A stretch of DNA of 38,310 nt, taken from NCBI GenBank assembly GCA_003153415.1, contig PLYQ01000181.1:1093-39402 (forward strand), given 5' to 3'. Positions 1-38,310 of the stretch are shown one piece after another. Source of the DNA: Rhodospirillales bacterium. Lineage in GTDB: Bacteria > Pseudomonadota > Alphaproteobacteria > Reyranellales > Reyranellaceae. The notes below the pieces were generated by a model that ran no database searches, had not been told where the DNA came from, and saw only the letters and a program-made list of their open reading frames with translations. How positions within the stretch are numbered: the first letter of the stretch is position 1; every line of letters begins with the position of its first letter. The position numbers and the translations under genes are program-made.

Positions 1-578
1 TCGTCGACCACCGAGGTGAAGCTGTAGAGATAGGAGCCGTCGGCGCGCACCAGCACGGGATCGCTCTGGCTCGCCTCGTCGACATGCTGGGGCCCGCGCA
101 CCAGGTCGTCCCAGCGCACCTCTTCGGAGGCAAGCTTGAAACGCCAGTGCGGCTTGCGGCCCTCGGCCTCGAGCTTTGCCCGTCCAGCGGAATCGAGTTT
201 CAGAGCGGCGCGGTCGTAGACCGGCGGCCGGCCCTGGGCGAGCAGACGCTTGCGCCGGAACTCCAGTTCCTCCGGCGTCTCGTAGCAGGGATAGAGCCGG
301 CCGCTCTCCACCAACCGCTGACGCGCGGCGTCGTAATGCGCCAGCCGGTCGGACTGGCGTTCCTTGATGTCCCAGCCGAGGCCTAACCAGGAGAGATCGC
401 GTTCGATAGCGGCTTCGTACTCCGGCTTGCTGCGCTGACGGTCCGTGTCGTCGAGCCGCAGGATAAAGCGCCCGCCATGCCGGCGCGCGAACAGCCAGTT
501 GAACAAGGCGGCGCGCACGTTGCCGACATGCAGCAACCCGGTCGGGCTCGGCGCAAAACGAACAATGGGGGCGGCCAT
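1..578 (-). CDS. gltX: glutamyl-tRNA synthetase, N-terminal part (runs off window edge)
   Basis: Minus-strand frame from ATG at 578 reads [46 protein letters not shown]..., the class I GluRS signature; open to the window edge, so absent from the ORF track. Confidence 0.93.
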
Positions 579-653
579 GACCGCCGACTTGTGACGATGG
601 GCCGTTGGCGGGTCAAGCTGACTCAGCTAGTGTGCAATCAACAGGGAGGAACC

Positions 654-1370
654 ATGCGGGTCGAAGATATCCCGTACTCCGCCGATGGCGCACGGATGAT
701 CGGCCAATATGCCTTGGACGAGACAAAGGCCGGTAAGCGACCGGGCGTCCTCGTCTGCCATGAAGGGAATGGGCTCAACGACCACACCAAGAAGATCGCT
801 CAGCGCCAGGCGTCGCTCGGTTATGCCGCCTTCGCCATCGACTATTACGGCGGCGGCAAGCCGCTCGCCAACCCGGCCGACTCGAGATTGCACATCCCGC
901 CCTGGCTCGCCGATCCGACCGGCATTCGGCTGCGGGGCAATGCCGCGCTGGCCACGCTCGCGGCCCAGAAGGAAGTCGATCCGGCGCGCCTTGCTGCCAT
1001 TGGTTACTGCTTCGGCGGCACGACGTCGCTAGAGATCGGACGCAGCGGCGCCGATGTGAAGACGATCGTCGGCTTCCATTCGGGCCTGGGCACCGCGCGG
1101 CCGCACGATGCGAAGAACATCAAGGCCAAGGTGCTGGTCTGCATCGGCGCCGACGATCCCATCATTCCGCCCGAGCAGCGTGCCGCCTTCGAGACCGAGA
1201 TGACAGCAGCCGGCGTCGACTGGCGCCTGCAGCTCTACGGCGGCGCCGGCCACAGCTTCGCCAACCCCGCCGCCGATACCTGGGGCAGGCCGGGCTTCTT
1301 CTTTCACGAGGCGACCGACAGGCGGTCATGGAACGCCATGGTCGAACTGTTCAATGAAACACTGAAATAG
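654..1370 (+). CDS. dienelactone hydrolase family protein
   Basis: ATG at 654 after GGAGGA; MRVEDIPYSADGARMIGQYALDE...VLVCHEGNGLNDHTKKIAQRQASLGYAAFAIDYYGGG...; GYCFGG nucleophile motif. Confidence 0.9.
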   Translation: MRVEDIPYSADGARMIGQYALDETKAGKRPGVLVCHEGNGLNDHTKKIAQRQASLGYAAFAIDYYGGGKPLANPADSRLHIPPWLADPTGIRLRGNAALATLAAQKEVDPARLAAIGYCFGGTTSLEIGRSGADVKTIVGFHSGLGTARPHDAKNIKAKVLVCIGADDPIIPPEQRAAFETEMTAAGVDWRLQLYGGAGHSFANPAADTWGRPGFFFHEATDRRSWNAMVELFNETLK

Positions 1371-1395
1371 GAGACGACAAGCAGGGAGTCATAAA

Positions 1396-2370
1396 ATGAA
1401 ACGCCGTCATCTACTTGCCGCTGGACTCGGCGCGCTCGCCACACCGGCTATTGTGCGGGCCAACACCAAGTATCCAGACCGCACCATCCGCCTCATCGTG
1501 CCGTTCCCGGCCGGCGGGGCCACCGACATCGTCGGCCGCATGTTCGCCGACAAATTGACCCATCAGCTCGGCCAGACCGTAATCATCGAAAACAAGAGCG
1601 GCGCCGCGGGCTCGATCGGCGCCATGGAAGTCAAGAGCGCCAAGCCCGACGGCTACACGCTCCTGGTCGCGACCTCGTCGACGCACGCCATCAACCCGAC
1701 CGCATTCGTCCATCCTCCCTACGACCCGATCAAAGACTTCACGCCGATCAGCTCGGTCTGCGTCAATCCGCTGGTATTCTTCACCAACCCTGCGCTGCCG
1801 CCCTCGATAATGGAGGTGGTTCAGCTGATGAAGAAGAATCCCGGGAAATATTCCTACGGTTCGGCAGGCGTCGGCAGCATCATTCACCTCGCCGCGGAAT
1901 ACCTCAAACGTTCGGTCGGCGGCATGGACGTAGTGCATGTGCCGTACAAGGGCGGCGCGCCGGCCATACAGGACACGATAGCGGGCAATATCGCCTGGAG
2001 CATGGAGACCTTCAGTACGACGCTGCCGCTGCACCGCGCCGGCAAGCTGCGTATTCTGGCCTTCTGCCATTCCAAACGTGCCGGCATCGCGCCCGAGATC
2101 CCGACCATGATCGAGGCGGGTGTGAAGGACTACGAGGCCTACACTTTCAGTCTCATCCTGGGTCCGGCCGGTCTGCCGCCCGATGTCGTGGACACGCTCG
2201 ACAAGGCCAGCCGCCAGGTGATGGCCGACCCCACAACCAGCAAATTCCTCGAGGGTAACGCCGCCATTCCGATGCCGGACACCACGCCCGAGCGCACGGC
2301 GCAGTTCATCAAGGACGAGCTCGCCAAGTGGGCGCCGATCATCCGCGATGCCAACGTCAAGATCGCTTAG
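1396..2370 (+). CDS. Bug/TctC-family tripartite tricarboxylate transporter substrate-binding protein (copy 1)
   Basis: Signal peptide MKRRHLLAAGLGALATPAIVRA then YPDRTIRLIVPFPAGGATDIVGRM, typical Bug N-terminus. Confidence 0.93.
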   Translation: MKRRHLLAAGLGALATPAIVRANTKYPDRTIRLIVPFPAGGATDIVGRMFADKLTHQLGQTVIIENKSGAAGSIGAMEVKSAKPDGYTLLVATSSTHAINPTAFVHPPYDPIKDFTPISSVCVNPLVFFTNPALPPSIMEVVQLMKKNPGKYSYGSAGVGSIIHLAAEYLKRSVGGMDVVHVPYKGGAPAIQDTIAGNIAWSMETFSTTLPLHRAGKLRILAFCHSKRAGIAPEIPTMIEAGVKDYEAYTFSLILGPAGLPPDVVDTLDKASRQVMADPTTSKFLEGNAAIPMPDTTPERTAQFIKDELAKWAPIIRDANVKIA

Positions 2371-2379
2371 CAATACTCG

Positions 2380-2407
2380 GCGCGTCGGGTAGCAGGCCCC
2401 GACGCGC
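2380..2407. terminator. 10-bp perfect hairpin between the tandem tctC-like genes
   Basis: GCGCGTCGGG-N8-CCCGACGCGC starting 10 nt after the stop of copy 1; no U-tract. Confidence 0.5.
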
Positions 2408-2456
2408 ATCGGCCGGGGGTCGTGTTAGTAGTGCCATGTAAACTGGGAGTCTTTGA

Positions 2457-3431
2457 ATGAAACGTCGTCATCTACTCGCCGCCGGCCTCGGCACCCTCGC
2501 CGCGCCCGGCATCGTTCGGGCCGAAGGCAAATATCCGGAAAGGACGATCCGCCTCGTGGTGCCGTTCCCGCCTGGCGGACCGACGGACACCATCGGCCGC
2601 ATGACCGCCGAGAGGCTGACGGGGCTGCTCGGCCAGACCGTGATCGTCGACAACAAGTCGGGTGCAGCCGGCTCGATCGGCGCCATGGAAGTCAAGAACG
2701 CCAAGCCGGACGGCTACACCTTCCTGTTCGCGACGTCCTCCACGCACGCCATCAATCCGACCGCCTTCGTCAAGCCGCCCTACGATCCGATCAAGGATTT
2801 CACGCCGATCTCGTCGATCTGCGTCAATCCGGCGGTGCTCGTGACACATCCCTCCATGCCGGATTCGGTGGCGGGGCTGGTCGACTTGATGAAGAAAAGC
2901 CCCGGCAGATATTCATATGCGTCGTCCGGCATCGGCAGCATTCTCCACCTTGCCGGCGAATACTTCAAAAAAGAGGTCGGCGGCATGGACGTGGTGCACG
3001 TGCCCTACAAGGGTTCGGGTCCGGCCCTGCAGGATCTGCTGGCCGGCAATGTCGCCTGGATGTTCGAGACGTTCGGCACAACCCTGCAGCAGCATCGTGC
3101 CGGCAAGATGCGAATCCTGGGATTCGCCAACGCCACGCGTGCCGCGATCGCGCCGGATATCCCGACGATGTCGGAGGCCGGCGTGACGGGATACGAAGCC
3201 TATACCTTCAACCTCATCCTCGGGCCCGCCGGACTGCCCCAGCCGATCGTCGATACGATCGACCAGGCCTCGCGCAAGATCATGGCCGACAAGACCGTCA
3301 TCAAGTTTCTGGAAGACATCGCTGCCGTCCCGGCGACCGACACCTCGCCCGAGCGCACGGCGCGATTCATCAGGGGCGAACTTGCCAAGTGGGCGCCAAT
3401 TATCCGCGCCGCCGACGTCAAGATCGAGTAG
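2457..3431 (+). CDS. Bug/TctC-family substrate-binding protein (copy 2, tandem paralogue)
   Basis: MKRRHLLAAGLGTLAAPGIVRAEGKYPERTIRLVVPFPPGGPTDTIGRM; high similarity to 1396..2370 along its length. Confidence 0.93.
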   Translation: MKRRHLLAAGLGTLAAPGIVRAEGKYPERTIRLVVPFPPGGPTDTIGRMTAERLTGLLGQTVIVDNKSGAAGSIGAMEVKNAKPDGYTFLFATSSTHAINPTAFVKPPYDPIKDFTPISSICVNPAVLVTHPSMPDSVAGLVDLMKKSPGRYSYASSGIGSILHLAGEYFKKEVGGMDVVHVPYKGSGPALQDLLAGNVAWMFETFGTTLQQHRAGKMRILGFANATRAAIAPDIPTMSEAGVTGYEAYTFNLILGPAGLPQPIVDTIDQASRKIMADKTVIKFLEDIAAVPATDTSPERTARFIRGELAKWAPIIRAADVKIE

Positions 3432-3437
3432 TGCCGC

Positions 3438-3845
3438 TCAGCGCGTGGCGGGCGGAGGAGGAGTCGTGACGCCGCTCGGCATCGGAGATGCAGCACCCGG
3501 CCCGGCACCTACGCCAGCCCCGGCGCCTTCGCTCGGAGTGGCGATCGCGCCGGGCGCAGCGGTACCCGTGCTGCTGATGTAGTAACCGGCCACAGCGTTG
3601 GAGGTCGCCTTGACGTCCTTGTCCATCTTGGCCGGCACGTCGACCATGCCGATGCGCTGGCCCTTGCCGTCGAGGCGATAGCCTTCGGCATCGAGGACAT
3701 AGTTCTCGTTGTCGATGCGCAGGCCGTCCGGCGCGACGCGGTAGGCCGGCGGTGTCTTGACGAGGTTGTATTCGGGCACGGGTTGGTTGCAGGCGCAGAT
3801 CGCCACGGCAATCGATGTCAGGACAATCAAGCGAACAGCAGCCAT
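3438..3845 (-). CDS. putative lipoprotein of unknown function
   Basis: MAAVRLIVLTSIAVAICACNQPVPEYN..., signal with lipobox-like AICAC; Gly/Ala/Pro-rich C-terminus; start trimmed from 4151. Confidence 0.7.
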   Translation of the reverse strand: MAAVRLIVLTSIAVAICACNQPVPEYNLVKTPPAYRVAPDGLRIDNENYVLDAEGYRLDGKGQRIGMVDVPAKMDKDVKATSNAVAGYYISSTGTAAPGAIATPSEGAGAGVGAGPGAASPMPSGVTTPPPPATR

Positions 3846-3919
3846 TGCAATCCCCCCGGGGCGGTCGAGGGCATTATAGCGGCAATCGTGGCCGCCGCTA
3901 AAGGCCTCGTTGGACGCGG

Positions 3920-5611
3920 TCAGGCGGCTTTCTTCAGGGCCCCGTCGCGCAACTCGCGTCGCAGGATCTTGCCAACGTTGCTCTTGGGCAGCTCGTCGCG
4001 GAATTCGATGTATTTCGGCCGCTTGTAGCCGGTGAACTCCTTGGCGCAGTAGGCCGCCAGCGCCTCCTTGGTGAGGCCGGGATCCCGTTTCACTACGAAC
4101 AGCATGACGGCTTCGCCGGAATTGGCATCGGGCACGCCGACCGCAGCGCACTCAAGCACGCCCGGATGATTGGCCACTACCGCCTCGATCTCGGTGGGGA
4201 ACACCTTGAAGCCCGAGACCGAGATCATGTCCTTCTTGCGATCGACGATCTTTATATAGCCCCGCGCGTCCATCTCGCCGATGTCGCCCGACTTGAAGAA
4301 GCCATCCGGCGTCATGACCTTGGCCGTCTCTTCGGGCTGCTGCCAGTAATCCCGCATGACCTGCGGCCCGCGGATCGCGATCTCGCCCGGTTCACCCAGC
4401 TTCACGTCGTGGCCCTGATCGTCGAGGATGCGGATCTCGACATTGGGCAGCGGCAGGCCGATCGAGCCGGTGTATTCCAGCGAGTCGGTGGGATTGCAGG
4501 TGACGCCGGCCGAGGTTTCGCTGAGGCCGTAGCCTTCGACGATCGGGCAGCCGGTGACGGCGAGCCACTTCTTCGCGACGGCTTCCTGCACGGCCATGCC
4601 GCCGCCGTTGGAAATGGCGAGGCCCGAGAAATCGAGCCCGGCAAAATCAGGCTGGTTTAACAGCCCGTTGAACAGCGTGTTCACGCCGGGAAAGATATTG
4701 ATTCGGTACTTCGACAGTTCCTTCACCGTGCCCTTCATGTCGCGCGGATTGGGAATGAGGATGTTGAGCGCGCCGGTCCGCATGCCCAAAAGCCCGCAGG
4801 TGACGAAGGCGAAGACGTGATAGAGCGGCAACGCGCAGACGATGTTGAACTGGCCGGTCAGATGCTTGCGCTTGAGGCCGGGCTGCATCCAGGCTTCCGA
4901 AGCCAGCAGGTTGGCGACGATGGTGTGGTGGAGCAGCGTTGCGCCCTTGGCGATGCCGGTCGTGCCGCCGGTATACTGCAGCACCGCCACGTCGTCGGGA
5001 CCGAGATCGGGACGATCCAGCGTGAGCGAACGGCCTGCTGCGATCACATCGTTGAACGCGACATTTCCCGGCAGCGACCAGGCCGGGATCATCTTCTGCA
5101 CCCTGCGGACGACGAAGTTGACGATCAGCCCCTTGGGAAATCCCAGCAGGTCGCCGAGCGACGCCACGACCACGTGCTCGACCGGCGTGGGGCCGGCGAT
5201 CGCCTGCTGCAGCGTGGACGCGAAGTTCTCCAGCACGATCACCGCCTCGGCGCCGGAGTCCTTCAACTGATGCTCGAGCTCGCGCGCGGTGTAGAGCGGG
5301 TTGACGTTGACGGCGATGAAGCCCGCCCGCAGCACCGCCGCGACGGCGACGGGATACTGCAGCACGTTGGGCATCATGATTGCCACGCGCGCGCCACGCC
5401 TCAAGCCCCTGCCCTGTAGCCAGGCGCCAAGCGCGCGCGATAGCTCGTCGATCTCGCCGAAGGTCAGCGCCTTGCCCATGCAGACATAGGCCTTGGCGTC
5501 GCGATACTTGGCGAAGCTCTCCTCGATCAGCGCCACGACGCTGGGATAGACCGACGGATCGATGTCCGCCGGCACGCCCGGCGGATAATTTTTTAGCCAG
5601 AAGCGGTCCAT
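3920..5611 (-). CDS. fadD: long-chain fatty acid--CoA ligase
   Basis: MDRFWLKNYPPGVPADIDP...; AMP-binding motif YTGGTTGIAKGA; DRKKDMISVSGFKVFPTEIE. Confidence 0.92.
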   Translation of the reverse strand: MDRFWLKNYPPGVPADIDPSVYPSVVALIEESFAKYRDAKAYVCMGKALTFGEIDELSRALGAWLQGRGLRRGARVAIMMPNVLQYPVAVAAVLRAGFIAVNVNPLYTARELEHQLKDSGAEAVIVLENFASTLQQAIAGPTPVEHVVVASLGDLLGFPKGLIVNFVVRRVQKMIPAWSLPGNVAFNDVIAAGRSLTLDRPDLGPDDVAVLQYTGGTTGIAKGATLLHHTIVANLLASEAWMQPGLKRKHLTGQFNIVCALPLYHVFAFVTCGLLGMRTGALNILIPNPRDMKGTVKELSKYRINIFPGVNTLFNGLLNQPDFAGLDFSGLAISNGGGMAVQEAVAKKWLAVTGCPIVEGYGLSETSAGVTCNPTDSLEYTGSIGLPLPNVEIRILDDQGHDVKLGEPGEIAIRGPQVMRDYWQQPEETAKVMTPDGFFKSGDIGEMDARGYIKIVDRKKDMISVSGFKVFPTEIEAVVANHPGVLECAAVGVPDANSGEAVMLFVVKRDPGLTKEALAAYCAKEFTGYKRPKYIEFRDELPKSNVGKILRRELRDGALKKAA

Positions 5612-5672
5612 GCGGGCTCCCCCTGCAAACACGTCACCAATGCACTATAGTCGGCAACAAAGGGAGGTGAAC

Positions 5673-6113
5673 ATGGCCGTTCAAATATTGCGCAAGGAAG
5701 AAAGCGGTAATCCACGGACGATGGAGGAGGCGCTCAAGCTGATAAAGCACGTCGAGTCGCTGTTCATGCCGTGGAACATCCCGGCCCTCGCCGACGGATT
5801 CACCGAGGATTGCGTGGTGCGTTTCGGCAACGTGCCCGAATTCCGCGGCCGGGAGGCGGTCCGCGCGTTCTTCACAGCGCGCAGCGCGAAGCAACGGAAC
5901 TACCGGCTGACCAAGCAATTGCGCTCGCTCGCCGGCGACATGCTGACGAACGTGTGGAACGGCACCTGGGAAGATGCAGAAACCGGCGCGCCGATGAAAG
6001 GCTTCGGCATCGAGGTCTGGGTGATGCAGGATGGAAAGATCGCGGTCTGGGAAGCCGCCTTCAATGTCGGCCGCGCCGATCAGACGACCAGCGTGGTCGA
6101 CCTGCTACGCTAG
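5673..6113 (+). CDS. NTF2/SnoaL-like protein
   Basis: ATG after GGGAGGTG; MAVQILRKEESGNPRTMEEALKLIKHVESLFMPWNIPALADGFTEDCVVRFGNVPEFRGREAVRAFF... Confidence 0.82.
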   Translation: MAVQILRKEESGNPRTMEEALKLIKHVESLFMPWNIPALADGFTEDCVVRFGNVPEFRGREAVRAFFTARSAKQRNYRLTKQLRSLAGDMLTNVWNGTWEDAETGAPMKGFGIEVWVMQDGKIAVWEAAFNVGRADQTTSVVDLLR

Positions 6114-6536
6114 CTACTTCTTCTCCAGACCCGAGCGGATCTCCTCGTAGGACTCCTGCATGCGCTCGTGGATGATCTTGAGGGAGTCGTTGCCCGACTT
6201 CTGCACCAGCTCGGCAAGGTCGCGAGTGTTGGCGATGGCGGCCTCCATCGCCTTTTTGGCGAACTCGGCCTGCTTGGCGAAGATGTCCTGGGGCGCACCC
6301 GTGGGCTTGTAGTCCTGGGCCATCGCGGTGATGTCCTTGACCGCTGATTCGAAGATCTCGCGCTGCTTGGCCGCGATCGCCGTGGCGCCGCTCGCCATCG
6401 CCTGCCAGGAGCGCGTCATCGCGTCGAGATTTTTCTGATGGTGCTCCATGATCCTGGTCATGTCGAAGGACGGGACCTTGAGCTGCTCTCCGAGCTTTTG
6501 GAACATGTCCATGAAGTTCTGTGGTGCATCGGCCAT
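6114..6536 (-). CDS. phasin family protein
   Basis: MADAPQNFMDMFQKLGEQLKVPSFDMTRIMEHHQKNLDAMTRSWQAMASGATAIAAKQREIFE..., phasin-like helical sequence. Confidence 0.88.
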   Translation of the reverse strand: MADAPQNFMDMFQKLGEQLKVPSFDMTRIMEHHQKNLDAMTRSWQAMASGATAIAAKQREIFESAVKDITAMAQDYKPTGAPQDIFAKQAEFAKKAMEAAIANTRDLAELVQKSGNDSLKIIHERMQESYEEIRSGLEKK

Positions 6537-6555
6537 GCGAACCTCCTGCTGTCGA

Positions 6556-7836
6556 TCAGAACTGGAGCTTCAACCCCTGCTCGAGCGCGTGCAAGACCAA
6601 TCCGGCCAGCCCGCCGATCATGGCACCATTGAAACGGATATATTGCAGGTCCGCTCCGACGGTAAGTTCGATGCGGCCGATCAGCATGTCGATGTCCCAG
6701 GATTTCACCTGGTCGGCGATGAAGCGGCCGACGCCGCTCTTCTGGCTCTGCACGAAATCGCCCAGCACGCGGACCATGCCACGGTTGATCTCGGCGCGGA
6801 TCGCCGGATCGCGCGACAGTTGCCCGCCGATATCGACCAGCATGGCCTCGAGTTCGCGCCGGACCTGCGAGTCCGCGCTCACGGCGTCGTGCTCGAGGAA
6901 CGAACGCAGGCTGTCCCACGCGCCTTCCGCCAGCTTGACGATCTCCGGCCGCGCCAGCAGGTCGCTCTTCAGCGCCTGCGCCCGCCGCGCAAAATCCTTG
7001 GATGTCCGTAGGCGCTGGATGAAGCTTGTCACGAAACCGTCGAACTCGCGGCGCAGCGGATGCTCCGGATCGCCACGCGCCTCCTCGATGAAAGCCGTCG
7101 CCGAGGCCACGATCTTGCGCAGGAGATAGGCGTCGGAGCGAAACACGTTAAACAGCGCAGGCAGCTCCTTGCGGATCTTCTCGCGCATTGCGTCGAGTGC
7201 CTCCTGGTTGGTCAGCAGCTTCTCCAGCGCGCCTAAAAGCTCGTTCAGCAGACGCTGGTGCCGTCCCTTCTCCGTGATCGCCGTCAAAAGACCGGCCGCC
7301 AGAGGTGCCAGCTCGATCCTCTCGAGCTCCACCTTGACTCGCTCGCCGATGAAGGAGCGCAGACCCGACTGGTCGATGGCGGTCAAAGTCTGCGGCAGGA
7401 GCTTCAACACGAAGTCGGCCAGTGCCGCACTGCGGTCGCGGTCGGACAGCCAGTCGGCCATCAAGGCGGCGAAATCGACCTCGCCGAGTTTCTTGTCGAC
7501 GGCCTCAGGAGCGAGGAAATTGGTTTCGACGAAGGTGCCGAGATTGTCGGCAATGCGCTGGTGGTTGCGCGGAATGATCGCGGTGTGCGGGATCGGCAGG
7601 CCGAGCGGGCGGCGGAACAGCGCCACCACGGCATACCAGTCGGCGAGCCCGCCCACGGTCGCGGCCGCGGCAAAGGACGCGACGTAGCCCCAGGCCCAAT
7701 GCATCGGTTCGAAATGGCGGGCCACCACGAACAGGCTCGCCGTGGCGACCAGCACCAGGGTCGCCGCCAGCTTGATGCGACGGAGCACGCGGGCGCGATC
7801 CGCATCGCGGGTCTCGCGGGGGGAAGCGTCGTCCAT
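6556..7836 (-). CDS. DUF445 domain membrane protein
   Basis: N-terminal TM helices; GGLADWYAVVALFRRPLGLPIPHTAIIPRNHQRIADNLGTFVETNFL, the DUF445 signature. Confidence 0.9.
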   Translation of the reverse strand: MDDASPRETRDADRARVLRRIKLAATLVLVATASLFVVARHFEPMHWAWGYVASFAAAATVGGLADWYAVVALFRRPLGLPIPHTAIIPRNHQRIADNLGTFVETNFLAPEAVDKKLGEVDFAALMADWLSDRDRSAALADFVLKLLPQTLTAIDQSGLRSFIGERVKVELERIELAPLAAGLLTAITEKGRHQRLLNELLGALEKLLTNQEALDAMREKIRKELPALFNVFRSDAYLLRKIVASATAFIEEARGDPEHPLRREFDGFVTSFIQRLRTSKDFARRAQALKSDLLARPEIVKLAEGAWDSLRSFLEHDAVSADSQVRRELEAMLVDIGGQLSRDPAIRAEINRGMVRVLGDFVQSQKSGVGRFIADQVKSWDIDMLIGRIELTVGADLQYIRFNGAMIGGLAGLVLHALEQGLKLQF

Positions 7837-7880
7837 TCTGTCGTATATAGTCAGCCCAACGGACTTTTGCGGGGGAAATC

Positions 7881-8771
7881 ATGAAGGTCGGATTCATCGG
7901 CGTCGGCAACATGGGCGGCCCCATGTGCCGCAATATCATCAAGAAGAGCAATCATGCCGTGGCGGTGTTCGACCTGAACCCGGCCGCAGTCAAAACCTGC
8001 ACCGACCTCGGTGGCACGGCCGCCAAATCGATCGCCGAGGTGACCAAGGGCGCCGACGTGGTCATGACCTCGCTGCCCATGCCCAAGGACGTCGAGGCCG
8101 TGACCCTGGGCGACAACGGCATCCTGGCCAACATCGCCAAGGGCCAGACCTACATCGATCTCAGCACCAATGCCCCGTCGATGGTGAAGAAGATCGGCGC
8201 CGCGATGGCCGCCAAAGGCATCGCCATGCTCGATGCCCCGGTGAGCGGCGGCACCGTCGGCGCCGAGGCCGCGACCATCGCCATCATGGTGGGCGGCGAC
8301 AAGAAGGTGTTCGACGATGCCCTGCCCGTGCTGCAGTCGTTCAGCGCCAACGTCATCCATATGGGCGCGCTCGGCAACGGTACGGTGGCGAAACTGGTGA
8401 ACAACATGTTGTCGTTCTGCAACATGGCCGCGCTCTCCGAAGGCATGATGCTCGGCACCACCTATGGGCTCGACCCCGAGAAGCTGCTGCACGTGATCTC
8501 CACCTCCAGCGGCAACTCCAACGCGATCAGGAACTTCACGCAACGCGCCCTTGTCGGCCACTACTCGCCGCCCTCATTCGCGCTCGACCTCGCCTACAAG
8601 GACCTGCATCTCGCGCTTGAGCTGGGCGACGAACTGGGCGTGCCGTTGCAGCAGGGCGCCTCGACGCACAACCTGCAACGCCTGGCCAAAGGCATGGGCT
8701 GGGGACCGGACGACAGTTCGTCAGTCCTGCGCGTTTACGAAATGATGTTGAAGCGCAAGGTCAAACCCTAG
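7881..8771 (+). CDS. NAD(P)-dependent beta-hydroxyacid dehydrogenase (3-hydroxyisobutyrate dehydrogenase family)
   Basis: MKVGFIGVGNMGGPMCRNI; LDAPVSGGTVGAEAATIAIMVGG. Confidence 0.93.
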   Translation: MKVGFIGVGNMGGPMCRNIIKKSNHAVAVFDLNPAAVKTCTDLGGTAAKSIAEVTKGADVVMTSLPMPKDVEAVTLGDNGILANIAKGQTYIDLSTNAPSMVKKIGAAMAAKGIAMLDAPVSGGTVGAEAATIAIMVGGDKKVFDDALPVLQSFSANVIHMGALGNGTVAKLVNNMLSFCNMAALSEGMMLGTTYGLDPEKLLHVISTSSGNSNAIRNFTQRALVGHYSPPSFALDLAYKDLHLALELGDELGVPLQQGASTHNLQRLAKGMGWGPDDSSSVLRVYEMMLKRKVKP

Positions 8772-9364
8772 TGCGGCCGGGCGGGCCCCTCTCGCGCCGG
8801 CTTCTGCTTGCCGGCCTGTCGGTCCTGCCCTTCGCCAACGCCCGCGCCGACGACCGCGCCGCCTGGGCGGCGCTGCGTTCCGGCGGTCACGTTGCCTTGA
8901 TGCGTCATGCGCTGGCTCCCGGGAGCTACGACCCGCCGGACTTTCGGCTGGATGACTGCAGCACGCAACGCAATCTCTCTGCCGAAGGCCGCGCGCAGGC
9001 CGGCCGTGCCGGCGACCTCTTCCGTGCCAACGGCATCGCGACGGCGAAGGTCCATTCCAGCCAATGGTGTCGTTGCCTCGAGACGTCGGAGCTGCTGAAG
9101 CTCGGCGCCGTGAAGCCGCAGCCCCTGCTGAATGCCTATGCGGGCGACAGCGCGGGCGGCCGAAGTGCGCGGGACCCCGAAAAAGCGACGGCGTTGCGTC
9201 GATGGATCGCCCAGCAAGACCTGTCGGGACCGATTGTCCTGGTGACGCATGAAGTCTTCATCGAGACGCTGATCAGCGTCCGTACCGACTCCGTCGAGAT
9301 TGTCGTCGTCCGACTCGGCGGCGATGGTGCACTGACGGTCGCCAGCCGACTTTCAACGACCTGA
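8771..9364 (+). CDS. histidine phosphatase family protein
   Basis: GTG start overlaps preceding TAG by 1 nt; LMRHALAPG; signal peptide; TAKVHSSQWCRCLETSELL. Confidence 0.85.
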   Translation: MRPGGPLSRRLLLAGLSVLPFANARADDRAAWAALRSGGHVALMRHALAPGSYDPPDFRLDDCSTQRNLSAEGRAQAGRAGDLFRANGIATAKVHSSQWCRCLETSELLKLGAVKPQPLLNAYAGDSAGGRSARDPEKATALRRWIAQQDLSGPIVLVTHEVFIETLISVRTDSVEIVVVRLGGDGALTVASRLSTT

Positions 9365-9368
9365 AACC

Positions 9369-10293
9369 ATGAGCAGCCCAACCATGAAACGTCCGCTTCC
9401 CACGCACGGCCGCTTCGAATTCGTCCCGATCACCGAGCGGCCGGACTATTCCTGGCCGGGTGGCAAGCGGCTGGCGCTGTGGGTCGCCATCAACGTCGAA
9501 TCCTTCGGCTATGGCCTCGAAGGCCCGACGTTGGGCAATCCGCTACCCATGCCCGACCAACGCAACTGGTCGTGGCGCGAATATGGCAACCGGGTCGGCA
9601 TCTGGCGCATGCTGGAGATGGCTGACCAGTTCGACATTCCGCTCGCACATCAGATCAACTCGTACCTCTACGACACGCATCCCCAGATCATGGCAGCGCT
9701 GGGCAAGCGCAAGCGTGACGAGATCATGGGGCATGGCCGCACCAACTCGGAGAAGCCCGGCATGAGGCCTGAGGCCGAGGAACGCGCCCTGATCGCCGAA
9801 GCGACGGCCGCCATCACGAAGCACGAAGGCAAGGCGCCGGGCGGCTGGATGACTCCGCTCCAAGCCGAGAGCGAACTCACGCCCGATCTCTTGAAAGAGG
9901 CGGGCTATCGCTATTGCGTGAGCTGGCCGTGCGACGACCAGCCCCATTGGATGAAGACGCGCTCCGGGCCGCTGCTCAACGTTCCCTATGCCGTCGAGAC
10001 CAACGACTTCGTCTCGGTCATCCACCTCCGCCAGGACGCGCCGGTCTATGCCGAGATCGTGCTGCGTCAGTACGAGGAGATGCTCGAAGCAGAGCGTCGA
10101 AGCACCCCCTGGTGCTGGCGCTCTCGCTGCACACCTTCATCATGGGCCAGCCGCACCGCCTCAGCCGTCCTGCGCGACATCTATCCGCCGCATCACGGCG
10201 CACAAGCATTTCGACCGCGTCTGGATGACAACGCCCGGAGCCATCGCCGATCACTGCATCGGGCTGAAGCCCGGGATCGTGCCCGGAAGCTAG
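9369..10293 (+). pseudogene. polysaccharide deacetylase family gene (PuuE/allantoinase-like) interrupted by four +1 frameshifts
   Basis: Frame 0 reads MSSPTMKRPLPTHGRFEFVPITERPDYSWPGGKRLALWVAINVESFGYG...; conserved C-terminus HPLVLALSLHTFIMGQPHRL / RRITAHKHFDRVWMTTPGAIADHCIGLKPGIVPGS lies in other frames; removing 4 nt restores a 306-aa ORF. Confidence 0.85.
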
Positions 10294-10994
10294 GAAGCAG
10301 CCGCGCTGCGCTTGGCGGCGGGCGCCAGGCGCTGCAGCACCTCGTCGACCGTCATGACATCGCCGAACGAGATCTGGAAACCGTTCAGAGCGGCGGCGTG
10401 CTCCTCGTCGTTCAGGGTGGCATTGCAGTCCGACACCATGGCGACGCGGTATTCCATCATCGAGGCGTCACGCGCCGTCGAGTCGCAGCACACGTTGGTT
10501 TTGGTGCCGGCAACCAGCAGCACGTCGAGCCCGTTATCGCGCAGCACGCGGTCGAGGTTCGAGGAATCGCCGATCATGGCGCTGAACTTGATCTTGCGGA
10601 CGTAGAGGTCGTCCGGCCTGGGCTCCAGAGTCTTGTAGAGCTTGAAGCCGTCGTCGGCCGCCGAGAGCTTCTGCAGCCTCGTCGCCGCCCTCTCGGGTGT
10701 GAGCTTGTATTTGTGATGGTTACTCCACTTGGCCAGCGCCTCGGCGCTGTCGGTCTGCACCCACACGACCCGCCCGCCTGCCGCGCGCAACTCGACCGCC
10801 AGACGGTTGATGTTGGGCACGATCGCTCGTGCGACGGGCGATTCGTTGGGATAGCCCTCGGCTACATAATAGTTCTGCATGTCGACCACGACGAGGGCGG
10901 TGCGCGCCGCCTCGATGCGCTCGAGGGCAAAGGGTTTGCCCTGCAGGCGGATGACACGTTCGCGGATCGACGGCGGGACGACATATTTGTGCAT
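10290..10994 (-). CDS. cysteine hydrolase / isochorismatase family protein
   Basis: ERIEAARTALVVVDMQNYYVAEG...; LLVAGTKTNVCCDSTARDASMMEYRVAMVSDCNAT. Confidence 0.92.
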   Translation of the reverse strand: MHKYVVPPSIRERVIRLQGKPFALERIEAARTALVVVDMQNYYVAEGYPNESPVARAIVPNINRLAVELRAAGGRVVWVQTDSAEALAKWSNHHKYKLTPERAATRLQKLSAADDGFKLYKTLEPRPDDLYVRKIKFSAMIGDSSNLDRVLRDNGLDVLLVAGTKTNVCCDSTARDASMMEYRVAMVSDCNATLNDEEHAAALNGFQISFGDVMTVDEVLQRLAPAAKRSAAAS

Positions 10995-11025
10995 CGCCGA
11001 AGGGTCTCAACTGTCCGGCGATTCG

Positions 11026-11628
11026 TCAATCCGCATCGAGATGCCGGGTGATCAAGGGTGCCACGTCATCAGGCCGCGCGGAGGCGAGATCGTGGTGGCC
11101 GCCTTTCAGGACATGCAGTCGCGCATTGGGCAGGCGCGCCGCGAGATGCTGGCCCACGGCGAGCGGGCTGACGGCATCTGAATCGCCCCAGATTAGCAGC
11201 GTCGGTGCTGCGATGTGCTCGACCGGCAGAGGTGCCGCCGCGCGGGGCTCGTAGATCCATTCGGCAGCATCGGGAAACAGCTTGCGATATTCGATCCGCC
11301 AGTCCGATGCGCCAAACGAAGCCATGTCGACACCGCCCGACGTCACCGTCAACACCAGACGGCGCACCAATTGCGGATGGGCCAGTGCGATGCGTGCAGC
11401 GATCACGCCGCCCATCGACTGCGCCACCAAATCGACCGGGCCATCCATCCTGGCCACGACCATGGCGACGAGGTCGTCCATGCCCTTGATCGCCGGGTCA
11501 TGCGGCTGATGGCCGAGCCCGGGCCAGCCGAAATAGTGCCTCGACCATTCGGCGGGCAGCCGCGATCCGACGGGCTTCCAGAAGTCCGGCGAGGCGCCGG
11601 AGCCGGGGAGAAACAAGACCTTGCGCAT
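11026..11628 (-). CDS. alpha/beta hydrolase
   Basis: MRKVLFLPGSGASPDFWKPVGSRL; VAQSMGGVIAARIAL nucleophile elbow; GGHHDLASARPDD. Confidence 0.88.
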   Translation of the reverse strand: MRKVLFLPGSGASPDFWKPVGSRLPAEWSRHYFGWPGLGHQPHDPAIKGMDDLVAMVVARMDGPVDLVAQSMGGVIAARIALAHPQLVRRLVLTVTSGGVDMASFGASDWRIEYRKLFPDAAEWIYEPRAAAPLPVEHIAAPTLLIWGDSDAVSPLAVGQHLAARLPNARLHVLKGGHHDLASARPDDVAPLITRHLDAD

Positions 11629-11631
11629 GTC

Positions 11632-12120
11632 TCAGGGTTTCTGCGCCGTGAAGTTCTGGTCGGGAAACGGCGAGAGCTTGGGGAACTGGATCACCACCAT
11701 CGCTTTGTCCATCCCGCGATGGCAGGCGTTGCACGATTCGGTGAGCTTCTGATAGGCGGCGTCGAAGCGCGCGCCGTCACGCGTCTTGATCGCCGCCTCC
11801 AGCGCCGTCATCGGCTCCTTGGTCAAGCCGAGCATCTCGGTGACCGAGAAAGTGCGGTAACGCGGCGAGGCGCGTTCGACCCTCTCGAAGGCCTCCTCCA
11901 GCTCGTGCAGCTCATAGGCGACGTAGTCCCAATTGCGCGCCTGCCCGCCCAGCCCGAGTTTGGTGTGGCGCGGCTGCACCAGCATCGTCATCAAGTCGCC
12001 CAGCCCCAGACGAAGCGGTGGCGGCGGGTTGGCCGGCGGAGCCTGCGCCAAGGCAACGGCGGCCACGGCGCTGACGACAGCGGCCGCCAGCATGGCGGCC
12101 ACGAAGCGGGATTTGGTCAC
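11632..12120 (-). CDS. periplasmic c-type cytochrome-like protein with a single heme motif
   Basis: Signal peptide MTKSRFVAAMLAAAVVSAVAAVALAQA; C-terminal SCNACHRGMDKA (CxxCH). Confidence 0.82.
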   Translation of the reverse strand: MTKSRFVAAMLAAAVVSAVAAVALAQAPPANPPPPLRLGLGDLMTMLVQPRHTKLGLGGQARNWDYVAYELHELEEAFERVERASPRYRTFSVTEMLGLTKEPMTALEAAIKTRDGARFDAAYQKLTESCNACHRGMDKAMVVIQFPKLSPFPDQNFTAQKP

Positions 12121-12152
12121 GGCGATTCTCCCCTAGAGCAACACCAGGGACT

Positions 12153-12286
12153 CTACGCGCTAAGCTGCGCGAGGAAACCCGGCAATTTACGCCCCTGCGA
12201 CAGCAGATACTGCCCCATCGCGCGGGCGACTTTGGCGACGGCGGGCCGCGCACTCATACGTTCGCGCCACGCCTGCTCCGCCCACT
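12153..12286 (-). pseudogene. C-terminal remnant resembling a glutathione S-transferase-like protein
   Basis: Minus frame after an in-frame TAG: WAEQAWRERMSARPAVAKVARAMGQYLLSQGRKLPGFLAQLSA*. Confidence 0.35.
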
Positions 12287-12369
12287 ACCGCAGCGCGCTG
12301 CAGGGCATCATCCCGATCGCAGTCTTGAACCGTCTCGTGCTGCCGGCGGTGAAGGACTAGCAGGTCCTC

Positions 12370-13641
12370 CTAAATCGTGGCGAACATCGCCACGGAGGCG
12401 GCGGTCATCATCGCCACCGTCAGCCAGCCGCCCACGCGCTGGCCGCGGGTAGCGACGAAGACGCCCATCTGCTCGCGGTGCGAGGCCACGATCATCAGCG
12501 CCACCATGATCGGCACGGTGATGACGCCGTTCAGCACGGCGCTCCAGATCAGCGCCTTGATCGGGTCGAGCGGCGAGAGGTCGACGGCAATGCCGAGCAG
12601 AATGGCGAGCGCGATGATCGCATAAAAGGCCTTGGCCTCGGCGGGCTTGCGCTCCAGCCCGGTCCGCCAGCCGCGCACCTCGCCGACGGCATAGGCGGCC
12701 GAGCCCGCCAGCACCGGCACGGCGAGCAGACCGGTGCCGACGATGCCGAGGCTGAAGAGGAGGAACGCCCAGTCGCCGGCGATCGGCTTCAGCGCCGCAG
12801 CGGCCTGTTCGGAGGTCTGGATGTCGGTGTGGCCCGAGGCGTTGAGGGTCACCGCAGTGGTCAGGATGATGAAGAACGCCACCAGGTTGGATATGCCCAT
12901 GCCGACCCAGGTTTCCCAGCCGATGCGGTTGAGCTCGCGGCTGGCCTGTTCGGGATGATCGAACAGCGGCGCGGCATCGGGGTCGGCTTCCTCGTCCTCG
13001 ACTTCCTGCGAGCTTTGCCAGAAGAACAGGTAGGGGCTGATCGTGGTGCCGAAGATGGCGACGATCAGGGTGAGCGACTCTCCCGTGAGTTCGAAGCGTG
13101 GCAACAGCGCACCTATCGCGACACTGCGCCAGTCGATGTGGACGGTGAAGACCACGCCGACGTAGGCGAACAGCGAGAAGGTCAGCCACTTCAGCACACC
13201 GACATAACGGTGATAGGGCACCAACACGACCAAGAGCAGCGAGCCCAGTGCGAACAGGAGCGTGAACAGATGCTGGTTGCCGCCGGTCACCAGCTTCGCC
13301 GCCGCGCCCATCGCCGACAGGTCAGCGCCGATATTGATGGTGTTGGCGAAGAACAGCAGTGCTACCAGGACGGTGACCACCGGCCGCGGAAAGACCTGGA
13401 TCATGCTGGCGGCGAGCCCGCGGCCCGTCACCCGGCCGATGCGCGCGCTCACCGACTGGACTGCGACCATCATCGGCCAGGTCAGGACCACGGTCCACAG
13501 CAGGCCGAAGCCTGCCTGGGCGCCCGCTTGCGAATAGGTGGCGATGCCGCTCGGATCGTCGTCGGCGGCACCGGTAACGAATCCGGGGCCCAGTCGCCTA
13601 AAGAGGCCTCGCAGGCAGAGCCGTTGGGCGAAGTCGGTCAC
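12370..13641 (-). CDS. NRAMP family divalent metal transporter
   Basis: GTG start in GTGA overlap with the upstream gene; LGPGFVTGAADDDPSGIATYSQAGAQAGFGLLWT; multiple TM segments. Confidence 0.93.
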   Translation of the reverse strand: MTDFAQRLCLRGLFRRLGPGFVTGAADDDPSGIATYSQAGAQAGFGLLWTVVLTWPMMVAVQSVSARIGRVTGRGLAASMIQVFPRPVVTVLVALLFFANTINIGADLSAMGAAAKLVTGGNQHLFTLLFALGSLLLVVLVPYHRYVGVLKWLTFSLFAYVGVVFTVHIDWRSVAIGALLPRFELTGESLTLIVAIFGTTISPYLFFWQSSQEVEDEEADPDAAPLFDHPEQASRELNRIGWETWVGMGISNLVAFFIILTTAVTLNASGHTDIQTSEQAAAALKPIAGDWAFLLFSLGIVGTGLLAVPVLAGSAAYAVGEVRGWRTGLERKPAEAKAFYAIIALAILLGIAVDLSPLDPIKALIWSAVLNGVITVPIMVALMIVASHREQMGVFVATRGQRVGGWLTVAMMTAASVAMFATI

Positions 13642-14444
13642 GTGGGCAGTGTGCGGAACGGCTGGGGGCCGTCGAACGCGCCGATGTAACTGATGTGGGT
13701 AATGAGCCCTGTCCCGGGCCGCCATTGATGGAGCGCCATGGCCGGCGGCTCCAACATCATCGACAGCGGCGCTCCCTCGTGCAGGTCGAGCGTTGCCTGA
13801 TGGGCCGTGCTGGGCGCGATCGAGGCCATGCTGCCGGCCCAACGCACCTGGATCGGCCGGTGGACATGGCCGCACAGCACGCGCTCGACGTTGCCGTGTA
13901 GGCGGACGAGTTCCGACAAGCGCTCGCCGCCTTCGTTCAGGCGCGCATTGTCGAACGCCGAGATGCCGCATTCGAACGGCGGATGATGCATGAAGAGAAC
14001 GGTCGGCCGGTCGCCTTCGCCGAGCCGCGCCTCCAGCCAGTCGAGCCGCTCGGAGCAGAGTGCGCCGTGCGGCTTTCCGTCGACCAGCGTATCGAGCGCG
14101 ATCAGCCGTACCGGCAGCCCCTCGATGGCGTACTGCAGGAAACCGGTGCGCGGCAGATAGGCATGATCGGGAAAGGCTGCGCGCATGGGATCGCGCGCGT
14201 CGTGATTGCCCGGGATGAAGTGAACCGGAATCTCGAGCGGCGCCAGAAGCTTGCGCAGATGGGCATATTCCTCGGGCAGGCCGCGATCGACGAGGTCGCC
14301 GGTGGCGAGAACGACCTCCGGCCGCGGATCGAGCGCATTCAGGTGCGCGACAGCGCGTGCCAGATAGGCCGGCGTGTCGATGCGCCCGTAGAGCAGCTTG
14401 CCCTCTGCTCTCACATGCATATCGGTGATCTGGGCGATCAACAT
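13638..14444 (-). CDS. calcineurin-like metallophosphoesterase (CpdA-like)
   Basis: MLIAQITDMHVRAEGKLLYGRIDT...; ATGDLVDRG; IPGNHD; FMHHPP; CGHVHR. Confidence 0.92.
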   Translation of the reverse strand: MLIAQITDMHVRAEGKLLYGRIDTPAYLARAVAHLNALDPRPEVVLATGDLVDRGLPEEYAHLRKLLAPLEIPVHFIPGNHDARDPMRAAFPDHAYLPRTGFLQYAIEGLPVRLIALDTLVDGKPHGALCSERLDWLEARLGEGDRPTVLFMHHPPFECGISAFDNARLNEGGERLSELVRLHGNVERVLCGHVHRPIQVRWAGSMASIAPSTAHQATLDLHEGAPLSMMLEPPAMALHQWRPGTGLITHISYIGAFDGPQPFRTLPT

Positions 14445-16144
14445 TTCCCTCTACCCCGGAAGCCGTTGACGATGGGATAACGCCGTTCCTTGCTGATCAG
14501 GCGCGAGGTGATCTTGACGCCGGGCGGCGCCTGGCGGCGCTTGTACTCCGCTCCTTCGAGCAGGCGCCAGACACGATCGACGACGGCAAGGTCGTGGCCT
14601 TCCTTCGCCAGATCCTCGGCGGCGAGGTCGCGCTCGATCAGGCCCTTCAGGATGGCGTCGAGCACCGGATAGGGCGGCAGCGAGTCTTCGTCCTTCTGGT
14701 CAGGCTTGAGCTCGGCCGACGGCGGCTTGGTGATGATGCGTTCGGGAATCACTTTTCCCTTCGGTCCCATCGCTCCATCGGGAACGTGCCGGTTGCGCCA
14801 CTGGCAAAGCTCGAACACCGTCGTCTTGTAGACGTCCTTCAACACGTTGAAGCCGCCGCACATGTCGCCGTAGAGCGTGGCGTAGCCCACCGCCATCTCC
14901 GACTTGTTGCCGGTGGTCACCACCATGCCGCCCAGCTTGTTCGACACCGCCATCAAGGTCACACCGCGGGCGCGGCTCTGGATGTTCTCCTCGGTCGTGT
15001 CCTCTTTGCGGTTGCCGAACAGCGGCAGGGTCATCTTGCGAAAGGCTTCCATCGCCGGCTCGATCGAGACGGTATCGTACTTGATGCCGATCGCTTCGGC
15101 GCAGGCCTTGGCGTCCTCCAGCGACTCGCGGCTCGTGTAGGGCGACGGCATCATCAGCGTGTGCACGCGCTTGGGCCCCAGCGCATCGGCGGCGACGGCG
15201 GCAGTGAGCGCCGAATCGACGCCGCCCGACAGGCCGATCACCACCGAGGGAAAGCCCGTCTTGTTCACATAGTCGCGCAGTCCCAGCATCATCGCCTGGT
15301 AGATCGACTCCAGCTCCTCGAGCTCGGGCGCGATCTTGGTCGGCTGGCATTCCCAGCCCCCACCGCTCCCTGGGCCATTGCGGCGGAACTCGACGGTCGC
15401 CACTTCCTCGCGGAACGAGGCGAGCTTGGCCTTGAGCTGGCGGTCGGCGCCCAGCACGAACGACCCGCCGTCGAAGATCAGCTCGTCCTGGCCGCCCACC
15501 TGATTGACGTAGACGAAGGTCAGGCCGCTTTCGATCACACGCTTGACGCCGAGCTGCATGCGCACATCGGTCTTGCCCACTTCGTAAGGCGAGCCGTTGG
15601 GCACCAGCAGGATCTCGCCGCCGGTCTCGGCGATGCATTCGACGACGTCGGATGTCCAGACATCCTCGCAGATCGGCACGCCCAGCCGCACGCCCTGGAA
15701 GACCAGCGGCCCCGGCATCGGGCCCGGCACGAAGACGCGCTTCTCGTCGAACACGCCGTAGTTCGGCAGGTCGACCTTATAGCGCTTGCCGATGATCTCG
15801 CCCTTGTCGAGACAGATGATGGCGTTGTGCAGCTTGTCGTCCTCACGCCACGGCGTGGTGACGAACAGCGCCGGGCCGCCATCCATCGTGTCGGCGCGCA
15901 ACGCCTCGACCGCCTCGTGGCAGCGCTTCTGGAAGGCCGGCTTCAGCACCAGGTCCTCGGGCGGATAGCCCGACAGCACCAGCTCCGAAGTCAGCACCAG
16001 CTCGGCCCCTTGCTTCTTTGCTTCGGCACGGGCGGCGCGCACCTTGGCAAGGTTGCCGGCGACATCGCCGACCTTGGGATTGAGCTGGGCGAGTGCCACC
16101 TTGAGAGAGTTGCTAGGAATTACCTCCTCCAAACACGCCTTCAA
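14438..16144 (-). CDS. nadE: glutamine-dependent NAD+ synthetase (start uncertain; 16144 is a TTG, GTG at 16099 is an alternative)
   Basis: Nitrilase domain KVALAQLNPKVGDVAGNLAKV plus SGGVDSALTAAVAADALG PP-loop; GNKSEMAVGYATLYGDMCGGFNVLKDVYKT. Confidence 0.94.
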   Translation of the reverse strand: MKACLEEVIPSNSLKVALAQLNPKVGDVAGNLAKVRAARAEAKKQGAELVLTSELVLSGYPPEDLVLKPAFQKRCHEAVEALRADTMDGGPALFVTTPWREDDKLHNAIICLDKGEIIGKRYKVDLPNYGVFDEKRVFVPGPMPGPLVFQGVRLGVPICEDVWTSDVVECIAETGGEILLVPNGSPYEVGKTDVRMQLGVKRVIESGLTFVYVNQVGGQDELIFDGGSFVLGADRQLKAKLASFREEVATVEFRRNGPGSGGGWECQPTKIAPELEELESIYQAMMLGLRDYVNKTGFPSVVIGLSGGVDSALTAAVAADALGPKRVHTLMMPSPYTSRESLEDAKACAEAIGIKYDTVSIEPAMEAFRKMTLPLFGNRKEDTTEENIQSRARGVTLMAVSNKLGGMVVTTGNKSEMAVGYATLYGDMCGGFNVLKDVYKTTVFELCQWRNRHVPDGAMGPKGKVIPERIITKPPSAELKPDQKDEDSLPPYPVLDAILKGLIERDLAAEDLAKEGHDLAVVDRVWRLLEGAEYKRRQAPPGVKITSRLISKERRYPIVNGFRGRGKC

Positions 16145-16385
16145 TCAGCGCACGCAACTTCGCCTGGGCAGGTCCTGCTTCCGGGTTCGCCAGATGCAGA
16201 AACTCCTCGATAACGTACGTTTTGGCGCCGGAGGTCGTCTCGAGGCTGCCTGCCTCCGGGTGAGACCACTGGTGCTCAACAGTGACCAGCCCGGTGGCCG
16301 GATCGAATTTCAGGTACCACCGATCCTCGTTCACGCCGGCCGGGCCGCTGCGTCGTGCGACAAGCTCCCGCTTTCGCTCTGCCAT
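16113..16385 (-). CDS. small conserved hypothetical protein (90 aa)
   Basis: MAERKRELVARRSGPAGVNEDRWYLKFDPATGLVTVEHQWSHPEAG...GVFGGGNS; sits between RidA and nadE on the same strand. Confidence 0.7.
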   Translation of the reverse strand: MAERKRELVARRSGPAGVNEDRWYLKFDPATGLVTVEHQWSHPEAGSLETTSGAKTYVIEEFLHLANPEAGPAQAKLRALIEGVFGGGNS

Positions 16386-16396
16386 GTGCAACTCCC

Positions 16397-16783
16397 CTAT
16401 TTCGCGGCCACCACCTCGATCTCGATCAGCATGGCGGGGTCGGCCAGGCCCGCGACGATCAGCAACGTCGAGGCGGGATACGGTGGCTCGGTGACGAACT
16501 GGTCGCGCACCGCGCGGAAGGGCGCGACGAAGCGGGCATCGGTCAGGAACGTCGTGACCTTGACCATGTCCTTGTAGCTCATGCCGGCGCTCTTCAGGAT
16601 CTGCCCGATGTTCTTCCACACTTGGGCGGCCTGCTTCTCGAAGGTGGGCTGCAGTTTGCCGCGCGAATCGACGCCGACCTGACCCGAGACGTAGAGAAAC
16701 CGCGCGCCCGCCGGCACCTCGGCGCCGAGGCTGTATTTGCCCGCCAGGCTCACCGACTTGGGATTGTGGAACTTGATGGCCAT
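16397..16783 (-). CDS. RidA family protein
   Basis: MAIKFHNPKSVSLAGKYSLGAEVPAGARFLYVSGQVGVDSRGKL; VTTFLTDARF; ASTLLIVAGLADPAMLIEIEVVAAK. Confidence 0.93.
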   Translation of the reverse strand: MAIKFHNPKSVSLAGKYSLGAEVPAGARFLYVSGQVGVDSRGKLQPTFEKQAAQVWKNIGQILKSAGMSYKDMVKVTTFLTDARFVAPFRAVRDQFVTEPPYPASTLLIVAGLADPAMLIEIEVVAAK

Positions 16784-16830
16784 GATTGTCTCCCCCATGT
16801 AAGGAGGCGCACGGTTTCAGGTCGGATGGG

Positions 16831-18195
16831 ATGACGTCAAGCGCCAAGACAAAGACGGTGCACATCGTGGGCGGCGGCCTCGCCGGCAGCGAAGCCGCGT
16901 GGCAGCTCGCCGAGGCCGGCGTGCCCGTCATCCTGCACGAGATGCGGCCGGTGCGCGGCACCGAGGCCCATCTCACCGACCAATTGGCCGAGCTGGTCTG
17001 CTCCAACTCCTTCCGCTCCGACGACGCCCAGAACAACGCGGTCGGCCTCCTGCACGAGGAGATGCGGCGCGCCGGCTCGCTGATCCTGCGGGCGGCCGAC
17101 ACCCACAAGCTGCCGGCGGGCGGCGCGCTGGCCGTCGACCGTCACGGCTTCTCCGCCGCCGTGCAGGAAGCGCTCAGCGCCCATCCGCTGGTCGAGCTCA
17201 GGCGCGAGGAAGTGGCGGGCCTGCCGCCCGACGACTGGCAGAGCGTGATCGTGGCCACCGGCCCCCTCACCTCGCCCGCTCTCGCCGAGGCGATCCGCAA
17301 GACCAGTGGCGAGGAGTCGCTCGCCTTCTTCGACGCCATCGCGCCCATCGTCCATCTCGACAGCATCGATCGCTCGATCGCCTGGAAGCAGTCGCGCTAC
17401 GACAAGGAAGGTCCCGGCGGCGGAGTGGCCGACTATTTCAACTGCCCGCTCGACAAGGAGCAGTACGCGGCCTTCGTCGCGGGGCTTCTCTCCGGCGACA
17501 AGACCGAGTTCAAGGAGTGGGAACACAACACTCCTTACTTCCAGGGCTGCCAACCGATCGAAGTGATCGCGGCCAGCGGACCCGAGAGCCTGCGCTTCGG
17601 GCCGATGAAGCCGGTCGGCCTGCGCGATCCGCGCACCGGCACGCGGCCGTGGGCCGTCGTGCAGCTTCGCCAGGATAATGCGCTGGGCACGCTTTGGAAC
17701 ATCGTGGGCTTCCAGACCAAACTGAAGCACGCCGAGCAAGTCCGGCTGTTCCGCACCATTCCCGGCCTCGAGAAGGCGGAGTTCGCGCGGCTGGGCGGGC
17801 TTCATCGCAACACCTTCCTCAACAGTCCGCGCCTGCTCGATCCCACCTTGCGGCTGAAGACGCTGCCGCGGATCCGCTTTGCCGGCCAGATCACCGGCTG
17901 CGAAGGCTATGTCGAGAGCGCCGCGGTCGGCCTGATGACCGGCCGCTTCGCCGCCGCCGAGCAGCACGGGCTCGCCCCCAGCCCGCCGCCGCCGACCACG
18001 GCGATGGGTGCATTGCTGGGCCATATCACCGGCGGTGCCGACGCGACAACGTTCCAGCCGATGAACGTCAACTTCGGCCTGTTCCCACCGATCGACGGCA
18101 CGTTCCGCGGCAAGGAACGCAAGCAGGCGCTTAGCGCGCGGGCGCTGCGGGACTTCGATCACTGGCTGGCGCCGACGCCGCTCGCGGCGGAGTGA
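16831..18195 (+). CDS. trmFO: methylenetetrahydrofolate--tRNA-(uracil-5-)-methyltransferase
   Basis: [71 protein letters not shown]. Confidence 0.97.
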
Positions 18196-18257
18196 TACGT
18201 CCCATGAGAAAAGTTCGCGCGTCGAAGCAGAAAACAATGCCATCTTGAAAGCAAGGC

Positions 18258-18326
18258 TGTCATCCCGAGCGAAGCGAGGGACCTTTACTGCGGCCTTAAA
18301 GATCCGTCGCTTCGCTCGGGATGACA
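18258..18326. repeat. REP-like inverted repeat (probable dispersed element)
   Basis: TGTCATCCCGAGCGAAGCGA ... TCGCTTCGCTCGGGATGACA, 20-nt perfect arms in the trmFO/MATE intergenic gap. Confidence 0.75.
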
Positions 18327-18354
18327 CCAGGACTGTGATCAGGATAGCGACTAG

Positions 18355-19704
18355 ATGACCCCCGCCGAACGCCGGCAGATGATGCTGGCCGGCCCGATCG
18401 TGCCGACGATCCTCACCCTGGCCGCGCCCAATGTGCTGAACGTCGCCATGCAAAGCCTGGTCAGCGTCGCCGACGGCTGGTTTGTCGGCCAGCTCGGCAC
18501 CGTCGAACTCGCAGCACTTGCATTGGTGTTCCCGACGCAGATGGCGCTCGGCATGATGTCGGCCGGCGCCATGGGCGGCGGCATCTCCTCGTCGGTCGCA
18601 CGCGCGCTGGGCTCGGGCGACCGCGCAGCGGCCGAAGCCGCCGTGGCGCACGCGCTGGTCATCGCGCTCGGCATGGCGGCGCTGTTTGCGGTCGTCTTCG
18701 TGGGTTTTGGCCGCACGATCTACGGCGCCCTGGGCGGCAGCGGCCGCGCGCTCGATGGCGCCGAGGCCTTCGCCACGGTGCTGTTCCTCGGCTGTGCCGC
18801 ACCGTGGGTCGCCAACTCGATGGCCTCGGTGCTGCGCGGCACCGGCGACATGAAGACGCCGGGCTATGCGCTGGTCGCCACGGCGGCGCTGCAGATCCCT
18901 CTCGCCGGCGCGCTGACGCTGGGCTGGTTCGGTCTGCCGGCGCTCGGTATCCGCGGCCCCGCGACGGCGGCGGTGATCGTGTTCACGATAGCGGCGATCT
19001 GGATGCTGGCGAAACTGCTCAGCGGCACGGCGGCGGTGCGCCTGCATTGGCCGGTCGGCGGTTTCCGTTGGGCCTCGTTCCGCGACATCCTGAAGGTCGG
19101 TCTGGTCGCCTGCGTCGTGGTCATCCTGACCAACGGCACGGTGCTGATCGTCACCGGGCTGATCGGCCGTGCCGGCGACGCCGCCATTGCCGGCTACGGC
19201 ATCGGCAGCCGGCTGGAATACATGCTGATCCCGATCGCCTTCGGGGTCGGCGCCACGCTCACGACCCTGGTCGGCACCAACATCGGCGCCCGGCAATACG
19301 CGCGCGCCCGGCGCATGGCCTGGATCGGCGCGCTGATGCCGGGCGTCATTGCCGCCGCGATCGGGATCGTCGTGGCGCTGTGGCCCGACCTGTGGCTCGG
19401 CCTGTTCACGCGCGACACGGCAGCGCTGGCCTCGGGCCGCACCTATCTCAGCATCGTCGGTCCCGCCTACGGCTTGTTCGGGCTGGCCATGGCGCTCTAT
19501 TTCGCCTCGCAGGGCACCGGCGAGATGGTGTGGCCGATGGTGGCCAACATCATGCGCATTACCATCGCCGTCGCCGGCGGTCTGCTGGCGCTCGACGTTG
19601 TGGGCTGGGGCGTGCAAGGTCTTTATTCCTTCGTAGCGCTGGGCATCGTCGCTTTTGCGGCCGTGCTGGCCTTTTCCACGACGCGCGCCGCGTGGCGCGG
19701 CTGA
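18355..19704 (+). CDS. MATE family efflux transporter
   Basis: PTILTLAAPNVLNVAMQSLVSVADGWFVGQLGTVELAALALVFP; 12-TM-like pattern. Confidence 0.93.
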   Translation: MTPAERRQMMLAGPIVPTILTLAAPNVLNVAMQSLVSVADGWFVGQLGTVELAALALVFPTQMALGMMSAGAMGGGISSSVARALGSGDRAAAEAAVAHALVIALGMAALFAVVFVGFGRTIYGALGGSGRALDGAEAFATVLFLGCAAPWVANSMASVLRGTGDMKTPGYALVATAALQIPLAGALTLGWFGLPALGIRGPATAAVIVFTIAAIWMLAKLLSGTAAVRLHWPVGGFRWASFRDILKVGLVACVVVILTNGTVLIVTGLIGRAGDAAIAGYGIGSRLEYMLIPIAFGVGATLTTLVGTNIGARQYARARRMAWIGALMPGVIAAAIGIVVALWPDLWLGLFTRDTAALASGRTYLSIVGPAYGLFGLAMALYFASQGTGEMVWPMVANIMRITIAVAGGLLALDVVGWGVQGLYSFVALGIVAFAAVLAFSTTRAAWRG

Positions 19705-19719
19705 AACAGGAGAACCAAG

Positions 19720-20850
19720 ATGAGCAACACTGCACTGGAGCTGCGCTCCAAGATCAGCAAGAGCGGCGAACTCGAACTGTCGCTGGCCAAGGTTCCCGTG
19801 CCCGAGCCCGGGCCCGACCAGGTCGTGGTCAAGGTCGAGGCGACGCCGATCAATCCTTCGGACTTGGGCCTGCTGCTGGGTCCCGCCGACGCCGCGACCT
19901 TCAAGTCGTCCGGCAGCGGCGATAGCACCGTGGTGACGGCCAAGGTGCCGGCCGCGGCGCTGCCCATGCTGGCGGCGCGGCTCGACAAGGCGATGCCGGT
20001 CGGCAACGAGGGCGCCGGGACGGTGGTCAAGGCCGGCTCGTCGGAGGCCGCCCAAGCGCTCAAGGGCAAGACGGTGTCGATGGTCGGCGGCGCGATGTAC
20101 ACGCAGTACCGCCTGCTCAAGGCCAGCGACTGCCAGCCGCTGCCGGCCGGCACGACGGCGGCCGAGGGCGCCTCGTGGTTCGTCAACCCGCTGACCGCCT
20201 TGGGCATGACCGAGACCATGAAGCGCGAGGGCCACAAGGCGCTGGTCCACACCGCGGCGGCCTCGAACCTCGGACAGATGCTGAACAAGATCTGTCTCAA
20301 GGACGGCATCGGCCTGGTCAACATCGTGCGCAGCGCCGAACAGGCCAAGCTGCTGAAGGGCATCGGCGCCAAGCATGTGGTCGACTCGACCGCGCCCTCC
20401 TTCACCGACGACCTCGTGCAGGCGCTGGTCGATACAGGCGCCACCATCGCCTTCGACGCGATCGGCGGCGGCAAGCTTGCCAGCCAGATCCTCACCGCCA
20501 TGGAGATCGCGATCAACAAATCGGCCAAGGAGTACAGCCGCTACGGCTCTTCCGTGCACAAGCAGGTCTATCTCTACGGCAGCCTCAACACCGGCCCGGT
20601 CGAGCTGACGCGCAACTACGGCATGATGTGGGGCGTCGGCGGCTGGCTGCTGACGCCGTTCCTGCAGAAGATCGGCCGGCCCGGCCAGGCGCCGCTGCGC
20701 GAGCGCGTCGTCGCCGAGCTCAAGACCACCTTCGCCAGCCACTACACCAAGGTGATCTCGCTGCCCGAGGCGCTGCAGCTCGCCAACATCGCCGCCTACG
20801 GCAAGCGCGCGACGGGGGAGAAGTTTTTGATCAATCCCAACAAGGGCTGA
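19720..20850 (+). CDS. zinc-type alcohol dehydrogenase / quinone oxidoreductase-like protein
   Basis: VPVPEPGPDQVVVKVEATPINPSDLGLLLG; VGNEGAGTVVKAG; MDR family pattern. Confidence 0.9.
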   Translation: MSNTALELRSKISKSGELELSLAKVPVPEPGPDQVVVKVEATPINPSDLGLLLGPADAATFKSSGSGDSTVVTAKVPAAALPMLAARLDKAMPVGNEGAGTVVKAGSSEAAQALKGKTVSMVGGAMYTQYRLLKASDCQPLPAGTTAAEGASWFVNPLTALGMTETMKREGHKALVHTAAASNLGQMLNKICLKDGIGLVNIVRSAEQAKLLKGIGAKHVVDSTAPSFTDDLVQALVDTGATIAFDAIGGGKLASQILTAMEIAINKSAKEYSRYGSSVHKQVYLYGSLNTGPVELTRNYGMMWGVGGWLLTPFLQKIGRPGQAPLRERVVAELKTTFASHYTKVISLPEALQLANIAAYGKRATGEKFLINPNKG

Positions 20851-20902
20851 CCCCTCTCCGACTCCGTCGCCGCGGACTCACCCCTCGTCTCCAACTCATG
20901 TT

Positions 20903-20926
20903 CCTCTCCCCCGCTAGGGGGAGAGG
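20903..20926. repeat. inverted repeat CCTCTCCCCC-GCTA-GGGGGAGAGG
   Basis: Perfect 10-bp arms, 4-nt loop, about 50 nt after a stop codon; terminator-like or dispersed repeat. Confidence 0.7.
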
Positions 20927-20968
20927 TGCTTGATGGCTTGAAGGGAGAGGGTCAAAAGCGTCCCAAAA

Positions 20969-20988
20969 CGTCCAGACCGGTCTGGACG
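20969..20988. repeat. perfect 20-bp palindrome CGTCCAGACCGGTCTGGACG
   Basis: Read directly; no spacer; intergenic. Confidence 0.75.
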
Positions 20989-20995
20989 CCCGCGA

Positions 20996-21014
20996 CGTCC
21001 CGCTACGCGGGACG
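20996..21014. repeat. hairpin CGTCCCGC-TAC-GCGGGACG
   Basis: Perfect 8-bp arms, 3-nt loop; intergenic. Confidence 0.65.
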
Positions 21015-21105
21015 CCTTGGATGTCGATGGCATAAGGGTTTTAGGCGATTCGTCCAGAATCCAGCCACACCCCCCACGCAACAAAGTTGTGCGCAACGGC
21101 GCCCG

Positions 21106-21420
21106 TCAGGCCGCCTTGGCGCGGATGGTCGGAATGCGGCTCACATCCTCCTCGCGCTCGGCGTGCCAGGTGTCATAGGCGGCCTGCATCCGCGTCCACA
21201 CGCCGGCCCCGTCGCCGAACAGCTTGCCGAGACGGACCGCGACGGCCGGCGACACCGGCTTGCGCTCGCGCAGGATGTCGTGAAGGTGCTGGCGGGAGAT
21301 GCCGAGCATTTCGGCGATCTCCGACTTGGCGCGGCCGGTTGCCGGGATCACGTCTTCGCGCAGGAGCGCACCGGGGTGCGTCGGGCAGCGGGCTCGATGA
21401 CGCTTGGCGACGGTGGTCAT
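21106..21420 (-). CDS. higA: HigA-family HTH antitoxin
   Basis: RCPTHPGALLREDVIPATGRAKSEIAEMLGISRQHLHDILRERKPVSPAVAVRLGKLFGDGAGVWTRMQAAYDTWHA. Confidence 0.95.
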   Translation of the reverse strand: MTTVAKRHRARCPTHPGALLREDVIPATGRAKSEIAEMLGISRQHLHDILRERKPVSPAVAVRLGKLFGDGAGVWTRMQAAYDTWHAEREEDVSRIPTIRAKAA

Positions 21421-21433
21421 GAACGGTCTCTCC

Positions 21434-21712
21434 TCAATGGTACTGCTCGAAATCGACGCGAAGCGCGTCGCCTTCGGAGAATTCGGACGTGATGCACCAC
21501 GGCCCGTTGACATGGACCGAATAGCGCGTCGGATTGAACCCCTTCAAGGGATGAAAGTCGAAGCCAGGGACGTTCATCTCCTCGGGCCTTGCGGCGACAT
21601 CCAGCCGGTCGAGCCGCCGGAAAATCCGCCCCTGCATCCTCGCGTCGATCTTCGCCGTTCGGCCCCTCTCCCACAACTCGGCCAGGGCCTTGCTCCTGAA
21701 GCTTCGAATCAT
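21434..21712 (-). CDS. higB: HigB-family (RelE/ParE superfamily) toxin
   Basis: MIRSFRSKALAELWERGRTAKIDARMQGRIFRRLDRLDVAARPEEMNVPGFDFHPLKG...RYSVHVNGPWCITSEF; immediately upstream of higA. Confidence 0.95.
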   Translation of the reverse strand: MIRSFRSKALAELWERGRTAKIDARMQGRIFRRLDRLDVAARPEEMNVPGFDFHPLKGFNPTRYSVHVNGPWCITSEFSEGDALRVDFEQYH

Positions 21713-21720
21713 CGCGCGAC

Positions 21721-21762
21721 AATGTAAGCTCTCTGCTTACGACTGTCAACAATCGGCTTACA
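21721..21762 (-). promoter_or_regulatory. higBA promoter and tandem operator
   Basis: Minus strand TTGACA-N17-TACATT ending 8 nt before the higB ATG; overlapping TGTAAGC-N5-GCTTACG and TGTCAAC-N5-GCTTACA, offset 21 nt. Confidence 0.8.
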
Positions 21763-21891
21763 GGGCGAACCGTTTGCTCCGAAGACGGCGCGCGCCTGGA
21801 AATCCATTTCGAGAAGGCGCGCGGCCTCCATGGTGACGGGGTCGACCCGATCGAGGCGCGGCTGGAGATCGACACTATCGGCAACCCTACG

Positions 21892-21963
21892 CTTCCCAAC
21901 CTTCCCACCCGCGTGGGAAGCCGCGGACGCCGATCGCATCGCGCTTTCACGCGAACCTTCCCA
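21892..21963. promoter_or_regulatory. iterated CTTCCCA heptamers (three direct, one inverted)
   Basis: CTTCCCA at 21892, 21901 and 21957; TGGGAAG at 21914 (CTTCCCA-CCCGCG-TGGGAAG). Confidence 0.5.
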
Positions 21964-22025
21964 CAATCCGCAACACACCCTCCGACGATTCCAAAAATTT
22001 TTGCGCGAATTCGCGAAAGCCGCCC

Positions 22026-22946
22026 ATGTCCCTGAAACGGCGGGATGATTCAGCTCGGGAGGATAATCGCTATCTGCGACGGATTCTGCGCCATTGGCAG
22101 GAATTCACCCGAGCATTGGGCAGCGACAGCGCAGTGATCGACCGGCTAGAGATATCGGCAGAGACAACATTGCCGCTGCTCACCGTCGATGAGCCTAATG
22201 CTGAGTATCTTTTCAACGTCCTTCGCAAGAGTATGGCATCGAGTCGCCATCTCTCGAAGCATGCTCAGACCACGGCGCTGGCAACTTTCGATCCGAAAAG
22301 CGCTGAGTTACGGACAATCGTTCGGAATCACATCGTAGGCGTTGGCAACCCGGAATACTGGGGAGGTTTGATCGCAGCGGAGGTATTTGCAGAGCAGTTC
22401 AGCGACGACGTAGACCTTCGCGCTGAAGTCGTTGCAACGTTCAGTCGCGAACCCCGAGGATTTGCCGCGACGGCGGCGCTGGCCGAACTTGTGCTGCACA
22501 ACCCTGACGAAAAGTTAGAGAATCTGCTTCGCGAGAAGGCTGACGGCGTTCACTACGACGCCGCCACACATTTTAAGTTAGTCGCGGCCTTGTCGAAACC
22601 GGACAACATCATCGAGGCACTTTGCTGGCTGCTAGCCCGCCTACCCCTAGATTTGCACCAGCTGCAGCTCTCGCGCTGGATACCAGCATTGCTCAGGCGG
22701 ATCGAGAAAGATACCGCTGTTCAAGCGGCACTTCGACTGGCGCTGATCAATTCCTCGTTGACCTCGGAGAAGGCGACGTTCATGTCACTGCTCCTTCGCG
22801 CGGGTACTATCGATGAGGGACTAAGCGCACACATGGCGACGCAGGTAAACTTGGCGCGAACGAGCGCGATGCCGGAAGTTGGCTTCGACCTTGTTGCCCA
22901 ATCCTATCGGATCGTCGAGCATGTGTTTGTAGAAGCCCTTTCGTGA
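22026..22946 (+). CDS. hypothetical all-alpha protein, possible HEAT/ARM-like solenoid
   Basis: 306-aa ORF, predominantly helical, e.g. LRAEVVATFSREPRGFAATAALAELVLHNPDEKLENLL; lower GC codon usage with in-frame TTA codons. Confidence 0.75.
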   Translation: MSLKRRDDSAREDNRYLRRILRHWQEFTRALGSDSAVIDRLEISAETTLPLLTVDEPNAEYLFNVLRKSMASSRHLSKHAQTTALATFDPKSAELRTIVRNHIVGVGNPEYWGGLIAAEVFAEQFSDDVDLRAEVVATFSREPRGFAATAALAELVLHNPDEKLENLLREKADGVHYDAATHFKLVAALSKPDNIIEALCWLLARLPLDLHQLQLSRWIPALLRRIEKDTAVQAALRLALINSSLTSEKATFMSLLLRAGTIDEGLSAHMATQVNLARTSAMPEVGFDLVAQSYRIVEHVFVEALS

Positions 22947-22976
22947 CTCCCGCGGGGTCGAGAGCATCGCCGCCGC

Positions 22977-24626
22977 TCATGCCGCCTCTCTACGACACAG
23001 GCACGACGCCCGCACCGGCACATCGGCGCGCGCCTGCGCCAGATCGAGCCGCGCCTTGATCAACGGCGCCTCCACCGTGTCGCCGCGGCGGCTCAGGCAC
23101 TCATGCAGGCCGTGCAGGCTCCAGACATTCTCCGGATGCCAGCAGGCGCGGCTGAGCTTGGGGTCCAGGCCGAGATCCTCGCGGTAGTACTTCTCGGCCT
23201 CGGCGAGGTGGCCCTGCTCGAGCAGCAGCGCGCCCAGCGCATGGCGCGGCGGCTGCATCCAGCCCCACGGCTCGTCGTAGGGCAGCGCATCGTCGAGTGC
23301 GACGGCGCTTCTCAGGTGGCGGAAGGCCACGTCGAAATTGCCGCGGCGGTATTCGAGTTCGCCGGTCAGCATCTCCTCGGCGATCGCCAGCAGGTCGACC
23401 ATGGTGTTGTTGTGCACGCGCCGCGTATCGGGCACGCGCGCACGGGCGGCACGGAAGGCCGAGCGCATGCGCTCGGCCTCGGCGATCTCGCCCAGCACCG
23501 AGTGGGCCACGCCCTTGGCATAGAGCATCATCGCCGTGGTCGTGCAGTAGAGCGCGGCGTCCTTGGGCAGCTCCTGGGCGATGATCTCGCGCCACTTGCC
23601 GAAGCGCACCAGCACGTGCTGCTTCATCGAGAGGTAGCCCTCGAGGAAGTCGGCCATCGGCGGCGACGGCACGCGCAGCACCGCCTCGGGCGTGGTATCG
23701 ATCAGCTCCTGGGCGGCGGCGATGGCCGGCGCGTACTGGCCGAGGAACATGGCGCCATAGACCACGAAGTGATGGTCGTGGCTGCGGTAGAGGGCATAGA
23801 CGTTGGCCGCGCCCTCGCGCGCCAGGAACTTGCGGTCGACCTCGACCGCCTTCTGGTTCCAGTGCACGACGTCGCGGTAGTTGCCGCACAGCACGTCGAT
23901 GTGGGTCGGCATGTGCACCAGGTGGCCCGAGTCGGGCACCAGCTCGCGCAGCCGGTCGCCGACCCGAAGCGCGCGCTGCGGAAACGGCGACATCTCCATG
24001 AGATGGACATAGAGATGCAGCAGGCCGGGATGGTCCCAGGTCGCCGGGATGTCGCGAAAGCCCTCCTCCAGCACCTCGACGGCCTCGGCCGTGCCGGCGT
24101 CCTTGGCGACGCCGCCGGTGCTGAGATCCCACATCTGCCATGGCGTCTCGTTCATGATCGCCTCGGCGAACACCGAGCGCACCTCGAGATCGCCTCGGTT
24201 GGCCTTGAACAGCTTGCGCATCTCCCGGGTGAAGGCCTTGTCCCAGCCGGACTGGTCCTCGATCGTCTCGCGCTGCGGATAGCGGGCCGGCAGGGCGTGG
24301 ATCAAGGCCTGCTCGACCGGGCTCGCACCACCGGCCGCGGCAAGTGCTGCCTTCATGGCATCGTAGGCGGCGGCGAGCGCCTGTTGCTTGCCGACCGGAT
24401 CGTAGAGATGCCAGGGCAGATTGTAGTTCGGGCCGGCCGCGTAGGAGATGCCCCAGTGCGCCATGGCGCAGGCGGGGTCATGCTCGAGCGCCTTGCCAAA
24501 ACACTTGATCGCCTCGGCATGGTTGAAGCCGAAGAGCCAGTTCAGTCCACGATCGAACCAGAGCTGGGCGTCCGGAGATTTGGTGGTGACCGGACGGGAA
24601 TAGGCACCGAGATCGTAGTAGTCCAT
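22977..24626 (-). CDS. tetratricopeptide repeat protein
   Basis: FNHAEAIKCFGKALEHDPACAMAHWGISYAAGPNYNLPW...; C-terminal LLLEQGHLAEAEKYYREDLGLDPKLSRACWHPENVWSLHGLHECLSRRG. Confidence 0.92.
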   Translation of the reverse strand: MDYYDLGAYSRPVTTKSPDAQLWFDRGLNWLFGFNHAEAIKCFGKALEHDPACAMAHWGISYAAGPNYNLPWHLYDPVGKQQALAAAYDAMKAALAAAGGASPVEQALIHALPARYPQRETIEDQSGWDKAFTREMRKLFKANRGDLEVRSVFAEAIMNETPWQMWDLSTGGVAKDAGTAEAVEVLEEGFRDIPATWDHPGLLHLYVHLMEMSPFPQRALRVGDRLRELVPDSGHLVHMPTHIDVLCGNYRDVVHWNQKAVEVDRKFLAREGAANVYALYRSHDHHFVVYGAMFLGQYAPAIAAAQELIDTTPEAVLRVPSPPMADFLEGYLSMKQHVLVRFGKWREIIAQELPKDAALYCTTTAMMLYAKGVAHSVLGEIAEAERMRSAFRAARARVPDTRRVHNNTMVDLLAIAEEMLTGELEYRRGNFDVAFRHLRSAVALDDALPYDEPWGWMQPPRHALGALLLEQGHLAEAEKYYREDLGLDPKLSRACWHPENVWSLHGLHECLSRRGDTVEAPLIKARLDLAQARADVPVRASCLCRREAA

Positions 24627-24685
24627 GGCGTGTCCCCCGCAGCAGTCTCGCGAGCCGGAAATCTAGCCGGCTTGGCGAGCTCCCG

Positions 24686-24718
24686 AAAGTGACAAGGCTC
24701 GCGCGGGCACGCTACGCT
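24686..24718 (+). promoter_or_regulatory. promoter-like element shared with 27828..27860
   Basis: AAAGTGACAAGGCTCGCGCGGGCACGCTACGCT; GTGACA-N18-TACGCT, 30 nt between motif and the GMC gene ATG. Confidence 0.6.
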
Positions 24719-24748
24719 GGCGTTCCCGGGAAAAGGAATGGATGCGCG

Positions 24749-26371
24749 ATGGCCAACGACTCCGCCTATGACTACATCGTGGTCGGTGCCGGGTCGGCGG
24801 GAGCCGTCGTCGCCAGCCGGCTGACGGAGAGCGGCGCCTACCGGGTGCTTCTGCTGGAAGCGGGAACCGAAGGCTCGAACTTCTTCTGGTCGCGTGTGCC
24901 GGTCGGCGTCGCCAAGATGATCGACGATCCGGCCGTCAATTGGTGCTACTCGTCGGAGCCGGACGAGGGCTCGGGCGGGCGGCGCATCGAGGTGCCGCGC
25001 GGCAAGATGTTGGGCGGCTCGAGCTCGATCAACGGCATGGTCTATATCCGCGGCCAGGCGCAGGACTACGACCACTGGGCGCAGCTCGGCAACCGCGGCT
25101 GGAGCTACCAGGACGTGCTGCCGATCTTCAAGCGCATGGAACGGTTCGACGGCGGCTCGGACGAATATCGCGGCCGCGAGGGCGTGCTGCGCGTCACCCA
25201 CACGCCGCGCCACAAGGTGCCGCTGCTGGAGAAGATGATCGCGGCCGCCGAGAAGATCGGCCTGCCCTACAATCCCGACCAGAATGGCGCCACGCAGGAA
25301 GGCATCGGCATGTCGCAGGTGACGATCGCCAAGGGCCGCCGCCAGAGCACGGCCTTCTGCTATCTCGACCCGGCGCGCGCGCGACCGAACCTGACGATCG
25401 ATCGCGGCGCGATGGCCGGGTCGCTGATCCTGGAGGGCAAGCGTTGCGTTGGCGTCCGCTATTCTGTCGGCGGTGTGCAGCGCAAGGCGCGGGCCAGCCG
25501 CGAAGTGATCGTCTCGGGCGGCTCGATCAACTCGCCGAAGCTGCTGGAGCTTTCCGGCATCGGCCAAGCCGACCGCTTGCGCGCGCTCGGCATCGTGCCG
25601 GTGCACGAGCTCGGCGGCGTCGGCGAGAATTTGCGCGACCATTATTCGCCGCGCGTGAAGTTCGCCATCACGGAGAAGAACCTCACCTTCAACGACAACG
25701 CCCGCGGCTGGCGGCTGGCGCGCGAGGCGCTGAAGTACGTGCTGTTTCGCGAGGGGTTCCTCGCCTCGACGTCGGTGCCGATCCGCCTGTACTTCCGCAC
25801 GCGCGTGGGGCTCGAGACACCGGATGCGACGTTCTCGATCGCGCCCTTCCTGTACGAGATCGTCGGCCACGAGCGGCGCGTCTCGAAGCGGAAGGGCATC
25901 ACCATGAACGTGAACGTGCTGCGCTCCGAGAGCACGGGCTCGATCCACATCAAGTCCTCGGATCCCGCCGAGCCGCCGGCGATCCGCTTCAATTTCCTGT
26001 CGACCGAGCACGATCGGACCGGCGTGCTGGCCGCCATCCGCAAGGGCCGCGAGCTGATGGCGACGTCGCCGCTGCGCGAGGTCACCGGAGAGGAGATCGC
26101 GCCGGGCGCGCATCTGCAGAAGGACGACGAGCTGCTCGATTGGGTGAGAAAGAACGCCGAGACGACCTACCACCCGGTCGGCACGTGCAAGATGGGTTCG
26201 GATCCGATGGCCGTGGTCGATTCCCAGTTGCGCGTGCACGGCCTGCAGGGCCTGCGCGTCGCCGACGCCTCGATCATGCCGACACTGACGAGCGGCAACA
26301 CCAACGCGCCCACCATCATGATCGGCGAGAAGTGCGCCGAACTCGTGCTGGCTGCCGCGGCGGCGCGCTAG
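24749..26371 (+). CDS. GMC family FAD oxidoreductase (choline/alcohol dehydrogenase-like)
   Basis: YDYIVVGAGSAGAVVASRLTESGAYRVLLLEAG; GKMLGGSSSINGMVYIRGQ; NTNAPTIMIGEKCAELV. Confidence 0.95.
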   Translation: MANDSAYDYIVVGAGSAGAVVASRLTESGAYRVLLLEAGTEGSNFFWSRVPVGVAKMIDDPAVNWCYSSEPDEGSGGRRIEVPRGKMLGGSSSINGMVYIRGQAQDYDHWAQLGNRGWSYQDVLPIFKRMERFDGGSDEYRGREGVLRVTHTPRHKVPLLEKMIAAAEKIGLPYNPDQNGATQEGIGMSQVTIAKGRRQSTAFCYLDPARARPNLTIDRGAMAGSLILEGKRCVGVRYSVGGVQRKARASREVIVSGGSINSPKLLELSGIGQADRLRALGIVPVHELGGVGENLRDHYSPRVKFAITEKNLTFNDNARGWRLAREALKYVLFREGFLASTSVPIRLYFRTRVGLETPDATFSIAPFLYEIVGHERRVSKRKGITMNVNVLRSESTGSIHIKSSDPAEPPAIRFNFLSTEHDRTGVLAAIRKGRELMATSPLREVTGEEIAPGAHLQKDDELLDWVRKNAETTYHPVGTCKMGSDPMAVVDSQLRVHGLQGLRVADASIMPTLTSGNTNAPTIMIGEKCAELVLAAAAAR

Positions 26372-26383
26372 AGCGGGTTCCGA

Positions 26384-27259
26384 CTAGCTCTTGGCCGCGA
26401 GCTTGTCCTCGGTCCTCAAGTCGAAGTCGCTGGCATCGTGGCGTTCATGGAGCTGGGCCTTGGGATCGCCCTGAAGGCGGTTGACGATGCGCCCGCGCTT
26501 GACGGCCGGGCGCTCGCCGATTGTATCGGCCCAGCGCTGGACGTTCTTGTAGTCCTCGACCGACAGGAACTCGCCCGCTCCGTAAAGCAACCCCTTGGCC
26601 AGACCGCCGTACCATGGCCACACCGCGATGTCGGCGATGGTGTAATCGTCGCCGGCCAGATAGCTGCTCTCGCCGAGCCGCCGGTCGAGGACGTCGAGCT
26701 GGCGCTTGGTTTCCATCGCGAACCGGTCGATGGCGTATTCGATCTTCGTCGGCGCATAGGCATAGAAGTGGCCGAAGCCGCCGCCGAGGTAGGGCGCGCT
26801 TCCCATCTGCCAGAACAGCCACGACAGGCATTCGGCGCGCGCCGCAGCCTGTTTGGGCAGGAACGCGCCGAACTTTTCGGCGAGGTAGAGCAGCATCGCG
26901 CCCGACTCGAACACGCGGATAGGTGCGGGCCCGCTGCGGTCGACCAGGGCGGGGATCTTGGAGTTGGGGTTGGCCGTCACGAAACCGCTGCCGAACTGTT
27001 CGCCTTGGCCAATCCGGATCAGCCAGGCATCGTACTCCGCGCCGGCGTGGCCAAGCGCCAGCAGCTCCTCGAGCATGATGGTGACCTTCTGGCCGTTCGG
27101 CGTTCCCAACGAATAGAGCTGCAGGGGGTGACGGCCGACCGGCAGCTCCTTGTCATGCGTGGGCCCCGCGATCGGACGATTGATGTTGGCAAAGCGGCCG
27201 CCGTTCTCCTTGTTCCAGGCCCAGACCTTGGGCGGGGTGTAATCGGATGAGCTGCTCAT
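26384..27259 (-). CDS. yghU: glutathione-dependent disulfide-bond oxidoreductase, YghU-type GST
   Basis: YTPPKVWAWNKENGGRFANINRPIAGPTHDKELPVGRHPLQLYSLGTPNGQKVTIMLEELLALG. Confidence 0.95.
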   Translation of the reverse strand: MSSSSDYTPPKVWAWNKENGGRFANINRPIAGPTHDKELPVGRHPLQLYSLGTPNGQKVTIMLEELLALGHAGAEYDAWLIRIGQGEQFGSGFVTANPNSKIPALVDRSGPAPIRVFESGAMLLYLAEKFGAFLPKQAAARAECLSWLFWQMGSAPYLGGGFGHFYAYAPTKIEYAIDRFAMETKRQLDVLDRRLGESSYLAGDDYTIADIAVWPWYGGLAKGLLYGAGEFLSVEDYKNVQRWADTIGERPAVKRGRIVNRLQGDPKAQLHERHDASDFDLRTEDKLAAKS

Positions 27260-27344
27260 TGTCCAAGTCCTCTGTTGGCGGTCATGCCGTCACTCTACAC
27301 GACCCTGCGCTCTGCTACAGTCTGCGGCCCCTTGGAGACCTTGC

Positions 27345-27770
27345 ATGATATCGCCTCGCGAGCGTCACTTTGTCGACAGGCAACGGGTCGGTCATCTGGC
27401 GACCGCCGACGCAAGCGCGATGCCGCATGTCGTTCCGGTCTGTTTCAGCCTCGCGGATGATGTGGTCTACATCACCATCGACGGGAAGCCGAAGCAGGAT
27501 CGCGGCCGCCCGCTGAAGCGGCTGCGCAACATCAGCGACAATCCGCAGGTCGCCATCGTGTTCGACCGCTACGACGAAGACTGGCGGCGCCTCGCCTGGG
27601 TCATGCTGCACGGACGGGCGGAGATCCTGACCGCCGGCATCGAGCACGACCGGGCACAATCGCTGCTGCGATCGCGTTACCGACAGCTCGACGCCATGCA
27701 GATCGAGAAGCTTCCCGTCATCGCCATCCATATCGAGCGGGTCGCGAGCTGGGGCGCCCTGGCACCTTGA
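27345..27770 (+). CDS. PPOX-class flavin/F420-type oxidoreductase (TIGR03668-like)
   Basis: ERHFVDRQRVGHLATADASAMPHVVPVCFSLADDVVYITIDGKPK...LKRLRNISDNPQVAIVFDRYDEDWRRLAWVMLHGRAEIL. Confidence 0.88.
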   Translation: MISPRERHFVDRQRVGHLATADASAMPHVVPVCFSLADDVVYITIDGKPKQDRGRPLKRLRNISDNPQVAIVFDRYDEDWRRLAWVMLHGRAEILTAGIEHDRAQSLLRSRYRQLDAMQIEKLPVIAIHIERVASWGALAP

Positions 27771-27791
27771 CCCGGGGACCTTGACCCGGGA
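27764..27791. repeat. 14-bp tandem duplication ACCTTGACCCGGGG / ACCTTGACCCGGGA
   Basis: 13/14 identical; first copy contains the stop codon of the PPOX gene. Confidence 0.8.
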
Positions 27792-27827
27792 TGTCGTGGC
27801 CCTCACTGCCCTGGGGCTGGCCGCGCC

Positions 27828-27860
27828 AAAGTGACAAGCCTCGCGCGGGCACTGTAGGCT
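27828..27860 (+). promoter_or_regulatory. promoter-like element shared with 24686..24718
   Basis: AAAGTGACAAGCCTCGCGCGGGCACTGTAGGCT; 24/25 identical over the first 25 nt; GTGACA-N18-TAGGCT. Confidence 0.6.
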
Positions 27861-27899
27861 CGCCGACGGCCGGCAAAAGACCGGCGATGGGAGGACCCG

Positions 27900-28883
27900 A
27901 TGAGGCTTCGCCGCCGGCAGTTCCCGCAACTGGTCGCCAGCGCGCTTGCGCTGCCCACGGTCCTCGCTGTCTCGCGCGTCGCTCGGGCGCAATCCTATCC
28001 GGCCCAGCCGGTGCGCATGGTCGTGGGTTTTGCCGCAGGCCAGGCGATCGACATCCTGGCGCGGCTGATTGCGCAATCGCTGACGGAACAGCTCGGCCAG
28101 CAGTTCATCGTCGAGAACAAGCCGGGCGCCGGCGGCAACATCTCGGCCGACGGGGTCGCGCACGCGGCGGCCGACGGCTATACGCTTCTAGTGATCGGCG
28201 CCAACAACCCGATCAACAGCACGCTCTACGACAAGCTCGGCTTCGACCTGCTGCGCGACTTCGCGCCGGTCGCCGGCATCTACCGCGTCTACCAGGTGAT
28301 GGAGGTCAATCCGTCGTTTCCGGCCAAGACCGTTCCCGAATTCATCGCCTACGCCAAGGCCAACCCGGGCAAGGTCAACTTCGGCTCGGCCGGCACCGGG
28401 TCGGTGGCGCACGTCACGGGCGAGTGGTTCAAGATGATGGCCGGCATCGACATGCAGCACGTGCCCTATCGCGGCGCGCCGCTGGCGCTGGCCGACCTGC
28501 TGAGCGGCCAGGTTCAGGTCATGTTCGACAACCTGCCGTCGTCGATCGATCACATCAGGGCGGGCCGCCTGCGGGCGCTCGGCGTGTCGACGCCCAAGGC
28601 GCTCGAGCTGCTGCCCGGCGTGCCGCCGATCGGCCAGTTCCTGCCGGGCTTCGAGAACAGCGCTTTCGCCGGCCTCGGCGCGCCGGCGGGCACGCCGCCC
28701 GCGATCGTCGACAAGCTCAACAAGGCGGTCACCGCAGCTCTTGCCGATCCCAAGCTCGCGGCACGCATCCTCGATCTCGGCGGCGTGCCGATGCCGATGA
28801 CGCCCGCCGAGTTCGGCTGTCTGCTCGCCGCGGAGACCGAGAAGTGGGGCAAGGTGATCCGGGCGGCGAATATCAAGCCTTAG
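27900..28883 (+). CDS. Bug/TctC-family substrate-binding protein (copy 3)
   Basis: YPAQPVRMVVGFAAGQAIDILARLIAQSLTEQLGQQFIVENKPGAGGNISADGVAHAAADGYTLLV. Confidence 0.92.
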   Translation: MRLRRRQFPQLVASALALPTVLAVSRVARAQSYPAQPVRMVVGFAAGQAIDILARLIAQSLTEQLGQQFIVENKPGAGGNISADGVAHAAADGYTLLVIGANNPINSTLYDKLGFDLLRDFAPVAGIYRVYQVMEVNPSFPAKTVPEFIAYAKANPGKVNFGSAGTGSVAHVTGEWFKMMAGIDMQHVPYRGAPLALADLLSGQVQVMFDNLPSSIDHIRAGRLRALGVSTPKALELLPGVPPIGQFLPGFENSAFAGLGAPAGTPPAIVDKLNKAVTAALADPKLAARILDLGGVPMPMTPAEFGCLLAAETEKWGKVIRAANIKP

Positions 28884-28907
28884 GCGCTCCGTGCTAACGG
28901 AGCGCCT
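28882..28907. terminator. 10-bp perfect hairpin overlapping the tctC-like stop codon
   Basis: AGGCGCTCCG-TGCTAA-CGGAGCGCCT; no U-tract. Confidence 0.55.
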
Positions 28908-29001
28908 GGCGGCGTGTAGCGCTGCAGGCCGAAGGCCGAAGCGCGGGCGCCGCGCCGTGCAGTAAGAAGCGAGGTGCTGGCTCCGTGGCTCTCACCCCTC
29001 C

Positions 29002-29074
29002 GTCGCGTATGACGCGACACCTCGGCGCTTTGGCCGCTGCGCGGCCAAACGCCAACTTCGCGGACTCCGCGAAG
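29002..29074. repeat. three consecutive perfect hairpins with 3-nt loops
   Basis: GTCGCGT-ATG-ACGCGAC (29002..29018), TGGCCGC-TGC-GCGGCCA (29031..29047), CTTCGCGG-ACT-CCGCGAAG (29056..29074). Confidence 0.75.
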
Positions 29075-29090
29075 GGGAGGAAGCATGATT

Positions 29091-29564
29091 TTACGTCGGC
29101 GCCCCCGGTCCCGCCATCATCCGGCGCAGGAACAGGAAGATCAGCAGCACGACGCCTGCCACCGCGATCGAGAGCGCAATGCTGCTGGGCAACATCAGAA
29201 GGCGAGGCCCGTGCGCGAGGAGGCTGCGAAAGATCAACGGGCTGACGGTCATGCCCCAGGCGAGACCTGCCGCGTGGGCAATCACATAGGCGGCGATCTC
29301 GGGAAGGTCGGTGAACTTTCCGGGGAGGGTCGATCCCGCCATCAGCTTGCGCAGCAACAGGAAAAGCAGCAGCACGACGGCCGACAGCGCGATGCCGAGC
29401 GCAAGGCTCGGCACCATCATGTCGCGCGGCTTTGACGCGAGAATGGCGCGATAGATAAATGGATTGACGGTGAAGGCCCAGACAAGACCTGCCGCGTGGG
29501 CAAGCACATAGGCTGTGACTTCAGGGACGTCGGTGAGCTTTCGGGGCTGAGCGGGCATGGGCAA
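29091..29564 (-). CDS. small membrane protein made of two tandem homologous units
   Basis: KLTDVPEVTAYVLAHAAGLVWAFTVNPFIYRAILASKPRDMM...LLLRKLMAG and KFTDLPEIAAYVIAHAAGLAWGMTVSPLIFRSLLAHGPRLLM...LFLRRMMAG. Confidence 0.8.
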   Translation of the reverse strand: MPMPAQPRKLTDVPEVTAYVLAHAAGLVWAFTVNPFIYRAILASKPRDMMVPSLALGIALSAVVLLLFLLLRKLMAGSTLPGKFTDLPEIAAYVIAHAAGLAWGMTVSPLIFRSLLAHGPRLLMLPSSIALSIAVAGVVLLIFLFLRRMMAGPGAPT

Positions 29565-29652
29565 TCCTTGCTGTGCGGCGGCCAGCCTACCGCAGCAGGC
29601 CGCGCCAAGCGCCCGTCCGACTTGTTTCGTTGGATACTCGAACCGGCGTCTA

Positions 29653-30135
29653 TCAGAAGCGCGGCGGCCCGGTGTTCTGGTCCCAGTCGGGATCGGCGCT
29701 GGGGTTGAGCGGCGGGTCGGTGGCGAGCAGGCCCTTGCCGGGAATGAAATTCACTTCGAGCCGGATGCCGTCGGGATCCTCGAAGACCACGAAGTAGTAG
29801 CCCGGCGCCCAGTCGCCCTCGAGCGGCCCGCGGTCGATGACGGCGCCCATCGCGCGGAGCTTAGCCGCGACCTTGTCGACGTCTTCGCGCGTGCGGGCGC
29901 GCAGGCAGAGGTGATGGAGCCCGATCCGGTTCTGCACGAACCGCGCCCCCTCGTGCTCCTCCGCGCAGCGCTGGATGCCGAGCGCCGTGCGGCCGCCCAC
30001 GTGATAGAGGAAGTTGTTGCCGTCATAGACCTTCTTCATGCCGAGGAACGGCAGCAGCTCGGCGTAGAAGGCGCGCGCCTTGGGCCAGTCGCTCACGGTC
30101 AGGATGACGTGTGCCAGGCCGTTCACTTCGATCAT
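29653..30135 (-). CDS. VOC/glyoxalase superfamily protein
   Basis: MIEVNGLAHVILTVSDWPKARAFYAELLPFLGMK...GLHHLCLRARTREDVDKVAAKL...YYFVVFEDPDGIRLEVNFIPG. Confidence 0.92.
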   Translation of the reverse strand: MIEVNGLAHVILTVSDWPKARAFYAELLPFLGMKKVYDGNNFLYHVGGRTALGIQRCAEEHEGARFVQNRIGLHHLCLRARTREDVDKVAAKLRAMGAVIDRGPLEGDWAPGYYFVVFEDPDGIRLEVNFIPGKGLLATDPPLNPSADPDWDQNTGPPRF

Positions 30136-30301
30136 GGGCGTTTCTCCGTCGGGCCACATTCAAGTCTCCTGTCCCTCGCTCAAGGGAGAGGCAGCGAAGC
30201 TTACTGCAGTCGCATCAAATGTTTGCACGCCGCCTAGTTGTTTGCACTTCGCCAAGCCGAATTCCGGCAAGGGGTTGAGCCAGCGCGCGAATCCGGAGTG
30301 C

Positions 30302-30328
30302 AATTATCTCCCGCATAGGTAGATAATT
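30302..30328. promoter_or_regulatory. 27-bp imperfect palindrome upstream of dctP-like gene
   Basis: AATTATCTCCC-GCATA-GGTAGATAATT, 11-bp arms with one mismatch, in an AT-rich patch. Confidence 0.55.
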
Positions 30329-30427
30329 AATGAACATCTGCAACTTTCGATCGATGCCTGGCGTTACCTCTGCGCAGTAGCTGTTTTCCGGCCCGGAAGC
30401 CGAGGCCGCAGGAAGGGCAGATTCGCG

Positions 30428-31390
30428 ATGTTCCCGATCAGAGTTCTCATCGTGCTTGCGGTCTTCGCCGGCAGCGCCGCTCAAGGCAAGTCGTTGCGTT
30501 CGTCCGACATCTACCCGGCCGACTATCCGACGGTTCAGGCCGTGGCCCACATGGACAAGCTGGTCCGTGAACGCACCGGCGACCGGCACAGCATCGAGCT
30601 CCTGGGGCAGAACGACCACGATTCGGAAAACTACACGATCGCCGAGTTGCAGAACGGCACGCTCGACATGGCGCGCGTCAACCTGGCGGTGTTCGACCAC
30701 CTCGTGGCGTCGGCCGTCGTTCCCTCGCTGCCCTACCTGTTCAAGTCGACGGCGGACATGCGGCGCGTTCTCGACGGTCCGATCGGCGACAAGATCCTGG
30801 CCGACATGGAAATCCACGGCATCATCGGCCTTTGCTTCTACGACATGGGTTCGCGCTCCTACGGTGCCACCAAGCCGATCAGGAATGTCGCCGACATGAA
30901 GGGAATGAAGGTCCGCGTCCAGCAGTCCGATATCCTGGCGACCATGGTGCGGGAGATGGAGGCCGAGCCGGCGACGATGTCGGCCGCCCGGACGTACCGT
31001 GCGCTTCAGGCCGGTGTGATCGACGCGGCAGAGAGCACGTTGTCCGGCTACGTCACCTCGCGCCACTACGAGGTGGCCCCGTTCTACAGCCTGACCGAGC
31101 ACTCGATGGCGCCCGGGGTGCTGGTGTTCTCCAAGAGGACCTGGGACGAATTCTCCAAGGACGACCAGAGGATCATTCGCGCCGCCGCCCGGGACTCGGT
31201 GCCCTACATGCGCAAGGCGTGGGAGGAGCATGAGACTTCGGCACGCCTGACGGCCGACGCCGGCGGCGCGCAATTCGTCACCGATGTCGACAAGAAGTCC
31301 TTCGCCGATGCCCTGGCACCGCTTTATCCGGTGCTGGTGACCGATCGCAAGCTGCAGGACGTGGTGAAGCGCATCCAGTCCGCCGACTGA
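30428..31390 (+). CDS. TRAP transporter substrate-binding protein, DctP family
   Basis: Signal peptide; DSENYTIAELQNGTLDMARVNLAVFDHLV; DMKGMKVRVQQSDILATMVREMEAEPATMSAARTYRALQAGVIDAAEST. Confidence 0.93.
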   Translation: MFPIRVLIVLAVFAGSAAQGKSLRSSDIYPADYPTVQAVAHMDKLVRERTGDRHSIELLGQNDHDSENYTIAELQNGTLDMARVNLAVFDHLVASAVVPSLPYLFKSTADMRRVLDGPIGDKILADMEIHGIIGLCFYDMGSRSYGATKPIRNVADMKGMKVRVQQSDILATMVREMEAEPATMSAARTYRALQAGVIDAAESTLSGYVTSRHYEVAPFYSLTEHSMAPGVLVFSKRTWDEFSKDDQRIIRAAARDSVPYMRKAWEEHETSARLTADAGGAQFVTDVDKKSFADALAPLYPVLVTDRKLQDVVKRIQSAD

Positions 31391-31420
31391 GACCGGACTC
31401 CTGTCGGCGCCAGATCCCTC

Positions 31421-32779
31421 TCACCTGTTGCAGGTGCCGGCATAATAGGCGTCCGCGTCGCACGCCTTGCCGCCGGGCAGCGCGCACGCGCCCCGCTCGG
31501 TGGCGGCGTCGCCTTGCACGACCACTGTGTAACGTCCTCCGGTGATGGCGCAGTAGCGCCCGGCTGCCGTTATGTATCCCGTCACGCGCAGCCCGGGGAT
31601 CGGGCACTCGCCGCGGAACAGCGCCCATTCCTCGCACTGGTAGTTGTCGGTGAAGACGCACACGCCGAATTGCCCGCCGTCGGGGCGACGTTCCATGCGC
31701 AACGTCCCACCCTTCTCGACGCAATTCTTCGAGGCCGGGTTGGCAAGCTGCGGCGGCGTGGCACTCGCCGGCGATTGACCCTTCTCGAACGGATAGATCG
31801 CCTTCCAGTCGGCCTTCATGTCGACGACCGTCCACTTGCGCCGGACGGCCTCGTCCCACGCCTTGTCGAGCTTGCCGATGGGCGACTGCCGGTCGTAGGC
31901 ATATTCGCGCACCGCGTCGGTGTGATGGACGATGCCCATGAAGCGCGCGCCCGCCCCGGCCGCCGTCCATTCCAGCATCTGCTGGTCGCCGTCGGAGTTG
32001 CCGAAGGCCAGGATCGGCCGCCGCCCGATGAACTGGTTGATGCCCTCCGGCTTGCCCGGGCCGTCGTCGATGAACTGGATCTTCGGCTCCTTCATCAGCA
32101 CCGGCACACCATCGGGCTGCAGGATGTATCTGGTGGCGCCTGACGAGCCCACGACCTGCTCGGGCGGGATGCCGTAGACCCTGTCGGTCCACGGACGCAT
32201 GAAGTCCATGCCTCCACCCGAGACGATAAAGGTCTTGAAGCCGTTGGCCCGCAGATACACCAGCAGCTCGAGCATCGGCTGGTAGACGAGGTCGGTGTAG
32301 GGCCGCTTGAAGCGCGGATGGTGTGCCGTCGCGATCCAGTCGGTGACGACGCGGGTGAAGGCGTCGGTGGTGAGGCCGGCGTGGGTGGCGGCGATGAGCT
32401 CGAACATGCCCTTCTCGCCCGACGCCATCAGGCCGGCCATGTCGCCGGCCAATACCGACTTGAACGGCTCGAGCGTCTGCCACTCGGGATGCTGCGGCGC
32501 CAGCACCTTCACGCGATCGATGGCAAACGCCACCTCGACGTAGATCGGCTGCTCGGTCCACAGCGTGCCGTCGTTATCGAAAGTGGAGATGCGCTCGGCG
32601 ACGGGCACGAAGTCGCGTCCGCCAGCCGTGGTGACGCGGCTCACGAAATCGACGATCGACTGCTTGGAAGGTCCGGCGTTCCACGACGGCAACGGATCGG
32701 ATTGCGCGAAGGCCCGCAGGTCGGTGACCAGCGCGACACCACTCGCCACAAGGCCGACGAGGAATAAGCGGCGCAGCAT
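31421..32779 (-). CDS. secreted HAD-superfamily phosphatase with C-terminal DUF333-like repeats
   Basis: MLRRLFLVGLVASGVALVTDLRAFAQ signal; ISTFDNDGTLW HAD motif I; FIDDGPGKPEGI; ILAFGNSDGDQQML; C-terminal NPASKNCVEKGGTLRMERRPDGGQFGVCVFTDNYQCEEWALFRGECP. Confidence 0.9.
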   Translation of the reverse strand: MLRRLFLVGLVASGVALVTDLRAFAQSDPLPSWNAGPSKQSIVDFVSRVTTAGGRDFVPVAERISTFDNDGTLWTEQPIYVEVAFAIDRVKVLAPQHPEWQTLEPFKSVLAGDMAGLMASGEKGMFELIAATHAGLTTDAFTRVVTDWIATAHHPRFKRPYTDLVYQPMLELLVYLRANGFKTFIVSGGGMDFMRPWTDRVYGIPPEQVVGSSGATRYILQPDGVPVLMKEPKIQFIDDGPGKPEGINQFIGRRPILAFGNSDGDQQMLEWTAAGAGARFMGIVHHTDAVREYAYDRQSPIGKLDKAWDEAVRRKWTVVDMKADWKAIYPFEKGQSPASATPPQLANPASKNCVEKGGTLRMERRPDGGQFGVCVFTDNYQCEEWALFRGECPIPGLRVTGYITAAGRYCAITGGRYTVVVQGDAATERGACALPGGKACDADAYYAGTCNR

Positions 32780-32893
32780 AGGTCCTCCCTTCCAGTCAAG
32801 TCGTCCTCGACATGAAGTCTCGTGCTTGTAGCAAGCTGGACGCCGAAGCGACAGCAGCGCTAGTCTGAGTGTCGAATTCCGAGGGGGAGCGCC

Positions 32894-33133
32894 ATGCGGA
32901 TGACGACAGCGCGAAAGACAACGATCGCCTTGATACTCGCCGCCGCGACCGTCGTCGGCGGCGGGTGCCAGAACATGTCGCCCGGCGAGAAGGGCGCGCT
33001 CACCGGCGCCGCGCTCGGCAGCGGCATCGGCTTGGTCGCGGGCGGCAGCTTCGGCACGGTGGTCGGCGCCGGCCTGATCGGCGGCGCGGTCGGCTTTCTC
33101 GGCGGCACCGCCCTCGGCAACAGCAACAAGTAA
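32894..33133 (+). CDS. small glycine-zipper lipoprotein
   Basis: MRMTTARKTTIALILAAATVVGGGCQNMSPGEKGALTGAALGSGIGLVAGGSFGTVVGAGLIGGAVGFLGGTALGNSNK. Confidence 0.82.
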   Translation: MRMTTARKTTIALILAAATVVGGGCQNMSPGEKGALTGAALGSGIGLVAGGSFGTVVGAGLIGGAVGFLGGTALGNSNK

Positions 33134-33148
33134 GCAGGGAGCCCCGCC

Positions 33149-33478
33149 ATGATCCGCAAAGTCCTTGTCGTTGCCGCCCTGCTCGCCGTCTCGACCGCCG
33201 CCCAGGCTCAGGTGCCGCCGACCAATTTTGACCAGGCGGCCTACATCACCTGCCGCGACGCGCACGCCATGCAGCCCGAGCCGCGAAAAATTCTGGCGAT
33301 CTATCTTGCCGAACACGCGGCGCGCCATCATGGCGTGGTGATCCCCGACGACGAGCGCGGCGGCCAGCTCGCCCTGCTGGTGCGCGGCGGCTGCACGCTG
33401 GCGCCCGACGCCTACCTGTTCACGGTGATCGACCGGGCGATGACAGCCGAGCTCGCGAAGTTGCCGAAGCGGCAGTAG
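33149..33478 (+). CDS. small periplasmic HdeA/HdeB-like protein
   Basis: Signal MIRKVLVVAALLAVSTAAQAQ; two Cys spaced as in the HdeA fold; LAIYLAEHAARHHGVVIPDDERGGQLALLVRGGC. Confidence 0.6.
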   Translation: MIRKVLVVAALLAVSTAAQAQVPPTNFDQAAYITCRDAHAMQPEPRKILAIYLAEHAARHHGVVIPDDERGGQLALLVRGGCTLAPDAYLFTVIDRAMTAELAKLPKRQ

Positions 33479-33480
33479 AT

Positions 33481-34650
33481 CTAACTCACGTCGGCCGCAT
33501 CGTGCTGGTAGAGCCAGCCGATGTTGGCGATCGAACGGTCGCCCGAGTTGGCCATCGCCGCGTCGCGCTTCTGCTGCTCGGGACCGTCGTGCAGGTGGAA
33601 GCGCTTGCGGTTGGCGGCACTTGCCTCCTGCAGGCGCGTCGCGCGCGGTTTGCGCAGGGTCTCGTAGCGCACCAGCGCACCGGGCACGTCGTCGGGCATC
33701 GCCTGCAGCAGCGAAGCGAGGGCGGCGCCATCCTCGATCGACTGCGCCGCGCCCTGCGCCATCATCGGCAGCATGGGATGGCAGGCATCGCCCAGGAGCG
33801 TCACCCGCCCGTCGCTCCAGCGCGGCAGCTCGGCGCGATCGTGCAGCGCCCAGATGAAAGTTTCGGGGAAGGCGCCGATCAGGCCGCGCACGATCGGGTG
33901 CCAGCCTTCGTAGCGGGCGAGCACCTCGGCCACGTCGCCCTTGTCGGTCCATGATTCGGACGTCCAGGTGCCGTGCTCGACGACGCACACTACGTTCAAG
34001 AACCGCCCGGCCGAGACCCAGTAGTGCACACAGTGCGCGTCCGGCCCCATCCAGTTGTGCGACGCCACCTCGATATCGAGATGGGCGATGCGCTCGGCCG
34101 GCACCAGCCCGCGCCAGGCCACGCAGCCGGTGAAGCGCGGCTTCTCGGGGCCGAAGGCGAGCGCCCTCACCTTGGAATGGATACCGTCAGCACCGATCAG
34201 CAGATCCGACTCGGTCGACACGCCGTTTTCGAAGCGCGCGGTCACGCGCTCACCTCTCTGCTCCAACCCGACCAGCTTGTGGCCGACGTGGAGGCGCTCG
34301 CGCGGCAGAGCGTCGGCCAGCAGATTGGCGAGGTCGGCGCGATGGAAGTGATAGTAGGGCGCGCCGAAGGTCGTCTCGACCTCGGGCCCGAGCGGTGCAC
34401 GCTGCAGGGTGCGGGCATCGTCCCAGCGCCGCTGATGGACGGCGCGCGGGAACACCCCGACCGCATCCATGGCGGCGCGCAGGCCGAGGCGATGCAGCAG
34501 GCGCGAGGCGTTGGGGCTGATCTGGATGCCGGCGCCGATTTCGGTGATGCGCGGCGCTTGCTCGTAGACATGGACGTCGAACCCGGCCTTCAGGAGCTGC
34601 AACGCCGCCGACAGTCCGCCGATGCCGCCGCCGATGATGGCGACTTTCAC
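33481..34650 (-). CDS. FAD-dependent monooxygenase (salicylate hydroxylase-like)
   Basis: GTG start; VKVAIIGGGIGGLSAALQLLKAGFDVHVYEQA; LIGADGIHSKVR; VTLLGDACHPMLPMMAQGAAQSIEDGAALA. Confidence 0.95.
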   Translation of the reverse strand: MKVAIIGGGIGGLSAALQLLKAGFDVHVYEQAPRITEIGAGIQISPNASRLLHRLGLRAAMDAVGVFPRAVHQRRWDDARTLQRAPLGPEVETTFGAPYYHFHRADLANLLADALPRERLHVGHKLVGLEQRGERVTARFENGVSTESDLLIGADGIHSKVRALAFGPEKPRFTGCVAWRGLVPAERIAHLDIEVASHNWMGPDAHCVHYWVSAGRFLNVVCVVEHGTWTSESWTDKGDVAEVLARYEGWHPIVRGLIGAFPETFIWALHDRAELPRWSDGRVTLLGDACHPMLPMMAQGAAQSIEDGAALASLLQAMPDDVPGALVRYETLRKPRATRLQEASAANRKRFHLHDGPEQQKRDAAMANSGDRSIANIGWLYQHDAADVS

Positions 34651-36203
34651 GCCAGCCTCCCGTCGAGCACCTTGACCCACACCGCCGTGCCATCGCGGCA
34701 GGAATCACCGCGCCAGGCAACGTGGGTGTCGGGTCGCACCAGCACGAGCTTGGCTTCGTAGATCGAGGCCAGCGCCGGCTCGTCGACGACCACCGTCTCG
34801 AGCGGCGCCGGGGCCGCGTCAATGAGAGGCGACGGATCGGCATTGCCGAAGCGCAGCAGGGTGAACCACGGGCCGAGCCCTTCGTAGAGCGCACTGCCGT
34901 CGCGCAGGAAGGTGCTGGGCAGGCGCGCACCGGGCGCCGTCGTCGGCTGGTAGACGACGGGATCGCCTACGACGCCGTCATAGCGATAGCCGAACTCGAC
35001 ACCCCAGCTTTCGTTCTCGGCATTGCCAAGGGCTGCGATGCCGCGACCCAGTGCGTCGGGATCGCGTTCGTTCTGATAGAGCTCGGCGATCTTGAGACGC
35101 ACGCCGGTGTGGCGCTCCGACGCCAGACGATTGCGATAGCCGACCGGCCGCCGCTCGCTTTCGTAAGATCCCAGCAGGCCCGGCCCGGCGAAGCCCTTGA
35201 GCGCCGCCGCGAGCTTCCAGCCGAGATCGACGGCATCGCCGATACCGGTGTTCATGCCGTAGCCGCCGGTCGGAATGTACTGATGCGCCGAATCGCCCGC
35301 CAGGAACACGCGGCCACCTCGATAGTGGTCGGCCAGCAGCAGGTGCGTGAACCACGGATTGGCGACCAGGATCTCGCGCGGAAAGCTCGTGCCGGCGAAA
35401 TCGTCCAGCATGCGGTGCGGGTCGAGGCTGGCCGGATCGGCTCCCTGAGGCAGTCGCGTTTGCAGAGTCCAAATCTCCTTGTCGTCCTGCGCGATGATCG
35501 TGCCCGTGGCCCTCTGGTAGTGCCAGGCGATGCCGAAGCGCTGCAGGACCTCGCGCGCCTCGGAGCGGAAATGGACCATGTAACGGTGCGCAACCGCTGC
35601 CTTGCCCTCCAGTCCGATGCCGAGCTGGTCGCGCACGATGCTCGAGCCGCCGTCGCAGCCGGCCAGGAAATCGCAGCGCACCGTCTCGGCGGCACCCGTC
35701 TCGACGGTCCTGAGCGTGGCGGTCACACCCGTCTCGTCCTGGGTGAAATCCTCGAAGGCCACGCCCCAGCGCGCCTCGACCAGCGGATGGTCGAGGATGG
35801 CGTCGCGCAGCACCGGTTCGATGACCACCTGGCTCACGCGCATGGCGGGCTCGCGCGGCTGGGTGCCGTCGTTGCGCGCCACGATCTCGGCGCGTTTCTC
35901 GACCACGCTGGGATAGCGGAAGCGGTGCAATTCTCGGCCCCCTGATTGTGGTGTCAGCGAGGTGATCCACGAAATGTCGAAGTTGTTCGCCTCGGGGACG
36001 GCGACGGCGCGCAGCTTTTCGGCGACGCCCAGGCGCCGGAACAGCTCCATCGAGCGGCCGTTGGTGATGTCCATCTTGGGATGCCGCGTGGTCGCGGCGT
36101 TGCGCTCGACCAGCAGGCAGCGCACGCCGAACAAAGCGAGCGTACGGGCGAGCGTCATGCCGACCGGGCCGCCGCCGGCGATGAGGACGGGAACGTGCCT
36201 CAC
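34647..36203 (-). CDS. FAD-dependent monooxygenase (MhpA/PheA-type aromatic hydroxylase-like)
   Basis: GTG start; VRHVPVLIAGGGPVGMTLARTLALFGVRCLLVERNAATTRHPKMDITNGRSMELFRRLG; GRVFLAGDSAHQYIPTGGYGMNTGIGDAVDLGWKLAA. Confidence 0.94.
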   Translation of the reverse strand: MRHVPVLIAGGGPVGMTLARTLALFGVRCLLVERNAATTRHPKMDITNGRSMELFRRLGVAEKLRAVAVPEANNFDISWITSLTPQSGGRELHRFRYPSVVEKRAEIVARNDGTQPREPAMRVSQVVIEPVLRDAILDHPLVEARWGVAFEDFTQDETGVTATLRTVETGAAETVRCDFLAGCDGGSSIVRDQLGIGLEGKAAVAHRYMVHFRSEAREVLQRFGIAWHYQRATGTIIAQDDKEIWTLQTRLPQGADPASLDPHRMLDDFAGTSFPREILVANPWFTHLLLADHYRGGRVFLAGDSAHQYIPTGGYGMNTGIGDAVDLGWKLAAALKGFAGPGLLGSYESERRPVGYRNRLASERHTGVRLKIAELYQNERDPDALGRGIAALGNAENESWGVEFGYRYDGVVGDPVVYQPTTAPGARLPSTFLRDGSALYEGLGPWFTLLRFGNADPSPLIDAAPAPLETVVVDEPALASIYEAKLVLVRPDTHVAWRGDSCRDGTAVWVKVLDGRLA

Positions 36204-37063
36204 GGCATCAGCGCCGCGACGCAGGCTCCGATCCACAAGACGACGACGATCGCCATCGGCCAGTCGGTCAGCACCACGTCGGTCGGCGACTCCCCGCCTT
36301 CGCGACTTTCGACCACGTACCAGTAGCGGAACAGGCCGAACAGCACCAAGGGGATGGTTACGACGAGCCTGGGGTTGGTCGAGATCACGAACAGGCTGTA
36401 GAAGATCAACGCGCCCGTCGCCGCCATCTCGGCGTAGCGGTCGACCAGCGCCGCCGAATATTTCAGCAGCACCGCGCGCGAGGCCGTACCGGTGCTGGCG
36501 AGTTCCTGACGCCGCTTGATGGCCGCGAGATAGAGCGCCAGGCAAAAGGTGGTGATCGCCATCCAGCTCGACAGCGGCACCGCCAGCGCCTCGGCACCGG
36601 CATAGACGCGCAGCACGAAGCCGCTGGCGATGGAGAAGATGTCGAGGACCGGCTGGTCCTTGAGCCACCAGCTGTAGGCCAGGTTCAGCAGGACATAGCC
36701 GCAGATCGGGATCATGGCGCGCGGCGACCACAGCCAGCCCGCCATCAGCACGCAATAGAGGATGCCCAGAACGATCAGCGCCGCCTGCGGCGACACGGTT
36801 CCAGCTGCGAGCGGCCGCTTGTCCTTCTTTATCGGATGAAGCCGGTCGCTTTCGATGTCGTGGAGATCGTTGACGATGTAGCTCGCCGATGAAGCTACGG
36901 AGAACAGCGCAAAGGCGAGCACGGCGTTGCGGATCGATCCGGCGTAGAGATACTCGCGGGCAAAGACCAGGGGCGCCAGAACGAAGCTGTTCTTGATCCA
37001 CTGCCTCGGGCGCACAAGCCTCAACAGCTCATAAGCAGATGTCGAAATCGATGCCGCTCCCAT
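36200..37063 (-). CDS. UbiA-family prenyltransferase, decaprenyl-phosphate phosphoribosyltransferase-like
   Basis: LVRPRQWIKNSFVLAPLVFAREYLYAGSIRNAVLAFALFSVASSASYIVNDLHDIESDRLHPIKKDKRPLAAG. Confidence 0.9.
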   Translation of the reverse strand: MGAASISTSAYELLRLVRPRQWIKNSFVLAPLVFAREYLYAGSIRNAVLAFALFSVASSASYIVNDLHDIESDRLHPIKKDKRPLAAGTVSPQAALIVLGILYCVLMAGWLWSPRAMIPICGYVLLNLAYSWWLKDQPVLDIFSIASGFVLRVYAGAEALAVPLSSWMAITTFCLALYLAAIKRRQELASTGTASRAVLLKYSAALVDRYAEMAATGALIFYSLFVISTNPRLVVTIPLVLFGLFRYWYVVESREGGESPTDVVLTDWPMAIVVVLWIGACVAALMP

Positions 37064-37166
37064 TCCCTGCAGTTTCGCTTATACTCATCGGCTGAAACAA
37101 TAGCCAAAGCTAGTGGGTGCCGTTGGCAACACTTCCTGCACTCCGCCGTTCTCGCGACGTGTGCTC

Positions 37167-38310
37167 ATGAAACCCGTCTCGTCGTGGGGACGACTGAGTG
37201 CCCTCCCCCATGAAGTGGTCGAACTGAAGGACCGCGACGGCGTCGCGGCCGAGCTGGTCGGCCATCGCCCCGGCATCGCCTACGGCATGGGCCGCAGCTA
37301 CGGCGATGCCTGCCTCAATCCCGACGGCGTTCTGTGGAGTACCGCTCGGCTCGATCGTTTCATCGCCTTCGACGCAGCCACCGGCGTGCTGGTGTGCGAA
37401 GCGGGTGTCGTGCTGCGCGACATCCAACGCCTGGCGATTCCGCGCGGCTGGAGCCTGCCGGTGGTGCCGGGCACGCAGCTCGTGACGGTGGGCGGCGCCA
37501 TCGCCAACGACGTGCACGGCAAGAACCATCACCGCGTGGGCACGTTCGGCGAGCATGTCCGGACGCTGCGCCTGGTGCGCAGCGACGGCGAGACGACCGA
37601 CTGCGGGCCCGATCTCGAGCCGCAACGCTTCGCCGCGACCGTCGGCGGCCTGGGATTGACCGGCGTGATCACTCAAGCCGAATTGCAGCTTCGCCCGGTC
37701 TCCGGCCCGTGGCTGGAAGCCGAGACCGTCACCTATTCCGGACTGCCCGAGTTCTTTGCGCTGGCCGACGGGTCGGAGGCTGACTGGGAACACACCGTGT
37801 CGTGGATCGACTGCACGTCGGTTGGTGCACTGCGCGGCCTGTTCATGCGCGCCAACCCGACTGAACGACAGGGCGGTCCGGCGCGGCGCGAGCGGCAACT
37901 TCGGATGCCGCTGACGCCACCCGTCTCGCTTGTGAACGGCCTCACCTTGCGGCCCTTCAATTCGCTCTACTTTGCGCTGAACAAACGCCGGGCCGGGCGG
38001 CGCCTCGTGCACTTCGAGCCGTTCCTTTATCCGCTTGACGGCATCCTGGAGTGGAACCGGATGTACGGGCCATCTGGCGTCTTCCAGTATCAGAGTGTCG
38101 TGCCGCGGGCGGCGGGCCGCGAAGCCACGCAGGAGATGCTCGATGCCATCGCGAAATCGGGCGAAGGCTCCTTCCTGGCGGTGCTAAAGACGTTCGGCGA
38201 TCGCAGGCCGGCTGGCCTGATGAGCTTTCCCCAGGCCGGGGTCACGCTGTCGGTCGACTTCCGCAACAGCCGTGCGACGGCCGCCCTGTTCGAGCGGCTC
38301 GATGCCATCG
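37167..38310 (+). CDS. FAD-binding oxidase, DprE1-like decaprenylphosphoryl-beta-D-ribose oxidase (partial, runs off window edge)
   Basis: MKPVSSWGRLSALPHEVVELKDRDGV...AYGMGRSYGDACLNPDG...VVPGTQLVTVGGAIANDVHGKNHHRVGTFGEHV; LVHFEPFLYPLDGILEWNRMYGPSGVFQYQSVVP. Confidence 0.92.
   Translation, partial: MKPVSSWGRLSALPHEVVELKDRDGVAAELVGHRPGIAYGMGRSYGDACLNPDGVLWSTARLDRFIAFDAATGVLVCEAGVVLRDIQRLAIPRGWSLPVVPGTQLVTVGGAIANDVHGKNHHRVGTFGEHVRTLRLVRSDGETTDCGPDLEPQRFAATVGGLGLTGVITQAELQLRPVSGPWLEAETVTYSGLPEFFALADGSEADWEHTVSWIDCTSVGALRGLFMRANPTERQGGPARRERQLRMPLTPPVSLVNGLTLRPFNSLYFALNKRRAGRRLVHFEPFLYPLDGILEWNRMYGPSGVFQYQSVVPRAAGREATQEMLDAIAKSGEGSFLAVLKTFGDRRPAGLMSFPQAGVTLSVDFRNSRATAALFERLDAI

Follow-up and report, generated by a model that had tools for sequence, protein, structure and literature searches.

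A 306-amino-acid open reading frame (ORF) that lies next to a higBA toxin–antitoxin pair raises the question of what the encoded protein is and whether the ORF and higBA belong together. An earlier note, made from the sequence alone, described it as an orphan, all-helical protein of no recognized family, proposed that it forms an undescribed module with higBA and mentioned, as another possibility, the remnant of a defence gene. In this study, the ORF and its surroundings were analysed in a stretch of 38,310 nucleotides, which is referred to as the window, and were compared with proteins and genomes from other sources. The gene content points to an alphaproteobacterium as the probable source.

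Locus layout and coding sequence

The features of the locus are collected in Table 1. The ORF and higB are transcribed divergently and are separated by a gap of 313 bp. The frame of the ORF runs for 306 codons without a stop (369 from stop to stop), each of the remaining five frames of this segment contains 7–15 stops, and an open frame of at least 300 codons was obtained in none of 3000 Markov-simulated stretches. On account of these frame statistics, the ORF is considered to be a real coding sequence.

Table 1. Features around the 306-aa ORF (positions in the window)
Feature	Position	Strand	Evidence or remark
MDR dehydrogenase gene	19720–20850	+	
Short repeat, widespread in the genus	20883–20939		
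Dispersed repeat; same-genome copies on C169, C17, C367 and C43	20961–21104		
higA antitoxin, 104 aa	21106–21420	−	TIGR02607, E 9.3e-22
higB, RelE/HigB-type toxin, 92 aa	21434–21712	−	Pfam PF05015, E 8.7e-12
Predicted higBA promoter TTGACA-17-TACATT with half-sites TGTAAGC-N5-GCTTAC and GCTTACA	21713–21762	−	
AAA_25 ATPase gene relic, internal fragment of about 30 codons	21784–21885	+	
Diverged copy of the dispersed intergenic repeat, orientation as at 20961–21104	21891–22010		
Putative truncation junction from repeat to NACHT-protein homology, with the ORF ATG (22026) inside	22005–22047		Exact base approximate
306-aa ORF, probable truncated C-terminal end of a nuclease–NACHT–HEAT STAND protein	22026–22946	+	Profile, codon usage
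TPR-protein gene	22977–24626	−	

The composition of the ORF agrees with the atypical codon usage that had been noted previously. Its GC content is 0.561 and its GC3 is 0.62, compared with 0.81–0.94 in the neighbouring genes; TTA codons occur in the three contexts named in the earlier note (at 22308, 22515 and 22578) and in none of six neighbouring genes. With this foreign composition, the ORF looks horizontally acquired. Its supposed helical nature was also borne out as a prediction: the AlphaFold model from the single sequence is all helical, at low confidence (mean pLDDT 48.5). The statement that the protein matches no family holds for curated libraries, in which no meaningful match was obtained (Pfam, NCBIfam and PADLOC), but not for sequence comparison, in which the C-terminal ends of NACHT proteins match.

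Homology to the C-terminal ends of NACHT proteins

A tblastn search of plasmids with the ORF gave one weak match, to the C-terminus of a NACHT protein from Deinococcus aetherius. At E 0.02 it was the top hit in a large database, and it formed the starting point of the homology chain. In a pairwise comparison of the two proteins the E value was 9e-9; however, two chance pairwise matches reached nearly the same raw score, and the pairwise match alone was therefore not accepted. From the Deinococcus protein, further NACHT proteins were reached in Enterobacter, Pantoea and Streptomyces (two proteins), as well as a broken one in Lysinibacillus. Profiles were built from the five intact proteins (Deinococcus, Enterobacter, Pantoea and the two from Streptomyces), with the ORF left out. 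The C-terminal profile from all five matches residues 8–305 of the ORF with 36 bits, compared with at most 7.4 bits in 2000 shuffles. With C-terminal profiles from which the Deinococcus protein was also omitted, the ORF ranked first (E 9.7e-7 to 8.9e-6) among approximately 10,300 targets, which comprised 8,334 ORFs, among them the neighbouring TPR solenoid, and 2000 shuffles; the runner-up was at 0.15 or worse.

In the window, a full-length profile (A3) matched the ORF with an E value of 8.9e-14 and placed it at positions 1326–1623 of a model of 1627, so that the ORF corresponds to approximately the last fifth of a NACHT protein. No other convincing piece of this profile was found within the window, model positions 1–1325 being unmatched there, and no second confident match to it came up in the genome that carries the ORF. 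The alignment with the NACHT proteins is coterminal and spans the whole ORF at a sequence identity of about 24–31%, and the terminal motif G-[FI]-D-x-[LV]-A-x(2)-[VY]-R-x-V-x-H is common to the ORF and the Deinococcus and Enterobacter proteins. As judged by these profile comparisons, the C-terminal helical-repeat region of known NACHT proteins has a homologue in the ORF. The likeness to the C-terminal solenoids of NTPase-type defence proteins that had been suspected from the sequence is thus substantiated by profile A3 and the coterminal alignment, longer homologues with a nuclease–NACHT–HEAT arrangement do exist, and the NTPase domain is indeed missing, as NACHT was found neither in the ORF nor in the window. 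About 80% of the full-length protein, including the nuclease and NACHT, is not in the window.

The full-length relatives contain NACHT above the Pfam cut-off and share one N-terminal region, which in Deinococcus sits in the adjacent upstream gene. This upstream gene matches Mrr_cat just below the cut-off, and the nuclease of the full-length relatives is predicted to be Mrr/PD-(D/E)XK-like. HEAT repeats in the middle of the protein exceed the cut-off in one Streptomyces protein, fall just short of it in the Pantoea protein and are weakly detected in the Deinococcus protein. The last ~300 residues of the latter (WP_264778888.1, from plasmid pDAETH-3) align with the whole ORF and have the same end, and the final 131 aa are 31% identical; in contrast to the ORF, it has NACHT (E 2.3e-8), a central helical region and the Mrr_cat-like gene upstream. 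The 1633-aa protein of an Enterobacter hormaechei IncHI2 plasmid (WP_063863497.1) has the C-terminal region in common with the ORF, including the terminal motif in the form GFDxLAxSxRPVxH, but differs from it in having an N-terminal nuclease-like region and NACHT (E 1.6e-12). The same plan of a PD-(D/E)XK-type nuclease, NACHT and a helical C-terminus is found in bNACHT25 and bNACHT32, which are clade 6 bacterial NLR-related proteins whose nuclease is needed for phage protection (PMC12169576). However, NCH1, the C-terminal domain of clade 6, was not detected by Pfam in the relatives or in the ORF, and the effector and NACHT that bNACHT25 and bNACHT32 carry are both lacking in the ORF. On its sequence, the ORF is accordingly classed as a fragment of a bacterial NACHT (NLR-related) antiphage protein and not as a member, having neither NACHT nor the N-terminal effector.

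Direct searches with the ORF in GTDB contigs, IMG/VR, phages, 64 congeners and the other genomes of a class sample yielded no confident match. The ORF is absent from the 64 congeneric genomes and from 384 other genomes of the class, and profile A2 gave nothing new in 399 genomes of the phylum. DNA-pattern scans of viral and genome contigs for the terminal motif gave only noise among the matches listed. Two weak congener matches (in L002 and L003) were rejected as chance; by sequence, one joins a HigA-type HTH protein to an ImmA-like part, whereas the other is an ABC-transporter permease. No relatives close enough for dN/dS were found.

Independence of higBA and debris at a variable spot

The genes higB and higA belong to curated families and stand in the order known for HigBA toxin–antitoxin modules, with nothing unusual. 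A longer higA frame reaching 21513 overlaps higB, and the start that gives the 104-aa protein (MTTVAK...) was chosen. The half-sites GTAAGC/GCTTAC in the higBA promoter region are conserved in seven loci, the DNA beyond the promoter not being conserved; these half-sites are probably the HigA operator, to which HigA would bind. The whole unit (21106–21762), including the promoter and half-sites, is 75–81% conserved in six congeners. In these six genomes the orthologous higBA has various other neighbours and is not accompanied by the 306-aa ORF.

The DNA between higBA and the ORF consists largely of debris. The AAA_25 relic has DNA matches of 76–89% within intact congener ORFs of about 300 aa, of which an intact copy matches Pfam AAA_25 (E 6.7e-10). 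Congeners carry this intact gene in multiple copies (G001, for instance, has four matches), and it is possibly a mobile-element gene of the genus. The repeat copy next to the ORF has a local alignment score of 70, compared with at most 42 in 500 shuffles, and its alignment fades at about 22005–22010. Homology to the NACHT proteins starts at residue 6–8 of the ORF and, because this is only 15–21 bases past the ATG, the truncation point is placed at or near the junction with the repeat. No promoter-like site was found for the ORF, the sole one found belonging to higBA. The two same-orientation repeat copies bracket higBA and the AAA_25 scrap, and other copies of the dispersed repeat are located at the ends of contigs of the draft assembly or close to them.

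The interval between the MDR dehydrogenase gene and a GMC oxidoreductase gene (20855–24755) is entirely different in the nearest relative (L225:6046–8146), including the TPR gene, which is on another contig there. Instead, between its MDR and GMC genes the nearest relative carries a small membrane-protein-like ORF and one that was read from its sequence as MmgE/PrpD-like. As different genes are carried there, the interval is regarded as a variable spot; the comparison for an empty site that the earlier note had suggested revealed no clean one. That higBA and the ORF lie side by side is best explained as a coincidence in a spot that collects foreign DNA.

Origin of the fragment and alternative explanations

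The ORF is most likely the truncated C-terminal end of an antiphage-type nuclease–NACHT–HEAT STAND protein and a recent relic that presumably has no function today. The remnant of a defence gene, which the earlier note had offered as one of its options, is therefore the best-supported reading, in view of the profile homology, the missing nuclease and NACHT and the debris upstream. The gene would have arrived by horizontal transfer and would have been cut off where it meets the dispersed repeat. The site, a variable spot flanked by the MDR dehydrogenase and GMC oxidoreductase genes, would also have gathered higBA and the AAA_25 scrap. In antiviral STAND proteins, C-terminal sensors bind phage proteins and the N-terminal effector triggers cell death (PMC10907252). 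By analogy of the nuclease–NACHT–helical plan, the C-terminal region of the full-length protein may be such a sensor: its repeats would bind a component of the intruder, NACHT would then oligomerize and the N-terminal nuclease would destroy DNA. The fragment alone cannot run this mechanism, because nothing of the protein is left ahead of its last ~300 residues.

A different fate of the same fragment would be that it is retained and expressed as a stand-alone sensor, acting as a decoy, as a regulator of a NACHT protein elsewhere or as the sensor component of a split system. The fragment could still be expressed and used, because the frame of 306 codons is intact and has kept its own ATG at the junction. 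However, the ORF has no promoter-like site and is flanked by debris, and no stand-alone relative was found in the databases and genomes searched. In addition, no NACHT was found in its own genome at E<=1e-4 among the 46 of 213 candidates that were scored; the assembly is a draft of 367 contigs that is 88% complete, which limits this finding, and a NACHT partner could sit in the missing part. A stand-alone sensor is considered to be improbable. Even less can be said for a single functional module of higBA and the ORF, such as a toxin–antitoxin pair guarding or triggering a helical effector. The two are adjacent and divergently transcribed, but a self-contained higBA unit with other neighbours occurs in six congeners, the ORF was found in 0 of 64 congeners, and the repeat and the AAA_25 debris lie between them. 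Since higBA is carried elsewhere without the ORF, a HigBA-linked module is not supported and is extremely unlikely; with the ORF being the end of a NACHT protein and higBA independent of it, the undescribed module falls away.

The remaining doubts concern the homology and the assembly. The low identity, the two chance pairwise matches of nearly equal raw score and the poor single-sequence structure prediction could suggest that the ORF encodes an unrelated helical protein that resembles the NACHT proteins by chance or as a compositional likeness of alpha-solenoids. Such a coincidence is very unlikely, as composition-matched shuffles and the 8,334 decoy ORFs, TPR solenoid included, score far lower, and the match is coterminal, covers the whole ORF and includes the terminal motif. 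A misjoining of a C-terminal NACHT fragment to host sequence during assembly might be suspected in a draft in which copies of the same repeat are at or near contig ends; however, the ORF lies in the interior of a 39-kb contig and the flanking MDR, TPR and GMC genes match those of congeners, which makes this artefact scarcely credible.

With the truncated NACHT protein as the preferred reading, an apparent orphan is traced to bacterial immune receptors of a known class, and the locus illustrates the decay of such receptor genes at a variable chromosomal spot. The ORF itself matters little as a functional system here and is mostly ordinary genome debris. The divergent C-terminal helical region is of wider interest: it is common to nuclease–NACHT proteins of Deinococcus, Enterobacter, Lysinibacillus and Pantoea, is unnamed in the Pfam, NCBIfam and PADLOC libraries used and could be modelled as a family. 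A distant blastn search found no Escherichia coli relative of the Enterobacter gene. A congener encodes a NACHT protein of 1153 aa (L212:2753–6211) with a nuclease-like N-terminus that matches profile A3 (E 2.6e-34), its C-terminus being unmatched by the profile of the ORF's relatives. The Lysinibacillus plasmid gene of the same family (L186:2878–7056) is broken into several short ORFs, reflecting either decay or sequencing errors. The Deinococcus nuclease and NACHT genes (L005:1508–6375) appear to be a single gene that a frameshift has divided, with the nuclease frame turning to nonsense where the NACHT frame resumes conserved sequence.
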